A model generated the notes under the pieces. That model was not told where the DNA came from. It worked only from the letters and a program-made list of their open reading frames with translations, and did no database searches. Source: Synergistaceae bacterium (GTDB taxonomy: Bacteria; Synergistota; Synergistia; Synergistales; Synergistaceae). From it: a stretch of DNA of 64,000 nt. This document shows, one piece after another, positions 1 to 64,000 of the stretch. Positions within the stretch are counted from its first letter, which is position 1. Every line of letters starts with the position of its first letter. A program made the translations under genes and the position numbers. Where the stretch lies: assembly GCA_030533085.1 (NCBI GenBank), contig JAUNJZ010000006.1, positions 1-64,000 on the forward strand, in the 5' to 3' direction.

Positions 1-49
1 TGAACTAAACGCGACTTTGAGAAAATACTACTCGCGGTTACTTTGGCAA

Positions 50-514
50 TTAACAATTTTTAATGCGTTTGCCCTGCATACGGTGTCTTGTAAGAGACTT
101 TAGCTCCGAAATCTGGTATGATTGCGGGGCAGGGTTTGAGTGCATACTCATGAGCAAAGCGGCGATACATTTAGCGTCTGTCTTGTCTGTCTTTGTATTG
201 CGCAGTGAGTGCGACAAGCGCTGGCGCTTCACTGCCAGAGGGTTACAAACGACAGGTTCAAGGCCCTTCTTGCGCAGGAAAGCTACGAGATTCTCGCTGT
301 AATGCCCGGTTGCTTCAAGCCCTGCCTTTACTGTTGTCGTTTCCAAGCTCCCACCGGAACAATCCTCCAGCGCCGCGATAAGCTTAGCGAACCCCGCGCT
401 GTCGTTTGAGAAAGAAAAAATCTTCCTGCGGCAGCTGCCATCTTCCCCCAGTATACAGCAATCGTGCTTATCCTTTGCTACATCAATACCGACATAAATC
501 AAGAGACAACACAT
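50..514 (-). pseudogene. IS110-family transposase, N-terminal part only (broken)
   Basis: The product is 154 residues from the ATG at 514. It opens with the IS110 DEDD nuclease start GIDVAKDKHD and carries EATGHY about 65 residues later, then KTDKTDAK and LTRHR. Full IS110 transposases are usually over 300 residues with a C-terminal transposase_20 domain; here a stop comes just after LTRHRMQ. Beyond the stop another frame reads KLLIAKVTASSIF, weakly like the next part of the family, so a frameshift in the A-run (about 54-60) is possible. The rest would lie off the left edge. An in-frame extension up to 592 has no family similarity and covers the likely leader RNA. Probably inactive. Confidence 0.75.
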
Positions 515-690
515 CCTTGTCAAGAGAGGTCTGCTGTTAGCTGCGCCACAACCTTTCTGCTCCCGGAACCTTGTTATATATAAACCGTCCAAGCGGTATC
601 TGACTCATCACCGGTAAAACAGAAGGCTGTGGCTGGACTCTCAAGAAAACCGTCAAAGCGGTAGGGAGGTGATACCAGTCCACAGCATCT
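515..690 (-). ncRNA. Candidate IS110 bridge RNA / structured leader
   Basis: IS110-group elements carry a bridge RNA in the non-coding end before the transposase. Read on the minus strand, this leader has an 11-bp stem (680-686 plus 675-678 pairing with 626-632 plus 633-636, one bulged base). It encloses a small hairpin ACCGctttgaCGGT. A second near-copy of that hairpin, ACCGcttggaCGGT, lies at about 583-596. Two loop-bearing stem regions in the right place fit a target-binding loop and a donor-binding loop. The family role is established; this assignment is inference from position and folding by eye. Confidence 0.35.
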
Positions 691-739
691 ACTCATATTG
701 TACAAGATTCATGGTTTGTTCCTTCTTCCTGTACAAGCA

Positions 740-960
740 TATTATACAAGGGAAGTGGCAGCCGCATGTTCTTTGCGGCTGACGGAAAGAGTGTTGACCT
801 TCCTCGGTGAGGCAGCTTAAAAACCATAAGGCAAAACCAAAACCAAAAGCAAGGGCAACACTCCCCCAGCACTTCGGGCAGCCCTGATGGGGAAACCAGC
901 CGACTCGCACAAATCAGAAAGGCGCTGATTTGGCTCGCTGGCCGCCTCAGCGAGGGGGCC
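740..960. other. Structured intergenic region with four hairpins, no gene
   Basis: The 593-1249 gap has no convincing protein gene. Beyond the IS leader it holds several inverted repeats: cagccgca (759-766) with tgcggctg (774-781), cccca (864-868) with tgggg (888-892), aaatcag (911-917) with ctgattt (925-931), and ctcgctg (934-940) with cagcgag (948-954). It does not show tmRNA, RNase P or 6S signatures I recognise. It may be an RNA gene, a second element end or decayed DNA. Confidence 0.3.
741..746 (-). promoter_or_regulatory. Possible -10 box reading into the IS110 leader
   Basis: The minus strand reads TATAAT here, about 50 bases upstream of the structured IS leader. I see no convincing -35. 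Downstream on the same strand a GGAAGAAGGA stretch precedes a 7-codon frame (MNLVQYE). It could start leader/transposase transcription or be chance. Confidence 0.25.
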
Positions 961-1173
961 AAAGGACAAAGACAACACCATTCTCCGCAGGTTTTGCTTG
1001 ACGTCTTATTTAATCTTAAAAAAGTAAATGCTGTCGCCCTTGCCCAGTTCCTTGAGAACTCTTCCCATTTATTTGTTGTATAATTATCGCGCGGAGAAAA
1101 ATCGCGGTTTATTGTGCGGGGCTGCTGTTTGCATGCTTTAAGGCTGTGTTTGACCGTTTTTGTCGGTAGCGTC

Positions 1174-1203
1174 TTGTAGTACTGGAAAAATTATATCTAC
1201 AAT
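1174..1203 (+). promoter_or_regulatory. Possible promoter for the GT8 gene
   Basis: TTGTAG (1174-1179) and TACAAT (1198-1203) are separated by 18 bases, about 47 bases upstream of the ATG at 1250. A second TATAAT lies at 1079-1084 without a good -35. Confidence 0.35.
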
Positions 1204-1249
1204 ATATGGCTAAAGTAAACAAAATATTGAGGTAAGGAGTGTTTTTGCC

Positions 1250-2305
1250 ATGAATATGATTTCGGAAACTTCAGCTTCTCCTTCCATTGGCGACGACGTG
1301 GTACATGTTGCCCTATCACTCTATGACCCTGCCGGTACATATTCCCGTCATGCGGGCGTAGTTATAGCGTCTATTCTGGCGAATACCTCCAACCCTGTAT
1401 GTTTTCATATACTGCATGATGAAACGCTGACAGTTGAAAACCGTAAAAAACTCGAAGAGACTTACAACGGGAATGTTGCGGAATGCGCCGGATGTCAGTC
1501 GCCGGACGTTGCCGGAATCCATTTTGTTGATATGTCGGACATGGAAACGCATAACGATGTCGATTTGGATGAAATGGGTGGGATATTCAGCAGAGGGACG
1601 ATATATCGGCTATGCATTCCTGAAGTTTTAAATAATATAAAATCAGTCATTTATCTCGACTGTGATCTTGTCGTAAATTTAGATATTGTTGATTTATGGA
1701 CAAAGACGACATGCGGACAAGATTATATTCTGGCGGGAGTACGTGAGGACAATTCCTCCTCTGAGCCTGACAGCACGGTTCCCAGGGAGCTTATTAAAAC
1801 AAACAGTGCGGGGCTGACGCTGGAAAGATATATAAATGCTGGCGTACTGATCATGAATCTCGAGAAACTCAGAGATGAATATGCTGAGAAGGGTAACCTG
1901 TGCGTGCGTGCTGCCGAATATATCAGACGCAATAAGCCTCAATGTCCGGATCAGGACTTTTTGAATGCAGAATATATAGGAAGAATTTTATTCATTGATA
2001 AAATGTATAACACGGTACCGGTTGAAGATTATGAAGACGTCTTTAATGTCAAGATGATCTTCCACTTTTTTTCAAAGGGCAAGCCGTGGAATCTTGTGCG
2101 GGGGAGCAACGCGGATATGCTTTACTGGAAATATCTGACGTATACCCCATGGAAAGAAGAACTTATAGAATCTTTTTATAAGGCCGCGACGAATGATGAA
2201 TTTTATCACAGGCATTCAAATGCTTGTATAAGCAGGCTGAAAAAGCAGTTGAAGAATAATATAAAAAATATAAAAAGAATTTTCCGTAAATCAGATAGTA
2301 TCTAA
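1250..2305 (+). CDS. Glycosyltransferase family 8 (LPS/surface glycan)
   Basis: The product is 351 residues, a retaining GT-A sugar transferase of the GT8 family, which use UDP-glucose or UDP-galactose in LPS outer-core assembly. The start DPAGTYSRHAGVVIASIL is the nucleotide-sugar half; the metal-binding DxD is YLDCDLVVN at about residues 135-143; FxNAGV-type acceptor motif INAGVLIMN follows near 200. The C-terminus is basic (RLKKQLKNN). AAGGAG at about 1234 precedes the ATG. It is AT-richer than nearby genes and is a clear paralogue of the gene at 26806, suggesting the same glycan pathway. The exact sugar cannot be told. Confidence 0.9.
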   Translation: MNMISETSASPSIGDDVVHVALSLYDPAGTYSRHAGVVIASILANTSNPVCFHILHDETLTVENRKKLEETYNGNVAECAGCQSPDVAGIHFVDMSDMETHNDVDLDEMGGIFSRGTIYRLCIPEVLNNIKSVIYLDCDLVVNLDIVDLWTKTTCGQDYILAGVREDNSSSEPDSTVPRELIKTNSAGLTLERYINAGVLIMNLEKLRDEYAEKGNLCVRAAEYIRRNKPQCPDQDFLNAEYIGRILFIDKMYNTVPVEDYEDVFNVKMIFHFFSKGKPWNLVRGSNADMLYWKYLTYTPWKEELIESFYKAATNDEFYHRHSNACISRLKKQLKNNIKNIKRIFRKSDSI

Positions 2306-2325
2306 GCAGAAAAACACGCCGCCGC

Positions 2326-2367
2326 CGGCAGGGGCGACAGATGCTTTTGCATTCATCAGCCCTGCCG
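2326..2367. terminator. Hairpin between convergent genes
   Basis: cggcaggg (2326-2333) pairs with ccctgccg (2360-2367), and atgc/gcat forms an inner hairpin. It lies between the plus-strand GT8 gene and the minus-strand CoA-transferase genes. No strong T-run follows, so termination efficiency is uncertain. Confidence 0.45.
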
Positions 2368-2373
2368 CGTACC

Positions 2374-3042
2374 TTAGAATCGCGATCTTTTAAGCTCCGC
2401 GCTTACGTCGAGCCGCATTTCCGTTTTGTCGAGCAGCGTTTGCAGGCTTGCGTCGTTCGCTATTTCGGTCACTACCATGCGGCCGTAGGTGTTTCTTATC
2501 ACGCAGTATTCTGTGACTATCACATCGACTACGCCGCGCCCGGTGAGCGGCAGTCCGCATTTACGCACGAGCTTGCAGCGGCCGTTTTTGTCGAAATGGC
2601 GCGTTGCGACGTATACGCGCTTTGCTCCTGCGACTATATCCATTGCGCCGCCCATGCCCGGTACGCGCTGCTGAGGAATCATCCAGTTCGCAAGGCTGCC
2701 TTCGCCGTCAACTTCCAAGGCTCCCAGGATCGTGACGTCGATATGGCCGCCGCGCATGACGGCAAAGCTCAGCTCCGAGGATATGAACGCCCCTCCGGGA
2801 AGCACGGATACGGGAACGCCGCCGGCGTCTATTATGCGCAGATCCTTTTTTTCGGAGGTCGGCCCCGCGTTTATAACTCCGTTTTCCGTCTGCAATATGA
2901 GCCGTATGTTTTGGGGCACGTAGTCCGGCACGAGCTGCGGTATTCCGATGCCGAGGTTGACGAGCGCGCCGTCTTCAAGCTCCGACGCGATTTTTTTCGC
3001 TATCCTTTCGCGCGCTCTTTCTTCGCTAAGTTCTGGCAGCAT
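2374..3042 (-). CDS. CoA-transferase subunit B (AtoA/ScoB-like)
   Basis: The product is 222 residues, the usual size for the beta subunit of a family I 3-oxoacid/acyl CoA-transferase. The catalytic glutamate is E53 in LQTENGV (family S/T-E-N-G motif); NLGIGIPQLVP and GxGGAMD are also family features. It moves CoA between a short-chain acyl-CoA and a carboxylate in the cytoplasm. Its start overlaps the end of the A subunit by 17 bases, so the two are translationally coupled. In a fermenter it probably handles acetate/butyrate or an amino-acid-derived acid; the substrate cannot be read from sequence. Confidence 0.88.
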   Translation of the reverse strand: MLPELSEERARERIAKKIASELEDGALVNLGIGIPQLVPDYVPQNIRLILQTENGVINAGPTSEKKDLRIIDAGGVPVSVLPGGAFISSELSFAVMRGGHIDVTILGALEVDGEGSLANWMIPQQRVPGMGGAMDIVAGAKRVYVATRHFDKNGRCKLVRKCGLPLTGRGVVDVIVTEYCVIRNTYGRMVVTEIANDASLQTLLDKTEMRLDVSAELKRSRF

Positions 3043-3742
3043 ATTCTCCCTCTCCCTTCAACACCAGAGCGTCGATGAATATTCCCGGCGTCACGACGTC
3101 GTCCGGCGCTATCGCCCCCAGCGGGAGCACTTCGTCCACCTCCGCCACGACCTTTTCCGCCGCGGTTGCCATTGTCGGGTTGAAGTTTCTGTTTGTCCCG
3201 TAATAGACGAGGTTTCCGGCCGCGTCGGCCTTGTAGGCGCGGATGAAGGCGATGTCAGCTTTCAGCGGCTTTTCTATGATGTAGCGCCTGCCGTCAAGTT
3301 CTATCGTCTCGCGCCCCTCCTCGTACACCGTATCGACGCCTGTCGGCGTCAATATTCCGCCAAGCCCCGCGCCGCCGGCGCGGATTCGTTCCACGAAGGT
3401 CCCCATCGGTATCAGTTCAATTTTCAGTTCGCCCTTTGTGTAAAGCTCCTGAGTCCTTTTGTTGAGGCCGATATGGGAGGCGACGAGCGAACGGAGCCGC
3501 CCGTCCGTGACCAGGCGCGCCACGCCGACAGGGCCGGGGACTTTCGTCTGAAAGTAGCTGGTGTCAACGCAGATAAGATCTATATCGCGCGCCTCGCCGC
3601 GGCAGAGGGCGTCTATTATCGTATAGGGTGCGCCGCCGTAGTTGAAGCCGCCGACCATGAGCGAGCTTCCCGGCTTTACCATCGCCGCGGCCTCTTCCGG
3701 CGATATCAGCGGTTTGATAAAAGGTTTTGCCAACGTGAACAT
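3026..3742 (-). CDS. CoA-transferase subunit A (AtoD/ScoA-like)
   Basis: The product is 238 residues, partner of the downstream B subunit. The Gly-rich CoA-site region GSSLMVGGFNYGGAP lies at about 25-40, and KADIAFIRAYKADAAGN with NFNPTMATAA near 165-195 is typical of the alpha chain. The ATG at 3742 sits directly against GAGAGG with no spacing. A TTG at 3733 (reading MAKPFIKP) has about nine bases of spacing and may be the true start. A TTGACA/AAAACT promoter lies just upstream. Confidence 0.88.
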   Translation of the reverse strand: MFTLAKPFIKPLISPEEAAAMVKPGSSLMVGGFNYGGAPYTIIDALCRGEARDIDLICVDTSYFQTKVPGPVGVARLVTDGRLRSLVASHIGLNKRTQELYTKGELKIELIPMGTFVERIRAGGAGLGGILTPTGVDTVYEEGRETIELDGRRYIIEKPLKADIAFIRAYKADAAGNLVYYGTNRNFNPTMATAAEKVVAEVDEVLPLGAIAPDDVVTPGIFIDALVLKGEGEYAART

Positions 3743-3763
3743 CCTCTCGTAATTTCTGTTACA

Positions 3764-3792
3764 AGTTTTACAGTCAAAGGCGTGAATGTCAA
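3764..3792 (-). promoter_or_regulatory. Promoter for the CoA-transferase genes
   Basis: On the minus strand TTGACA (3787-3792) is followed after 17 bases by AAAACT (3764-3769), with TG one base before the -10. The ATG is about 22 bases further. The -35 is perfect and the -10 weak. Confidence 0.5.
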
Positions 3793-3851
3793 GAAAAAAA
3801 ACAAATCCGCCCCTGTTGTGATATTATTTGTCAAAGCTGGAGGCGATGCGT

Positions 3852-5450
3852 GTGAAAAAAGAGCAACTGTTGTCGATGATTAAGGAGCTTGTCGCTATAC
3901 CGAGCGTTACCGGCGGCGCGCGCGAGAGCGAGCCGGGGGAATGGCTTATGGCGCGGCTGAAGGAGCTTCCGTATTTCCGCGAGAATCCGCGCGGGCTGCG
4001 GCTGGTCGATACGCCGCTTGAAGGCTCTCCGCACAGGCTGCGCTCTCTCGTCGCGCGGGTGGACGCGGCGAGGGAGACGAAGCGGACGATACTGCTGATA
4101 GGCCATTATGATGTGGTGGATACTGGCTGTTACGGCGATATCGCGGAATATGCCTTTGATACAGAAGCGCTGGGGCGGATATTCGGCGCGGGAGAGGATA
4201 CGCTTTACGGGCGCGGCGTGATGGATATGAAATGCGGCGCTGCGATAGAGGCGGCGCTGATAGAGGAATTTGCAGCCGACAGGGAGATGTTTGACGTGAA
4301 TCTCGTCATGGCTCTTGTCGGCGACGAGGAAAACGCCTCCGCCGGCATGAGGGGCGTGCTGCCGGTTATTGACGAAATGCGGCGCGAGGGGCTGGATTTT
4401 ATCGCGGCGCTGAACACGGAGCCGGGGGAGGCTGGAAAGTCCGGCCTTGTGGGGCCGATGGTATTTCTCGGCACGCTGGGCAAGCTGATGCCGAGCTTCT
4501 ATATCCGCGGCCGCGACGCTCATGTGGGAAATTGCTATAACGGCTATTCGGCGCTGCTTGCCGCTTCGCGTCTCGTATGCCTCGCCGAAGGCAATCCGCA
4601 TCTGGCCGACCCGCTTCACGGCGTCTGTCAGCCGTCGTGGATATGCCTCGATATGAGGGCGCTGCGCGAGAGCTACAGCGTCACTGTCCCCGACAGGGCT
4701 TACGCCTATTTTAACTGCTTTACGACAAATAACAGCCCCGCTCTTGTGCTTGAGCAGATGAAGGGGCTCGCCGCCTCCGCGCTGGATGAAAGCTCGCGGC
4801 AGATTGCGGAGTCCTGCCGCGCTCTGACGGAGATCGGCTACGAGGGGGCGCAGTTCGTTCCGCCCGCTCCGGCGGTCTATACGCTGGATGAGCTGAAGGC
4901 TCTCGCGCGTGCGCGCCGCGGCGAGGCTTTTGAGGCCGAATTGAAAGATTTCATTGAAAATATCCCGCCAGGCGACATGCGCGCGCGCGGGCTGAAGGTC
5001 GTGGATTTCATCGCGGACTGCTCAGGCGCGGAGGGGCCGTATATCGTCTGTTTCTTCCTTTCCCCGTGGCTGCCGCCGCGTACAGACTTCACGCAGGATG
5101 AGCGCGACATGCGCGTCGTTGAGGCGGCCCGCCGCGTGAAGCGCCTCTGCGCGGAGAGCTGCGGCCTTGATATGGCTGAGGTCGAACTTTTTGCCGGCCT
5201 GTGCGACCTCAGCTATGTCGGAGGGATTGTATCGGAGGCGGATGTGGCGGCGCTCTCGTGCAACACTCCCGGCTGGGGCGTGATATATGATATCCCGCTC
5301 CGCGAAATGCAGGGGCTGGGGCTTCCGGTGATGAATCTCGGCCCCAGCGGGGAAGCGCCGCACAAAAAGGACGAGCGGCTTCACCTGCGCTATTCGCTTG
5401 AGATTCTGCCAGAGCTGCTGAAGAGCGCCATCCGCGAGATAGCCTCTTAA
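3852..5450 (+). CDS. M20-family peptidase, RocB-like
   Basis: The product is 532 residues, close to RocB-type proteins (arginine-utilisation-associated M20 metallohydrolases). Dinuclear zinc motifs are visible: LIGHYDVVD (His-x-Asp), GRGVMDMKCG (bridging Asp) and GDEENASAGM (Glu-Glu). It probably hydrolyses an N-acyl or peptide bond on an amino-acid derivative in the cytoplasm. The GTG at 3852 is chosen because GGAGG at 3839-3843 lies eight bases before it; the ATG at 3846 would have only two. It diverges from the CoA-transferase operon, in keeping with amino-acid catabolism. The precise substrate is unknown. Confidence 0.85.
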   Translation: MKKEQLLSMIKELVAIPSVTGGARESEPGEWLMARLKELPYFRENPRGLRLVDTPLEGSPHRLRSLVARVDAARETKRTILLIGHYDVVDTGCYGDIAEYAFDTEALGRIFGAGEDTLYGRGVMDMKCGAAIEAALIEEFAADREMFDVNLVMALVGDEENASAGMRGVLPVIDEMRREGLDFIAALNTEPGEAGKSGLVGPMVFLGTLGKLMPSFYIRGRDAHVGNCYNGYSALLAASRLVCLAEGNPHLADPLHGVCQPSWICLDMRALRESYSVTVPDRAYAYFNCFTTNNSPALVLEQMKGLAASALDESSRQIAESCRALTEIGYEGAQFVPPAPAVYTLDELKALARARRGEAFEAELKDFIENIPPGDMRARGLKVVDFIADCSGAEGPYIVCFFLSPWLPPRTDFTQDERDMRVVEAARRVKRLCAESCGLDMAEVELFAGLCDLSYVGGIVSEADVAALSCNTPGWGVIYDIPLREMQGLGLPVMNLGPSGEAPHKKDERLHLRYSLEILPELLKSAIREIAS

Positions 5451-5559
5451 AGAAACGATTACATGCGCCGTTCGCGCCGGTATGGCGCGGCGGCGTATGA
5501 TCGGCGGACTGCGCATTTATAATTATATATAATCGCCGTTTAATCGGCGCTTCCCTCTG

Positions 5560-5589
5560 TTGTGTAGTTTTGCTTTTAACATTATACTG
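5560..5589 (+). promoter_or_regulatory. Possible promoter for the GNAT-helicase pair
   Basis: TTGTGT (5560-5565) and TATACT (5584-5589) are 18 bases apart, about 50 bases before the ATG at 5642. A small cgccg/cggcg hairpin lies just upstream (about 5534-5549) and may end RocB transcription. Confidence 0.35.
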
Positions 5590-5641
5590 TCGCCTTGTGG
5601 TACAATTACAAAAAATTTTGCAAGGGAGCACGATAGGCGAA

Positions 5642-6112
5642 ATGTACGACGACGACGTTCGAATACGTTCGGCCCAGCCGGAAGAGGCTGAGGAGCTTAC
5701 AGACATTGCCTGGAGTTCAAAAGCATACTGGGATTACCCTGTGGACGTGATGAACAGATTCCGCGGGCTGCTCACGATCGAACAGGATTTTATCGAGGAC
5801 AACCCGACATATCTGATAGAACATGAGGATACGGGAGAAAAGGTCGGCTTTTACGCCCTTGAAAAGAGAGACGGGCGGCTCTGGCTTCGCCATCTCTGGA
5901 TACTGCCGGATGAGATAGGCAGCGGACTTGGAGGAAAGCTTTTTCTCCACGCCTGCGAGATAGCTGAGACGATGGGTGCGGATGAACTGTATATAATATC
6001 CGACCCCAACGCGGAGGAATTTTATCTGCACATGGGGGCGGAGCGAATAGGAGAGGAACCGGCCGAAGGTATGTCAGAGCGTATGCAGCCGGTTCTGCGC
6101 ATGAAATTATAA
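5642..6112 (+). CDS. GNAT-family N-acetyltransferase
   Basis: The product is 156 residues, a single GNAT fold. The acetyl-CoA pyrophosphate loop is EIGSGLGGKL (motif A) at about residues 97-106, preceded by LRHLWILPD and followed by the C-terminal strand FYLHMGAERIG. It should transfer an acetyl group from acetyl-CoA to an amine, but the substrate cannot be predicted. An in-frame extension back to 5570 crosses the likely promoter, so the ATG at 5642 is preferred. The helicase gene begins one base after its stop, so the two are probably co-transcribed. Confidence 0.85.
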   Translation: MYDDDVRIRSAQPEEAEELTDIAWSSKAYWDYPVDVMNRFRGLLTIEQDFIEDNPTYLIEHEDTGEKVGFYALEKRDGRLWLRHLWILPDEIGSGLGGKLFLHACEIAETMGADELYIISDPNAEEFYLHMGAERIGEEPAEGMSERMQPVLRMKL

Positions 6113-6113
6113 G

Positions 6114-7685
6114 ATGCTCTATAAATGGCAGGAAAAGGCGCTCCGTCAGATAGACGGTAAGAACGCGATCCTCTCCGCTCCTACCGGAAGCGGAAAGACG
6201 TGGGTAGCGTATATATGGGCGGGGCTGATGGATCATGAGGGAGCCTCGCGGCAGCCGTCGGGGCGAGTGATATTCACCGCCCCGATAAAGGCGCTTTCCA
6301 ACGAAAGATATCTTGAGCTTAAATCCATGGGCTTCGACGTGGGGCTGGAAACCGGAGATTTCAAGAAAAACGCCGGCGCCGATGTGCTCTGCTGTACGCA
6401 GGAGATATACACGCTGAAATACGCGCATCTCCCCGGACAGAAGGTCATCATCGACGAATTTCATTTTATATTCAACGACCCGGATCGTGCACGCGCCTAC
6501 ATCGACGGCCTTCGCCGCACGTCGGATGAGAGCGAGATATTGGTAATGTCCGCGACCTTCGGAAACCCAGAGAGCGTGCGCCTATATCTTGAGGAGATGG
6601 CGCTGCGCGACTTCACCCTCTTTGAGACGGATCAGCGTGTCACGAAGCTGGTCTATAAGCAGCGCGGGCTGCGCTTCGGACAGATACGCGACGCGCTGGT
6701 ATTCGCCTTTTCAAAGAAGGGCGTTGAATGGATTGCGGCGCAGACGGCCAAAACGCGGCGCAAAATCGGTACGGAAAAGCGCGACCGCCTGCGCGAGATA
6801 GCGCGGATACTGGGAGTTGAAAAGATTCCCGAAACGATGCTGCGCGGCGTCGGCATGTACTTCGGCTCCATGCTCCCAAAGGAAAAGCTGCTGGTGGAGA
6901 CGGCATTCCGCGAACGTATAATAGACGTGGTGGCCGGTACCGACGCTCTGTCGCTGGGGGTAAATCTTCCGGCGGAGACCGTCGTCTTTGGGCAGATGGC
7001 GAAGTTCATAGACGGGCCGCTCTCGAAAAACGAATTTTTGCAGATGGCCGGGCGCGCCGGACGCAAAGGCTTTTTCAACACCGGCTACGTATCCTACATC
7101 CCGCGGAGCAAATGCGAGAATTTCGACTACGATACAGCCATACTCTACCTTGAGACGCTGGACAGGCCGCGCGAGGAGGCCAAAATCAAGCTGCTTCCCG
7201 CGATAGGGCGGCTGCTGAAAAAAGAGGTTACGGTCGAGACGGAGGCCATGACGCTCGCTGAATGTTCGATGCCGCGCCGCGATATCCGCTCCGTGACAAA
7301 AGAGGTCGAAGATGCGCTGCGCGGGATAACGCAGCTTCTGGCTCAGATAAAGGATCAGAAGGAGCGCAAAAAGGTGCGGCGGATACTCGGCGATATATGG
7401 AGCGATGAAATGGAGCGCGACGTGAACATCGCAATCGCCCGCCTTTTCGCCCGAGAGGAGACGCCGGAGGCGATGGAATGCGCCGAGCTTCTGAAAAAAA
7501 GCGAAAGAAACTACCTGCAGGCGCTGCTGAAAATAAAGCGCTTCGCTAACCGCCTGCCGGAGCAATACAGATTCGCGCACATGGAAGATATAGACGCCGC
7601 AGTCAACGAGATAGACGGCTCCGTATTCGGCTTTGAAGATAAAATACGGCAGATAAAGCTCACCGAAGAATCGCAGGAGGAGTAA
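6114..7685 (+). CDS. Ski2-like DExH-box helicase
   Basis: The product is 523 residues, a superfamily 2 ATP-dependent helicase. Motifs in order: Walker A APTGSGKT (about 20-27), Ia TAPIKALSNERY, II IIDEFHF, III VMSATF, V GTDALSLGVNLP and VI QMAGRAGRKG. The motif set and order resemble Ski2/Mtr4-type RNA helicases. It ends in a charged helical region and has no added RNA- or DNA-binding domain that I can name. It may unwind RNA or DNA; direct evidence is lacking. It follows the GNAT gene by one base and ends at a strong terminator. Confidence 0.85.
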   Translation: MLYKWQEKALRQIDGKNAILSAPTGSGKTWVAYIWAGLMDHEGASRQPSGRVIFTAPIKALSNERYLELKSMGFDVGLETGDFKKNAGADVLCCTQEIYTLKYAHLPGQKVIIDEFHFIFNDPDRARAYIDGLRRTSDESEILVMSATFGNPESVRLYLEEMALRDFTLFETDQRVTKLVYKQRGLRFGQIRDALVFAFSKKGVEWIAAQTAKTRRKIGTEKRDRLREIARILGVEKIPETMLRGVGMYFGSMLPKEKLLVETAFRERIIDVVAGTDALSLGVNLPAETVVFGQMAKFIDGPLSKNEFLQMAGRAGRKGFFNTGYVSYIPRSKCENFDYDTAILYLETLDRPREEAKIKLLPAIGRLLKKEVTVETEAMTLAECSMPRRDIRSVTKEVEDALRGITQLLAQIKDQKERKKVRRILGDIWSDEMERDVNIAIARLFAREETPEAMECAELLKKSERNYLQALLKIKRFANRLPEQYRFAHMEDIDAAVNEIDGSVFGFEDKIRQIKLTEESQEE

Positions 7686-7715
7686 AAGGGCGAGCCGGAA
7701 AAACGGGAATCGAAA

Positions 7716-7750
7716 CGGCCGTCCGCGCGAGCCTGGACGGCCGCTTTTTC
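7716..7750 (+). terminator. Rho-independent terminator after the helicase gene
   Basis: cggccgtcc (7716-7724) pairs perfectly with ggacggccg (7735-7743), followed by CTTTTTC. It overlaps the stop codon of the convergent cupin gene. Confidence 0.85.
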
Positions 7751-8081
7751 AGTCCACTATAAAAAGTTTGACGCCATTCGGCGAGAAGGAGCGGTGGCGG
7801 TTATTTTCGTCGTCCTCTGCGACATAGCCCATCCCCTGCGTCAGCTCCTCGCGGCTGCCGTCCTCCAGCTCTGAAATGACGGAGCCTTCCAGAACGAAAA
7901 GCACATGACCGCGCGGACACCAGTGATCCGCCAGATAGCCCGCTCCGTATTCCACGACGCGCGCGCGGATATTGCCCATCTCAAAGCTGCGCCAAAGCGC
8001 CTCTCCGCTCGCGCCGCGATGCGGCACGGCCTCGATCTTGTTCCAGTTCACGACCTGATACGGCACGCCCTTTATCTTCAA
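7749..8081 (-). CDS. Small cupin with DHCW-type motif
   Basis: The product is 110 residues, a single cupin barrel. It contains YLADHWCPRGHVLFVLEG, matching the DHCW-motif cupins whose function is not established. The first cupin motif supplies His/Cys candidates for a metal; the second is weak. The start is TTG at 8081, supported by a perfect AGGAGGT at the right distance (8091-8097). It stands alone, convergent with the helicase gene. Confidence 0.8.
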   Translation of the reverse strand: MKIKGVPYQVVNWNKIEAVPHRGASGEALWRSFEMGNIRARVVEYGAGYLADHWCPRGHVLFVLEGSVISELEDGSREELTQGMGYVAEDDENNRHRSFSPNGVKLFIVD

Positions 8082-8195
8082 CGCGACGTCACCTCCTGTA
8101 ATGATTTGCGGCTCATTCTGATTTTAGCAGAAAAGCGGCGGAAAAAGATTGCGTTATTATTCACGTAAATTCGATATTTTTATAGGGAGGTAAAA

Positions 8196-8231
8196 TGAAA
8201 GACAAAAGAAATTTAGTGGGCTAAAGGGTAA
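8196..8231 (+). CDS. Possible 11-residue leader peptide
   Basis: AGGGAGG (8185-8191) sits five bases before an ATG encoding MKDKRNLVAKG and a stop. The ribosome site is as good as any in the window although the frame has only 11 codons. It may be a leader peptide, the decayed start of a lost gene, or chance. No attenuator hairpin was recognised after it. Confidence 0.3.
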
Positions 8232-8403
8232 AAAAAGAAGAAATAAATTCTTTTAGCTAAGCAAAAGGCGCAAAAATTAAAAGATAATTTATTTATATGC
8301 CGATACTAACCTGATTCATCTGAAATAACGAAAATTAAATATTTAAAAATCCGATAATATATACCAATAACTCTCATTTTTCATACAATATAAAGTATAG
8401 TAT

Positions 8404-8440
8404 TATATTATCGTTTAGTTGTTTTCTCTATATTATCGTT
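8404..8440 (+). repeat. Direct repeat TATATTATCGTT x2, probable operator
   Basis: Identical 12-mers lie at 8404-8415 and 8429-8440, 25 bases apart, just before the operon. An inverted copy of the first ten bases (CGATAATATA) is at 8352-8361. Spacing of about two and a half turns is compatible with regulator binding, but no regulator gene is adjacent. Confidence 0.5.
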
Positions 8441-8479
8441 GGGGTAACACTTATGCTGGCTCAAGGAGGGAGAGGGGTC

Positions 8480-8800
8480 ATGGAACTAATCAAGAACCAC
8501 CCGATACTGGAATACGCGCACGGAGAAGAGGTAACGTTCACCTTCGACGGAAAGGAACTGAAGGGGTACGCGGGAGAGCCGATAGCGATGGCGCTGCACG
8601 CGAACGGAGTTCATATTTATCGAGTAACGCCGGAGATGAAGCGCACGCGGGGATTTTTCTGCGCCATAGGCAAGTGCAGCTCCTGCTTCATGGTGGTGGA
8701 CGGAGTCCCGAACGTCCGCACCTGCGTCACGCCGCTTACGGCGGGGATGAAGGTAGAGACGCAGAAGGACAAGGGGCGAGTCCCCCTGGAAGTATGCTAG
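8480..8800 (+). CDS. [2Fe-2S] small subunit of an amino-acid/opine-type dehydrogenase
   Basis: The product is 106 residues. The plant-ferredoxin-like cluster C-x4-C-x2-C-x12-C is seen as CAIGKCSSC and a later Cys in VRTC. This domain resembles HcnA, the small subunits of octopine/nopaline oxidases and archaeal proline dehydrogenase subunits. It should pass electrons from flavin to an acceptor in the complex encoded by the next four genes. The ATG at 8480 is preceded by AAGGAGGG; an in-frame upstream start at 8453 would lie before that site. The gap to the next gene is 15 bases. Confidence 0.85.
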   Translation: MELIKNHPILEYAHGEEVTFTFDGKELKGYAGEPIAMALHANGVHIYRVTPEMKRTRGFFCAIGKCSSCFMVVDGVPNVRTCVTPLTAGMKVETQKDKGRVPLEVC

Positions 8801-8815
8801 GGAGGGATATGTGAG

Positions 8816-9916
8816 ATGAAAAAAGTGTATGAGACAGACCTCCTGGTAATAGGCGGCGGAGCGGCCGGTCTTTGCGCGGCGGCGGAAGCGGCCGGAGCCG
8901 GAGCGCAGGTGACGGTGATAGAAAGCGACCTTCATCCCGGCGGACAGCTTGTGAAGCAGACGCATAAGTTTTTCGGTTCCAAAGACGAATATGCTGGTAC
9001 GCGCGGCTACAAGATAGCGGATATTCTTCTTGACGAGATCAAAGCTCTCGGCGACAAGGTAAAGATCAACTGCAACACGACGGTAACTGGCTGCTATCCC
9101 GAAGACGGCGTATACACCGTAATGGAGGGAGAGGAGAACTACTACCGAGTCAAGGCGAAGAAGACGGTAATAGCGACGGGAGCGCAGGAGCGCATGATCC
9201 CCTTCCCCAACAACGACCTCCCCGGAGTCTACGGAGCGGGAGCAGTCCAGACGCTGATGAACGTCTACGGAGTAGTTCCCGGCAAGCGGGTCGTCATGGT
9301 CGGAGCCGGCAACATCGGCCTCATAGTCAGCTACCAGCTGACCCAGGCGGGAGTCGAAGTCGCGGCGGTAGTGGAAGCCATGCCCAAGATAGGCGGCTAC
9401 TGGGTTCACGCGGCGAAAATAAGACGCCTTGGCATCCCCATCCTGCTGAGACACACAGTAGTCGAGGCGATAGGCGACAAAGTTCTTGAAGGCGCAGTCA
9501 TCCAGGGACTTGACGACAAATTCCAGCTTATAGGCGAGCCTCAGACGATAGACTGCGACATCATCTGCATGGCGGTAGGGCTCACCCCGACGACGGAACT
9601 CTTCTGGCAGGCCGGCTGCAAAATGCAGTACGTTCCGCAGCTCTGCGGCTACGTTCCCTTCAGAGACGGAGCGATGCGCACCAGCAACCCCGACATCTGG
9701 GTAGCCGGAGACGCCTCCGGCATAGAAGAGGCCTCGGCTGCGATGGTAGAGGGGCGCATAGCCGGCCACTCAGCGGCCAAAGCGCTTGGGCTGAAAGTAG
9801 AAGACAAGAAATTTGACGAATACTGGACGAGACTCCACCACCTCCGCGCGGGAGAAGTGGGAGAAAAAATCCTGGCCGGAATCAACCAGGTACTCGTCAG
9901 CGGATGGGAGGCGTAA
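8816..9916 (+). CDS. FAD/NAD(P)-binding dehydrogenase subunit (HcnB/OoxA-like)
   Basis: The product is 366 residues. An N-terminal FAD fold reads VIGGGAAGLCAAAEA with HPGGQLVKQTHKFFGS after it. A second Rossmann motif VGAGNIGLIVSYQLTQ near 160-175 fits NAD(P) binding, and VAGDASGIEEASAAM near 300 is the second FAD contact. It corresponds to the alpha subunit of multimeric amino-acid dehydrogenases and opine oxidases. Its 3' end overlaps the ribosome site of the following ferredoxin gene. It is expected to work with the other four subunits; the substrate is unknown. Confidence 0.85.
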   Translation: MKKVYETDLLVIGGGAAGLCAAAEAAGAGAQVTVIESDLHPGGQLVKQTHKFFGSKDEYAGTRGYKIADILLDEIKALGDKVKINCNTTVTGCYPEDGVYTVMEGEENYYRVKAKKTVIATGAQERMIPFPNNDLPGVYGAGAVQTLMNVYGVVPGKRVVMVGAGNIGLIVSYQLTQAGVEVAAVVEAMPKIGGYWVHAAKIRRLGIPILLRHTVVEAIGDKVLEGAVIQGLDDKFQLIGEPQTIDCDIICMAVGLTPTTELFWQAGCKMQYVPQLCGYVPFRDGAMRTSNPDIWVAGDASGIEEASAAMVEGRIAGHSAAKALGLKVEDKKFDEYWTRLHHLRAGEVGEKILAGINQVLVSGWEA

Positions 9917-9918
9917 AA

Positions 9919-10443
9919 ATGGGCTGCGCATGCAACTGTGAAGACAAAGAGAAACTATTCAACAGCGGAATCCTGGTGGAACACATAGAGGGAGCGATCC
10001 TTCCGCCGCGAGAGAAATGGGAAGCTAAAAAAGGCGGATACGTGGTAATAGAATGTCCGAAACGCATCCCCTGCAACCCCTGCTACACCAGCTGCCCGAC
10101 CGGGGCTGTGCTTCCCTTTGAAGACATAAACGACACGCCGAAAATAGACTACGACAAATGCACCGGCTGCGGGATATGCGTATCGAGATGCCCCGGACTT
10201 GCCTGCTTCGTGATAGACCTGAGCTACGCGGCGGACAAGGCTGTAATCAAACTTCCCTACGAGCTTCTTCCGCTGCCGGAAAAGGGCAAGACAGTGAAAT
10301 GCCTGGACCGCGCCGGAAAAGAGATAGCGGAGGGAGAAGTCCTTGCCGTGACCGAACCGTCGAAAGACAAGACCTACGTGGTAAGCGTCGTGATCCCCAA
10401 AGAGCTTGCCGACGATATCCGTGCTGTGAAGGTGGTGTGCTGA
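9919..10443 (+). CDS. Ferredoxin-like subunit, two [4Fe-4S] clusters
   Basis: The product is 174 residues. Two cluster motifs are visible: CPKRIPCNPCYTSCP (C-x5-C-x2-C-x3-CP) and CTGCGICVSRCP (C-x2-C-x2-C-x3-CP). An N-terminal CACNC could hold a further metal. The C-terminal part (about 110-174) is a separate beta-rich region with no family I recognise. It probably relays electrons between the flavoprotein and a soluble acceptor. GGGAGG at 9905-9910 supports the ATG at 9919 over an in-frame ATG at 9904. It lies one base from the next gene. Confidence 0.85.
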   Translation: MGCACNCEDKEKLFNSGILVEHIEGAILPPREKWEAKKGGYVVIECPKRIPCNPCYTSCPTGAVLPFEDINDTPKIDYDKCTGCGICVSRCPGLACFVIDLSYAADKAVIKLPYELLPLPEKGKTVKCLDRAGKEIAEGEVLAVTEPSKDKTYVVSVVIPKELADDIRAVKVVC

Positions 10444-10444
10444 G

Positions 10445-10714
10445 ATGGCCAAAGCAAATGTTATTTGCCGCTGTGAAGAGATAGAGATAGACGAAATAAG
10501 AAAATGGATAGCGGCCGGTTATACTGAATTTGACGAGCTGAAACGCATACTGCGCGTCGGCATGGGTCCCTGTCAGGGACGCGGTTGCCGCGAGATCATA
10601 CTGCGCGAGCTGGCCCGCGCCACCGGCAAGCCTCTCGCGGAGGTGCGTTCGGGAGTGATCAGGCCGCCTGTGAAGCCGATAAAGGTGAAGCTCCTTGCGG
10701 GCGAAGTGGATTAG
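10445..10714 (+). CDS. BFD-like [2Fe-2S] protein
   Basis: The product is 89 residues. CRCEEI and, after about 35 residues, GPCQGRGC give the C-x-C...C-x4-C pattern of bacterioferritin-associated ferredoxin (BFD) domains. In related oxidases this domain is fused to or partners the FAD subunit. Here it is a stand-alone gene between the ferredoxin and the DAO-type gene, so it is most likely a structural subunit that carries an extra [2Fe-2S] cluster. Confidence 0.85.
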   Translation: MAKANVICRCEEIEIDEIRKWIAAGYTEFDELKRILRVGMGPCQGRGCREIILRELARATGKPLAEVRSGVIRPPVKPIKVKLLAGEVD

Positions 10715-10725
10715 GAGGTATAGCC

Positions 10726-11874
10726 ATGACTGTAAAGACTGCTGATGTAATCATAGTTGGCGGCGGCGTGCATGGGGCGTCTACCGCCTATGAGCTCGCA
10801 AAGGCCGGCGTCAAGACGGTGCTTTTTGAAAAAGAATATCTTTCCTCCGGCGGCTCCGGCCGTTCGGCGGCGGGTCTGCGCCAGCACTTCGGCACAGAGG
10901 TGAATCTGCGCATGGCGAAGTACAACCTCTCCGTATTCCCGACGCTTGAGGAAGAGCTCGATACCGGAATGAAGCTGGAATTCACGCAGTGGGGCTATAT
11001 GTGGGTAGCCTATTCCGATTCCTGCATGGAACAGCTTAACAAGAATGTAACGCTGCAAAAGAGCCTCGATATCCCCTCGGTGATGATGACCCCCGACGAG
11101 ATACACGAGCACTGGCCCTATCTGAATCTTGACGGCATACTCGGCGCGGCCTTCTGCGGCGACGACGGCCACATAAATCCGCAGACCCTCACGATGGCCT
11201 ACGGACATGCCGCGCGCAGACTCGGCGCGGAGGTAAAGACCTATACGCCGGTGGCGAAGCTGCTGGCGGAAAATGGCAGGATAAAGGGCGTAGTCACGGA
11301 GAGCGGAGAGGAATGGCACGCGCCGAAGGTGCTGCTGACGGCGGGGCCGTGGTCAACGCCGCTCGCGGCTACCGTCGGCGTGGAGCTTCCGGTCTACCCG
11401 GAGCGTCACAATATCCTTATCACTGAGGCTGTCGAGGTCTTCAACTGCCCGATGGTGCTCTGCCTTGACGACGGAGCCTATTTCAAACAGTGCCCGAACG
11501 GAACCTTCATGTTCGGCCGCGACGACCAGGGCGAGCCGCACACGGTAGAGGCGGGAAACAGCGCGAAGTTCCTTGAGGGCGTGACGAAGAGCGTCATCAA
11601 GAGGATACCGGCGCTGAAAGGCGTTCGCGTCGTGCGCCAGTGGTCAGGCCCTTACGACAATACCCCGGATCACAACGCCATCATCGACTGGACGCCGGTC
11701 GAAGGGCTGCTCGTCAACTGCGGATGGAGCGGCCACGGATTGCAGTTCGGCCCGTCAGGCGGCCGCGTCTGCAAGGAGCTGCTGATGGGAGAGACGCCGT
11801 TCGTTGACCTGCACAGATTCCGCCTTTCAAGATTCGCGGAAAACGACCTCTTCTTCGAGCCTGCGTTCATCTAA
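10726..11874 (+). CDS. FAD-dependent oxidoreductase, DAO family (catalytic subunit)
   Basis: The product is 382 residues. The start VIIVGGGVHGASTAYELAKAG is the FAD-binding fold, SGGSGRSAAGLRQHFG is typical of sarcosine oxidase beta/proline dehydrogenase chains, and GWSGHGLQFGPSGGR is the C-terminal FAD contact. This is the likely amino-acid-oxidising subunit, acting on a secondary or D-amino acid (proline, sarcosine, an opine). GGAGG at 10714-10718 fixes the ATG at 10726; an upstream in-frame start at 10585 would overlap the BFD gene. It is last in the operon, followed by a strong terminator. Confidence 0.88.
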   Translation: MTVKTADVIIVGGGVHGASTAYELAKAGVKTVLFEKEYLSSGGSGRSAAGLRQHFGTEVNLRMAKYNLSVFPTLEEELDTGMKLEFTQWGYMWVAYSDSCMEQLNKNVTLQKSLDIPSVMMTPDEIHEHWPYLNLDGILGAAFCGDDGHINPQTLTMAYGHAARRLGAEVKTYTPVAKLLAENGRIKGVVTESGEEWHAPKVLLTAGPWSTPLAATVGVELPVYPERHNILITEAVEVFNCPMVLCLDDGAYFKQCPNGTFMFGRDDQGEPHTVEAGNSAKFLEGVTKSVIKRIPALKGVRVVRQWSGPYDNTPDHNAIIDWTPVEGLLVNCGWSGHGLQFGPSGGRVCKELLMGETPFVDLHRFRLSRFAENDLFFEPAFI

Positions 11875-11898
11875 GAAAAAACTATCCTTTCAGAAGCG

Positions 11899-11931
11899 GG
11901 GCGGCGGTCTTTGTACCGCCGCTCTTTTTTT
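11899..11931 (+). terminator. Rho-independent terminator of the dehydrogenase operon
   Basis: gcggcggt (11901-11908) pairs with accgccgc (11915-11922), followed by TCTTTTTTT. Confidence 0.9.
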
Positions 11932-12014
11932 GCGCCGGCGGGAAGCCGCGGCAATTTACGGCGCGCCGTCCGCTGCGCGCGGATGACGGCGCTTCACTAA
12001 TTTTCGTTAACTGC

Positions 12015-12023
12015 TGTTATAAT
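12015..12023 (+). promoter_or_regulatory. Extended -10 promoter of the rplI-dnaB-secretion array
   Basis: TGTTATAAT is a perfect extended -10 element about 46 bases before the GTG at 12070. No clear -35 is visible, as is common for extended -10 promoters. It is the only strong promoter-like site I found before the long co-directional gene run. Confidence 0.55.
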
Positions 12024-12069
12024 ATGTGGGAGCGCGCGGCGCTCTTGTATCTGATGGCGGAGGTTTGAC

Positions 12070-13029
12070 GTGAAAGGTAAAATACTCTTTGAATGGTTTT
12101 TCTGGATATTGCTCAGCATCTTGATGTTCGCCGCCGGCATGGATATCGCCTTCCTTTCGCCTGCCGTTATTCTGGCGGCTCCAGCGCCGCTGCTGATACT
12201 GACCTGCCGTCAGGGGATACGCGAGGGGGCGCTCGGCGCTCTTTTCGGCACGGTATTCGTCTTTGCCTTTATGGGGGCGGCGACGGCTTTTTTATATAGC
12301 TGCGAGTTCGCCCTGCTCGGTCTTCTGATGGGAGGGCTGATGCTCAAGGCGAAAAGCGGCGCTGACTATATCCTCTCCGCCGTCGCCGCCTCTGTTGCCG
12401 TCAAGATCGTGCTGATGGCGGTCTTTCGTTACGCGGCCGGCGTCAATCCCTTTATGGTCACGCCGGAGGCTGCGGACGCGCTCGTCTCTTCCGTTTCCGG
12501 CGCTCTCTCTCAGGGAGGCGTCTCATTATCTCAGGAGGCGGTAAAGAGCTACGCGGAAACGATGGTTCAGACTGTGGCTCTGATGATGCCGTCGATGCTG
12601 ATTCTTTTCGCCGCGTCGGACAGCATCGTCGGCTATGCGGCGGCGCGGCTTTATTTCAAGCGAATGGGCGGCTTCAAGGTTCCCGCTCTTCCGCAGTTCG
12701 CGCACTGGCGCTTCCCGAAAAATATTTTCTGGGCGCTTATGGCCGCCCTTATTCTGGATATGGCCTCAAAGGCCTTTCCCGATGAAGGCGTCTACAGAAT
12801 GCTTTCTGTGAATCTGATGGAGGTGCTGCGCGGAGTGTTTCTCGTAGAGGGGCTTTCCCTGACGTGGTATTTTATGACCTCGTACAGGGTAAACAGGGCG
12901 GTGAAGATCTTTGTTACGATCATCTGCGCGCTCTTTTCGCCGGTCTCCTACATTCTTTCGATGCTCGGCATTTTTGATATATGGTACGATTTACGCAAGC
13001 GCGTTAAGTTAAGGAGGAAGGATATATGA
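12070..13029 (+). CDS. DUF2232 (YybS-like) integral membrane protein
   Basis: The product is 319 residues with about eight predicted membrane segments, for example FFWILLSILMFAAGMDIAFL near the N-terminus and IFVTIICALFSPVSYILSML near the C-terminus. DUF2232/YybS proteins are often encoded next to rplI, which supports the assignment. Function is not established; transport has been suggested for the family. GGAGG precedes the GTG start. Its stop overlaps the ATG of rplI by four bases (ATGA), indicating translational coupling. Confidence 0.75.
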   Translation: MKGKILFEWFFWILLSILMFAAGMDIAFLSPAVILAAPAPLLILTCRQGIREGALGALFGTVFVFAFMGAATAFLYSCEFALLGLLMGGLMLKAKSGADYILSAVAASVAVKIVLMAVFRYAAGVNPFMVTPEAADALVSSVSGALSQGGVSLSQEAVKSYAETMVQTVALMMPSMLILFAASDSIVGYAAARLYFKRMGGFKVPALPQFAHWRFPKNIFWALMAALILDMASKAFPDEGVYRMLSVNLMEVLRGVFLVEGLSLTWYFMTSYRVNRAVKIFVTIICALFSPVSYILSMLGIFDIWYDLRKRVKLRRKDI

Positions 13030-13472
13030 AGGTTATTTTAAAACAGGATGTGGCCAGGGTCGGTAAAAAGGGAGAACTGCTCGAGGTCTCCGACGGCTAC
13101 GGACGCAACTTTCTGATAGGACGCGGGCTGGCTGACGAGGCCACCCCCGGGAGGGTGCGCGAGTATCAGGAGCAGCAGAAGGCCCAGAAGGCGAAGGACG
13201 ATAAGAGGCAGAAGCTGGCCGAGGAGCTTAAAAAGAAGCTGGGCGGCAAGGTCGTCAGCGTCAGCGTCAGCGCCGGAGAAGGCGGCAGACTCTTTGGAAG
13301 CGTCACGTCGGCTCAGGTCGCGGAGGCGCTCGCCGCACAGTTCGGCTGCGATATCGACAAAAAGGATATCCGGCTGGACGATTCCGTCAAGCAGACCGGC
13401 TCATTTACATTCAAAATAAAGCTCTATCCTGGGATAGACGCGGAGATGACGCTGAAGGTGGAGAGCGAGTAG
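13026..13472 (+). CDS. rplI: 50S ribosomal protein L9
   Basis: The product is 148 residues, the normal length for L9. The N-terminal rRNA-binding domain reads MKVILKQDVARVGKKGEL and GYGRNFLI; a long Lys/Gln-rich connecting helix (about 45-75) links to the C-terminal domain with GRLFGSVTSAQVAEAL. L9 binds 23S rRNA at the L1-stalk side. It overlaps the DUF2232 gene and is followed four bases later by dnaB, the common rplI-dnaB pairing. Confidence 0.97.
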   Translation: MKVILKQDVARVGKKGELLEVSDGYGRNFLIGRGLADEATPGRVREYQEQQKAQKAKDDKRQKLAEELKKKLGGKVVSVSVSAGEGGRLFGSVTSAQVAEALAAQFGCDIDKKDIRLDDSVKQTGSFTFKIKLYPGIDAEMTLKVESE

Positions 13473-13475
13473 CTT

Positions 13476-14828
13476 TTGGATAACAACTCGCCCGTCGACA
13501 GAATACCGCCCTTCAACCTTGAGGCCGAAAGGTCCGTCCTTGGCTCGTGTCTTCTTGACTCTGACGCTCTCAACGCCGTCATAGAGGGGCTGAAGGCGGA
13601 GGACTTTTACGACCCGCGCCACCGCAGGGCCTTTGAGGTCATGGCGGCCATGTCCGAAAAAAATCTCGCGGTGGACGCTCTCACTTTCAGGGACGAGATA
13701 AAAAAGCTCGGCTTTGAAGAGCGTCTTGGCGGTCTTTCTTTCATAACGTCGCTTACGGAGGCCGTCACCACTACGGCGAATATCGAGTATCATGTCGGCA
13801 TTGTCCGCGACAAGGCCGTTCACCGCGCCCTTATCGTCGTCGGCAGCGATATATCGAAGCTCGGCTTCAGCGAGGAGATAGAGGTAGACGACGCGCTTGA
13901 GACGGCTGAGCAGCGCGTCTTTGAGATATCGCGGACGGGACGCACGACGAATATCCGTTCTACCCGCGAGGTCATCAACACGGCTATGTCTGACATCGAG
14001 AAGCGGCTGGCCGGCGGCCTCGCTATAACGGGGACTCCGACCGGCTTCAAGGATTTTGACAGCATGTCCGCCGGGCTTCAGCCGGGGGCGCTCTATATAC
14101 TCGCAGCCCGTCCTTCGATGGGAAAGACGGCCTTCGCCATCAATATCGGCCAATATGCCGCGATGGAGGAGAATATACCCGTTCTGATATTCAGTCTGGA
14201 AATGTCGGCGGAGCAGATTGTGCAGAGAATGCTTTCCTCCGAGGCTAAGGTTAACCTGCGGGAGCTGTTCGAGAGCAGGCGGCAGCACAGCGAGCAGTGG
14301 GAGGCGCTGAAAAAGGCCGCCGGCAAAATAGAGAAGAGTCCTGTCTTTATCGACGACAGCTCGCCGCTCAATACGCTTGAGCTGCGCGGACGCTGCCGCC
14401 GCTTCTTTTCCCGCTACGGCGAGGGGAAGGGACTTATTATTATTGACTATATGCAGCTGATGCAGTCGGCTCGCCGTATGGAGAACCGCACGCAGGAGGT
14501 CTCGGAGATATCGCGGACGCTGAAAAGCATAGCGCGGGAGTTCCGCGTTCCGGTGCTTGCGCTGTCGCAGCTATCCCGCGAGGTCGAAAAGCGCGAGAAT
14601 AAAAAGCCGCAGCTTTCCGACCTGCGCGAGAGCGGATCTATAGAGCAGGACGCGGATATGGTCATCTTCCTCTACCGTTCCGCCTATTACGCGCAGGAGA
14701 AGGATTCCAACGACGCGACCGCCGAGGTGATAATCGCCAAGAACAGAAACGGCCCGACCGGAAAGGTCGATCTGGTGTTCTTCCGCGAGTACGCGCGCTT
14801 TGAGAGCGTATACGGATCTAAGTATTAA
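13476..14828 (+). CDS. dnaB: Replicative DNA helicase DnaB
   Basis: The product is 450 residues. An N-terminal DnaB domain (PPFNLEAERSVLGSCLL) joins a RecA-like ATPase: Walker A RPSMGKTAFA near 210, Walker B LIIIDYMQL near 322, and QLSREVEKRENKKPQLSDLRESG with the arginine finger region. It unwinds DNA as a hexamer at the fork. The start is TTG at 13476, as the N-terminal match begins there and no ATG/GTG fits. No intein is present. Confidence 0.95.
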   Translation: MDNNSPVDRIPPFNLEAERSVLGSCLLDSDALNAVIEGLKAEDFYDPRHRRAFEVMAAMSEKNLAVDALTFRDEIKKLGFEERLGGLSFITSLTEAVTTTANIEYHVGIVRDKAVHRALIVVGSDISKLGFSEEIEVDDALETAEQRVFEISRTGRTTNIRSTREVINTAMSDIEKRLAGGLAITGTPTGFKDFDSMSAGLQPGALYILAARPSMGKTAFAINIGQYAAMEENIPVLIFSLEMSAEQIVQRMLSSEAKVNLRELFESRRQHSEQWEALKKAAGKIEKSPVFIDDSSPLNTLELRGRCRRFFSRYGEGKGLIIIDYMQLMQSARRMENRTQEVSEISRTLKSIAREFRVPVLALSQLSREVEKRENKKPQLSDLRESGSIEQDADMVIFLYRSAYYAQEKDSNDATAEVIIAKNRNGPTGKVDLVFFREYARFESVYGSKY

Positions 14829-14869
14829 AAATATGGAAAATCCCTTCGCTGAAAAAGGTGATGCAGGCC

Positions 14870-16711
14870 ATGAAGAGAATAAATGAAAAGAACAGTAAAA
14901 AAAACATCCGGAAAGACGGGTGGGGGCTGCTGGGCGATAACCGGCTGCCGCTTGTTCCCGGCTGGATATTTTATCCTCTTATTTTTATCTCCCTTGCGCT
15001 GCCAAATCTGATATATTCAGGCGTGAGCTGGTTCGACACGCTCCACATAATGAAATGGGGCTGGACTATGATTCCGGTCGCCTTTATATCGCTTATAGGC
15101 GGAGCTATGCTGGCCGTTTATGGGGCGGAGCGCACAGGTTTCCGCCTTGACCTATTCGGCGGCGTCTGGTTCGGACTGCTGGCCTTCGTCTCTGTGCAGC
15201 CGCTTTGGGCCGACATTTTCGCCTATTCCACCTACATGAAGGAATGGTTCTTCTTCGCGACGCTGCTTGCCGCGTATATCTTCTGCTACAACCTTTTCAC
15301 GTCGGAAAGGGCGCTGCGCATCGTGCTCTGGCTGGCAAATCTCAACGCCGCCGTGAATATCGTATTCGCGGAGCTGCTCATAAGGGAGATGAACGGTATC
15401 TTCCCGCTGATAATGAACGTGCCCGGCAATTATATCGGCAACACGGGACAGCAGGAGATGTTCGGCCTCTGGATGGCGATGGCGGCGATGAACGGCATAT
15501 TCCTGCACATGGTCTATTCGTCCATGGAGCGCGAGGAGCCTCGTTACAGAGCGGTGAAGTACGCTAACCTTTTCATGCTGGCCTTTGTCTCATGGGGGCT
15601 GTGGAATTCCACGACCCGCGCCGGCGTTCTTTCGCTTATCACAGGTACGATTATCCTTTCTATCATTGTCGTGAACTGCCATAAAAGGGAACTGCTGAAA
15701 AAGATAGGCTTCGCCTTCATGGTGGTGTTGCTTATGCTCGTACTCAACCTCTGCACCGGATATTTCGGCTGGAGCCGCGCCTACTCGCTGATCAACAAGA
15801 CCAGCGACATGTTTATGAATCCCACCAACTTCGGCGCGCGGCGCGAGATATGGATAACGAGCTGGAATGTCTACAAGCTGCATCCAATCGGCGGAGTCGG
15901 GCTGGGGCATTATAAATGGCATTACCTTGACGGGCAGAGGGATGCCTTCAAGAGCCATCCGGAGCTGAAATGGCAGTTCACCTACTGGGCGCACAGCGAA
16001 TATTTGCAGTGGCTGGCGGAATTTGGAATTTTCGGCGCTCTGGCGCTGCTGGCCGCCGGCGTGTGGTGGCTCTGGAGCTTTATCCGCGCGCTGACCTTGA
16101 AAAAGGAGCTTTCATATTCCGCGATGTGGGGCTGTTCGCTTATTTTCCTGATATGGTTCGACGCGATATTCAGCCGCCCCTTCCACCGTATCGAAAATGT
16201 GATATGGCTCTCTTTGGCGTTTGCTCTGGCCAATCGTCAGCTTCTTCCCGCCGAGAGCAAATGGATGGAGATACGCCACGCTTCGGTCTACCGCATTCTT
16301 GGCTTTTTCATGGCAGTGGTCGCCGCTGCCGGAATGGCTTTCTTCTACTCCGGCTGCCGTTCGGACAAATCTCTGCGCGCCGCCTCTATGACGACCAACG
16401 CCTCGCTTCAGGCCTACAGGATAAATGAGGCGCGCAAGAGCCTGATGGGACGCGACGACGCGAACGAGCAGCTGGCCTATCACCTGCTGGCTGTCGCTAA
16501 CGTCACGAAGAAGCCGGAGGATATGGCGGCCGGTATCGAGCAGCTTTACCGCAGCTTCAGAACGAAGCCGCAGGCAAAGCAGCTGATGGAGCTTGTCAAC
16601 CTCGCCCAGCGCACCGGCAACGCGGATCTTCTTAACAGGCTGCTCCCATATCTCCACCCGAGCGCGTACAGAATAGAAAACAGCGGCGGCGCGGGGGCTG
16701 TTTCAAAATAA
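14870..16711 (+). CDS. O-antigen ligase / PglL-like membrane protein
   Basis: The product is 613 residues with ten or more membrane segments in residues 25-475, then a soluble helical tail (about 490-613) that looks repeat-like. The Wzy_C/WaaL signature is in a large loop: GGVGLGHYKWHYLDGQ and then AHSEYLQWLAEFGIFGAL. Members move lipid-linked glycan to LPS or to protein. It is the first gene before the pseudopilin genes with only three bases between them, so a PglL-type O-oligosaccharyltransferase acting on pseudopilins is attractive, but that is inference. ATG at 14870 is favoured over the GTG at 14858 because AAGGTG lies at a normal distance. Confidence 0.75.
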   Translation: MKRINEKNSKKNIRKDGWGLLGDNRLPLVPGWIFYPLIFISLALPNLIYSGVSWFDTLHIMKWGWTMIPVAFISLIGGAMLAVYGAERTGFRLDLFGGVWFGLLAFVSVQPLWADIFAYSTYMKEWFFFATLLAAYIFCYNLFTSERALRIVLWLANLNAAVNIVFAELLIREMNGIFPLIMNVPGNYIGNTGQQEMFGLWMAMAAMNGIFLHMVYSSMEREEPRYRAVKYANLFMLAFVSWGLWNSTTRAGVLSLITGTIILSIIVVNCHKRELLKKIGFAFMVVLLMLVLNLCTGYFGWSRAYSLINKTSDMFMNPTNFGARREIWITSWNVYKLHPIGGVGLGHYKWHYLDGQRDAFKSHPELKWQFTYWAHSEYLQWLAEFGIFGALALLAAGVWWLWSFIRALTLKKELSYSAMWGCSLIFLIWFDAIFSRPFHRIENVIWLSLAFALANRQLLPAESKWMEIRHASVYRILGFFMAVVAAAGMAFFYSGCRSDKSLRAASMTTNASLQAYRINEARKSLMGRDDANEQLAYHLLAVANVTKKPEDMAAGIEQLYRSFRTKPQAKQLMELVNLAQRTGNADLLNRLLPYLHPSAYRIENSGGAGAVSK

Positions 16712-16714
16712 CAG

Positions 16715-17386
16715 ATGAAAAAGGGGCGCGCTTCGGCTTTCACGCTTGTAGAAATATTGCTGGTGGTGGGGCTGGTGGGCATTATCGCCGCAGTGGCTCT
16801 CGCGCCGCTCGTATTTACTGTCAGGTCGCTGGAAGATGCGCAGAGCCGCTGGGGAAATCTGCATAACACCGCGTCGGCGGCGGACAAAATATATTCCGAC
16901 GTTCGCCGCGTGATAGAGAATCCATCATTTTCCGTATTCAGGATAATACATAAAAGCGGCCTCACCACAGAGGCCGACGACCGGCTTGTCATGTGGAGCG
17001 CAGCTCCGAAGTACGAGGGGCGGAATGTCGGCGTGGTGATTTACAAGGTCGTCGCCGGCAACTCGCTTAATGGGGCGAAGTCCGGGCTGTACCGCTGGGT
17101 GCGCGACAATGTCCCCTCGCGTAACGCCGTCTCCGGCGATCTTTTAAGCCGCGCGGCCTCCGACGACGAGAGCACGCCTATGGATATCGATACGGACAGT
17201 CTCGACCCGAAGGATGCGAAGCTGATCCTTGCCGGCGCGGAGGGGGTTCGCTTTTTTGTCCGTCAGGGCAAGAAATGGGAGCAGGAATATGAGGGCAGCC
17301 TTCCTCCGATGCTGAAGACGGAGATTGTGCTTAAAGACGAAGTTTACAGCCGCACGGAGAGGTTTCCGAATGCGTCGGGAAAGTAA
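16715..17386 (+). CDS. Minor pseudopilin, GspJ-like
   Basis: The product is 223 residues. A type III (prepilin) signal reads KKGRASA|FTLVEILLVVGLVGII, with Ala rather than Gly before the cleavage point and the conserved Glu5. The long soluble domain, length and place just before a GspK-like gene fit GspJ, part of the pseudopilus tip. There is no clear ribosome site; translation is probably coupled to the upstream gene three bases away. GspJ rather than GspH rests on size and order. Confidence 0.7.
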   Translation: MKKGRASAFTLVEILLVVGLVGIIAAVALAPLVFTVRSLEDAQSRWGNLHNTASAADKIYSDVRRVIENPSFSVFRIIHKSGLTTEADDRLVMWSAAPKYEGRNVGVVIYKVVAGNSLNGAKSGLYRWVRDNVPSRNAVSGDLLSRAASDDESTPMDIDTDSLDPKDAKLILAGAEGVRFFVRQGKKWEQEYEGSLPPMLKTEIVLKDEVYSRTERFPNASGK

Positions 17387-18269
17387 CGGCTTCATTCTCG
17401 TCTCCGTGCTGCTGGCCGCGACGATGCTGCTGACCTCCGCGACGGCCTTCGCCTGGTTCGCGCGCACTGAGGCGCGGATAGCTGCGTCGCGCGAAAACAT
17501 CCTTAAATTCCGCGGCGTGGCGGAGATAGCGGTCAACGCGCTGTCGAAAATGATAAACGACGATAAGAACGGTTACGACAGTATGACTGAAGAGCTGTAC
17601 GCGCGGACGACGAAACTTTCCGTTGGAAATTATGAGATCAACGCGCAGATACGGCCGCTAAATGATAAAATATCCGTTAGCGGGCTGCTGCTTCCCGACG
17701 GCGTAACGATACGCTCGGAGTATGAGACGGCCTGGCAAAGAATCTGGGAGGAACTTGAGCTTCCTGACCTTGCGGCTTCGGTGATAGATTTCATCGACAA
17801 GGACGAGAGCCAGAAGCTTGGAGGGGCGGAGCGAGAGAGCAATATAAACAGGCTCGTCTCTGACCTGAACGAGCTGAAAGCGATGGAGGAGATAAATGAC
17901 GGCGTGCTCTGGGGCACTAAGGAGAGAGCGTGGGGACTCGCGAGATATCTTGACGTGCCCGGAGGGCAGAAGATAAATATCAACGTCGCCCGGCCGGAGA
18001 TGCTGGCAAAGCTTGACGAAGCTCTCTCGCTTTCACACGCGCAGAATATAGCCTCCTACGCGCTCGTTTCGCCGATAAAGAGCATTGAGGAGCTGAGACG
18101 GGTTCCTGGATTCCCCGCCTCGCTGGCGACAAAGCTGGTAAATGTCATTGGATTTGAGAGCACGCACTTCCTGTTGAGCCTCAATGTCAGAGACAAGACA
18201 GGAAATCAGCGGAATTACCGGGTCGTCGTGCAGCGCGGCTCTTCCGGGATCTTCAGCTGGGAGGAATAG
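17370..18269 (+). CDS. General secretion pathway protein K (GspK-like)
   Basis: The product is 299 residues. The N-terminus ESNG|FILVSVLLAATMLL is a prepilin-type signal without Glu5, the known hallmark of GspK, which caps the pseudopilus tip. Residues 205-270 contain NINVARPEML and helix-hairpin-helix-like SIEELRRVPGF, typical of the T2SSK domain. ATG at 17370 lies inside the 3' end of the J gene and has GGAGAGG before it. Confidence 0.82.
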   Translation: MRRESNGFILVSVLLAATMLLTSATAFAWFARTEARIAASRENILKFRGVAEIAVNALSKMINDDKNGYDSMTEELYARTTKLSVGNYEINAQIRPLNDKISVSGLLLPDGVTIRSEYETAWQRIWEELELPDLAASVIDFIDKDESQKLGGAERESNINRLVSDLNELKAMEEINDGVLWGTKERAWGLARYLDVPGGQKININVARPEMLAKLDEALSLSHAQNIASYALVSPIKSIEELRRVPGFPASLATKLVNVIGFESTHFLLSLNVRDKTGNQRNYRVVVQRGSSGIFSWEE

Positions 18270-18321
18270 CCTCCGTGAGCGACCTATGAGAGGAAGATAG
18301 ACACTGATAAAAAAACCGAAA

Positions 18322-19509
18322 TTGAAACTGAATTTTCCCTTTGCTTCCGGGCGGGGCGTTTCAGCGAAGAGGCTAAAATTTTATTCCCTCTCTTCAGAAA
18401 GGAAGGAGGGGCTGTTGGCGGACGAGACGGAGGCTTTCTTCATTCCCTTCCGCACTACGGCGGTTTATCCTTTTTCCTTCCCCTTCGGGCGTAAAGTCAA
18501 CCTTAAAAACGCGATAGCGCTGAACTTCAAGCCGCTGCTGGGCGAGCGGGAATCAAGCGTGTCGATGATACCTCAGATCACAGATCAGCGTCCGAATCTG
18601 ACTCGCGGCGCTGCCTGGTTCACGTCGAAAGATGAAATAGAAGAATATGAAGCGCGCCTTGGCGGCAAGGCGCTTTTCATGCCGGCTCCCATGGCCTTTG
18701 CCGCCGAGGTGGATGGAACCGGACTGATAGTATGGCACGAGAACGGCGGCTCCGCCGCACTCTGGCTTGAGGAATATACTCCTCAGCTGTACCGTTACGT
18801 ATCAGACGGCGAGGAGAGTCCTGAGGGGCTGGCGCAGTGGATGCGCGCCTACGCCTCATCGACCGGCGGGGAGATAGCGCCTGAATCCGTGCGTATATTC
18901 GAGGGCGGAGAAATATCGAGGGAGGAGCTGCAAAAGGCGGCGGAAGCCTCGATGGAGGCCTCTCCCTGCGCTGCGCGCCTCGACTTTTCAAACAGCGGAG
19001 CGACGCTTGCGGAGCAGTACGAGAGCTTCTTCAACGGCGCTTTCCATGCGCTGAAGCTTCTGTCGGCGGCGGGACTCTTCTTTCTCATTCTCGCCTCCGT
19101 TCTGCTGGCGCAGAATCTCTATATGCGCGGATCCTTCGCCGCCGCCCCCGGCGAGATATACAGACTGGCGACAGGAGATGAGAGCAGAAGCCCGCTTTCG
19201 TCGATTACAAGAGAGCTGCGCGCCCTTTCCGGCGGCGGAGTTCAGCTTACGCTTGAAGGGGTGCTGATAAATATAGCCTCTGCGTGGGAGGAACTTCCCT
19301 CCGCTTCCGGCGTGAAGCTGGACGCGATACGCTACGGCAGGGAGCGCACCGAGGTCGAAGGCAACGCCCCAAAGACGGAAAATATCCAGCAGCTTCGGGA
19401 CGTTCTGTCGAAGAACGGCTTTGAGGTCAGGCTTGGCGACGTTCAGCAGATACCGGGCGGCGGAATGAGATTCAGCCTCTACCTGACGGAAGGGGGGCGG
19501 AGACAGTGA
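18322..19509 (+). CDS. Type II secretion GspL-like protein
   Basis: The product is 395 residues from a TTG start, with a cytoplasmic actin-like N-terminal half (1-235), one membrane segment (LLSAAGLFFLILASVLLAQ near 245-265) and a C-terminal ferredoxin-like periplasmic region. This is GspL architecture: it anchors the ATPase GspE to the inner membrane. Sequence conservation is low and the call rests on topology and on the M gene that overlaps its stop (19506). The start is unsure: a CTG at 18307 follows GAGGAAG more closely. Confidence 0.7.
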   Translation: MKLNFPFASGRGVSAKRLKFYSLSSERKEGLLADETEAFFIPFRTTAVYPFSFPFGRKVNLKNAIALNFKPLLGERESSVSMIPQITDQRPNLTRGAAWFTSKDEIEEYEARLGGKALFMPAPMAFAAEVDGTGLIVWHENGGSAALWLEEYTPQLYRYVSDGEESPEGLAQWMRAYASSTGGEIAPESVRIFEGGEISREELQKAAEASMEASPCAARLDFSNSGATLAEQYESFFNGAFHALKLLSAAGLFFLILASVLLAQNLYMRGSFAAAPGEIYRLATGDESRSPLSSITRELRALSGGGVQLTLEGVLINIASAWEELPSASGVKLDAIRYGRERTEVEGNAPKTENIQQLRDVLSKNGFEVRLGDVQQIPGGGMRFSLYLTEGGRRQ

Positions 19510-19976
19510 TATCCCTTGACGAAATGAGAACGATGCCGGAGTTTGCGCGTCTGCGCCGCGCCGTGATAGTCGCCGCCGTGATATGGCTGGCGGTTATAGC
19601 GGCGTCGGTCTTCTCCCTATCGCTGATGAGTGAAAATGAAAGACGCCTCTCCGACAGCGAACGGATACTGAACGCGGCGACAACGATAAAATCCTACCCG
19701 CAGCGCGGCGCGGTCTCCGGCGCGGAGCCGCTTACGGCGGTATCGGCCATAATCGATAAAGCCGGTTTGCAGAGCAAGGTGTCGCAGCTGTCATCTTCGC
19801 CGACCGGCCTCGTTCTTCAGGCCAACCGTCTCTATCCCGGCGAGCTTGGGACATTGGTTGACGAAATGCAGAAAAACAGACTTAACATAAACACGGCGGA
19901 GATCCGCGTCCTCTCATCGCAGCGCGACGGGCGGCTGCTTAACGTCTCCATTACGATAGAGGGGGAGCGGGAATGA
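19506..19976 (+). CDS. Type II secretion GspM-like protein
   Basis: The product is 156 residues with a short cytoplasmic start, one membrane helix (VAAVIWLAVIAASVFSLSL, about 20-38), a coiled region and a small alpha/beta periplasmic domain. It matches GspM in size and topology; M dimerises with L in the inner-membrane platform. It starts on GTG overlapping the L stop and ends overlapping the next start by four bases. Confidence 0.7.
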   Translation: MISLDEMRTMPEFARLRRAVIVAAVIWLAVIAASVFSLSLMSENERRLSDSERILNAATTIKSYPQRGAVSGAEPLTAVSAIIDKAGLQSKVSQLSSSPTGLVLQANRLYPGELGTLVDEMQKNRLNINTAEIRVLSSQRDGRLLNVSITIEGERE

Positions 19977-20569
19977 AAAAGTTCATTCGTTACAGCCTCG
20001 CGGCGCTGCTTGGCCTGATATGCGGACTGCTGCTCTTCTTCCCCTGGACGACGCTGGCTGGGACCATCAGCTCCCTGGCGGCGACCGCGGCGGCGGAAAA
20101 CGGTATATACCTCACGGTAGGCTCTTCGCGCGCCGAGGGGATACTTTTCAAAAAATTCAGCTACAGCGCGATTAACGCCGATTTTCCCGTGCTGCGCGGC
20201 AGCCTTCGCGAGCTGACCGTCGCGCCCTCCTTCATATCCTCGCTCTTTTCCGACGAGAAGAGCGCGCGCCTGACCTTCGGGCGCGGCAGCGTCGTTCCGG
20301 TCACGCGGCAGGAGCTTAACTGGAACGCTGGAGCCGCCGACGTTATTCTGAAAGCGGAATCGCTTCTGGTGGAAAATATCTCTTTCACAGGAGAAAGCTC
20401 CCTATCCGGCTTTGCGGAGCTGTCGCGCTCCGACTTCCGCATTATCCGCGCCAATCTGCTGGTCAAGGTGCCGGCGGAGCTTGACAGAATGCTTGAGATG
20501 ATGCAAAAGACAAATATGATCCCGCTTACGAAAGTTAAAAGCGGAGAATGGAGGATAGAACGGAAATGA
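19973..20569 (+). CDS. Type II secretion GspN-like protein
   Basis: The product is 198 residues with an N-terminal membrane anchor (SLAALLGLICGLLLFFPW, about 8-25) and a beta-rich periplasmic region. Short GspN-like proteins lie between M and C or next to them in some type II systems; role unclear. The assignment comes mainly from position and topology. ATGA overlap with the M gene. Confidence 0.6.
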   Translation: MKKFIRYSLAALLGLICGLLLFFPWTTLAGTISSLAATAAAENGIYLTVGSSRAEGILFKKFSYSAINADFPVLRGSLRELTVAPSFISSLFSDEKSARLTFGRGSVVPVTRQELNWNAGAADVILKAESLLVENISFTGESSLSGFAELSRSDFRIIRANLLVKVPAELDRMLEMMQKTNMIPLTKVKSGEWRIERK

Positions 20570-21549
20570 CGGCCTCCCTGACAAAAAAGATAAAAGCGGC
20601 GCTGCGCCGGGACGGTTCGGACGAGCAGCTCAGAAGCTTCTCCGAATTTGTCAAAGCTCCGTTCGCCCCCGGAAGCGGAGCTGCGCGCCGCTCGCGCTTG
20701 ACGCTGCCGGCGCTCTTCCTCTGCGGACTTATCGCGGGGCTGTCTTTGTGCGGCGCGGCGAAGGGGATACTGCTCTCCGTAAGGCTTGACGCCGACATAT
20801 CGGCAGCAGGAAGGATAAGCGGACGCGCCCCCTCCTTCGCCAACGCCGGCAGCGGCGGAGGAGTGGGCGGATTTACAAAGGCAAATCCATTCGGAGCCGA
20901 TCTGCCGGAGAAAAAGGAAGATAAGCCAGCGGTCAAAACTGCCGCCATATCCTCCTTTACGCTTCACGGCACTCTGCCGAATGTAGGAGCGTGGATAAAC
21001 AGCGGCTCAGGCGGCATGACGCTTGTGCTGAAGGGACAGGACATCGGAGGCTACACGCTGGACGAGATAAAGTACGGCGAGGCTGTGCTGACGCACGGCG
21101 GAGATCGTCATTCGCTCTACCTCATATTCTCCGGCGGAGCGACCGCGAGCCTTCCGCCGCCGCCTCCTCCGCCAAGGCAGCCGCGCGCGCCGGCCAAACC
21201 TCAGCTTGATTTTTCGGGAGTGGAGCCTGCCTCCGAGGGACAGGAAGGGGCAGTGCCGCGGGAGCTTGTTGACGCGCTGCTGATGAATCCCTACGACGAG
21301 CTTGGAAAAATGCGCATGGTGCCGGCTGAGGACGGCTCCGGCATGAAGCTGGAGCGTCTCGCGCCGGACAGCATATTTGCCCGCGTGGGGGTGGCGCAGG
21401 GAGACATCATAAGCGCGGTAAACGGCGTCAGCATCTCCAATGTCGCCGACGCGGCCAACGCGATGAATTCGCTGATGGCCGGCACGCGCTTCGACGTTAC
21501 GGTCACGCGCGGCGGAAAGCCGCTGGAATTGAAATATCAGGTGAAATAG
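20566..21549 (+). CDS. GspC-like protein with PDZ domain
   Basis: The product is 327 residues: cytoplasmic start, membrane helix (LTLPALFLCGLIAGLSLCGA, about 45-64), a homology region near 120-180, a proline-rich linker (LPPPPPPPRQP) and a C-terminal PDZ domain (about 240-327; SIFARVGVAQGDIISAVNG). This is GspC order; it links the platform to the secretin GspD. The ATG at 20566 overlaps the N-gene stop; an in-frame ATG at 20548 is possible, but GGAGG at 20550-20554 favours the later one. Confidence 0.82.
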   Translation: MTASLTKKIKAALRRDGSDEQLRSFSEFVKAPFAPGSGAARRSRLTLPALFLCGLIAGLSLCGAAKGILLSVRLDADISAAGRISGRAPSFANAGSGGGVGGFTKANPFGADLPEKKEDKPAVKTAAISSFTLHGTLPNVGAWINSGSGGMTLVLKGQDIGGYTLDEIKYGEAVLTHGGDRHSLYLIFSGGATASLPPPPPPPRQPRAPAKPQLDFSGVEPASEGQEGAVPRELVDALLMNPYDELGKMRMVPAEDGSGMKLERLAPDSIFARVGVAQGDIISAVNGVSISNVADAANAMNSLMAGTRFDVTVTRGGKPLELKYQVK

Positions 21550-21552
21550 CCG

Positions 21553-22002
21553 GTGCGTAAAAGGATTGGCTTCACGCTGGTCGAGGTTATGGTGGCAGTG
21601 ATGGTTCTGGCTTCGGTCGCAACGGCCGCGATAAAGCTTGTAATACTGGCACAGAACACGCTCGCTGCCACAAAGGACAAGGAAGAGCTGATAAACGCGG
21701 CTCAGGAGATCGAGGCCGGGATATCGGCGGAGGATCTGAAAGAGTCGGGAAGCAGCGGGGACTTTCGATGGGAGACGGAGGAGAAGGAGACCGAAATGTT
21801 CGGCGAAGATTTTGGCCGTCTTGACTTTGACAGCGAAGCCCCGGACGACTCCGGCGAGCCGATAGAGGTCAGATGGCGGGAGATAACGGTGACGAACGCG
21901 AAAAACCAAAGGCTGACTCTCTACATACCATCGAAAGAGAGCGCCGTGAAAGACAGAGCAAGAAGCGTCTCCGGCGACCGGCGGGAAGAGAGAAGAGAAT
22001 GA
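21553..22002 (+). CDS. Minor pseudopilin, GspI-like
   Basis: The product is 149 residues with a canonical prepilin signal, RIG|FTLVEVMVAVMVLASVA, including Glu5. Small size and VEVMVA are typical of GspI. The C-terminal half is highly charged. The GTG start lies three bases after the C gene. Together with J and K it gives the tip complex I-J-K. Confidence 0.75.
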   Translation: MRKRIGFTLVEVMVAVMVLASVATAAIKLVILAQNTLAATKDKEELINAAQEIEAGISAEDLKESGSSGDFRWETEEKETEMFGEDFGRLDFDSEAPDDSGEPIEVRWREITVTNAKNQRLTLYIPSKESAVKDRARSVSGDRREERRE

Positions 22003-22068
22003 GAGCGCATAAACGCCGCGGCGGCTCTCACGGGAATAGAAACTTTTTGTTAATTAGGAGTGATTGCA

Positions 22069-24105
22069 ATGAAGGGTAAAAAGAGGCTTTTTTATACATT
22101 ATTCATAGCGGTGTCGTTATCGCTGGCCGCATGTACCGCGCAGGGCGCGGAGCCTGATCAGGAGGAGCTGAACCTCATAAAGGCCGCCAACGAAATGCGC
22201 GCCTCCGGCCGGGTGCAGCTCAACTTCAAAGATATAGACATGGCGAAATTCATCCGCTTCATGTCGGAGCTGCTGGGCGAAAATATCCTGATCAACCCCG
22301 GGATCGCCGGAAAGGTGTCTGTCGTCTCGCCAAAATCCGTGACGCTCAAAGAGGCGCGTCAGGTAATGCTTTCCGTATTGGAGATGAACAACCTGTCGAT
22401 ACAGGACATGGAGGGCTACTCCAAAGTCGTTCCGCTCTCCACCGGAGGCACCGCCAGCAACACCGTGGTAAAGGGAGACCAGAGCGTTGACCCGAGCGAC
22501 GCCATAATGGTTCAGCTCGTTCCGCTCAGCTACGTTAAGGCGGGCTACGTCGTCTCCCCGCTAAAGACCGCGATACCGAACATTCAGATATCGCCGATAG
22601 GAAACGGCAGCTCCGTGCTGCTCGTCGGCAAAGCGGCGCTGCTGAACAGAGCCGCCAGCGTTATACGCGCCCTCGACGCGCCAGACAGCATCCGCGCAAT
22701 AAAAGTATATCCGCTCACCTTCGCAAACTCCAAGCTTATGGAGACGCAGATGAACGCAATGGGCAAAGACGCTTCGTCAAAGCTGGCCGGCCTCATAGCG
22801 GTCGCGGACGAGCGCACGCGCCGCCTGATACTCATAGGCAGCAGCCAGAATCTGCGTGAAGCCGAGCGCATCATGAAAGAACTTGACGTTCCGTCGCGCA
22901 CAGAAAACTTCCATGTTTACAAGCTGCACAACGCCGACGCCAAGACAGTCGCGGAACAGCTCTCACAGATACTGGGAGTCGCCGCCAAGCTCGCGCCGGA
23001 CCCCAAAGGGGCGATACCCTCGACCGTCGTTCCAGACCTGCCGACAAACAGCCTGATATTTACGGCCACACAGGAACAGTTTTCCTCTCTCAAATCAATA
23101 CTTGAACAGCTCGATACGCAGCCCAAGCAGGTGCTGCTGCGCGGCCTAATAGCGGAGGTCAGCCTCAACAAGCTCAACAGCGCGGGAATCGACTGGGCCG
23201 CATGGGGCGGAGACATCTTCGGCAGCGTCGTGGGGGCGGGAAACTTTCAGCTCGGCAACACGGGGGTCCCCTCCGACATACAGCAGCTCTACCAGAGCCT
23301 CATAACCACCGAAGAGCTTGTTGACAGAAACGGCAGCACCTACTCCGTGACAAATACCCAGGGCGCCGGTCTTGTATACGCATACATAAAGCTGCTCAAC
23401 AAGTTTGACGCGATCAACGTGCTTTCAATGCCGCGCCTCATGTGTACGGACAACCTTGAAAGCTCGCTGCAGGTCGGTCAGGTTATACCGCAGCTCAAGG
23501 GCAGCCTCACGAATCAGGCGAACACCGACTCTGTTACCAACAGCTATGAATATAAAGATGTGGGGCTCATACTCACAGTTACCCCGCATATCAGGAGCGG
23601 CAACCTCGTCGCCCTTGAGATCGAACAGCGCATAGAGGATCTGATGACGACGACAAACTCCGTTACGCCGATAACATCAAAGCGAGAGGTCAAGACGAGC
23701 GTGCTGGTGGCGAACGGAGAGACCATAGTCATTGGCGGCCTCATAAAAGAGGCGGAAAAGGAGCTGAAAAACCGCGTTCCTCTCTTCTCCTACATCCCGC
23801 TTATCGGCAATCTTTTCAAATCGACGGAAAAACAGCGGGAGAAGGTAGACCTGATGATATTCCTCACGCCATACATACTTGAGACCCCGCAGCATGCGTC
23901 GAAGATAACTGACGAGATAATCACCGACGGACAGAAGCTCAGCGAGGCGGAGCGCGTGCTGCTGCAGCGCAACAACGAAGATTACCGGAAATCGGTGAAG
24001 CAGCAGGGCGTAACAAGAGAGATGCTCGACCCGCACGGAGACTTCGGCCTGTCGGCCTCCGACGACGTGAAGCCGCAGACTGACGCGCAGCCTGCCGTGA
24101 AATAA
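22069..24105 (+). CDS. gspD: Type II secretion secretin GspD, predicted lipoprotein
   Basis: The product is 678 residues. It has an N0 domain (VQLNFKDIDMAKFIRFM), N1-N3 repeats in about 110-350, and the secretin core with VPLFSYIPLIGNLFKS near 570-585. It forms the outer-membrane channel. The signal peptide ends in LSLAAC, a good lipobox, so the chain is probably lipidated on Cys22. A lipidated secretin may reach the outer membrane without a separate pilotin. TAGGAG at 22054 supports the ATG at 22069 over one at 22060. Confidence 0.93.
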   Translation: MKGKKRLFYTLFIAVSLSLAACTAQGAEPDQEELNLIKAANEMRASGRVQLNFKDIDMAKFIRFMSELLGENILINPGIAGKVSVVSPKSVTLKEARQVMLSVLEMNNLSIQDMEGYSKVVPLSTGGTASNTVVKGDQSVDPSDAIMVQLVPLSYVKAGYVVSPLKTAIPNIQISPIGNGSSVLLVGKAALLNRAASVIRALDAPDSIRAIKVYPLTFANSKLMETQMNAMGKDASSKLAGLIAVADERTRRLILIGSSQNLREAERIMKELDVPSRTENFHVYKLHNADAKTVAEQLSQILGVAAKLAPDPKGAIPSTVVPDLPTNSLIFTATQEQFSSLKSILEQLDTQPKQVLLRGLIAEVSLNKLNSAGIDWAAWGGDIFGSVVGAGNFQLGNTGVPSDIQQLYQSLITTEELVDRNGSTYSVTNTQGAGLVYAYIKLLNKFDAINVLSMPRLMCTDNLESSLQVGQVIPQLKGSLTNQANTDSVTNSYEYKDVGLILTVTPHIRSGNLVALEIEQRIEDLMTTTNSVTPITSKREVKTSVLVANGETIVIGGLIKEAEKELKNRVPLFSYIPLIGNLFKSTEKQREKVDLMIFLTPYILETPQHASKITDEIITDGQKLSEAERVLLQRNNEDYRKSVKQQGVTREMLDPHGDFGLSASDDVKPQTDAQPAVK

Positions 24106-24108
24106 GAG

Positions 24109-25605
24109 ATGAGCGCGAAATCGATCAAAGACTTCAACGTGGAGCCGGAGGGCATCCTTGAACTTATCCCGCAGGGGGTGAGCCTTGACACGCTGCGAGA
24201 CAAAGGCTTCGTTCCGGTAGCGAAGGAAGAGGGCGTCATCACATTCGCCATCTCCGACTTCTCCTGCGTCGTCAACGCGCAGCTGCTGGCCTCGGCGGCA
24301 GGCTCGCGCGCAGCGACCGTGCTTTGCCCCGCCGCTGAGATACAGAGCCTCATACGCAGCCTGTACGACATAAAAAGCGGCGTGGGGCAGGATACCCTGA
24401 ACGCGATAGAGGCGGTAGACGACCTCTCAGAGCTTGCGCGTCAGGAGGTAATGAGCGACAGTGTTGACGCGCCGGTCGTGCGGCTGGTCAACGGCATACT
24501 CATGGAATCGCTGCGCGAACGCGCCACGGACATCCACATAGAGCCATACGAAGACCGCGTTACAGTCCGTTACAGAACTGACGGAGTGCTCAGGGACAAA
24601 TATTCCCTCTCAAAGGGACATCAGGCCCCAGTCACCAGCCGTATAAAGGTCATGGCCAACATGGACATCGCGGAGCGCTTCGTCCCGCAGGACGGGCGTA
24701 TCGGCATCAGCCTCGGAGACCGTCTCGTCGATATCCGCGTAAGCTCGCTGCCGACGCAGCACGGCGAACGCCTTGTGCTGCGCCTGCTCGACAAGGCGCG
24801 CGGACTGCTGACCCTTGAAGATCTCGGAATGAAAGTATATGAGCGAGAACGTCTTGAAACGCTTATCAGACGCCCTAACGGAATGATACTCTTCACAGGC
24901 CCCACAGGCTCCGGCAAAAGCACAAGCCTCTACGCGATATTGCAGGCGCTGGCCCGCCCGCAGGTCAACGTCATCACCGTCGAAGACCCGATAGAATATG
25001 ACCTCCCCGGAGTGGGGCAGGTGCAGGTCAACGAAAAGGCGGGGCTGACCTTCGCGACCACGCTGCGCTCGATACTGCGCCAGGACCCGGACATAATAAT
25101 GATAGGAGAAATGCGCGACTTCGACACCGCGCACATCGGCATACAGGCCTCTCTGACGGGACATCTCGTCTTCTCCACGCTGCACACCAACGACTCGGTC
25201 AGCGCCGTCACGCGACTGGCCGATATGGGCGTCGAGCCTTATCTGATATCAGGCTCCCTGCTCGGAGTAGTCGCACAGCGCCTCGTGCGCCGCGTATGCG
25301 AGCAGTGCAAGGAGGAAATAGCCACCTCCGGCGTAGTGCTTAAAAACGGCATAGAACGCGCCTGGCGCGGCAAGGGCTGCGAAGCGTGCGGCGGCACAGG
25401 CTACAGAGGGCGCTTCGGCCTGTACGAGCAGTTTGACGTAACGCCGGAAATACAGGAGGCGATAGCGCGCGGAGCGCAGCCGCATGAGCTGAGGGAGCTG
25501 GCGCGCAAGGGCGGCTTCGCTACGCTGCTTGAGCTGGGACTGCAGTCGGTTCGCGCCGGAGAGACGACGCCGGAAGAGATGCTGCGCGTCGTAGGCGAGG
25601 CGTAA
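24109..25605 (+). CDS. gspE: Type II secretion ATPase GspE
   Basis: The product is 498 residues. An N-terminal GspE_N region precedes the ATPase: Asp-box ATDIHIEP, Walker A GPTGSGKST near 264-272, Walker B IIMIGEMRD near 328-336, His-box GHLVFSTLHTND. A zinc-binding C-x2-C pair (CEQC near 398, CEAC near 424) is present. It powers pseudopilus assembly from the cytoplasm. It lies three bases after gspD. Confidence 0.95.
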   Translation: MSAKSIKDFNVEPEGILELIPQGVSLDTLRDKGFVPVAKEEGVITFAISDFSCVVNAQLLASAAGSRAATVLCPAAEIQSLIRSLYDIKSGVGQDTLNAIEAVDDLSELARQEVMSDSVDAPVVRLVNGILMESLRERATDIHIEPYEDRVTVRYRTDGVLRDKYSLSKGHQAPVTSRIKVMANMDIAERFVPQDGRIGISLGDRLVDIRVSSLPTQHGERLVLRLLDKARGLLTLEDLGMKVYERERLETLIRRPNGMILFTGPTGSGKSTSLYAILQALARPQVNVITVEDPIEYDLPGVGQVQVNEKAGLTFATTLRSILRQDPDIIMIGEMRDFDTAHIGIQASLTGHLVFSTLHTNDSVSAVTRLADMGVEPYLISGSLLGVVAQRLVRRVCEQCKEEIATSGVVLKNGIERAWRGKGCEACGGTGYRGRFGLYEQFDVTPEIQEAIARGAQPHELRELARKGGFATLLELGLQSVRAGETTPEEMLRVVGEA

Positions 25606-25608
25606 GGA

Positions 25609-26778
25609 ATGCCGCTCTACAAAGCCGAGGTATACACCGCCTCCGGAGAAAAAAAACAGCTGCGCAAAGAGGCCGCCGGCGAAAACGAGCTGCTGCGCGA
25701 GCTGGCCGAGGAACGTTATACCGTCGTCAGCGTAAAAGAAGAAAAGGCGCGAAGCTGGTCCTTCGGCGGAAAGACGCGCAAAAAAAAGCTGCGGCTGGAG
25801 GAACAGCATCTGTTCTGCACAACGCTCTCCTCCTTCATGGGCAGCGGCCTGTCGCTGACGGAAGTGCTGAAGCTGCTGCAAAAACAGACGCGCGACAAGA
25901 ACCTCAGACCGATATATACGGAGCTGCGCGAATCAGTCGAAGCCGGCCGCTCGCTTGCAGGCTCTATGACGGCGCTCGGCGTATTTCGTCCGAGCCTCAT
26001 CGGTATGGTGGAGTCAGGCGAAAAATCCGCCTCATTGGGGGAAATACTTGAAAAGGCCGGAGAGCTGATACAGAATGAGATATCGCTGCGCAGAAAAATA
26101 CAATCGTCGCTGACATATCCGATATTGATGCTATTCGTTGGGCTTGGAGTCGTCGTATTCCTGCTCAGCTTCGTCGTGCCGCGCCTCACGGAGCTGGTAG
26201 TGGAATCGGGAGCGGAGCTGCCCTTCATCACAAAGCTGCTGATATTCATATCAGACGCCGTCCGAGTCGGCTTCATCCCATTCGTCGCCGTCGCAGCGCT
26301 GATAATCTTCTACATGCGCCGCAAAAATAAAAAAATCTCGCTGCCGATGTTCAAAGACGTCCGCGATAACCTCGCCTTTGCGCTCATATTCAGCCAGACA
26401 GGAACGCTTCTGCGCACGGGCATCCCGCTCGTGCAGGCGCTCAAACTGACAGAGCCGCTGGACCCCGTCAAAGGACGCCTCTCCGCTGTGGCGGAACAGA
26501 TAAGACAGGGCTACCGCTTCTCACAGGCGCTGGAAAAAGAAGGCTCCTTCCCGGAGGAAATAGTGACGATAATCCGAGTGGGCGAAAGCGGAGGCAACCT
26601 CCCGGACGCCGCCGTAAGACTGGGCGCCAGCTGCTGGGAATACGCCCAATCCGCAATGCAGAAATGGGCTACCCTTGCGGAACCGATGATAATCCTTATA
26701 ATGGGAGTACTGGTAGGCTTCGTAGTAGTAGCGGTGCTGCTGCCAATATTCGACCTGTCAAGCCTGGCGGGGCGGTAA
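25609..26778 (+). CDS. gspF: Type II secretion inner-membrane protein GspF
   Basis: The product is 389 residues with two T2SSF repeats and three membrane segments (LTYPILMLFVGLGVVVFLLS near 168, FVAVAALIIFYM near 225, and LIMGVLVGFVVVAVLLPIF at the end). GEKSASLGEIL and GESGGNLPDA are the paired cytoplasmic signatures. It is the platform core that meets GspE. It is the last gene of the array and no major pseudopilin (G), H or prepilin peptidase (O) follows. Confidence 0.95.
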   Translation: MPLYKAEVYTASGEKKQLRKEAAGENELLRELAEERYTVVSVKEEKARSWSFGGKTRKKKLRLEEQHLFCTTLSSFMGSGLSLTEVLKLLQKQTRDKNLRPIYTELRESVEAGRSLAGSMTALGVFRPSLIGMVESGEKSASLGEILEKAGELIQNEISLRRKIQSSLTYPILMLFVGLGVVVFLLSFVVPRLTELVVESGAELPFITKLLIFISDAVRVGFIPFVAVAALIIFYMRRKNKKISLPMFKDVRDNLAFALIFSQTGTLLRTGIPLVQALKLTEPLDPVKGRLSAVAEQIRQGYRFSQALEKEGSFPEEIVTIIRVGESGGNLPDAAVRLGASCWEYAQSAMQKWATLAEPMIILIMGVLVGFVVVAVLLPIFDLSSLAGR

Positions 26779-26805
26779 TGTCTTTTGTGAAGAGGTGTGT
26801 TTGGT

Positions 26806-27813
26806 ATGGATAACAACGAAATCAAGGTTGTTCTTGCTTTTTGTGACCCTAAGGGCACATATGCCAGACATGGAGCCGTAACTATAACATCAATATTTGC
26901 AAATACAACATCTCGCGTTGCTGTATATGTAATACACGATGATACCTTAACAGAATTTAATAAAAATTGCCTGAGAGAGATTGAAAAAGATTTTTTACAA
27001 AAAATCGTTTTTATAGACGTTTCTTCTATTTTTGATGAGACAACAGTCGATACATCAAAGCTAGCCCCAGACGGCTCGAAAGGGACTCTTTTTCGATTGC
27101 TGATTCCTGATATTATCGATGAAGAAAAGATAATATACCTAGATTGCGATATTATAGTAAATATAGATATTGCTGAACTGTGGGCGATTGATTTAAGCAG
27201 CCATGCTTGTGCTTCTATTCCGGATGTGGACTCCCTTGAATACCGTAGCGGGGGTAAATTAAAGATAAGCTGGCAAACATCTTTATCATGGAAATTGCTT
27301 GGCATAAAAGAAGATTCATACTTCAATGCAGGCGTAATGCTGATGAACCTTAAAAAAATAAGAGAGGGTTATCATTTTCTGGACGAGGTTTCGTCATTTT
27401 ATTCGAAGTTTAAAAATTGCATCACTATGGCTGATCAGGATTGCCTGAATCATATTTTTAGAAATGATTGCATGTTGATTGATGAGAGATACAACAGAAT
27501 ACGTTTTGATGAATCAATATTGGATAAAACAATGAATTCCATTTGGCACATGGCTGGAACAAAACCGTGGGAAACCTGTACAAGGCCAGGAGTTGATGAC
27601 CTTTACTGGCATTATCTGGCAATGACTCCCTATAGCCGGACAAAGGATTCTCTTATTAGAGTGCTACTGCATGATGTGTCATCATCTCATCACCTGCATT
27701 CAGCCCAATGCGTAAATCGTCTTAAAAAACAGCTATATGATAATATTTTCCGTTGCCACATTATAAAATTACCGTTTTTGTTTCTTGCGTGGATAAAATC
27801 ACGGAAAATGTAA
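26806..27813 (+). CDS. Glycosyltransferase family 8 (paralogue of the gene at 1250)
   Basis: The product is 335 residues. DPKGTYARHGAVTITSIF and IHDDTLTEFNK match the paralogue. The metal-binding motif is YLDCDIIVNIDI at about 110-121; FNAGVMLMNL follows near 180. It probably adds glucose or galactose in LPS core or O-unit synthesis. It is the first gene of an AT-rich sugar cluster directly after gspF. ATG at 26806 is preceded by AGAGGTG; a GTG at 26797 is an alternative. Confidence 0.9.
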   Translation: MDNNEIKVVLAFCDPKGTYARHGAVTITSIFANTTSRVAVYVIHDDTLTEFNKNCLREIEKDFLQKIVFIDVSSIFDETTVDTSKLAPDGSKGTLFRLLIPDIIDEEKIIYLDCDIIVNIDIAELWAIDLSSHACASIPDVDSLEYRSGGKLKISWQTSLSWKLLGIKEDSYFNAGVMLMNLKKIREGYHFLDEVSSFYSKFKNCITMADQDCLNHIFRNDCMLIDERYNRIRFDESILDKTMNSIWHMAGTKPWETCTRPGVDDLYWHYLAMTPYSRTKDSLIRVLLHDVSSSHHLHSAQCVNRLKKQLYDNIFRCHIIKLPFLFLAWIKSRKM

Positions 27814-28014
27814 TGCTAAAAGGCCGATGCTGCTGTATACTAGCGCATAGATGTAGAAGCATAGTAAGCGTAGATGAACTGGAATTATATTATAGCAGCA
27901 TCTGGTATGACCACTATAAAATAGGAAGTATGCCAGTTGATATTATCATTGAAATATTAATTTACATTAGTTATATGTTTTTTGCTTGGCGATGAAGAAA
28001 TATAAAATAAATAT

Positions 28015-29064
28015 ATGAGAGTTGATCTGCTGATGGAATTAAATAAGCTTGTCATAATGGAAATACTCCCAGAGTTAGATATGGGGGGGGTAGAAGACCA
28101 TGTGGTCGATTTGTCTAATTATATGGCATCACAAGGGCACGAGGTAATAGTAGTATCCTCAGGCGGCAGACTGGAGAGTGAATTGGACGGCCCGTTACAT
28201 GTTAAATTGCCGGTCTCGTCGAAAAACCCGCTTTCTATCCTTGCTGCATCGATAAGACTTTCACGAGAAATAAAAAAAAGGAAATGCCAGATACTTCACG
28301 CCCATTCTCGTGTGCCGGGATATATTGCCTGGATTTCGTCGAAGCTTACCGGCATCCCATGGATATATAGCGCTCAAGCCTGCTACAGCCATAATATTGG
28401 TATATACCCTCTGAAAAAAGCAGACTATTTGGTTTGTGTCAGCAATGCCGTCAAAGAACATCTTGCGGGATACCTGCCAGAAAATAATTGCGTTATTCTT
28501 GATGGGGCGCCTGAGACTGACGAAAGATGGAAGCCTGAGAACAATGGGACAATGAAATTTATTTTTGTTGGCAGGCTTACGAAAATCAAAGGTGTTCATA
28601 CTGTAATAAGTGCGCTGTCACAGATAAAATACGATAATTGGCGTTTTGATATACTTGGTGACGGACCACAGATTAAAGAATTGGAAAAACTCTCATACGA
28701 GTTAGGTGTAAACGATAAAGTTGTTTTTCATGGGTATATAAAAGAACCGAATGGCTGGATTGCAAAATCGGATTGTCTTCTGTTTCCTTCAATAACAGAG
28801 GGCATGCCTCTGACATTATCGCAAGCTATACAAATAGGTATTCCGGTTTTAGCCTCCGACATTCCGTCTGTTAGAGAGGTTCTTCCTGATGGTGAACTTA
28901 TAGCGCCAGAAGATGTGCGGGCTTGGGCAGAGGCAATAGAAAAATATCTTTCTACACGCAGACACTCGTACAACGGAAGCCCTCAAATACAGACATTTGC
29001 AAAAATGGCGGGAATGATTGAAGATCTGTATTACAAAGTCTCAATGGGACAGAAAACGGATTAA
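28015..29064 (+). CDS. Glycosyltransferase family 4 (GT-B)
   Basis: The product is 349 residues. The N-terminal glycine loop [15 protein letters not shown] and the C-terminal domain ([29 protein letters not shown]) mark a GT4 retaining sugar transferase. The family E-x7-E reads EGMPLTLSQ, so the second Glu is Gln, an unusual but tolerated-looking change. It probably extends a cell-surface glycan in the cytoplasm. No good ribosome site is seen at either ATG (28015 or 28033). The 200 bases before it are AT-rich and hold no clear gene. Confidence 0.85.
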
Positions 29065-29093
29065 TTACGTCAGAAAGAAGGTTTTTATACAAG

Positions 29094-30257
29094 ATGGAAA
29101 GAGAGAATTTTCTTCCTTTCGCGCAGCCAGACATAGGAGAAGAGGAAATACGTGAAGTTATCGACTCAATGCGTTCCGGTTGGCTGACCTCTGGACCCAA
29201 AACGAAAAAGTTTGAAGAGAATTTTGCATCGTACGTTGGCAATGAAGTAGAAGCGATGGCCGTTAATTCTGCTACGGCAGGGTTGCACTTGGCGTTGGAG
29301 GCTTGTGGTGTTGGCGTGGGAGACGAGGTAATCACTTCATCTTATACCTTTACGTCCACAGCTGAGGTTGTAAGATATTTAGGAGCGGATCCTGTTTTTG
29401 TCGATATTGATGGCAAGACGATGAATATATCTGTCAGTGCAATAGAAAAGGCAATAAGTGTAAGAACAAAAGCGATAATTCCTGTACATATAGGCGGACT
29501 GCCTTGCGATATGGGAGGTATTCTAGAATTAGCTAGAAAATATAATCTCCGGGTCATTGAAGATGCCGCTCATGCGTTTCCTGTCAAATATAACGGGCAT
29601 ATAATAGGCGCATTGGACTCTGATGCGACAGTCTTTAGCTTTTATGCCACGAAAACGATTACTACAGGAGAAGGCGGTATGGTTACAACGAAAGACAGGG
29701 AAATTGCTAAACGTATAAAAATAATGCGCCTGCATGGTATCGATCGTGACGCCTTCGATAGATATACATCCCAAAAACCAGCATGGTACTATGAAATTGT
29801 TGCTCCTGGGTATAAATATAATATGAGTGACATTATGGCCTCGATGGGTATTCACCAACTGAAAAAGGCAGAAATAATGAAAGAACGCAGACGTGAAATA
29901 GCCTTGCAGTATACGGAAGGATTAGCGGATCTGCCTGTGACGCTGCCATACATTCCGGGAACAGATGAAGATCATTCGTGGCATTTATATGCAATCCGTC
30001 TGAACGATGATGCTCCGGTAGGTCGAGACGAGTTTATCAGCAGGATGTCTGCTATTGCTAAGATAGGATGCAGTGTACATTTTATCCCCTTGCATATCCA
30101 ACCGTATTATAAAAAAAAGTATAAATTGTTATCGCAAAGTTTTCCTGCGGCTACAGACGCATTTAAAAGGGAGGTCAGCCTTCCAATATATTCTAAGATG
30201 ACGCAAGGCGATGTGGAGTATGTCATAACCCAGATTAGAAAAATACTCGGAGCATAA
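29094..30257 (+). CDS. DegT/DnrJ/EryC1/StrS sugar aminotransferase
   Basis: The product is 387 residues, a PLP enzyme that aminates keto-sugar nucleotides. [41 protein letters not shown] and the PLP-lysine motif [14 protein letters not shown] (Lys near 187) are visible. It would give an amino sugar for the glycan of this cluster. Which keto-sugar it acts on is unclear; no dehydratase gene is adjacent. Confidence 0.9.
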
Positions 30258-30271
30258 GGAGCGTTTTAGCA

Positions 30272-31564
30272 ATGGAATTAAATATAGAAGAATCCGTGAT
30301 GACAGCGCCCAAAAGATATGAACGGTATGCGCTGTATAGCTTTATTTTTGCAATATCGTTTACGGTTTTGGGGCCGGTAGTTCATTATACAGGATTGGGA
30401 ATCACGGCGATTCTATTATTATATGGGCGTGTCAGATATAAAGACAAATTCTTCTTAACGCCGGATAATAAAGCTGATATCAGGATTTATGCTGTTACAG
30501 TGGGTGCCCTGATTTGGTCGATGTTTGCCAATGCCTTGAGCGCGACGTCGTTTTATATGTTTGGAAAGTCAGCGACAGTCTCACTGGAAATTCTGATAAC
30601 TTTGTTATTTGTGCAAAGGCTGTTTAACACGGATGCCGCGCGCGGCAAGTTTTTAAGAATATTTATAGTGACAAACGTGATTATTGCATCAATGTGGGTA
30701 GCGAGATTTTTTTGTGGTTTTTACATGCCCAATAAGGCCATGCAGAATGGAAATGCCCTTGCTGTATATGCGTTGCTTTTGATGCCGGTATTCTATTGCT
30801 ATGCGTTTTACTCAATGCATAATTTGTTTGTAAAGATTCTCCTGTGTGTATCAAGTGCGGCGGTAATATTAATCTCTTTTTCCGCTGGCGCGTGGATAGC
30901 GGCGGCGGGACAGGGCGTTGCTTTGCTTTTTTGCCTGATGATGCATAGAAAGGTTAAGTTAAAAAAGGTCTTTGTGGTTTTCTCACTTTCCTGTGTTTTC
31001 ATAGCCGCAGTATTCTTTTCAAACAACAATTTGCTGATAAGTAATTTTCGCAGGGAAGTAGCCCAATTAAGTTCATTTACAAACACGAGCGTGTTTACCA
31101 ACCATAGAAGCAGTGCCTGGCTTTCTGCCTTATATTTTATAAAAGAAAAACCCATCATTGGCTATGGCAGAGCTACGTACGAAGATAATTATCGCGAAAT
31201 GACTACGTTTTTCCGAACAAATGGCATTGTTGATTCCAACAATGAAGAAGTATATTCTCATCCTCATAACATGTTTTTGAATATTGTTTATGATGCTGGA
31301 ATACCGTCAATAATTATGTTTGCTTGTGCGGTATTCTTATTGCTGAAAAAGCTCTTTGTGTTGCTGAAGGCCGTAGGACTAAAGCCGAAAGAGTATATGT
31401 GGGTGTCGTTAGGAATAGCTACTATAATAGGTCAGTTGCTTTGGGGATTGAGCAACGACGTATTTGATGCGAGACGTGATGCCGCAATAATATTTTGGGC
31501 AATTTATTCGATTCTGATAATATATCCGTCATCAGATCGAACGAAAACGCTGCGTGATAATTGA
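30272..31564 (+). CDS. O-antigen ligase family membrane protein
   Basis: The product is 430 residues with about eleven membrane segments and a periplasmic loop reading IGYGRATYEDNYREM and EVYSHPHNMFLNIVYDAGIPS, the Wzy_C/WaaL region. It probably joins O-polysaccharide to lipid A-core, or polymerises repeats. It is the second protein of this superfamily in the window (the other is at 14870), and the one placed with sugar genes is the better WaaL/Wzy candidate. Confidence 0.83.
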   Translation: MELNIEESVMTAPKRYERYALYSFIFAISFTVLGPVVHYTGLGITAILLLYGRVRYKDKFFLTPDNKADIRIYAVTVGALIWSMFANALSATSFYMFGKSATVSLEILITLLFVQRLFNTDAARGKFLRIFIVTNVIIASMWVARFFCGFYMPNKAMQNGNALAVYALLLMPVFYCYAFYSMHNLFVKILLCVSSAAVILISFSAGAWIAAAGQGVALLFCLMMHRKVKLKKVFVVFSLSCVFIAAVFFSNNNLLISNFRREVAQLSSFTNTSVFTNHRSSAWLSALYFIKEKPIIGYGRATYEDNYREMTTFFRTNGIVDSNNEEVYSHPHNMFLNIVYDAGIPSIIMFACAVFLLLKKLFVLLKAVGLKPKEYMWVSLGIATIIGQLLWGLSNDVFDARRDAAIIFWAIYSILIIYPSSDRTKTLRDN

Positions 31565-31704
31565 ATAAGTGTGGCGAAAGTTGCAAGCAGCCATCGGTGT
31601 TGTTGCGTTAGAAGCTCTGGGATGTTTAGCCTCTAAAAAAGTCGGTGTGTTCGCAAGACATTAAAACGCGCGATCTTGGAGCGAAATATGTCACTATCAA
31701 CAAG

Positions 31705-31751
31705 AAGCGAGACAGAGCAGTTTTTTTTATTTTTGCCTGTCTCGCTTTTTA
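31705..31751. terminator. Bidirectional terminator between convergent genes
   Basis: agcgagacag (31706-31715) pairs with ctgtctcgct (31737-31746), followed by TTTTTA, with a 21-base loop that is itself T-rich. It ends the sugar cluster on the plus strand and galE on the minus strand. Confidence 0.7.
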
Positions 31752-31760
31752 TTGTCTGAT

Positions 31761-32762
31761 TTACTTCTCGTCTCTAAGGCCGGCCTCAAACCTCCACGCG
31801 TCGCGGCACATTTCTTCTACTGTTCTTTTGGCCTTCCAGCCCAGCTCACGTTCGGCTTTTTTCGCGTCGGCGTAGCAGACTGCGATGTCTCCAGCGCGCC
31901 GGGGCGTTATGCGGTAGGGGATCTTCAGGCTGTTGGCGCGTTCGAAAGCGGTAACAAGCTCAAGGACGGATGTGCCTCTGCCCGTGCCGAGATTATAGAC
32001 GGAGAATCCGCTCATCTTTTTCAACGCTGCCGCGTGCCCCTCGGCTAGATCCATTACGTGGATGTAGTCGCGCACGCCTGTGCCGTCCGGCGTGTCGTAG
32101 TCGTCTCCGAATACGCGCAGCTCCTTTAATTCGCCTTTGGCGACCTTCGTGATGTATGGCATCAGATTATTGGGTATGCCGTTGGGGGCTTCTCCGATAA
32201 GTCCGCTCTCGTGCGCCCCCACCGGATTGAAGTAGCGAAGCAGGGTCACGGAAAAGCCTTGATTGGCCGCGGCCGCGTCCGATAGTATCCTTTCGCTTAT
32301 GACCTTTGTTTCGCCGTATGGATTTGTCGTCGGCAGAAGCGGCATTGTCTCCGTGAAGGGGGCTTTGTTGTCGCCGTAGACGGTGGCCGAGGATGAAAAG
32401 ACGAAATTCTTCACTCTATGCGACAGGCAGGCCTTCGCCAGCTCTATCGTGCTCACAAGGTTATTGTAATAGTAGGCGAGCGGCTTTTCGACCGATTCGC
32501 CTACCGCTTTGAAGCCGGCGAAATGTATAACTCCGTCGATATTGTTTTCTTTGAATATGCCTTCGACGGCAGCCCTGTCTGTAACGTCCGCCTCGCAGAA
32601 GACAAAGTCGCGCCCCGTTATTTCGCGTATGCGCTCCAGCGTCCGAGGCCCGCTGTTTGAAAAGTTGTCCGCTATAACGACGGAATAGCCGGCTTCCAGC
32701 AGCGCGACGCAGGTATGGGAGCCGATGAAGCCCGCGCCGCCGGTAACAAGGATATTTTTCAT
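31761..32762 (-). CDS. galE: UDP-glucose 4-epimerase
   Basis: The product is 333 residues, a normal GalE length. The NAD fold begins ILVTGGAGFIGSH, GESVEKPLAYYYNN and SSSATVYGD mark the active site, with the YxxxK pair in NPYGETK, and RYFNPVGAH confirms GalE. It interconverts UDP-glucose and UDP-galactose for the surface glycans. The in-frame extension to 32798 lies inside the upstream gene; the ATG at 32762 follows GGGGAAG. It is four bases after the flavodoxin-like gene. Confidence 0.93.
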   Translation of the reverse strand: MKNILVTGGAGFIGSHTCVALLEAGYSVVIADNFSNSGPRTLERIREITGRDFVFCEADVTDRAAVEGIFKENNIDGVIHFAGFKAVGESVEKPLAYYYNNLVSTIELAKACLSHRVKNFVFSSSATVYGDNKAPFTETMPLLPTTNPYGETKVISERILSDAAAANQGFSVTLLRYFNPVGAHESGLIGEAPNGIPNNLMPYITKVAKGELKELRVFGDDYDTPDGTGVRDYIHVMDLAEGHAAALKKMSGFSVYNLGTGRGTSVLELVTAFERANSLKIPYRITPRRAGDIAVCYADAKKAERELGWKAKRTVEEMCRDAWRFEAGLRDEK

Positions 32763-32766
32763 TTTT

Positions 32767-33330
32767 TTATAGATTCTTCCCCAGCTCGTAAGCCTCAAAG
32801 AGATATTTGCGTCCTTTTTCGGCCATGTCCGTTTTGGGATACATGTCTGGCGCGCAGATCATTCCGGCGACTGTCCAGCTCGTGAAGCCGCAGGCGAGAC
32901 GGAATGAGGCTTTCAGCCCGTCGAAGCAGCTTATTTCCGTATCCCCGGCCGTCGCCAGAAGAACGGCCCGCTTGTCTTTTACGTTGACCTTGGCGTCCGA
33001 GGCGAAGAATGGCAGCAGCCTGTCCCATACCGGCTTTATCTGCGCGCTCCAGGAATAAAAATAGAGCGGGGATGCGAATACGACGACCTCTGCCGCAGTG
33101 ATGTCTTCGTATACCGAAGCCATATCGTCCCGCTGAATGCACGGCTCTCCGCCGCTCCAGCATTTGCGGCAGTCGAGGCAGCCGTTCAGCTTTTTACCGG
33201 CAAGGCGAACCTTGCGCACCTCATAACCCTTTTCTTCCGCTCCCTTCGCGAGAGAGTCTGCGAGCTGTTCGCTGTTGCCGTCTTTGCGCGGGCTTCCCAA
33301 CAATATCGTCATCACTTTTTTATCGGCCAT
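32767..33330 (-). CDS. NADPH-dependent FMN reductase / flavodoxin-like protein
   Basis: The product is 187 residues. LLGSPRKDGNSEQLA is the FMN phosphate loop and ASPLYFYSWSAQIKP the second FMN contact, both of the iron-sulphur-flavoprotein-like reductase family. NGCLDCRKC gives a C-x2-C-x2-C arrangement that could bind a cluster in some relatives. It may reduce quinones or a ferredoxin partner; the substrate is unknown. GAGG before ATG 33330 supports that start. Confidence 0.82.
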   Translation of the reverse strand: MADKKVMTILLGSPRKDGNSEQLADSLAKGAEEKGYEVRKVRLAGKKLNGCLDCRKCWSGGEPCIQRDDMASVYEDITAAEVVVFASPLYFYSWSAQIKPVWDRLLPFFASDAKVNVKDKRAVLLATAGDTEISCFDGLKASFRLACGFTSWTVAGMICAPDMYPKTDMAEKGRKYLFEAYELGKNL

Positions 33331-33380
33331 AGTTTTTTCCTCCATATCAGTGTTATGATTTCTTATATCTATTATATTCT

Positions 33381-33402
33381 TATTGGCCGAAATAGGCCAA
33401 TA
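33381..33402. promoter_or_regulatory. Perfect inverted repeat in a divergent promoter region
   Basis: TATTGGCC (33381-33388) and GGCCAATA (33395-33402) are exact inverted repeats around a six-base spacer. They lie between the minus-strand reductase/galE pair and the plus-strand heptose cluster. No T-run follows, so an operator is more likely than a terminator. Confidence 0.5.
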
Positions 33403-33462
33403 AATAAGCGGCAGGTGTTACAATTCTATACGGATTTAGCCGCGCACGGGAGGAATGTATGG

Positions 33463-34422
33463 ATGGGGCTGACCGCTAAAAAGGTTTTATTTTTAAGATT
33501 TTCTTCTCTGGGAGATGTGATAATAGCCAACTATACGGCGATGAAGATAAAGGAAGCTCATCCCGACTGGCATTTGACCTGGCTCACGGAAAATGTATAT
33601 GCTGATATAGTTATCGCCCAGCCATGGGTTGATTCTGTAATTGCATGGGACAGAAAAAACGGAGGACAGCGCGAATATCTGAAAATTATAAAAGAAGTCC
33701 GCCGCGCCCAATTCGATATATTGATTGATATGCATTCCACCGACAGAAGCAGCCTTTTTTCTCTTTTATCCGGTATATCTGTGCGCTATGGCTGCGAAAG
33801 ACATTACCCTTTCGTCCATACTACTTTTGATTTTAGAGCGTTTGCCGGAGACGAGATCTGTATCGGAGACTGCCCGAAATATCTTTATTCCGACGCTGTT
33901 CTTCCTGAGGAATTTTCTTTTCTGTCAGATAAGAGCAGAAAGACTTTGGCGCTCCCAATCGGCGCCAGTTACGCAAAAAAACAGTGGGGCGTCAAAAGGT
34001 GGACCGAATTTTGTTCGTTCTGCGCGGATAATGGCTTGAGGATGATTCTCCTTGGCAGCGGGGAAGAAGAGGCAGAGACGGCTCGAAAAATAGAATCCTC
34101 TGTGCGCTCTCATCTTCTGGTCAATCTCGTTGGCAAGCTTTCGCTGAAGGAGCTCGTACAGCTTATAGACCAGACAGACGCGGTCGTTTCCGCCGATACC
34201 GGCGCGGCTCATATCGCCAGAGCGCTAGGTATTCCGACGGTAGTGATGTTCGGCCCCACAGTTATTGAGGAACGGTCTTATATGGCAAGTCTGAAAAACA
34301 TATTCAAAACGACGTGCCCCGATGTCGGCTGCAAGCGTTTCGACTGTCCAAAGCCATGCATGGAAACTATAGAGGCGGCGTCTGTGATGGACTGTGTGAA
34401 AAAAATAATTTCAGAGAGGTGA
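33463..34422 (+). CDS. Glycosyltransferase family 9 (heptosyltransferase-like)
   Basis: The product is 319 residues. FLRFSSLGDVIIANYTAMKI is the acceptor half start and SADTGAAHIARALGIPTVVMFGPT is the ADP-heptose-binding motif of GT9. It most likely adds L,D-heptose to the LPS inner core. It heads the hldE-gmhB-gmhA genes. GGGAGG at 33448-33453 supports the ATG at 33463. Which heptose it adds (I, II or later) cannot be told. Confidence 0.88.
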   Translation: MGLTAKKVLFLRFSSLGDVIIANYTAMKIKEAHPDWHLTWLTENVYADIVIAQPWVDSVIAWDRKNGGQREYLKIIKEVRRAQFDILIDMHSTDRSSLFSLLSGISVRYGCERHYPFVHTTFDFRAFAGDEICIGDCPKYLYSDAVLPEEFSFLSDKSRKTLALPIGASYAKKQWGVKRWTEFCSFCADNGLRMILLGSGEEEAETARKIESSVRSHLLVNLVGKLSLKELVQLIDQTDAVVSADTGAAHIARALGIPTVVMFGPTVIEERSYMASLKNIFKTTCPDVGCKRFDCPKPCMETIEAASVMDCVKKIISER

Positions 34423-34429
34423 ATGCCCG

Positions 34430-35905
34430 TTGGCGTTTAATACTTTTTGCGAACAGAGCCTGATTCATGCGAGGAAGCTTCTTCAGGACGGTTTTTACGG
34501 GCCTCCTGTTATCGTCGTCGGCGATTTCATGCTTGACCGGTATCTTTGCGGTGAGGTTTTCCGCATTTCTCCAGAGGCGCCTGTTCCAGTTGTGAAGATA
34601 CTTGAAGAGAGGCTGATCGCCGGAGGAGCGGGAAATGTCGCGGCAAATCTTGCCGGGCTGGGGGTATCTTCGGCTGTTATCGGAAGGGCCGGGAATGACT
34701 CGCAAGGCAGCGCGCTGCTTTCCCTGCCGTTGTTTAAGGATATTGACAGCTCTGGAATGTGCATAAACGGACAGACGACTGTGAAGACCCGTATCCTTGG
34801 CTCCGGTCGCCAGCAGATGTTGCGTCTGGATCAGGAGGATGTGAAAGCGCCTTCTGACGAGGAGATAGCCGCTGTGCTTTCAAAGATAAGCCATAGCGCG
34901 GAATCCGGAGTCAAACTGATTATCATTTCTGATTACGGCAAGGGCTTCTGTTCCCCTGAGCTTTGCCGCAAGATTATCGCTCTTGCCCGAGAGAGGTCTG
35001 TCAATGTCTGGGCTGACCCTAAAAAAACTGACTGGGAGTGTTATCGCGGCGCTTTCATTGTCACTCCCAATATCCGTGAGCTGAGCGATGCCGTTGGGCG
35101 CGCTGTTAAGAATGACGACGAGGATATAACTGCCGCCGCCATTGGCCTGATGGAAAAATATGATATTGAAAATATGCTTGTGACCCGCTCCGATAAAGGG
35201 GCAACTCTGATAGAGGGCGGAATTGCCGCGCACATGCCCGTGGGAGCGGTGGAGGTTTATGACGTTTCCGGCGCAGGAGATACAATGATAGCCGTTGCCG
35301 CCGCCTTTGCGGCGGAGGGGCTGCCGCTGCGCGACGCGGTGAGGCTGGCGAATGCGGCCTCTCAGGTCGTCATAGGTAAGATAGGGACATATCCAATAAG
35401 CGCGCCGGAGCTGTTAGAGGCCATATCGGAAAAGAGCGGCTCTGCTCATCAGAAGGTAATGTCGGCGGACGATGCAGCGGCGCTTTGCGGCAAATGGCGT
35501 GATGCCGGGGAGCGAGTGGTATTTACAAACGGCTGCTTTGACATATTGCATGCCGGCCACATTGATTCGCTGAATGCGGCGAGAGCTCTCGGCGACAGAC
35601 TGATCGTGGGGTTGAACTCCGACGGATCGGTTTGCAGGCTCAAAGGAGAATCTCGACCGATTAACGGCGCTGAGGCCCGCGCGAAGCTGCTTGCCGCCCT
35701 TGAAGCTGTGAGCGCGGTAGTGATCTTTGAAGAGGATACCCCTGCGGAGCTGCTTTCGCGGCTGCGCCCTGACGTTATCGCAAAGGGAGGAGATTACCGG
35801 CCGGAGGAGGTCGCGGGGCGCGAATTCGCCGCTGAGGTCGTCATTATACCGTTGACGGAGGGGTTTTCCACAACGTCAATCATAGAGAGGCTGCATGAGG
35901 AATGA
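34430..35905 (+). CDS. hldE: Bifunctional heptose-7-phosphate kinase / heptose-1-phosphate adenylyltransferase
   Basis: The product is 491 residues with two domains: a ribokinase-type kinase (about 1-330; GDFMLDRY, EAPVPVV, DVSGAGDT) and a cytidylyltransferase fold (about 360-491; TNGCFDILHAGHID, ADP-forming HxGH). It phosphorylates D-glycero-D-manno-heptose-7-phosphate at C1 and then makes ADP-heptose. The start is TTG at 34430. Overlap of its stop with gmhB (35902) indicates coupling. Confidence 0.95.
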   Translation: MAFNTFCEQSLIHARKLLQDGFYGPPVIVVGDFMLDRYLCGEVFRISPEAPVPVVKILEERLIAGGAGNVAANLAGLGVSSAVIGRAGNDSQGSALLSLPLFKDIDSSGMCINGQTTVKTRILGSGRQQMLRLDQEDVKAPSDEEIAAVLSKISHSAESGVKLIIISDYGKGFCSPELCRKIIALARERSVNVWADPKKTDWECYRGAFIVTPNIRELSDAVGRAVKNDDEDITAAAIGLMEKYDIENMLVTRSDKGATLIEGGIAAHMPVGAVEVYDVSGAGDTMIAVAAAFAAEGLPLRDAVRLANAASQVVIGKIGTYPISAPELLEAISEKSGSAHQKVMSADDAAALCGKWRDAGERVVFTNGCFDILHAGHIDSLNAARALGDRLIVGLNSDGSVCRLKGESRPINGAEARAKLLAALEAVSAVVIFEEDTPAELLSRLRPDVIAKGGDYRPEEVAGREFAAEVVIIPLTEGFSTTSIIERLHEE

Positions 35906-36477
35906 TGCGCTGGATAATCCTTGACCGCGACGGCACGCTTATAAGAGAAAAGAACTACCTGCACGAGCCTGAAGAGGCAGAGCTTGTGCCCGGTGCTGCC
36001 GAGGGACTGCGCCTGTTGGCGGAGGCGGGCTACCGTTTTGCCGTTGTGACAAATCAGTCCGGTATAGGCAGGGGCTACTACACGGAAAAGGATATGTGCG
36101 CAGTGCATAAGCGGATAGAGGAAATGCTGGCGGAACATGGAGTGCGGGTAGAAGGCTGGTTTCACTGTCCGCACGTTCCCGAGGAAAATTGCGGCTGCCG
36201 CAAACCGGAGCGCGGTCTTGTTGACAGAGCCTCCGCGGCATTGGGCTTTGAGCTTTCAGAAATAGCGGCTGTAATTGGGGACAAGGAGTGCGACATCATG
36301 CTGGCGAAGACGCTGGAAGTGCCGTCGGTGCTTGTCATGTCAGGCTACGGGCGCGCGGAATATGCGAAAGGCGCTCGCGGCGATCTGAACTGTGAGGATA
36401 TGAGAGAAGCCGCGCGGCAGATAATAGAGAGGGGGATAAGATGTTGCAAAAAAGCGAAATATTCAGAGGCAACGTAA
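35902..36477 (+). CDS. gmhB: D-glycero-beta-D-manno-heptose-1,7-bisphosphate 7-phosphatase
   Basis: The product is 191 residues, a HAD phosphatase of the histidinol/GmhB type: DRDGTL (nucleophile), TNQSGIGRG, a zinc loop CPHVPEENCGCRKP, and IGDKECDIMLAK. It removes the 7-phosphate between the kinase and adenylyl steps of HldE. Overlaps hldE and, at its end, gmhA. Confidence 0.95.
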   Translation: MMRWIILDRDGTLIREKNYLHEPEEAELVPGAAEGLRLLAEAGYRFAVVTNQSGIGRGYYTEKDMCAVHKRIEEMLAEHGVRVEGWFHCPHVPEENCGCRKPERGLVDRASAALGFELSEIAAVIGDKECDIMLAKTLEVPSVLVMSGYGRAEYAKGARGDLNCEDMREAARQIIERGIRCCKKAKYSEAT

Positions 36478-37016
36478 AGGGGCATCTTGATACGGCCTCC
36501 CGTATGGCGGAGCTTGAAGGCGAGGTCTGCGCCGCGGCTGAGAGGATAATTTCCGCTCTCGGCGATGGGGGCCGTCTTTTTCTTTGCGGCAACGGCGGTT
36601 CGGCGGCTGACGCGCAGCATATAGCGGCGGAGCTGTCCGGGCGCTATCTGAAGGAGCGCCGCGCGCTGGACGCCGCGGCGCTTTCGTGCAACAGCTCCGT
36701 CTTGACGGCTCTGGGCAACGATTACGGCTACTACGAAGTTTTTTCTCGCCAGATAGAGGCGCATGGCAGAAGGGGAGATGTGCTGCTGGCCATATCGACC
36801 AGCGGCAACAGCGAAAATATCCTCCGCGCGGTATCCAGCGCGAAAAAACTGGGCGTTTTCACGATAGCTTTGACCGGAGCGGGAGGCGGAAGGCTGCGTG
36901 AATCAGCTGATATGACGATATGCGTTCCGTCGTCGTTCACGCCGAGGATACAGGAGATGCATATACTCATTGGTCATACGCTCTGCGAAATGGTTGAGAC
37001 TGCCTTTTTCGGCTGA
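36441..37016 (+). CDS. gmhA: Sedoheptulose-7-phosphate isomerase
   Basis: The product is 191 residues, a SIS-domain enzyme making heptose-7-phosphate from sedoheptulose-7-phosphate. CGNGGSAADAQHIAAEL, STSGNSENIL and QEMHILIGHTLC are GmhA signatures. It overlaps gmhB by 37 bases. With hldE and gmhB it completes ADP-D,D-heptose synthesis; no epimerase (hldD) is in the window. Confidence 0.95.
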   Translation: MLQKSEIFRGNVKGHLDTASRMAELEGEVCAAAERIISALGDGGRLFLCGNGGSAADAQHIAAELSGRYLKERRALDAAALSCNSSVLTALGNDYGYYEVFSRQIEAHGRRGDVLLAISTSGNSENILRAVSSAKKLGVFTIALTGAGGGRLRESADMTICVPSSFTPRIQEMHILIGHTLCEMVETAFFG

Positions 37017-37075
37017 CCGCAGCGGCGTTGGCGTGGTAGAATAAAGCAACTAAAAGGATCTGGAGGGAAGCTGAC

Positions 37076-37447
37076 ATGCTGCTGTGCCGGGAGTTTAAGT
37101 TTGATGCGGCGCATAACCTTATACATTATCATGGCAAGTGCGAGCGTCTGCACGGCCATACTTACCGTCTGCGGGTCACTCTTGAGGGAGAGCCGGATGC
37201 GGAGGGGATGATTTTTGACTTCGCAGAGCTTAAAAAGGCTGTGAACGAGCTTGTGCTTTCCAGGCTCGACCACTCTTATATCAACGACATCATGCCGCAG
37301 CCTACGGCGGAGTATATCGCCGTATGGATATTCAGGGAGCTTGACGGGAAGCTTTCCCGCGGCAGCTGCCGGCTTCACGAGGTACGGCTATGGGAGACGG
37401 AAAGCTCTTTCGTTATCTGCCGCCGCGAGGATGTAAAAGATGCGTGA
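37076..37447 (+). CDS. queD: 6-carboxy-tetrahydropterin synthase
   Basis: The product is 123 residues. The zinc histidines are in FDAAHNL and LHGHTY, the catalytic Cys in GKCERLHGH and LDHSYIND follows. QueD converts dihydroneopterin triphosphate to carboxy-tetrahydropterin on the way to queuosine. GGAGG at about 37062 precedes the ATG. It overlaps folE2 by eight bases, so the pair supplies pterin. Confidence 0.93.
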   Translation: MLLCREFKFDAAHNLIHYHGKCERLHGHTYRLRVTLEGEPDAEGMIFDFAELKKAVNELVLSRLDHSYINDIMPQPTAEYIAVWIFRELDGKLSRGSCRLHEVRLWETESSFVICRREDVKDA

Positions 37448-38213
37448 CGTGCAGAATGAGAGGGACGACAGAAATATGGCGATAGACCGGGTCGGAGTCA
37501 GCGATATTTCGTGGCCCATCTCCGTGCCGGACAGGACGAACGGCACGCAGGAGACTGTGGCGCGGGTCAGCCTCTCCGTCTCGCTGCCGAGGGATTACCG
37601 CGGAACGCATATGAGCCGTTTTATCGAACTGCTCGGGGCGCAGGAAAGGCGCGTTACCTTTCACAATATGGAGGGGCTGCTGCTGAATCTTCAGCAGCGT
37701 CTTGACGCTCGCGACGCGCACGCGCTTTTTGATTTCCCATATTTCATCACAAAGGCCGCGCCGGTCAGCGGCGCGCAGGGACGTATGCGCTGCGACGTTC
37801 AGTTTGACGCGGCGCTGCGCGGAGAGCTTTTCGACCTTATCACAACGGTTGTGGTTCCCGTACAGACGCTCTGCCCCTGTTCAAAGGAGATATCGGAGTT
37901 TGGTGCGCATAATCAGCGCGCTCACGCCTCCATTTCTGTGCGCCTTTCCAATTTTGTCTGGCTGGAGGAATTTATCCAGATGGCCGACGACTGTGCCTCC
38001 GCCCCTGTTTACAGCCTGCTCAAGCGCGAGGATGAGAAGTATGTGACGGAACGCGCCTATTCCAACCCGCGTTTCGTCGAGGATTCTGTGCGTGAGCTTG
38101 CGCTGGCCATGCAGGCCGATGAGCGCGTCCTCTGGTACAGAGTTTCGGTCGCCAGCCATGAAAGTATTCACAATCACGACGCCTTTGCCGTGATAGAAAG
38201 GGATAAACGCTGA
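37440..38213 (+). CDS. folE2: GTP cyclohydrolase I type 2 (FolE2)
   Basis: The product is 257 residues, a non-zinc-limited type of GTP cyclohydrolase I. DRTNGTQETVARVSLSVSLP, RGTHMSRF and TLCPCSKEISEFGAHNQR (catalytic Cys) are family motifs. It makes dihydroneopterin triphosphate, the QueD substrate and folate precursor. The ATG at 37440 is inside queD; an in-frame ATG at 37476 (MAIDRVGVSD) could also serve. Confidence 0.93.
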   Translation: MRDVQNERDDRNMAIDRVGVSDISWPISVPDRTNGTQETVARVSLSVSLPRDYRGTHMSRFIELLGAQERRVTFHNMEGLLLNLQQRLDARDAHALFDFPYFITKAAPVSGAQGRMRCDVQFDAALRGELFDLITTVVVPVQTLCPCSKEISEFGAHNQRAHASISVRLSNFVWLEEFIQMADDCASAPVYSLLKREDEKYVTERAYSNPRFVEDSVRELALAMQADERVLWYRVSVASHESIHNHDAFAVIERDKR

Positions 38214-39412
38214 TGGCTTCTGTAAAAAAACAGCTGCGCCGCGCGCTGCTCAATGACAGCGGACTTGAACGTATAAAGCGCCGTCACCCGTGGATTTTTC
38301 GCGGAAACCTTGTACAGGCTCCGCTCTGCGCGCCGGGAGATCTTGTGGCCGTCGCGGATAGAAGGGGAGTTGTGTCTGGCTGGGGGCTGTGGAGTGAAAG
38401 CGCCCTCTGCCTGAGAATGCTTACATTCGGAAGCCATGAGCCGGATCAGATGGAGCTGCTGCGCAGGCGCGTTGAGCGCGCCCTTGATGTGCGCAGGCTG
38501 TGGTGCGCCGGCGAGGAGGCTTTCCGCTGGGTGCACGGCGAGGGAGACGGGCTGCCTGGGGTCACTGCCGACCTTTACGGCGACGTGCTTTCGCTGCAGC
38601 TGTCGGCAATCGGCTGGTATCGCCACGCCGATGAGGTGGCGAAGATATTCAGAAAGGTGAAGAAGCTCTCCGCCATCGTGCTGCGCAACGACACGAAGCA
38701 TCTGGAAAAAGAGGGGATTCCGCGCGAGATAAAGCCGCTGCTTGGAGATATGCCAGACGCGCCGCTTCGTCTGCGCATAGGGGAGAGCGTCGAGCTGGTG
38801 GACATAGCGGGAGGTCAGAAGACCGGAGCGTATCTTGACGTTCGCCGTCTTCCGGCGCTGCTTGACCCGCTTTACAAAGATGCCAGGGTGCTCGACTGTT
38901 TTTCATATCAGGGACATTTCACGCTGCGCGCGCTGAAAATGGGGGCGGCTGAGGCGACGGCGATAGACCAGTCGCAGGCGGCTCTTGACCGCGCGCGGGA
39001 GAATATATCCCTCAACGGCCTCTCTGATTCAAATGTAAATTTCCGCTGCGGCAACGCCTTTGACATATTGCGCGAGATCGACGCGGAGCGGAGGCGTTAC
39101 GACCTTGTGATTATGGATCCGCCGCCCTTTTCGCCGGCGCGCGGGCAGCTTGACTCGGCGCGCCGCGGCTATAAGGAGCTTGCGCTGCGCGGCTTCCGCC
39201 GGCTGGAGAGCGGGGGACATATGCTTTTCCTCTCGTGCAGCAACGCATTCACCCGCGACATGCTGCTCGATACGCTGCACGAAGCGGCGCGCGACGCTGG
39301 AAGCGTATGCCGCCTGCTGAACGAGATACATCAGCCCCCGGATCATCCGGCGCTGCTCGGAGTGCCTGAGACAGATTATCTCAAGGGCTTTGTGATGGGA
39401 GTGGAAGAATGA
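38213..39412 (+). CDS. rRNA large-subunit methyltransferase RlmI-like
   Basis: The product is 399 residues: a PUA-like N-terminus (RHPWIFRGNLV), a middle domain and a class I SAM-methyltransferase end with CFSYQGHFTLRALKMGA, DQSQAALDRARENI and MDPPPFSPA. This is the RlmI/RlmL family that makes 5-methylcytosine in 23S rRNA. The ATG overlaps the folE2 stop. The exact target (C1962) is by family only. Confidence 0.85.
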   Translation: MASVKKQLRRALLNDSGLERIKRRHPWIFRGNLVQAPLCAPGDLVAVADRRGVVSGWGLWSESALCLRMLTFGSHEPDQMELLRRRVERALDVRRLWCAGEEAFRWVHGEGDGLPGVTADLYGDVLSLQLSAIGWYRHADEVAKIFRKVKKLSAIVLRNDTKHLEKEGIPREIKPLLGDMPDAPLRLRIGESVELVDIAGGQKTGAYLDVRRLPALLDPLYKDARVLDCFSYQGHFTLRALKMGAAEATAIDQSQAALDRARENISLNGLSDSNVNFRCGNAFDILREIDAERRRYDLVIMDPPPFSPARGQLDSARRGYKELALRGFRRLESGGHMLFLSCSNAFTRDMLLDTLHEAARDAGSVCRLLNEIHQPPDHPALLGVPETDYLKGFVMGVEE

Positions 39413-40050
39413 CGATAGCCGCAAAGGCCGTTATCTTTGACTTTGATATGACACTGGCAGACAGCAGCTACGCTATACACCGCTGCTCGAATCTTCTCGC
39501 GCGCCGTTTCGGTCTCAGAGAGATCACGCGCGAGGAGACGCTTGCCGGCATAGGGCTGCCGCTGGAGGAATGCTGGCGGCAATACTGGGGAGATTTCAGG
39601 GATGAGTGGACGGACTACTACAGAACTGAATTTCGCGCTCTGGAGCAGGCCGAGATACGTCTCTTCCCGAATACGCTCTCCGTCCTTGAAAGTCTGCGGG
39701 AAGCCGGCATAAGGACGGGCGTTGTCTCGAACCGCCGCTTTGCGCGCAGGGTGGTTGATATGATGGAGCTCACGCATTACATGGATGTGGTCGTCGGCCT
39801 TGAGGATGTTACGAAGGCGAAGCCGGATCCGGAGGCGCTATTCAAAGCTATCGCGGCGCTTCGCGTCGAGGCGGCTGAAAGCGTATATGTCGGCGACACT
39901 GATATCGACATGAAAACGTCGGTCGCCGCCGGAACGCGCGGCGTCGGCATGACGACGGGGCATTTTGGGGAAGAGGGGCTGACGGCGGCGGGCGCGTGGC
40001 GTGTCTGCTCGGATCTCATAGAGCTGCCGGGGCTTCTCGGCGTAAAGTAG
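39409..40050 (+). CDS. HAD-superfamily phosphatase (phosphoglycolate phosphatase-like)
   Basis: The product is 213 residues. The HAD motifs are FDFDMTLADS (nucleophile Asp), GVVSNRRFA (motif II), TKAKPDPEA (Lys, motif III) and VGDTDIDM (acidic motif IV), with a helical cap in about 20-90. It cleaves a phosphomonoester, perhaps phosphoglycolate or a sugar phosphate. It overlaps the RlmI-like gene by four bases. Confidence 0.83.
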   Translation: MTIAAKAVIFDFDMTLADSSYAIHRCSNLLARRFGLREITREETLAGIGLPLEECWRQYWGDFRDEWTDYYRTEFRALEQAEIRLFPNTLSVLESLREAGIRTGVVSNRRFARRVVDMMELTHYMDVVVGLEDVTKAKPDPEALFKAIAALRVEAAESVYVGDTDIDMKTSVAAGTRGVGMTTGHFGEEGLTAAGAWRVCSDLIELPGLLGVK

Positions 40051-40060
40051 GAACGGCCGG

Positions 40061-40996
40061 ATGGTAAGGCGCTACACACCGGAGGAGAAGAAGAGGGGCT
40101 TTCGCGTTACCTACTGGCTCGGCGTGGTTGTCATCATCATAATCTGGGTGTGGGCCTTCAAGCTCTATTTTGACCGCTATGAATATCTTCACCCTGAGAT
40201 AACATGGGCGACCCCCGGCATAGACAGGCAGATTGTAAAAGTTCGCGGCGCGCTGCTGTGGAAGGAGAATGTTATACAGTCTCCGGCCGCAGGAAACTGC
40301 CTCTATCCGTTGGGCAAGGGGCCTGTGCGCGTAGCCCGCGGGGCGGTAGTGGCCCGCGTCGGCGGGCGGGACGTCAAGGCTTATCAGCAGGGCTATTTCG
40401 TTGCCGGAGGCGACGGGGAGGAATCGCGCTGGCGCTATTCCTCTATATGGCCGCTTGAGGCCGCGCAGCTTGGCGCAGAGCGTAAGTTACAGTTTTTCAG
40501 CGATAACGGAGCGGTCACGCGGGGGCAGATGATAGGCAAGCTCATCGAGCAGCCGCAGGAGCTGCGCTTCATCGGTTATGCGCCGATGCGCGGCGACATT
40601 GAGGAGCAGATGAAAAAGAAAAGGCTGCGCGTGAAGATAGACATGGAGGATACGGTCTCCGTGGCGAGAGTAAGGGTAACGCAGAAGGCGGGGGGGCTGA
40701 CGAAGTTCGCCCTTTCCATGCCGTGGTTCCCGCCGGAGCTGCTGCTTTCGCGGAGCTATGAGCTTATCATCGACGCGGGGCAGACAGAAGGAGCGCTCGT
40801 TCCGCAGAGCGCGATTGTTGAAAAAGAGGGCAAAAGCGGTATATATATGATTCGCGGAGCGCGGGTGGTATTTGTGCCGGTCAGTGGCAGAAAGCTCGCT
40901 AACGATAAGTTTCTCGTCACGAGCGGCATATCTGTGGGAGACGCCGTCGTTGAGGACGCCTCCGCCGCGCGGGAGGGAAGGATACAGCTATGGTGA
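40061..40996 (+). CDS. HlyD-like membrane-anchored protein of a divisome-linked cluster
   Basis: The product is 311 residues with one N-terminal membrane helix (YWLGVVVIIIIWVWAFKLY, about 17-35) and a long beta-rich extracytoplasmic part with biotinyl-lipoyl/HlyD-like features (VVARVGGRDVKAYQQGYF; ALVPQSAIVEKEGKSGIYMI). Such proteins occur beside YggS and DivIVA in Firmicutes-like division clusters, role unknown. It overlaps the yggS start by seven bases. Confidence 0.65.
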   Translation: MVRRYTPEEKKRGFRVTYWLGVVVIIIIWVWAFKLYFDRYEYLHPEITWATPGIDRQIVKVRGALLWKENVIQSPAAGNCLYPLGKGPVRVARGAVVARVGGRDVKAYQQGYFVAGGDGEESRWRYSSIWPLEAAQLGAERKLQFFSDNGAVTRGQMIGKLIEQPQELRFIGYAPMRGDIEEQMKKKRLRVKIDMEDTVSVARVRVTQKAGGLTKFALSMPWFPPELLLSRSYELIIDAGQTEGALVPQSAIVEKEGKSGIYMIRGARVVFVPVSGRKLANDKFLVTSGISVGDAVVEDASAAREGRIQLW

Positions 40997-41694
40997 CGGA
41001 TATCAGAAAAAATATCGCGGCGGTAAGGGAAAAGATAGCCGCTGCCGCCGCCTCCGCGGGGCGCGACCCTTCGGAGGTCAGATTGATGGGGGTGACAAAA
41101 TATCATCCTGTCGAGATGATGGCGGAGGCTGCGCCATATCTTGACCTCATCGGGGAGAACAAGGTGCAGGAGGCGGCGGAGAAGCGCGGGCTGTGGCCTT
41201 GCGGCGCCGCCTCCTGTCCGTGGCATCTGATAGGTCATTTGCAGAGAAACAAAGTTCGCCGCGCGCTTGAAAGCTTCGACCTTGTGGAGAGCATCGACGC
41301 GCCGCAGACCGCCGCCGCGATGGAGCGTCTGCTGCGCGAAAAGGGAGCGCGCCGTTTTCCGGTATTCATCGAGGTCAACATGTCCCGCGAAGCGGCAAAG
41401 CACGGCGTTGCGCCGGAGGAGGCGGAGCGGCTTCTCGATAATATAATGAAGGAAGCCCCGTCGCTGTCCGTCGAAGGACTGATGACCGTCGCCGCGGACA
41501 GCGACGATGAAAGGCTGCTCCGCGAGACATTCGCCGGACTGCGCGAGCTGAGAGAGAGGCTGCGCCGCGCCTCCGGCCTGCCGCTGCCGGAGCTTTCAAT
41601 GGGGATGAGCGGCGACTTCGTCACGGCGGTTGAAGAGGGAAGCACGATCGTCAGAGTTGGAAGCGCAATATTCGGCCCCAGGATTTATAATTAA
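40990..41694 (+). CDS. YggS/PROSC-family PLP homeostasis protein
   Basis: The product is 234 residues, an alanine-racemase-like TIM barrel. The PLP lysine is in LMGVTKYHP, with GENKVQEA, WHLIGHLQRNK and GMSGDFVTAVEEGST later. Family members keep free PLP in balance and have no known catalysis. Starts on ATG at 40990 in the end of the HlyD-like gene. Confidence 0.93.
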   Translation: MVTDIRKNIAAVREKIAAAAASAGRDPSEVRLMGVTKYHPVEMMAEAAPYLDLIGENKVQEAAEKRGLWPCGAASCPWHLIGHLQRNKVRRALESFDLVESIDAPQTAAAMERLLREKGARRFPVFIEVNMSREAAKHGVAPEEAERLLDNIMKEAPSLSVEGLMTVAADSDDERLLRETFAGLRELRERLRRASGLPLPELSMGMSGDFVTAVEEGSTIVRVGSAIFGPRIYN

Positions 41695-41723
41695 ACAGAT
41701 CATCATATAAAGGAGCAGAGACA

Positions 41724-42347
41724 ATGTCCGAACTTTTGACCTCGCTTGATATTGTGAACCAGTCGTTCAAAAAAAGCCTCAGAGGCTACGACCCGACAGA
41801 GGTTGACGAGTTTCTCGACCATGTGGCGGAGACGCTTCAAAATTACAACGCGAGAAACAAGGAACTTGAGCGCGAGCTGACCGCAAAAGAGGAAAGCCTT
41901 GCGGAATACGACCGGATGAAGGACGTGCTTCACGAGGCGTTGCTGATGGCGCAGAAAAGCGCGGACGAGCGCGTGAAAAGCGCCCGCGCGCAGGCGGATA
42001 AGATACTTTCCGACGCGAAGGCGCAGGCTGACGATATCTGCCGCGAAGCCGCGGCCGAAGCTGAGCGCCTTCGCGTCGGAGTTCAGCAGATACGCAACAT
42101 ACGCGACCTCTACGCGCAGGAATTTCGCGGCATACTGGCGAAGTTTGACACGCAGCTCAACCAGGCGCTCAACTCGTCGCTGGGCGGCGCGGTAGAAAGC
42201 GTCCTCGAAGGGCTGGAAACGCCGCCGGCGAAAGAAAGCGCCGCCGAAGAGAGCGACGAAGTAGAGCTGAAAGCGGACAAAAAGGATTTTGAGGCCGCCT
42301 GCGGCATCCTCGGGGTAGACCCCAGAGACATACTCGGCGCGAAGTAG
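41724..42347 (+). CDS. DivIVA-domain protein
   Basis: The product is 207 residues. The N-terminal DivIVA membrane-binding motif reads LTSLDIVNQSFKKSLRGYDP, followed by EVDEFLDHVAETL and a long coiled coil to about 150; the tail is acidic. DivIVA proteins sense negative curvature and place division or wall proteins at poles/septum. AAGGAG precedes the ATG by normal spacing. It closes the YggS-HlyD-like group. Confidence 0.88.
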   Translation: MSELLTSLDIVNQSFKKSLRGYDPTEVDEFLDHVAETLQNYNARNKELERELTAKEESLAEYDRMKDVLHEALLMAQKSADERVKSARAQADKILSDAKAQADDICREAAAEAERLRVGVQQIRNIRDLYAQEFRGILAKFDTQLNQALNSSLGGAVESVLEGLETPPAKESAAEESDEVELKADKKDFEAACGILGVDPRDILGAK

Positions 42348-42361
42348 TCGGCTGCCTCTTA

Positions 42362-44401
42362 GTGGAAAATAAGCTTTCCAGTCCTCTCTCCGTCCTCAAA
42401 GGAGCGGGGCCGCGCAGATGTGCCCTGCTGGAAAAGCTCGGCCTGCGCACAGTTCAGGATCTGCTCTGGTTCTTCCCCAGAAGATACGAGGATCACAGGG
42501 ATATAAGAAAAATATCAGAGCTTGTCCCCGGAGCCTCATCCGTAGTGTTCGCCTCCGTGATGAGCTGCGAGGCGCGCTCATTGGCGGGAGGCGGCCGCCG
42601 TATGATCCGCTGCCGTCTGTCAGACGGCAGCGGCGAGCTTGAGGCGCTCTGGTTCAACCGCAAAGGGCTGGAGCATATATTAAAAGAAGCCGTCCCCGTC
42701 CTACTCTGCGGAATTCCGACGCTGCGCTCCGGCACATTTGAAATGACCGAGCCGGACTTTGAAATAGTAAAGGGCGACTGGCGTGAAAGCTCCTTTCTTG
42801 GAATAATCCCCGTCTATCCGTCAACGGAGGGGCTGCCGAAGAGGTGGTTCCGCGAAACGGCTCTGGCCGCTGTAAGGGAATATTCACCTCTGCTCGAAGA
42901 TATCCTTCCTCCATCTCTTATAGAAAAAAACAGGCTGCTCCCGCTTTCAGAAGCCGTCCGTCAGATGCACGCGCCTGACGCCCCGGAAAGCTGGAAGGAG
43001 GCGCGCCGCCGCGTCGTATATGAAGAGCTCTTCACATTACAGCTATCGCTGGCCGCCGCCAGAGAAAAAAATTCACGCGGCTCCGCCCCGCCGACGCAGA
43101 AAGGGGCGCTCTTTGCGGCGATGCTGGAACGCCTCCCCTTCACGCTGACGGAATCCCAGAAAAAGGTGATAGACGAGCTGATATCCGAAGGGGCGAAAGG
43201 GCAGCCGCTGGCGCGCCTGATACAGGGGGACGTCGGCTGCGGCAAAACAGCCGTTGCGGCGGCCCTTGCGGCGGCGGTATGCGACGGCGGCGCGCAGTGC
43301 GCGATACTCGCCCCCACGGAGGTGCTGGCGGAACAGCTCAGAGAGCAGATGAAAAAATATCTGCCGCTCACAGAGGCGGAATGCGCGCTGCTCAAAGCCT
43401 CGCTGCCCGCCCGTGAGCGCAGGAGCGTGCTGAAAGGGCTTGAAGATGGAAGCGTGAAAATAGTCGCTGGGACGCAGGCTCTGCTTTCGGAGGGGATTTC
43501 CTTCCGGAGGCTCGGCGCGCTGATAATAGACGAACAGCAGCGCTTCGGCGTGCGCCAGCGCGCGCGGCTGCTGCAAAAAGAGGAAAGCCCGCACCTTATA
43601 ATGATGAGCGCCACGCCGATACCGCGGACAATGGCCCTCACCCTGTACGGCGACCTCGACATATCGCTGATAGAGGGGTGTCCCTCCGGCCGCCCACCGG
43701 TGGAGACGCGGATAATCGGCGGGGAACAGCTTGAAAAGCTGCTTCGCTTTATCGCGGAAGAGACGCTCTCCGGCGGACGCGTCTACTGGATATGTCCGCG
43801 CGTGGAGGAAGATGGGCCTTCTTGCCTGCCGGCGGCGGTAAAACGCTTCCAGTGGCTGAGAAAAAAGCTGCCGCCGGTGCGGACTGCCCTGATACACGGA
43901 CAGATGGAAAGCGGAGAAAAGGAGGCCGCGATCAGCGCCTTTCGCGATGGAAAGGCGTCGATACTTGTCGGAACGACCGTGCTGGAAGTAGGCGTCGACG
44001 TTCCTGAGGCGACTGTGATCGTGATAGAAGCGCCGGAACGCTACGGCCTTTCGCAGCTCCACCAGCTCAGAGGAAGAATCGGACGCGGAAAGCGCCGCGG
44101 GGTCTGTCTCCTGCTGTCGCGGCAGCCGGAGGACGCGGAACGGCTGAAAATATTCGCCGCCACAAACGACGGCTTCGAGATAGCCCGCTCCGACCTAGAA
44201 CTGCGCGGCGCGGGAGAGCTGGCCGGAACGGCGCAGCACGGCTCCGCGCGCTTCAAAGCGGCGGATCTTCGCCGCGACTGGCGGCTGGCCGAACTGGCGG
44301 CGAAGGAGGCTCGTGAATTCCTGGCCGCGGAAGGTCTAGCCGCGCTGCACCCCTCGCTGCGCGAAAAAATAGACAAGGAAGAGCAAACAACCATATCCTG
44401 A
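42362..44401 (+). CDS. recG: ATP-dependent DNA helicase RecG
   Basis: The product is 679 residues, typical RecG. An OB/wedge domain (about 60-160) joins the helicase: Walker A GDVGCGKT, DEQQRFG (DExQ-type box II), MSATPIPRT, QLRGRIGRG (motif VI). It remodels stalled forks and Holliday junctions. It starts on GTG 14 bases after divIVA; no strong ribosome site is visible at the start. Confidence 0.95.
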   Translation: MENKLSSPLSVLKGAGPRRCALLEKLGLRTVQDLLWFFPRRYEDHRDIRKISELVPGASSVVFASVMSCEARSLAGGGRRMIRCRLSDGSGELEALWFNRKGLEHILKEAVPVLLCGIPTLRSGTFEMTEPDFEIVKGDWRESSFLGIIPVYPSTEGLPKRWFRETALAAVREYSPLLEDILPPSLIEKNRLLPLSEAVRQMHAPDAPESWKEARRRVVYEELFTLQLSLAAAREKNSRGSAPPTQKGALFAAMLERLPFTLTESQKKVIDELISEGAKGQPLARLIQGDVGCGKTAVAAALAAAVCDGGAQCAILAPTEVLAEQLREQMKKYLPLTEAECALLKASLPARERRSVLKGLEDGSVKIVAGTQALLSEGISFRRLGALIIDEQQRFGVRQRARLLQKEESPHLIMMSATPIPRTMALTLYGDLDISLIEGCPSGRPPVETRIIGGEQLEKLLRFIAEETLSGGRVYWICPRVEEDGPSCLPAAVKRFQWLRKKLPPVRTALIHGQMESGEKEAAISAFRDGKASILVGTTVLEVGVDVPEATVIVIEAPERYGLSQLHQLRGRIGRGKRRGVCLLLSRQPEDAERLKIFAATNDGFEIARSDLELRGAGELAGTAQHGSARFKAADLRRDWRLAELAAKEAREFLAAEGLAALHPSLREKIDKEEQTTIS

Positions 44402-44508
44402 AAAGAGGCGCCCTTCGCCGATTGTATCTGCCGGCCGCTAAACAGACTTTCTGAGATCCACGCGCCGCGCGGCATGTGGGGATATGGGAGTATACGGCTT
44501 TGCAGTCT

Positions 44509-44545
44509 CCGGCTTTCCCGCCGGCGGGCTTCTCTTTATCTTTTT
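44509..44545 (+). terminator. Weak terminator-like hairpin after recG
   Basis: ccggc (44509-44513) pairs with gccgg (44520-44524), overlapping the palindrome cccgccggcggg, then a T-rich run CTTCTCTTTATCTTTTT. The stem is only five base pairs. Confidence 0.3.
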
Positions 44546-44650
44546 CAGGTAATTCTTGCCTCTCTTTGCGCAAACAACTTTTATTTAAAAGAGAAATATA
44601 TCATTTTTGCAGAAATATGGTAATCTATTATCAGTAAAGGAGGCGGTCGC

Positions 44651-45028
44651 GTGGGTTGTTTTTACGGTTTACACAGAAAGTATTGCACGGCTTTCGCGAT
44701 TACGGCTTTCTATGTCGTTATGCAGCTTTTCCTGCTGCTCTGCTGCGGCGGCCCTTCCTCCGCCAGCTTGCAGGATCGCGGCAGCATCCATGTGATGGAG
44801 GCTGTGAAGAGCCTCTCTTCTACCTCGCCTGTGCAGCGCGCTATCGAAAAGGCGCGCCTTTTGTCGTTCTCCATAAAAACGCTTGCCGTTTCGCGCGCTC
44901 TCTCGGAGGCCTTTTCCGAGGGGCTGAGCCTTACCGCGCGCCGCGCCAGCAGCTGGCTTCTCTGGGAGCTTTTTGTCGGCGACGAACAGGAATCTCATCC
45001 TTCCTCCGATATGGTCGCGAGGAAATAA
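44651..45028 (+). CDS. Small hypothetical protein with N-terminal membrane/signal segment
   Basis: The product is 125 residues from a GTG with AAAGGAGG eight bases upstream. Residues 15-33 (AITAFYVVMQLFLLLCCGG) form a hydrophobic helix that may be a signal or anchor; the rest is helical and Ser/Ala/Glu-rich. I do not recognise a family. The start signal supports this frame, though a second frame from 44656 is also open. An AT-rich upstream region contains a TATTAT at 44626-44631. Confidence 0.5.
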   Translation: MGCFYGLHRKYCTAFAITAFYVVMQLFLLLCCGGPSSASLQDRGSIHVMEAVKSLSSTSPVQRAIEKARLLSFSIKTLAVSRALSEAFSEGLSLTARRASSWLLWELFVGDEQESHPSSDMVARK

Positions 45029-45172
45029 CAGCTTTCCCTTTTTCTGATTAAAGGCGGATATATTGGAGCCGTCGCCGTCAGGCGCGGCCGGCCGGTTTTC
45101 TCGGTGCGCCTCTTCCGCGTTGAAGAGGCTGCGCCGTTGGCTTTTTTATCTATGGAATCAGGGGGAGCTGCG

Positions 45173-48100
45173 ATGGAATTACTTCACGCGGGGCTTGATA
45201 TAGGTTCTACGACGGCAAAGGCCGTCGTCCTGGACCAGTATGACAGAATCGTGTTTTATCGATACAGCCGTCATTTCGCGGATATACGCACGGCGGTCGA
45301 AAGACTGGTCGGCGACATAAAGGAAAGCTTTTCAGGCGCGAGACTGACGCTGGCTATGGCCGGCTCGGGGGCGCTGGAAATAGCGCGGGGGATGAATGTT
45401 CCCTTCACTCAGGAGCAGATAGCGTGCAGCGCGAGCATCGCCCGTTTTCTTCCGGGGGTGGACGTTTGCATTGAGCTTGGCGGCGAGGACGCGAAGATAA
45501 CCTTTTTTGACGCCGCGGGGGCGGAACAGAGGATGAACGAGACCTGCGCCGGCGGCACAGGGGCCTTTCTTGACCAGATGGCGACGCTGTTCGGCACGGA
45601 CGCGGCGGGGCTTAACGAGATGGCGAAGGGCTATAAGACGCTCTATCCGGTCGCATCTCGCTGCGGCGTTTTCGCGAAGACAGACGTGCAGGCGCTTCTT
45701 AACGACGGCGCGCCGCGTTCTGATGTGGCCGCCTCTATCTTTCAGGCTATAGTCAACCAGACGATAGGAGGGCTGGCCTGCGGCAGAAGCATTACGGGGA
45801 GGGTAGCCTTTCTCGGAGGCCCGCTTTATTTCCTCTCAGAGCTGCGCAAACGCTTTTCGGAAACGCTGAGGCTGTCGCCGGAGCGCTGCATATTCCCGGA
45901 GAATCCGCATCTTTTTGTAGCTATGGGGGCGGCTATCAGCGCAAAGAAGTTCGGAGCCGAGGCCGCCGACGTTTTCAAGCGGCGCGCCGAGCGCTTTTTC
46001 ATTTCGCACGGCGACGATAAGCGCGCCGCGCTGCCGCCGCTCTTCGGAGAAACGGCGGAGCTGTCTTCTTTCAGAGAGCGCCATTCGCGCTGCGCCGTGA
46101 GGCGCGCGGAGCTGGCGGATTATCGCGGCGCGGCCTATCTTGGCGTGGACGTAGGCTCGACGACGACCAAGGCGGCGCTTATCGGCTCCGAGGGAGAGCT
46201 TTTATTCTCCCGCTATAAAATGACAGGCGTCGGCGAGCCGCTGAAAACGGTGCGCGAGGTTCTTTCCGAGCTGTATTCCATGTTGCCGGAGGGGGTCTAT
46301 ATAGCGGGGAGCGGAGTCACCGGCTACGGCGAAAAGCTGATACGCGCCGCTTTCGCAATGGACTGCGGAGAGGTCGAGACCGTGGCCCACGCGCGCGCCG
46401 CCGCTTTCGTGCTGCCCGGGGCGGATTTCGTGATAGATATCGGCGGGCAGGATATGAAATGTTTAAGGATCAGGAATGGCGTTATTGACGGAGTCTTTCT
46501 CAACGAGGCCTGCTCCTCCGGCTGCGGCTCTTTCCTGCAAAGCTTCGCCGGCTCGCTCAATATGGATATGGATGAGTTCGCGCGCGCGGCGGAGAGGTCG
46601 GCGTCTCCCGTGGATCTCGGCTCGCGCTGCACCGTCTTTATGAATTCGCGGGTGCGTCAGGCGCAGAAGGAGGGGGCGGCTATCGAGGACATTTCGGCCG
46701 GACTTGTCTACGCGGTGGTGAAGAACGCCCTTTATAAGGTGCTGAAGATTAAGGACCCGTCGGAGCTGGGCGAGCGTATCGTCGTGCAGGGCGGGGCCTT
46801 CCGCAATGACGCGCTTCTGCGCGCCTTTGAGCTTGTGACCGGGCGCGAGGTCGTGCGCCCCGATATTTCAGAGCTGATGGGGGCTTTTGGCGCGGCGCTG
46901 ATAGCGCGGGAGCGCGCCTCAGCCGGCGGCAGCACGCTCGCGGGGGCGCGCGAGCTGGAAAATTTCAGCGCCTCCGCTTCAACGCGGAACTGCTGCGGCT
47001 GCGGAAACAGATGTCTGCTGACGCTGACGCGCTTTTCCGACGGCAGGAGCTATATATCTGGCAACCGCTGCGAAAGGGGGGCTTCCGACAGCGAAAATGG
47101 GGAGCGTCTGCCCGACCTCTTTGAACGCAAATACAGGCGGCTCTTTGATTATTACAGACCGCGCTGCGCGAAGGAAGCTCCGCGCGGCGTTGTCGGAATA
47201 CCGCGCGTTCTCAATATATACGAAGATTATCCCTTCTGGTTTACGCTGCTGACGGAGCTGGGCTTCCGCGTCGAGCTTTCTTCCGCGTCGCCGGACGAGA
47301 AGCTGGGCATAGAGACAGTTCCATCGCAGACCGTATGTTACCCGGCGAAGCTGGCGCACCGTCATATAGCGGAGCTGCTGGAGCGCGGGATAAAGAATAT
47401 ATTCTATCCTATCCTGCTGCGCGAGAGAAAGGAATTCGACGCGGCGCGCAATAATTACAACTGCCCGGTGGTTACAGGCTATCCCGATGTGGCGCGCCTC
47501 AACATGGAAGCTCTGCGCGGCGGCGAAACGCGCTATATGACGCCGGAGCTGGCGATAGAGTCTGACGGCAGCGTCGTCCGCGCTATGGGAAAGACGCTCG
47601 CCCCCTTTGGCGTAAAGAGGGGCGAAATTGTCCGCGCCCTTGCGCGCGCCCGCTCTGAAATGGAGAGTTATAAGGCTGATGTGGAGAGCTTCGGCCGCGA
47701 GGCGCTGGAACGGCTCAGAGAGAGCGGCGGCATTGGCGTCGTGCTGGCCGGACATCCCTATCATCTCAGCCCGGAGGTCAATCACGGCATTCCGGAGCTG
47801 ATAAACAGCTACGGCGTTACAGTATTCACGGAGGATTCCATCTGCGCGCTCGCGCGCGGACTGGAGCGGGAGGGCGATGTGGAATCGGTGGATCAGTGGG
47901 TCTATCATTCGCGTCTCTACCGCGCTGCGATAGCGCTCGCGCGTCATCCCGCGCTGAAGAATGTCGAGCTGGTGCAGCTCAATTCCTTCGGCTGCGGGCT
48001 GGACGCCGTGAGCGCGGAGCAGACGGCGGAGATTTTGACGCGCGCCGGAAAGCTGCACACCCTGATAAAGATCGACGAGGGGAAGAATAACGGCGCTGTG

Positions 48101-49399
48101 AAAATCAGAATACGTTCGCTGCTCGCCGCTATGAAGATGAAAAAAGAAGATTGCGGCGCGCCGCGCGGCGATGGGACGCAAAGCGCGCGCCGCCCGGCAG
48201 TATCGGAGAGGCGCGGGCGCACGCTGCTCTGTCCTCCGCTTTCTCAGTTTCACTTCCAGTTCATGGAGACCGCCTTCTCCGCCGCGGATATAAATCTCAA
48301 AGTTCTGCCGGAGGGCGGACGCGAAACGGCGGAGCTTGGGCTGCGCTATGTGAACAACGACCTGTGCTATCCGGCCATGATGGTGGTGGGGCAGTTCATC
48401 GAGGCGCTGAGAAGCGGCCTTTACGACCCGGAGCGCACGGACTGCCTCTACGCTCAGACAGGCGGGGCGTGCCGCGCCAGCAATTATGTGCATCTGCTGC
48501 GCCGCGCCCTTGACGCGGCCGGCTTTAGGCAGGTGCGGCTGCTCGCGCTTAACAGCCAGGGGGGCGGCGAAGCTGAAAGCTTTAAGGTGCCGCCGCGCAT
48601 AGGACGGCGGGCGCTGCTTGGGATGCTTTACGGCGATCTGATGATGCGGTTGCTGCTGCGCAGCCGCCCGTACGAAAAAGAAAAAGGGGCGAGCGAAAGC
48701 CTTTATGAGAGCTGGAAAAAACGGGCGGAAGAGAATGTCCGCGACGGAAGGCTGGGGAGCTTTAGAGAGAACGCGCGCCTGATGGTGCGGGATTTCGCCG
48801 CGCTGCCGCTCGACCCGACGCCGCGTCCGCGAGTGGGCATTGTCGGCGAGATACTTGTAAAATACCACGCGAACGCGAATGACCGGCTGATAGAGCTGAT
48901 AGAGGATGAGGGCGGAGAGGCCGTCGTGCCTGATATGGCGAATTTCCTCGCCTATTGCCTATTCGACAAGGTTCACGCGCATAAGAAGCTGGCCGGAGCG
49001 CTGCTGCCGAGGCTGGCGGGCGAGGCGGGAATATGGCTGCTGGAGCGGCTGCGCGCGCCGCTTTTCTCCGCCCTTGACGGGACGCGCTTCGGCAGGCCAC
49101 ATTCAATAAAGGAGCTTTCGCGGCTGGGCGCATCTGTCGTTTCGCAGTCCAACCAGGCCGGCGAGGGCTGGCTGCTCACAGCGGAGATGCTGGCGCTTAT
49201 TGAAAGCGGGGTAAAAAATGTGCTCTGCGTACAGCCTTTCGCCTGCCTGCCAAACCATATCACTGGAAAGGGCGTCGTCAAGGAGCTGAAGAGACGCTGC
49301 GGAGAGGCGAATATCCTTCCGCTGGATTACGACGCCAGCGTGAGCGCCGCAAACCGGCTGAACAGAATAAAGCTGCTGATGGCCACAGCCAGGGCGTAA
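45173..49399 (+). CDS. Double BadF-type activase fused to DUF2229/dehydratase-like domains
   Basis: The product is 1408 residues. Two ASKHA ATPase domains come first: GLDIGSTTAKAVVLD (about 8) with NETCAGGTGAFLDQ, and GVDVGSTTTKAALIG (about 325) with NEACSSGCGSFLQS and GSRCTVFMNS, where Cys residues hold a [4Fe-4S] in HgdC-type activators. A Cys cluster NCCGCGNRC lies near 605. Then DUF2229 (ETVPSQTVCYPAKLAH) and a C-terminal HgdB-like region (LRYVNNDLCYPAMMVVGQF). Relatives activate or resemble 2-hydroxyacyl-CoA dehydratases. This is one large protein known as a CoA-substrate activase family; the reaction is unclear. GGGGGAG precedes ATG 45173. Confidence 0.88.
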   Translation: MELLHAGLDIGSTTAKAVVLDQYDRIVFYRYSRHFADIRTAVERLVGDIKESFSGARLTLAMAGSGALEIARGMNVPFTQEQIACSASIARFLPGVDVCIELGGEDAKITFFDAAGAEQRMNETCAGGTGAFLDQMATLFGTDAAGLNEMAKGYKTLYPVASRCGVFAKTDVQALLNDGAPRSDVAASIFQAIVNQTIGGLACGRSITGRVAFLGGPLYFLSELRKRFSETLRLSPERCIFPENPHLFVAMGAAISAKKFGAEAADVFKRRAERFFISHGDDKRAALPPLFGETAELSSFRERHSRCAVRRAELADYRGAAYLGVDVGSTTTKAALIGSEGELLFSRYKMTGVGEPLKTVREVLSELYSMLPEGVYIAGSGVTGYGEKLIRAAFAMDCGEVETVAHARAAAFVLPGADFVIDIGGQDMKCLRIRNGVIDGVFLNEACSSGCGSFLQSFAGSLNMDMDEFARAAERSASPVDLGSRCTVFMNSRVRQAQKEGAAIEDISAGLVYAVVKNALYKVLKIKDPSELGERIVVQGGAFRNDALLRAFELVTGREVVRPDISELMGAFGAALIARERASAGGSTLAGARELENFSASASTRNCCGCGNRCLLTLTRFSDGRSYISGNRCERGASDSENGERLPDLFERKYRRLFDYYRPRCAKEAPRGVVGIPRVLNIYEDYPFWFTLLTELGFRVELSSASPDEKLGIETVPSQTVCYPAKLAHRHIAELLERGIKNIFYPILLRERKEFDAARNNYNCPVVTGYPDVARLNMEALRGGETRYMTPELAIESDGSVVRAMGKTLAPFGVKRGEIVRALARARSEMESYKADVESFGREALERLRESGGIGVVLAGHPYHLSPEVNHGIPELINSYGVTVFTEDSICALARGLEREGDVESVDQWVYHSRLYRAAIALARHPALKNVELVQLNSFGCGLDAVSAEQTAEILTRAGKLHTLIKIDEGKNNGAVKIRIRSLLAAMKMKKEDCGAPRGDGTQSARRPAVSERRGRTLLCPPLSQFHFQFMETAFSAADINLKVLPEGGRETAELGLRYVNNDLCYPAMMVVGQFIEALRSGLYDPERTDCLYAQTGGACRASNYVHLLRRALDAAGFRQVRLLALNSQGGGEAESFKVPPRIGRRALLGMLYGDLMMRLLLRSRPYEKEKGASESLYESWKKRAEENVRDGRLGSFRENARLMVRDFAALPLDPTPRPRVGIVGEILVKYHANANDRLIELIEDEGGEAVVPDMANFLAYCLFDKVHAHKKLAGALLPRLAGEAGIWLLERLRAPLFSALDGTRFGRPHSIKELSRLGASVVSQSNQAGEGWLLTAEMLALIESGVKNVLCVQPFACLPNHITGKGVVKELKRRCGEANILPLDYDASVSAANRLNRIKLLMATARA

Positions 49400-49417
49400 G
49401 AGGCGAACAAAAGAAGG

Positions 49418-49466
49418 GGACGCCGCGCGGAGACTCTCTCATCCTCTTGCGCGGCGTCGCTTCTTA
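49418..49466. terminator. Bidirectional hairpin between convergent operons
   Basis: gacgccgcgc (49419-49428) pairs perfectly with gcgcggcgtc (49449-49458), then GCTTCTT. It separates the plus-strand activase gene from the minus-strand EUT operon. The T-run is short on both sides. Confidence 0.6.
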
Positions 49467-49524
49467 TCTTTGAAGGGCCTTTGCATATATTTGCATATAA
49501 ATATTGCAAGCGCCCCTCTGGCGG

Positions 49525-49977
49525 CTATATCTCCTGCCAGTTTGACGGATAGACGAAGTAGGCGTACCTTGCCGTGGACGGCGTCTGAAAATGAATATGG
49601 CTGCCCTTAGGGATGTAGACGATGTCGCCCGGCTTTGCCGTCAGCACGCGCCCGTCCGCCTCTATCTCCAGCACTCCGTCGAATACTACGTCGTACTCGT
49701 CGTAGCTCAGCGTCCATTCAAAGCTGGTGTGATCCAGCTCCATTATACCGGCTCCGATGTTTGGGGCCTCTTCCGGCGTCACTACGTCGCGCACGAGCAC
49801 CCCCTCCTCGCCCTGAAAAGGCTCGCACTTCACAGTAGCGCTTTTTATCAGGATTATTCCGCTCGGATCGACGATTTTCTCAAAGGGCGGCAGCGGCTGC
49901 GCCTCTTTGGCGGCCATTTCTCGCACCACACCTTCGACTATATGCTTCAAAAGCTCTTCGCTGACGTTCAGCGCCAT
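49525..49977 (-). CDS. eutQ: Ethanolamine utilization protein EutQ
   Basis: The product is 150 residues, a cupin. The core has DYVVF-type LSYDEYDVVFDGVLEIEADG and GDIVYIPKGSHIHFQTP. EutQ has been linked to acetate kinase activity in the EUT pathway. Residues 5-20 form an amphipathic helix (SEELLKHIVEGVVREM) like an encapsulation peptide. ATG 49977 has GGGAGG before it. It is the last gene of the operon. Confidence 0.93.
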   Translation of the reverse strand: MALNVSEELLKHIVEGVVREMAAKEAQPLPPFEKIVDPSGIILIKSATVKCEPFQGEEGVLVRDVVTPEEAPNIGAGIMELDHTSFEWTLSYDEYDVVFDGVLEIEADGRVLTAKPGDIVYIPKGSHIHFQTPSTARYAYFVYPSNWQEI

Positions 49978-50010
49978 TGTTTCAACCTCCCTTATTTCTT
50001 TCATCTTTCA

Positions 50011-50074
50011 GGCGGCTGCGGAGAGCCGCCCGAAAGCCCCTTCCATTATCAAGGAAACGCTGATCAAATCAGCG
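50011..50074 (-). promoter_or_regulatory. Two hairpins between eutH and eutQ
   Basis: Perfect 7-bp stems lie at 50011-50030 (ggcggct/agccgcc) and 50058-50074 (cgctgat/atcagcg). They fall between the eutH stop and the eutQ ribosome site and could set relative expression or mRNA decay. The loops do not show the conserved bases of EutV binding hairpins. Confidence 0.35.
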
Positions 50075-50079
50075 GCAGA

Positions 50080-51303
50080 CTAACTTTTCGAGCTTTCTAT
50101 CTTTGACAGCAGCATCGGAGCGAGGAAGTTTGCGAGGATGACCGCAGTGATACCGGCGACGAGTTTTCCGACGACTACAGGGAATATCATCTCCGGGTTT
50201 GCCCCGGCCGTGAAGCCGAGATGATCTCCGAAGACGAAGGCCGCCGACACCGTGAAGGCGACATTGAGCAGCTTGCCTTTGGGGTTCATCTTGTCAAAGA
50301 TGTTAAACATAGCAATGTTGTTCGCAAGGTTGGCGACCATTCCAGCCGCCCCCTCTTCATTCATTCCGAGTCTCCGTCCCACCGCCTCAAGCGCGCCGCC
50401 GAAGGTGCGGGTTATCCATTTGACCATGGGGAAGGCTCCTATCAGCACAGTGGCGATCTGCCCGCATATCAGCAGCCCGTCTTCAAGCGGTACTGTCCCG
50501 CCGTCCTCTGAGGGCAGCACCATCATGTCAAAGAGCGGGAAGAGTATGCCGGTCTGATATTCAAAAACGGCTATTGCGGTCACTATTGTGATGAGGATCG
50601 TCACAGCGCTGCCGAAGACGTTGAAGCCGTTTATCATCTGCTGCGGGCGGAACCAGAGGCCGATACATATCAGTCCGGCGATAATGATGACCGGTATCAG
50701 ATTAACAAGTATCGTCGAGAGATCTATCTTATACGGGGTCATATTCATCAGCAGCCCTCCGGCGATGCAGCCGAGCGGTATCGTTATCATCCCCGCGAGG
50801 ACGCCCGCGCCGAGGTACGGGCGGTCCTGCACCTTTATTATCGAGAGCGCGACAGGTATCGTAAAGACGACGGTCGGCCCCATCATCGTGCCGAGTATCA
50901 GCCCGGAGAAGTTGCCTATAGATTCATTGGCGGCAAGCTTCATCGCAAGCGGATAGCCGCCCATGTCGCAGGCGAGCAGCGTCGTCGCGAACATTGAGGC
51001 GTCGGAGCCTACCATGCCGTAAATGGGGACGACTATCGGCTTCAATATGATAGCGAGTACGGGTGCGGCGGCGACGACTCCGGCCATTGCTACGGCTAGA
51101 GAGCCCATCGCGTTGAAGCCGTTGTCGAATTCTTCTCCGTAGCCCCATTTGTTGCCGCGTATCTTGTCAATAGCGCCGAGCAGCATGAATATCATCATAA
51201 CGAATATGATGACGGAATTGACAGAAAGGCCGCCAAGCCATGCGTGCAGACTGCCGGTGAATACCTGAGTGTCGGAAAGCTTGCCCATCAGTTCATCAAA
51301 CAT
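50080..51303 (-). CDS. eutH: Ethanolamine transporter EutH
   Basis: The product is 407 residues with about ten or eleven membrane segments, for example VNSVIIFVMMIFMLLGAIDK and LAVAMAGVVAAAPVLAIIL. EGAAGMVANLANNIAMFNIF and FGDHLGFTAG are EutH motifs. It imports ethanolamine. The ATG at 51303 follows GAGGGA; a start at 51321 lacks that support. A strong hairpin lies just upstream. Confidence 0.95.
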   Translation of the reverse strand: MFDELMGKLSDTQVFTGSLHAWLGGLSVNSVIIFVMMIFMLLGAIDKIRGNKWGYGEEFDNGFNAMGSLAVAMAGVVAAAPVLAIILKPIVVPIYGMVGSDASMFATTLLACDMGGYPLAMKLAANESIGNFSGLILGTMMGPTVVFTIPVALSIIKVQDRPYLGAGVLAGMITIPLGCIAGGLLMNMTPYKIDLSTILVNLIPVIIIAGLICIGLWFRPQQMINGFNVFGSAVTILITIVTAIAVFEYQTGILFPLFDMMVLPSEDGGTVPLEDGLLICGQIATVLIGAFPMVKWITRTFGGALEAVGRRLGMNEEGAAGMVANLANNIAMFNIFDKMNPKGKLLNVAFTVSAAFVFGDHLGFTAGANPEMIFPVVVGKLVAGITAVILANFLAPMLLSKIESSKS

Positions 51304-51337
51304 TGTTATTCCCTCTTTCATCTCGTTTTATTTTTTC

Positions 51338-51376
51338 ACTTCGGCGCGAGAGGCTGCCGCCTGTTCGCGCCGAAGT
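51338..51376 (-). promoter_or_regulatory. Strong inverted repeat before eutH
   Basis: A 12-base perfect inverted repeat (acttcggcgcga, 51338-51349; tcgcgccgaagt, 51365-51376) surrounds a 15-base loop with its own small stem. On the minus RNA it is followed by A-rich, not U-rich sequence, so it is not a classical terminator. It may stabilise the upstream mRNA end or lower read-through into eutH. Confidence 0.5.
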
Positions 51377-51377
51377 C

Positions 51378-51917
51378 TTATATCAGCTTTTGCACAAGTT
51401 GCGGAGACGGCCTCGGTATTACTGTAGAGTTCACGAAAAGCTCCTCTTCGAGCGAGGCCGCGGCGACGGCCGCGCGCACGGAGCCAACGTCGCCGGTAAG
51501 TGTGACGAAGCCTTTGCCTCCGATCGCGAATCCGATGCGTATCTCGATCAGCGTCACGTTGGCGGCTTTTACGGCAACGTCGGCCGCCATTATCGCGGCG
51601 GCGACGGAAAAATATTCAAGCACGCCGACGGCGCCTATTGGATCGGGCCTCGTCGTCATCATTATCGCGGGGCATATCTGCGGGTCTATGTTGGGTATTA
51701 GCAGGCTGTCTACGACGTACTCCGCGGCCGCTGCCATACCCTCCTTCATAGCCGCCCGCGCCGCCCCTACGCCGCCGTGGACTATCGCTATATATTTTCC
51801 GGGGCAGACGGAGGAGGCGTGAATCAGCTCGACATTCGCGGCCTTCGCCATAACGTCGGCCGTATTTATCCCCGCCGCTATGCTGGAAAGCTCTATCATC
51901 GCTATCGCGTTTCCCAT
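51378..51917 (-). CDS. Trimeric tandem-BMC shell protein, PduT-like
   Basis: The product is 179 residues made of two BMC domains (about 4-90 and 97-179). Cys38 in SSVCPGKY sits where PduT Cys38 binds a central [4Fe-4S] cluster at the three-fold pore. Alignment to PduT also fits IMxxTRPDPIGAVGVLEYFSVA and STVIPRPSPQL. It should be a redox shell protein for electrons moving through the microcompartment, paired with PduS encoded upstream one base away. Confidence 0.9.
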   Translation of the reverse strand: MGNAIAMIELSSIAAGINTADVMAKAANVELIHASSVCPGKYIAIVHGGVGAARAAMKEGMAAAAEYVVDSLLIPNIDPQICPAIMMTTRPDPIGAVGVLEYFSVAAAIMAADVAVKAANVTLIEIRIGFAIGGKGFVTLTGDVGSVRAAVAAASLEEELFVNSTVIPRPSPQLVQKLI

Positions 51918-51918
51918 T

Positions 51919-53274
51919 TTAATTTTCCACCTCGCTGACGATACGCGCTCCCTGCGCGTTTATTTCTTTGATTATTCCGTCGATAGAGGCGTGGACGTTT
52001 GAAGATATCCCCTCCGCCGCCCTGCCTATCAGCTCTCCGCGGCTCACCCGCGCCCCGGCTTCCGCCACGGGCGACGCGGCGCGGCCTATTCCCTGCCGCA
52101 TTGGGATGTAGACCTCCTTCGGGCTGTACCTTACGCAGCGGTCGGCGTGGAGCGGATAGTATTTGAGTAAATCAAGTCTCGCCGCAAGACGCTCCGTCGG
52201 TATGAGCCGCTGGCTGAAAGAGCTGCGCGCCTTTGGGTGCGGGTTCGGCTTCTGGTCCAGGCCGCGCGCGCGGAGCACTCCTTTGAAGTATTCATTGACG
52301 CGGCGCGGCGACAGCCCCATCGGGCAGGCGTACAGCTCGCATATACCGCAGCCGCAGCAGTTGAGCGCGTCGCCGAAGGCTCTGACGAATTCCTCGCTGT
52401 TTTTTATCTGTCCCTCGCACCAGAGGCCGCGCATTACGACGTGAGGCTCCATCTCGTGGCCGATGAGCCAGCGCGGGCACAGATCCGTGCAGTAGCGGCA
52501 CTGTATGCAGGCGCTGCGGGATTGCAGCCTGATCCTCGCCATTTTCAGCTGCGAGCGTTTTATCAGATAGTGATCCGGCGGCAGCACGAGGATATTTCCC
52601 GTCGTCTTCGTCACCACCGCCTTGTCTATCCTCTCCGGCTCCGCGAGCGTCAGCCCCATCATCGGGCCGCCGTTGATTACGGCGTAATCCGTGAGCGACG
52701 GGGCGGCGAGCGCGACGCATTCACGAAAGGAGGTCCCTATCGGAGTCTCTATCATCAGCGGTTCTCCGACCTCTCCCGTTACGGAGAGATATTTATCTGT
52801 GACGGGGCTGCCGAGCAGCGCCTCGTAAACGCTGCGCACTGTGCCGACATTGTCAACCACGCAGCCTACGTCCAGCGGCAGGCCGCGGGCGGGGACGCAG
52901 CGTCCCGTGACGTAGTAGACCATCACCTGCTCGTCTCCCGCCGGATAGAAGGAGGGCATAGTCACTATCTCGATTTTCGCCTCTAGCTCCCTTATCGCCT
53001 CTTTGAGCGCCGCTATCTCGCGTTCGTACTTCGCCTTTGTCGCGATGACCACGCGCTCCGCCCCCACCTGGGCGGCGGCGGCCGCCGCTCCGGCCGCTAT
53101 CTGGCGCGGGAATGTGCGCATGAGATATTTATCCGTCTCTATCAGCGGTTCGCACTCCGCGGCGTTGACTATGTAGCATTCAGCCTTGCCGCGCAGCTTT
53201 GCCCATGTGGGAAAGCCCGCGCCGCCCTCGCCTACCACCCCCGCCTGAAAGACGGCCTCCAGCAGCCCGGTCAC
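51919..53274 (-). CDS. PduS-like electron-transfer/cobalamin reductase
   Basis: The product is 451 residues, RnfC/NuoF-like. AGVVGEGGAGFPTWAKL starts the flavin-binding half; two [4Fe-4S] motifs are CIQCRYCTDLCP (near 272) and CCGCGICELYACP (near 318); a barrel-sandwich domain closes the chain. PduS reduces cob(II)alamin and probably passes electrons to or from the PduT cluster. GTG at 53274 is used because AAGGGG lies nine bases before it; a start at 53310 would overlap eutN. No EUT-specific target helix is visible. Confidence 0.9.
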   Translation of the reverse strand: MTGLLEAVFQAGVVGEGGAGFPTWAKLRGKAECYIVNAAECEPLIETDKYLMRTFPRQIAAGAAAAAAQVGAERVVIATKAKYEREIAALKEAIRELEAKIEIVTMPSFYPAGDEQVMVYYVTGRCVPARGLPLDVGCVVDNVGTVRSVYEALLGSPVTDKYLSVTGEVGEPLMIETPIGTSFRECVALAAPSLTDYAVINGGPMMGLTLAEPERIDKAVVTKTTGNILVLPPDHYLIKRSQLKMARIRLQSRSACIQCRYCTDLCPRWLIGHEMEPHVVMRGLWCEGQIKNSEEFVRAFGDALNCCGCGICELYACPMGLSPRRVNEYFKGVLRARGLDQKPNPHPKARSSFSQRLIPTERLAARLDLLKYYPLHADRCVRYSPKEVYIPMRQGIGRAASPVAEAGARVSRGELIGRAAEGISSNVHASIDGIIKEINAQGARIVSEVEN

Positions 53275-53278
53275 GGAG

Positions 53279-53557
53279 TTAGTCCCCTTCTCCGAGCTCG
53301 AAGTTGTCAACGATGGCGACGACGGTGGCGTCTACCGGTATCGACATGTTTCCGGCGGCGCTGCGCGCGGAGCTGCCGCCTACGATCAGGACGGTCTCGC
53401 CGAAGCCGGCTCCTATCAGGTCTGCCGCGACTATAGGCGCGCCGTCCGCCTTTCCGGTCGTGATATCGACGCACTGCAATATCAGGAGAGTCAGCCCCGA
53501 CAGCCTGGCGTCCTTGCGCGTCGCCCATATATTTCCTATCACTCTGGCAACTTTCAT
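53279..53557 (-). CDS. eutN: EutN/CcmL-family BMC vertex protein
   Basis: The product is 92 residues, the pentameric BMC-P that caps shell vertices. MKVARVIGNIWATRKD, LVIxDLIGAGFGE-type AADLIGAGFGETVLIVGGSSAR and PVDATVVAIVDNFEL are family features. Next gene follows within four bases of its stop. Confidence 0.95.
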   Translation of the reverse strand: MKVARVIGNIWATRKDARLSGLTLLILQCVDITTGKADGAPIVAADLIGAGFGETVLIVGGSSARSAAGNMSIPVDATVVAIVDNFELGEGD

Positions 53558-53572
53558 GCTATATCTTTTCTC

Positions 53573-54268
53573 CTATCCGCGTATTATCTCCACTCCGTGA
53601 TTCGCGGCGTACTCTTTGGCCATATCTGTGACTATCGCGCGCTGTGGGATCGATACGCTTCCCGCTCCGCCGCAGTAAGCGGCGTTGATGTCGCGCTCCG
53701 TTACGACCCTCTTTTCTATCCGGGCGCAGCCCGCGCGCGGCTGCGGCTCCGGCCGCGGCGCTGAGGTGAGCTCCAGCAGCAGCGGCAAAAGCTCATCGTA
53801 GCCGCATATCGTGACGTTGGAGCGCTGCAAAAATTCCAGCTTTTTCAGCATCATCTCATAGTAGGGCTGCGGGGCGGTCATCATATAGCCGTATATCTCC
53901 ACCGCCTCTTTCGGCAGCCAGAGCTTTTTTCCCAGCAGTATCGCGCGGACGGCCGCCTCTGTGTAGGGGGTGTCCTCTATCCCCGACGCTATCTTCGCCA
54001 GAGAGCCGCAGTCCATGTTGAAGAGGACGACGGCGGAATATTCCCTGATATCGCCGGCGTATTGCTGCGAAAAAGAGCTCTCCACGTCGTAGCGTTCAAG
54101 CAGCGCGGGGGCGCTTCTGAATTGCTGGCAGAGGGGGCCGTCCTCGCGCGCCAGTACAAGCAGTCTGGCTTTTCCGGGGCGTGAGGCCGCGCTTCCGTTC
54201 AGCTCCTGATTTTGCAATTTATCGCTCACTCTGTTGACTATCTCAAGAACAAGGTCGTCATAATTCAT
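53573..54268 (-). CDS. TIGR02536-type ethanolamine utilization protein
   Basis: The product is 231 residues, a family seen only in EUT-type loci. It resembles a flavoprotein fold in residues 35-170 (RLLVLAREDGPL; LFNMDCGSLAKIASGIEDTP); the C-terminal part has DINAAYCGGAGSVSIPQRAI. Function is not known. Its first 18 residues form an amphipathic helix (YDDLVLEIVNRVSDKL) like a cargo-targeting peptide, so it is probably inside the shell. Confidence 0.8.
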   Translation of the reverse strand: MNYDDLVLEIVNRVSDKLQNQELNGSAASRPGKARLLVLAREDGPLCQQFRSAPALLERYDVESSFSQQYAGDIREYSAVVLFNMDCGSLAKIASGIEDTPYTEAAVRAILLGKKLWLPKEAVEIYGYMMTAPQPYYEMMLKKLEFLQRSNVTICGYDELLPLLLELTSAPRPEPQPRAGCARIEKRVVTERDINAAYCGGAGSVSIPQRAIVTDMAKEYAANHGVEIIRG

Positions 54269-54305
54269 CTTTTTCCCTCCTTCGCGGAAAATTTTTCAGC
54301 CGCCG

Positions 54306-55124
54306 TCAGATTTTACAGTTCATCGCTATGCCGGCGGGGGTGACGAGGAAAGGGTCGTCGGGCTTGATAGTCTTTATTCCCGTGACCTTCTCGAATATTC
54401 CCTCTATGCCTGTGAGACAGCTTGTGCCGCCGCAGAGGTATATGCTTTCTGTCTCCTCTTTTTTTATATTCCGCGCAACTATCGTGGCCATCTTTTCAAT
54501 TACGGGGCGCACTATCGGCAGTATCTCCGCGTGTCGGCCGTAGTCCTGCTTTATCGCCTCGGCCTGCGCGAAGGATATATGATAATTTCCGGCCAGCACG
54601 AGCGAGAGGTGTGTCCCTCCGGTCGGTTCGTCGTAAATTTTTTCGATGCGCCCATCTCTGAGTACGGCGAGGCCGGTCGTTCCGCCGCCGATATCAACGA
54701 CGACGCCGTTGTCTATCCGGTATACGGAATTGGCGGCTGTCGGCTCGTCCAGTATATCCGTAACCTCCAGGCCGGCCCCCTCCGCTATGTATTGATGCGT
54801 GCGCGCGCTGCTTTCCGTACCGGCCGGCATAGCTATGGCGCAGCTTGTCAGCTCGCGCTCCAGCCGCTTTTCAAGCTGCGCCTTCAGCCTGCGCACGACG
54901 GTAAGCGCACCGTGATAATCGACTACCACTCCGTCTTTGAGCACGCCGGCCGCCTCTTTCACACAGGCGACAGGGTTGTCGTTCTCGTCCAGTACGGCCA
55001 GAACGATATAGGCTGTGCCGAGGTCGAGCCCGGTCTTTAGCTTGTCCCCCGCGGGGCGAAAGCTCTTTTTCTCCGAGGCGGCGACGCGCGCCATGTAGTC
55101 GTTGACCCTCTTCAGCTCCATCAC
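54306..55124 (-). CDS. eutJ: EutJ chaperone-like protein
   Basis: The product is 272 residues, Hsp70/actin-fold. GLDLGTAYIVLAVLDE, VVDIGGGTTGLAVL and YLCGGTSCLTGIEGIFE are phosphate and adenosine contacts. EutJ is thought to help fold or assemble EUT enzymes. It overlaps the pduL stop by four bases (ATGA). Confidence 0.92.
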   Translation of the reverse strand: MMELKRVNDYMARVAASEKKSFRPAGDKLKTGLDLGTAYIVLAVLDENDNPVACVKEAAGVLKDGVVVDYHGALTVVRRLKAQLEKRLERELTSCAIAMPAGTESSARTHQYIAEGAGLEVTDILDEPTAANSVYRIDNGVVVDIGGGTTGLAVLRDGRIEKIYDEPTGGTHLSLVLAGNYHISFAQAEAIKQDYGRHAEILPIVRPVIEKMATIVARNIKKEETESIYLCGGTSCLTGIEGIFEKVTGIKTIKPDDPFLVTPAGIAMNCKI

Positions 55125-55774
55125 AATATCGGCCTCTGTCTGATTATCTGTCCAAGCGTGAAGCCGCTGACGTTGGCGGCGTTGGCCTCGTCAAAGTCGA
55201 TGTGCATACGATAGCTGTATTTGTCGCTCACGCGCAGCACGACGTCCTGCAATATGACGGGCCTGTCTGTGAAGAGCTGTACGCTGACTATCTCATTATC
55301 ATGAAAGCCGAGAGTCTGCGCTGTAGAGAGCGGCACATGGACGTGGCGCTGCGCCACTATCACTCCCTGCTCTATCGTGACGGAGCCCTTCGGCCCCTCT
55401 ATCGTGATGCGTCCGCTGCCGTCAAGGTGCCCTGACTCGCGCAGCGGCGCCTGAACGCCGAGAGCTATGCAGTCGCTCCGTGAAAGCTCTACCTGCGTCT
55501 CGCCGCGAAATGGGCCTAGGACTGCGACGCGCTCCATCCGCCCCTTTGGCGTTATCAGATTCACGCGCTCCTCCGAGAGGTACTGTCCGGGCTGAGAGAG
55601 CGGCCTTTTAGGCGTCAGATCCCCATTTGTATCCCCGAAGAGTATCTCCCAGTCTTTTTTTGAAAGATGTACGTGACGCGCCGAGACCTCTACCTCGACA
55701 AAGCCGGCGTCTGCGACGGCTTCGAGGACGCGGCTCACTATTTCGGCGGTCAGCGCTTTGGAGGCCGCCGTCAT
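55121..55774 (-). CDS. pduL: PduL-type phosphotransacylase (EutD role)
   Basis: The product is 217 residues, a PTAC domain pair with zinc histidines in SARHVHLSKKD and IVAQRHVHVP. It converts acetyl-CoA and phosphate to acetyl-phosphate, the ATP-yielding step, and recycles CoA inside the shell. In many EUT2 loci PduL replaces the classic EutD. An N-terminal amphipathic helix (LTAEIVSRVLEAVAD) looks like an encapsulation peptide. Overlaps eutT. Confidence 0.93.
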   Translation of the reverse strand: MTAASKALTAEIVSRVLEAVADAGFVEVEVSARHVHLSKKDWEILFGDTNGDLTPKRPLSQPGQYLSEERVNLITPKGRMERVAVLGPFRGETQVELSRSDCIALGVQAPLRESGHLDGSGRITIEGPKGSVTIEQGVIVAQRHVHVPLSTAQTLGFHDNEIVSVQLFTDRPVILQDVVLRVSDKYSYRMHIDFDEANAANVSGFTLGQIIRQRPIL

Positions 55775-56550
55775 AGCTTATGCTCCTCCAGATAGAGGCA
55801 CATCATGATATGAACGGCGCTCGACAGGCGGTTGAATATCTCAAGGATATCCGGCCTTTCATATTCGCGCCCATTTTTGAAGGCGTTCACGGCGGCCACC
55901 TCCGCCTCGCGCGCCGCCGCGCGCAGCTGGTTCAGCAGGGCGTAGGCCAGCCCCATTTTGTAATCGGGCAGACGCATGTACTGCACGTGATAATATTTCA
56001 TCGGCGCGTGGGAGCGCTCGCGCAGCTCCGCCGGCGTGAGGCCGATTATCTTTTCTATGCGCAGAGGCTCGTTGAGCGCGTCGCAGCGCATTATTTCGCG
56101 CAGTACGGAGAGTATTTCACCGAGGCCGGCTATCGTCTTTTCGTTGCCTCCGCGTTCGCTGAGCAGCGCCTGATCGACGACGATGAGCGCCTGAAGGCTG
56201 TCCAGCTTGCCGCGAAAGGCTATCCGCGGGTTGTTCTTAACTACGAGAACGTCGTCAAAGAGCTGGGTCATATATTCCGGCTTCTCCGCGTAGAGCGCCC
56301 CCGTTTCGTAATCTCTGTATTTAGCTGTTATCTGCATCGTTCCACTCAACACACCTTCGGCGGGGGGCGCGCTCTGCGGCTGCGGAGCCGCGGGGGCGCT
56401 CCCCTTGCATATCTTTATTTTTTTCTGCTGCAAATACTCGCGCGCCGCGGGAGAGAGCATCTTGCCCTCCGGTACGTAATATTCCCCGGCCTCGCTGTGT
56501 CTCAGCTCGTCGCGCAGCATCGCTTCCGTAATTACTTTCAATGGGATCAA
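55771..56550 (-). CDS. eutT: EutT cob(I)alamin adenosyltransferase, no metal motif seen
   Basis: The product is 259 residues. GEYYVPEGKMLSPAAREYLQ and KPEYMTQLFDD match EutT, which makes adenosylcobalamin for EutBC. The Fe(II)-binding H-x11-CC-x2-C motif of enterobacterial EutT is not present; only single cysteines appear (ICKG, MRCD, MMCL). A metal-motif-free EutT type is known from some Firmicutes. Adenosylation should still be possible but with a different mechanism. Confidence 0.88.
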   Translation of the reverse strand: MIPLKVITEAMLRDELRHSEAGEYYVPEGKMLSPAAREYLQQKKIKICKGSAPAAPQPQSAPPAEGVLSGTMQITAKYRDYETGALYAEKPEYMTQLFDDVLVVKNNPRIAFRGKLDSLQALIVVDQALLSERGGNEKTIAGLGEILSVLREIMRCDALNEPLRIEKIIGLTPAELRERSHAPMKYYHVQYMRLPDYKMGLAYALLNQLRAAAREAEVAAVNAFKNGREYERPDILEIFNRLSSAVHIMMCLYLEEHKL

Positions 56551-56568
56551 CTCCTCCCGGCGCCCTTT

Positions 56569-56853
56569 TTATTTTTTCAGTGTCGGAAGCAGGTAATCCA
56601 CCTCGTCAGCCGGACGCGGTATCACATGTACGGAAAGCAGCTCTCCGACCCTCTCCGCCGCCGCCGCGCCTGCGTCCGTCGCGGCCTTGACCGCTCCGAC
56701 GTCGCCGCGTACCATAACGGTGACGAGACCGCCGCCGACATATACGTCGCCCGTCAGATTTACATTGGCGGCTTTGACCATAGCGTCCGCTGCCTCTATC
56801 GCCGGTACTAGCCCTCTTGTCTCTATCATTCCAAGCGCCTGCTGGTCGGCCAT
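56569..56853 (-). CDS. eutM: EutM-like hexameric BMC shell protein (copy 1)
   Basis: The product is 94 residues, one BMC domain: [36 protein letters not shown] and the tail [16 protein letters not shown]. It tiles the shell facets; the central pore passes small substrates. It is about 91% identical to copy 2, and the coding DNA shares a 126-base block with two mismatches. SD-like GATGAGTGAG lies before the ATG. Confidence 0.95.
56611..56736 (-). repeat. 126-base near-identical block in eutM copy 1
   Basis: This stretch matches 56986-57111 with only two mismatches, while flanking parts of both genes differ more. It reflects recent duplication or gene conversion. Confidence 0.8.
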
Positions 56854-56925
56854 ATCTCACTCATCCCTTTCTCTTCCGTCTCTTCGGCCGCCCGCACCGG
56901 CGGACGGCCCCTTGCGCTGCAGCTG

Positions 56926-57228
56926 CTATTCCTGTATCGAGGCCGGTATCTTCAGGCTGGGAAGGAGGTAATCGACCTCTTCCGCCGGACGCGGTATCAC
57001 ATGAACGGAAAGCAGCTCTCCGACCCTCTCCGCCGCCGCCGCGCCTGCGTCCGTCGCGGCCTTGACCGCTCCGACGTCGCCGCGCACCATAACGGTGACG
57101 AGACCGCCGCCCACCTGGACTTTCCCTATCAGGTTGACGTTCGCCGCCTTGACCATAGCGTCCGCCGCCTCTATCGCCGGTACCAGTCCCTTTGTCTCTA
57201 TCATTCCAAGCGCCTGCTGATTCATCAT
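56926..57228 (-). CDS. eutM: EutM-like hexameric BMC shell protein (copy 2)
   Basis: The product is 100 residues, near-identical to copy 1 through residue 90, with differences at the ends and at 33-37 ([11 protein letters not shown] versus [11 protein letters not shown]) and a longer tail LKIPASIQE. Those changes lie near the pore and edge and could change pore character. Both copies likely mix in one shell. AGGAGG precedes the ATG. Confidence 0.95.
56986..57111 (-). repeat. 126-base near-identical block in eutM copy 2
   Basis: Partner of 56611-56736; two mismatches in 126 bases. Confidence 0.8.
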
Positions 57229-57275
57229 TTTTTTATCCTCCTGTTTCTTATTGATTTACCGTTTGCCGTCAAGGC

Positions 57276-58763
57276 TCAAAATGCTTTGAGCCGCTTCAAT
57301 ATCTCCGCCACGACCATATCTACGTCCACGTTAGCCATGGAGGGGGTTCCGAGGCTGCTTTCGCATATTCCGTCCGGGCATTCCGGCATCGAAGCCTTTA
57401 TCTCCGCCAGAGTGCGTATCGGATAGGCGACAAAGCGCCTGTTTATCAGATTCAGCGGCCCTACGTTGTCGGAGGTCGAGCTTCCCCCCTCCGCTCCGCA
57501 GCCAAGTGTCAGCGCAGGAGGCAGCCCCGTCGTCGCGCCGATACCGCCGAATGTGCTGCCGGTGTTTACTATGATGCGCGTCGCCGGTATGCGGCGGGCG
57601 AAGTAGCTCACTATTTCCTCGTTCTGCGTGTGGATGGAGAAGGTGTGTCCTGCCCCTTCGTAGTGCAGTATCTCTTCGCATTTTTCGCAGACCGCTTTGC
57701 AGTCCGGCGCGGTGAAGAAGGCCAGTATCGGGGCAAGCTTTTCGTTTGAATAGGGATGTCCCCGCCCCACGCCGTCTTCCATAGCGACGATTATCTTTGT
57801 GCCGTTCGGTATGGAAATATTCGCAAGCCCCGCGATGACCTGCGCGTTTCTGCCGACGATCTCCGGGTTCATCGTGCCGTTCGCGCGCAGGATATATTTG
57901 CCGAGCTGTTCGCGCTCCTCCGCGTTGAGGAAATAGCAGCCCTGGCTTTCCATTTCGGCCTTTACCTGCGCGAAGTAGTCGTCCGTGCATATTATTGACT
58001 GCTCCGAGGCGCATACCGTGCCGTTGTCGAATGTCTTTGAGGCGACTATCTGCCGCACCGCGAGTTTAAGATCCGCCGACTGCTCGATGAAAGATGGGCC
58101 GTTGCCGGGGCCGACGCCTATCGCCGGAGTTCCCGATGAGTAGGCGGCGCGCACCATGGCCGCTCCGCCTGTGGCCAGTATCAGCGCCACATCTGTGTGG
58201 CGCATCAGCGAATCTGTCGCCTCTATCGTCGGCGTTGTGATGCAGCAGACGAGATTTTCATCTCCGCCGGCTTCGCTTATCGCCTGGCGTATCACTTTGA
58301 CCGATTCCAGAATGCATCTTTTTGCCTGCGGGTGCGGCGAGAATACTATCGCGTTGCCCGCTTTGATCGATATCAGAGCCTTGTAAAAGGCTGTTGACGT
58401 GGGATTTGTGGAGGGGATAAGCCCCGCTATCACTCCAAGCGGCACAGCGATGGTACGCAGCCTTTTTTCAGGCTCCCAGCCTATCACGCCGACCGTTTTC
58501 AGCTCTTTGATGTATTCGTAGACGCTGCGGCTCGCGAATACGTTTTTTATCTTCTTGTCCGCCGGGACGCCGAAGCCAGTCTCTTCCCAGGCCATCACGC
58601 CCAGTCGCTCGGCGTTGCGCACTCCCGCGCGGGCTATCGATTTGCAGAGACGATCGACATATTCCTGATCCTTCTCTGCAAGGGTGGCCTGCGCCTCTTT
58701 CGCTGCGCCGACCAGTTCGCGCACCTCCTGTACGGACAGAAGGTCTTTATCACGCAGCTGCAT
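57276..58763 (-). CDS. eutE: CoA-acylating acetaldehyde dehydrogenase EutE
   Basis: The product is 495 residues. The catalytic Cys is in DNGTVCASEQS near 250; GVGPGNGPSFIE and VIAGLIPSTNPTSTA are aldehyde-dehydrogenase motifs. It converts acetaldehyde, CoA and NAD+ to acetyl-CoA. There is no long N-terminal targeting tail. A C-terminal tail after residue 460 ends in VDVDMVVAEILKRLKAF, an amphipathic helix that may be the encapsulation peptide. One base from the upstream gene. Confidence 0.95.
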   Translation of the reverse strand: MQLRDKDLLSVQEVRELVGAAKEAQATLAEKDQEYVDRLCKSIARAGVRNAERLGVMAWEETGFGVPADKKIKNVFASRSVYEYIKELKTVGVIGWEPEKRLRTIAVPLGVIAGLIPSTNPTSTAFYKALISIKAGNAIVFSPHPQAKRCILESVKVIRQAISEAGGDENLVCCITTPTIEATDSLMRHTDVALILATGGAAMVRAAYSSGTPAIGVGPGNGPSFIEQSADLKLAVRQIVASKTFDNGTVCASEQSIICTDDYFAQVKAEMESQGCYFLNAEEREQLGKYILRANGTMNPEIVGRNAQVIAGLANISIPNGTKIIVAMEDGVGRGHPYSNEKLAPILAFFTAPDCKAVCEKCEEILHYEGAGHTFSIHTQNEEIVSYFARRIPATRIIVNTGSTFGGIGATTGLPPALTLGCGAEGGSSTSDNVGPLNLINRRFVAYPIRTLAEIKASMPECPDGICESSLGTPSMANVDVDMVVAEILKRLKAF

Positions 58764-58764
58764 T

Positions 58765-59322
58765 TTATCTCTCCTCTTCTCTCATGATCGCATCTATCAG
58801 CGTCGCCTTTGAAAGCTTCCTGATCTTCTCCGCGTTCATTCCGGGAATGTTCATCTGGCGGACGAAGGCGCGCAGCTCCTTGAGCGTCATCGCTTCAAGC
58901 TCTTCTCTGGCCGCGCGCTCCTCACGCGCCAGCTCTTTTTCTATCTCCTCAAGCGCTCCTGGGCTGCCGCCGGCTCCGCTCTCCGCTATCATCGGCAGAG
59001 AGGCGGAGGCCGGGCCTTTATCAGCGTGCGGGGGCTTCGGAGCGCTCAGCGGAGAGCGTGGGGATTCTTCGAGAAGCCACGCCAGCTGAGCGGCGGGACG
59101 AGGTATCAGCGAGGATGAGAGCAGCGCACTCCCCATCGACCCGCGCACGGCGGAGAGTGCGGCGGATACGGCTCCGACGCCGCCGGTGACAAAGACGGAG
59201 ACGAGGCCGCCGCCGTTCAGCGAACAGCTTTGCAGCGAAACGTCGGCCGCCTTGAGAGCGATGTCGAGCGCGTCTATCGCCGGCACGTAGCCGTAAAACT
59301 CCATCAGTCCCAGCGCGTTCAT
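58765..59322 (-). CDS. BMC shell protein with Rho-N/SAP-like C-terminal domain (EutK-like)
   Basis: The product is 185 residues: a BMC domain (about 1-88; LMEFYGYVPAIDALDIALKA, VIPRPxxQL-type SSLIPRPAAQLAWLLE), a Pro/Ala/Ser linker (90-115), a charged helix (EEIEKELAREERAAREE) and a short domain, MTLKELRAFVRQMNIPGMNA plus KIRKLSKATLIDAIM, fitting Rho-N/SAP nucleic-acid-binding folds. EutK of enterobacteria also has an extra nucleic-acid-binding-like domain. This architecture suggests a link between shell and RNA or DNA; the tail's role is inference. Confidence 0.85.
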   Translation of the reverse strand: MNALGLMEFYGYVPAIDALDIALKAADVSLQSCSLNGGGLVSVFVTGGVGAVSAALSAVRGSMGSALLSSSLIPRPAAQLAWLLEESPRSPLSAPKPPHADKGPASASLPMIAESGAGGSPGALEEIEKELAREERAAREELEAMTLKELRAFVRQMNIPGMNAEKIRKLSKATLIDAIMREEER

Positions 59323-59325
59323 CTT

Positions 59326-59976
59326 TTATGCCCTTGGGTTGTCCGCCACGTATTCAACGGCGGCGGCGAAGGCCTCGCAGGCCGCCTTGCAGGCTGACTG
59401 GCTGCCTGTCAGCAGCCCGCCGCCGAAGTTCGTCTCCGACGGCGGCGCGTAGAATACGCACATGCGCACGTCAGCCGCCTTTATTGCCGCGTCGAGGCCG
59501 TAGACGGCCTCAAGAGGCGGCGCGATAAGATAGGCAAGCGGCTCCCCCTCCGGTATCCCGGCGGCTTTTGAAAGATAAGAGCCGGTGCGCGAGATGCAGA
59601 AGGCGTAATATGGGACAGAATCGTCGTCGTTCGCCGATACGAAATGCGCCACATTTTCTATCATCTCCACAGCGGCGGAGAGGCCGCTTTTGACCTCGGC
59701 GGGGTTCGGCCCCGCGAGGATTCCTATTATCTCTCCGGCGAACTTCGTCGTCGCGTTCGGCGCGCCGGCATAGAAGCTTTTCGCGTAGACCACTTCAACG
59801 TCGGCCGCCTTTGTCGCCTCGTCAAGCGCCGTGTATGTAACGTCGTCCGAGTCCGCCGTTATCAGCGCCAGCGAGCGCATTCCGGGCGACAGCCCCAGGT
59901 CCTTCGCCAGAGAGGGATCGACGTTGGGTATTATTTTCGTTGCCAGTACATTTGCCTTTAAGGGATCTCTTTTCAT
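59326..59976 (-). CDS. eutL: EutL, trimeric tandem-BMC shell protein
   Basis: The product is 216 residues. VLATKIIPNVDPSLAKDLGL, KAADVEVVYAKSFYAGA and SETNFGGGLLTGSQSACKA are EutL features. Trimers have a gated pore for larger metabolites such as cobalamin. ATG 59976; gap to eutC is short. Confidence 0.95.
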   Translation of the reverse strand: MKRDPLKANVLATKIIPNVDPSLAKDLGLSPGMRSLALITADSDDVTYTALDEATKAADVEVVYAKSFYAGAPNATTKFAGEIIGILAGPNPAEVKSGLSAAVEMIENVAHFVSANDDDSVPYYAFCISRTGSYLSKAAGIPEGEPLAYLIAPPLEAVYGLDAAIKAADVRMCVFYAPPSETNFGGGLLTGSQSACKAACEAFAAAVEYVADNPRA

Positions 59977-59993
59977 AACCCGTGCCTCCTCGA

Positions 59994-60908
59994 CTACAGT
60001 TTCAGATCTGTTCCGCTGGCCTTCTTTTCCAGCATTATCTTTATCACTTCGGCGATGTGCGCCCCTGCCTCTACCGGCGGGGTCCCGTCGCCATGGATAT
60101 TGGAGATGACAGTGCGGCGCGCCTCCGGCATTCCGACAGTTCCCTTGTAGGTGATGTAGGCTGACATGGAGCCGGCCGTTATCAGACCGGGACGCTCGCC
60201 TATCAGCACGCAGGTCACTGTGGAGTTAAGCAGCTCCGTCACCTCATCTTCCACTCCTACGCGGCCGTATTCGACGAAGAAGGGGGTGCCCACGTCGATG
60301 CCGAAGCTTTGGAGTCCCTGCATAACGGCCGGAAGCAGGTCGGCGATGTTTTCCGTAACGGCAGCAGAGCTGAGGCCGTCGGATACGTAAACCTCGACTG
60401 TGGGGTTCATCCGGCACTTTTCCTTTATCTCTTTGACCGCTTCAGGGCTGAGCTTTCTGCCGAGGTCGGGGCGCGTGAGATATTCGTCCTTGTCCTTGCA
60501 CATTGTGCGCACGATGAAGAGCTTCATCTTTTCGATGAACTCAATGTCGATGCCGGAAAAGACCGCGTCCTGCGCCGCGGAGTGGGCGGCGCGGAATTCC
60601 AGCAGCGGCAGCGTTTTGTAGCGCGCTCCCGCTCTGCCTATTCCAAGACGCGCCGGAGAATGCTGCTTGAGATCCATATATGCTTCGCCGTTGCGCGGAT
60701 TCTCCACCAGATATTGCTTGCGCAGGTCAACCGCGCTGACGTCGGGAGCGAAGCCCTCGTCTACAACCGTCTCCGTCGTCATGCCGTCGGGGTTTGTCGA
60801 CGAGTTTTCCATGATCCTCTCCGCCGCGCCGCCCTGAAAGGCGCTCCCCAGATTCATCTCCGAAAGTACCTGCTCTATCACCGCTTTGAGAGCGTTCTGA
60901 TCTACCAT
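59994..60908 (-). CDS. eutC: Ethanolamine ammonia-lyase small subunit EutC
   Basis: The product is 304 residues. ARLGIGRAGARYKTLPLLEFRAAHSAAQDAVF is a signature region (given here only by key parts, residues about 100-130), with SDGLSSAAV, GERPGLITAGSMSAYI and RRTVISNIHGDG. With EutB it forms the adenosylcobalamin enzyme that splits ethanolamine into acetaldehyde and ammonia. The first 18 residues (NALKAVIEQVLSEM) look like an encapsulation peptide. GGAGG precedes ATG 60908. Confidence 0.95.
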   Translation of the reverse strand: MVDQNALKAVIEQVLSEMNLGSAFQGGAAERIMENSSTNPDGMTTETVVDEGFAPDVSAVDLRKQYLVENPRNGEAYMDLKQHSPARLGIGRAGARYKTLPLLEFRAAHSAAQDAVFSGIDIEFIEKMKLFIVRTMCKDKDEYLTRPDLGRKLSPEAVKEIKEKCRMNPTVEVYVSDGLSSAAVTENIADLLPAVMQGLQSFGIDVGTPFFVEYGRVGVEDEVTELLNSTVTCVLIGERPGLITAGSMSAYITYKGTVGMPEARRTVISNIHGDGTPPVEAGAHIAEVIKIMLEKKASGTDLKL

Positions 60909-60910
60909 TT

Positions 60911-62290
60911 TCAAACCTCCTGTCTGTCGAGGAATACCGAGGCGTCTCCCGCCAGCGGCGTCAGATGTCCGTCTTTGAGGAAGCCCATCTTTTCCATCCA
61001 TTCCTCAAAGGGCTTTATCGGCGAAAGGCCGAATATCTCGCGCAGCGTCTGCGGCTCGTGGTAGCCTGTGCACTGGTACATCAGCATACAGTCGTCGCCC
61101 TGCGGCACTCCCATAATGTAGTTGCAGCCGGCCGCTACGAGCAGCGCCGCGAGATTTTCTATGTCATTCTGGTCGGCCTTCATGTGGTTCGTGTAGCAGG
61201 CGTCGCAGCCCATCGGAACGCCGGACAGCTTGCCCATGAAATGATCCTCAAGCCCCGCGCGCGTCACCTGCTTCGCGTCGTAGAGATATTCCGGCCCGAT
61301 AAAGCCGACGACCGTGTTGACAAGAAACGGCTTGTAATGCTTGCCAAAGCCGTAGCAGCGTGCCTCCATCGTCAGCTGATCCCAGCCGTTGTGCGCGTTC
61401 GACGAAAGCTCGGAACCTTGCCCTGTCTCGAAATACATCACGTTGGGGCCGGTCGATGTGCCGCGGTGGAGCATCATGTCGCGCCCCTCCTCAAGCATCG
61501 CGGCGGTAAGGCCGAATGCCTCGTTCCCCTTCTGAGAGCCGGCTATCGACTGGAACATCAGGTCTATCGGCGCGTTGAATTTGCGTACTGCCTCCGTTTG
61601 CGTCGTGACGTGGGCAAGTACGCATATCTGCGTCGGGACCTGCCATTTGTTTTTGAAGTCCTCGAAAAGCTTCAGAATTCGCGCAACAGATTCCACACTG
61701 TCGTCAACGGGATTAAGCCCCAGCACTGCGTCTCCGCAGCCAAGGCTGAAGCCCTCCATCAGCGACGCGGCGATCCCCTTTGGGTCGTCCGTGGTGTGAT
61801 TCGGCTGCAAGCGAGACGAAAAGGTCCCCGGCAGCCCTATCGTCGTGTTGCAGTGCGCCGTGACCGGTATCTTTTTCGCGCAGTAGATAAGGTCGAGATT
61901 ACTCATCAGCTTGCAGACGGCGGAGACCATCTCCGATGTGAGGCCGCGCGAGGCGCGATGGATCATATCTGTGGTTGTCGCCTCTTCCAGCAGCCATTCG
62001 CGGAATTCGGCCACAGTCTGGTTCTTGTGTTCGTCGTAGATACGCTCGTTCACGTCGTCCTGAATGATGCGCGTCACCTCGTCCTCCTCATACGGGACGG
62101 CAGGGTTGTTGCGCAGCTCGGCCAGCGTTACGTCGGCCAGCACGACCTTGGCCGCCACCCGCTCCTCCGCCGTTTCCGCGGCTATGCCGGCCAGCTTGTC
62201 GCCGGACTTTTCCTCATTCGCCTTGGCCATCACCTCTCGCAGCGACTTAAACTCATAGTTATGGCCAAAAAGTTTTGTCTTCAGTTTCAT
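60911..62290 (-). CDS. eutB: Ethanolamine ammonia-lyase large subunit EutB
   Basis: The product is 459 residues, a TIM-barrel subunit. FSSRLQPNHTTDDPKG, GCGDAVLGLNPVDDS and FIGPEYLYDAKQVTRAGLED are substrate/cobalamin-site segments. It forms the catalytic half of EutBC. The gap to eutC is two bases, and eutA lies upstream by 19 bases. Confidence 0.97.
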   Translation of the reverse strand: MKLKTKLFGHNYEFKSLREVMAKANEEKSGDKLAGIAAETAEERVAAKVVLADVTLAELRNNPAVPYEEDEVTRIIQDDVNERIYDEHKNQTVAEFREWLLEEATTTDMIHRASRGLTSEMVSAVCKLMSNLDLIYCAKKIPVTAHCNTTIGLPGTFSSRLQPNHTTDDPKGIAASLMEGFSLGCGDAVLGLNPVDDSVESVARILKLFEDFKNKWQVPTQICVLAHVTTQTEAVRKFNAPIDLMFQSIAGSQKGNEAFGLTAAMLEEGRDMMLHRGTSTGPNVMYFETGQGSELSSNAHNGWDQLTMEARCYGFGKHYKPFLVNTVVGFIGPEYLYDAKQVTRAGLEDHFMGKLSGVPMGCDACYTNHMKADQNDIENLAALLVAAGCNYIMGVPQGDDCMLMYQCTGYHEPQTLREIFGLSPIKPFEEWMEKMGFLKDGHLTPLAGDASVFLDRQEV

Positions 62291-62309
62291 GCAGCTATCA
62301 CCTCTCCAA

Positions 62310-63746
62310 TCAGGAATTAAAGATCAGCGTCTTTATCACTACCGGCAAGACATGCCCGCCGAACACAGGCTCGCCGATATCTATATAATCGCCGCTCGCC
62401 GCGTGTATCCCGTCTATGCAGACGACCGGCTTTTTACCCTTGAGCTTCACGTTGAGCGCGTTTCCGAGCGCCTTTCCAATGTCCGCCTCCACCACGACGA
62501 TGAGCGGGAAGGGGCCTGCTATAACCGCCGCCGCCCCCGATATCAATGCCTGCGCCAGCTCCTGCACCGCAGCGAAGGACTTATAGCCCTCCCCGCTCAG
62601 CGATATCGCCGCCTGTTCGATATTTCCATCCTCCATATAGAGCGGGATTTGAAATTTCACCGAGGCTTCAACGGCGGCGGGGCTTCTCTCATCATCATCC
62701 GGCACCTTCACTATGGGAATATTTTTTATCGGCAGCAGCCCTTGGGCATAAGATATCGTGCTGCCGCTTATCTCCGTCGTGCAGGTGCCCGCTCCGACGA
62801 CAGTGGCGCGTATCGTCTCAAGCGGAGTGTAGAGCTTCACGCCGGCAAAGGCGGGATGATTCTTTATCTCATATCCGAGAAGCACACCTATATCGCCGTA
62901 ACGAAAGAGGTCTACCTGTGAGACGTTGTAGATAAAATCCGCGACGCCGCCGGAAAAGGTTAGCCCTTCGAGCCGCGGAAGGTCGGGGGGAAGTCCTGCG
63001 CCGTCGTTCGTGTAGAGATAGCGGCACTCGTCGGACTGGGGCAGAAGGCCGGCAGCCTCCGCCAGATAACCGGCCATCAGCCGGCAGAGCTTTCTCAAAC
63101 TCTCAACATCCGCAGCCTCGCCGGCTCTGATGTTTAGGCCGTGAGCGGCGGCCAGCTTTTCTATCTTTGAATAGACGTAGCTGATTCGCCCTCCCTCCAC
63201 CTTTACCAGACGGCCGCCGATATCGAGACAGGCGACGCCGCGCAGCTTTCCCTTCTCAAAAAAGGCGAGATTGCTCGTGCCGCCGCCGACGTCGATATTA
63301 GCCGCGGCGATGCGCTCCTCCTCTGAAATTCTGTCAGTTCCGGCTCCGCGGGCGGATAAGACCGATTCCAGATCCGGCCCGGCCGTGGCGACCACGAAAT
63401 CGCCGCACAGCTCCGAAAGCGCCTCCAGAAGCTGATTGGCGTTTTTCTTGCGCGCAGTCTCGCCAGTAATGATGATCGCGCCGGTGTTGACCAGCTCCGG
63501 CGCCATATTCGCGTTGGCGTACTCGTTCATTACTATCTTCTTAACTGCTTCAGCGTCTATCTCAGTCGGCGATAGCAGCGGCGTGAAATATATGCGGCTG
63601 CGGTAAAAGACCTCTTTGTCAACTATGACGATACGCGGCGCCGTGTAAGCGCTTGCGCGGTTCTCTATGATTATTTTGCTGAATATCAGCTGGGTCGTCG
63701 AAGTTCCGACATCTATGCCGACGCTCGTGATGATCTCTCCGCCCAA
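62310..63746 (-). CDS. eutA: Ethanolamine ammonia-lyase reactivating factor EutA
   Basis: The product is 478 residues, actin-like ATPase: SVGIDVGTSTTQLIFSKI, NIDVGGGTSNLAFFE and LTFSGGVADFIYN. It removes damaged cobalamin from EutBC. The start is TTG at 63746, overlapping the end of eutP by 34 bases; later in-frame starts cut into the ATPase motif. Confidence 0.95.
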   Translation of the reverse strand: MGGEIITSVGIDVGTSTTQLIFSKIIIENRASAYTAPRIVIVDKEVFYRSRIYFTPLLSPTEIDAEAVKKIVMNEYANANMAPELVNTGAIIITGETARKKNANQLLEALSELCGDFVVATAGPDLESVLSARGAGTDRISEEERIAAANIDVGGGTSNLAFFEKGKLRGVACLDIGGRLVKVEGGRISYVYSKIEKLAAAHGLNIRAGEAADVESLRKLCRLMAGYLAEAAGLLPQSDECRYLYTNDGAGLPPDLPRLEGLTFSGGVADFIYNVSQVDLFRYGDIGVLLGYEIKNHPAFAGVKLYTPLETIRATVVGAGTCTTEISGSTISYAQGLLPIKNIPIVKVPDDDERSPAAVEASVKFQIPLYMEDGNIEQAAISLSGEGYKSFAAVQELAQALISGAAAVIAGPFPLIVVVEADIGKALGNALNVKLKGKKPVVCIDGIHAASGDYIDIGEPVFGGHVLPVVIKTLIFNS

Positions 63747-64000
63747 CCGCTCCGCCCCCTCTCATTCAATGAACTGACGTAATTTACAAACTCTTCCACT
63801 CCGCGCCCCGTGTACGCGCTGGTGACAAATACCGGCGAGGCTCCGGCACGGCGCAGAAAACCCTCCGCGCGCGCGATCTCCTCCGGCGCGGCGATATCGG
63901 CTTTTGTCACCACACCGACGACCGCTTTGGAGAACATCGAAGCGAAAGCCGGAGGAAAATAGCTGACCGCCGCGGGAGCGCTCTGCAAAAGGACGACCAC
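63713..64000 (-). CDS. eutP: EutP/PduV-like GTPase, partial (runs off the right edge)
   Basis: Only the last ~95 codons are in the window. VVGVVTKADIA (G4, T/NKxD) and VFVTSAYTGRGVEEFVNYV (G5-like) mark a P-loop GTPase of the EutP/PduV type, whose members lie in BMC operons and have poorly known roles. The P-loop and Switch regions are outside. The apparent start at 64000 is the window edge, not a true start. Confidence 0.75.
   Translation of the reverse strand: MVVLLQSAPAAVSYFPPAFASMFSKAVVGVVTKADIAAPEEIARAEGFLRRAGASPVFVTSAYTGRGVEEFVNYVSSLNERGRSGWAERSSRASA

Follow-up and report, generated by a model that had tools for sequence, protein, structure and literature searches.

In E. coli, eutK lies after eutL. 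The enterobacterial EutK (PRK15466) joins a BMC-H domain through a linker to a small C-terminal domain, the helix-turn-helix EutK_C (PF16365), which has also been suggested to bind nucleic acid; that the EutK slot can encode an extended BMC-H protein whose tail putatively binds nucleic acid is already known from enterobacteria. In Salmonella lacking EutK, Eut BMCs stay at the poles and are less mobile, and the authors of that study raised the possibility of nucleotide binding by the EutK tail, which is positively charged (PMC12487888). BMCs are likewise held at the poles in Salmonella without PduK, whose tail was proposed to leave the concave face and point outward (PMC9132943). More positioning strategies are anticipated (PMC13052382), and a Listeria EutK has been named (PMC8547011). 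At stake is the cellular distribution of metabolosomes that have no McdAB nearby. Here we describe a EutK-slot tail of another fold group, SAP/Rho_N. Our literature search, with subscription papers mostly outside its reach, found no full-text paper on a Rho_N/SAP domain of a BMC shell protein.

The window, the whole stretch of Synergistaceae DNA that we analyzed, is 64,000 nucleotides long. It contains a gene for an extended BMC-H shell protein of 185 residues, laid out as follows with its two immediate neighbors.

57276..58763, minus strand: eutE, acetaldehyde dehydrogenase (acetylating), immediately downstream (NCBIfam TIGR02518, 1.6e-201, above cut-off)
58765..59322, minus strand: gene of the extended BMC-H shell protein in the EutK slot, 185 aa (open reading frame and translation; Pfam BMC, 3.4e-19)
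58771..58899, minus strand: SAP/Rho_N-type helix-loop-helix tail, about residues 142-184 (Rho_N match, pLDDT 93, Foldseek, column conservation)
58891..58962, minus strand: charged helix EEIEKELAREERAAREELEA, residues 121-144, running into the tail (DSSP on both models)
58963..59067, minus strand: linker of about 35 residues, about 86-120, predicted with low confidence (pLDDT below 50 at residues 95-122)
59095..59316, minus strand: BMC domain (PF00936), residues 3-76 (Pfam; AlphaFold2 pLDDT 85-95; Foldseek E < 1e-7)
59326..59976, minus strand: eutL, immediately upstream (NCBIfam EutL, 2.6e-109, above cut-off)

The gene starts 3 bases past the eutL stop and ends 1 base ahead of the eutE start. 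Upstream are eutA, eutB, eutC and eutL; downstream are eutE, two EutM-type genes, a eutT-like gene, a phosphotransacylase gene and others, so that the gene order in the window is eutA-B-C-L, tailed BMC-H, E-M. These neighbors mark 58765-59322 as the EutK slot within a long eut operon, and its product, an extended BMC-H protein encoded directly after eutL, is a EutK by position.

Pfam recognized a single BMC domain in the protein (PF00936, 69 bits against a gathering score of 24.5). The Foldseek matches of this domain included RMM MSM0272, CsoS1, PduJ and C. difficile EutM, all with E < 1e-7, and the best 50 matches of the full-length model were BMC domains only. The product, modeled here as a monomer, is predicted to be a minor hexamer-type shell subunit and may assemble as a hexamer. 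Its incorporation into hexamers is uncertain because the enterobacterial EutK of Klebsiella was found to be monomeric in one study (PMC12058022). Homologs in three related genomes were 53-62% identical to it. The protein fell far below the cut-offs of the EutK and EutM equivalogs of NCBIfam; with EutK (PRK15466) it scored 44.5 bits against a cut-off of 218 and aligned over residues 1-115 only. Three Pfam scans, of the window protein and homologous tails, did not list EutK_C (PF16365) among their matches. Homology of the tail to EutK_C was rejected for lack of a profile match. The initial annotation had stated that enterobacterial EutK carries a different extra domain, and this was borne out: the two proteins share the slot after eutL and the overall architecture, but EutK_C is a helix-turn-helix and the window tail is of the SAP/Rho_N type, with no profile relation between them. 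The window type of EutK would then be convergent with the enterobacterial one. PduK is also an extended BMC-H protein and is needed for BMC distribution in Salmonella; unlike the window tail, its tail is not SAP-like but Cys-rich, possibly with an iron-sulphur cluster.

The linker and charged helix that had been proposed between the BMC domain and the tail are supported by pLDDT and DSSP, and conservation of the helix is found mainly among the closest relatives. The tail itself, which in the translation contains the two sequences quoted in the initial annotation, MTLKELRAFVRQMNIPGMNA and KIRKLSKATLIDAIM, had been said to fit a Rho_N/SAP-like fold. Pfam matched residues 141-181 of the window protein to Rho_N (PF07498) at 1.2e-3 and 19.2 bits, below the cut-off of 24.9. 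The tail alone reached 20.9 bits, still under that threshold, and gave 0.074 with SAP (PF02037); the window protein had no significant single SAP match. Among 41 homologous tails, however, 29 matched Rho_N (best 2.7e-9) and 22 matched SAP, weakly (best 1.1e-5), which argues that the resemblance of the window tail to Rho_N is not due to chance.

As a control, a profile built from Rho N-domains only was run against the 41 real tails and 4,100 shuffled ones. The real tails had a median of 18.7 bits, and 31 of them outscored the best of the shuffles, which reached 13.2 bits with a 99th percentile of 5.2. The window tail, at 12.5 bits, came just under the single best shuffle and well over the 99th percentile. 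When a profile of the tails was searched over whole Synergistaceae genomes, BMC tails ranked first and Rho itself came next. Over Clostridia genomes the next matches were mostly in long, Rho-sized frames, and the one that was read is Rho. The nearest relatives of the tail outside BMC proteins therefore appear to be the N-domains of Rho, with which it has the signature L-[RK]...K-x-x-L-[IV] in common. A PDB sequence search gave no match with the window tail alone and Rho at 0.0028 with a nine-tail profile. It is not decisive for the tail, because a 41-tail profile ranked the NLRP4 pyrin domain (0.011) above Rho (0.073).

AlphaFold2 modeled the tail, as a 63-residue fragment starting at residue 123 with an alignment of 41 sequences, at a pLDDT of 93. 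DSSP assigned helices to positions 2-22, 25-35, 42-47 and 50-62 of the fragment. The 35 PDB matches listed by Foldseek all had an E-value above 1, and about a third of them were FAN1, 3'hExo, Rho or T4 endonuclease VII. These had query TM scores of 0.41-0.63, mostly 0.48-0.63, and the best SAP matches, which are the best fold matches of the tail, had an rmsd of 1.5-2.1. The part of FAN1 and 3'hExo that aligned is one that we take, from known structures, to be their SAP domain. Since the Foldseek E-values are above 1, assignment to the fold group rests on several consistent weak matches together with the profiles. The tail has the marks of the SAP/Rho_N group, a helix, an extended loop and a helix with the L-R/K and K-x-x-L-I motifs at columns 150, 151, 172 and 175. 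The profiles, the structure prediction and the fold comparison thus agree with what had been read from the letters. To our knowledge, a SAP domain is not otherwise known on a shell protein.

This kinship raises the question of whether the tail binds RNA as the N-terminal region of Rho does, holding eut mRNA or another RNA at the shell and, for example, coupling translation to assembly or influencing operon transcription. The nearest sequence relative is the N-domain of an RNA-binding factor, and one Foldseek match is a structure of 3'hExo bound to an RNA stem-loop. The tail nevertheless differs from Rho in having about five extra residues, which form a short extra helix, between its two main helices, and it has no attached OB fold or ATPase. 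Primary RNA binding by Rho is the work of the OB fold, and SAP domains, to which the tail is equally similar, bind DNA. We consider RNA as the ligand decidedly unlikely.

Searched with the window protein by itself, our genome collection yielded no relatives, and profile A1 was required for that scan. The tail is common to nine Synergistaceae proteins even though their linkers differ in length and sequence. Within the Synergistaceae, the domain was found on a BMC protein in 14 of 27 eutB-positive genomes and in none of 26 eutB-negative ones, as raw counts uncorrected for kinship and assembly gaps. Because 13 of the 27 lack it, the domain is not essential. In one genome (G036) no BMC-H gene was found between eutL and eutE. 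Scanning reference genomes with a profile extended the family to Clostridia, Lachnospiraceae, Peptostreptococcaceae, Enterococcus and Streptococcus, and 34 of the 35 Firmicute loci with a tail have the order eutL, tailed BMC-H, eutE. The exception (L042:3552-4507) has a EutS-like gene and the tailed BMC-H beside genes that, named by eye, are rbfA-, truB- and ribF-like. It is likely a satellite locus, since the other BMC genes of that genome sit elsewhere.

The EutK-slot proteins of L. monocytogenes and C. difficile are annotated only as BMC domain-containing proteins. Both carry the tail in the same slot, with tail-profile scores of 50.7 and 36.7 bits, respectively (the E-values of these scores refer to a five-sequence database). 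Pfam found only the BMC domain in the C. difficile protein and, in the Listeria protein, BMC plus one marginal unrelated match (0.058), with no SAP or Rho_N in either. The tail is also present in Brochothrix, S. suis and S. sanguinis. Many gut bacteria have a related tail at this point of the operon, and in Synergistaceae and Firmicutes, among them Listeria and C. difficile, it is a family-wide trait of the EutK-slot protein.

Linkers ranged from about 32 to 149 residues across the homologs and were mostly acidic. They diverge fast, whereas conservation of the tails is about equal to that of the BMC domain. Ten close Firmicute pairs were compared, and in most of them linker dN was far above tail dN (0.29 against 0.02 for L055/L060; 0.30 against 0.01 for L061/L075), so in most of these pairs the tail is under strong purifying selection beside a fast-changing linker. 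The argument rests on the Firmicute pairs because the one from the window's own clade, G015/G029, is less clear, with a dN/dS of 0.46 for the tail and 0.24 for the linker at near-saturated dS. Selection of this kind counts against a solubility or spacer domain without a specific ligand, as do the conservation of basic positions and the recurrence of the domain at the N-terminus of another BMC-H (G072, G069). The 13 eutB-positive Synergistaceae that do without the domain would suit such a spacer, which we regard as most improbable.

Position 151 and position 172 are K or R in all 41 sequences, position 168 in 85% and position 155 in 78%; in the window tail this basic set is R151, R155, R168 and K172. 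Most relatives are also basic at positions 164, 165 and 171, where the window protein carries A, E and S; in their place it has lysines at 166 and 169. With a net charge of +3 over its last 41 residues (145-185), the window tail is no more than mildly basic, an acidic helix stands before it, and its Rho_N match is below the Pfam gathering score. Together with the missing basic residues and the Foldseek E-values above 1, these features count against nucleic-acid binding by this particular tail. In genome G001 the EutK-slot BMC-H (L144:4843-5238) ends in a Lys-rich stretch, VEKTAKTKPAATKKPKATKKK (including TKPAATKKPKATKKK), that is histone-H1-like in its Lys, Ala and Pro, and a Pfam scan found no SAP-like domain in that tail. 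We find plausible the initial suggestion that the tail may bring RNA or DNA to the shell; the conserved basic positions and the Lys-rich tail in the same slot of G001 strengthen it.

Our main reading is that the protein is the EutK of Gram-positive bacteria and Synergistota and that the organelles are distributed through binding of its tail to nucleic acid, most likely the nucleoid. We put its probability at roughly 45%. The BMC domain would seat the protein in the shell, and the flexible linker would let several tails reach outward. The basic face of R151, R155, R168 and K172 would bind nucleic acid, chiefly nucleoid DNA, held loosely and with no sequence preference. Many weak contacts of this kind would spread the organelles and prevent polar clustering. 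Nucleoid binding for distribution is favored because loss of EutK or PduK in Salmonella keeps BMCs polar, and it is by analogy with those mutants that we ascribe a positioning role to the tail.

SAP-like folds can also bind proteins, and the tail may instead be a protein-protein module for cargo enzymes, EutQ, EutL or another shell tile, in the manner of an encapsulation peptide. Encapsulation peptides are short helical domains on disordered linkers (PMC12339742). The conservation of the tail together with the eut operon fits an internal partner, and the mild charge of the window tail is also in keeping with one. The recognizable fold relatives of the tail, on the other hand, bind nucleic acid, its invariant positions are K/R and not hydrophobic surface, and in G001 a Lys-rich tail takes its place in the slot. 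We judge a protein partner unlikely.

Should the tail indeed bind the nucleoid, a roughly 45-residue module of widespread eut operons, including those of Listeria and C. difficile, would give a directly testable answer to how such metabolosomes are distributed, and the EutK slot would be defined by function and not by one domain family. A broader proposal, tentative and in our view somewhat doubtful, is that the eut BMCs of Firmicutes and Synergistota are positioned passively on the nucleoid through multivalent SAP/Rho_N tails, as an alternative to the McdAB ATPase, and that SAP/Rho_N, helix-turn-helix and Lys-rich modules were fitted several times to the same shell subunit.

Extended shell proteins of several other kinds were seen. 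In two genomes, the slot after eutL holds an N-terminal SAP/Rho_N-like domain fused to an EutM-type BMC-H (L138:6412-7020 in G072; L139:5476-6114 in G069). Both fusion genes have a conserved ribosome-binding-like AGGGAGG ahead of an internal ATG, which could also yield plain EutM. In Enterococcus avium (G088), the tail domain is on the BMC-H of a second BMC locus (L165, C1:800540-801145) with EutN-, EutQ- and EutE-like neighbors. The window's own genome has a second, pdu-type BMC locus on contig C2, where the extended BMC-H (L112:7297-7809) has a linker that is acidic and Pro-rich and, in place of the SAP-like domain, a short basic end, PQPKAKKTPKKR. At other BMC loci the extended BMC-H ends in a Cys-rich (L063, L082) or an Arg/Lys-rich (L073) stretch.
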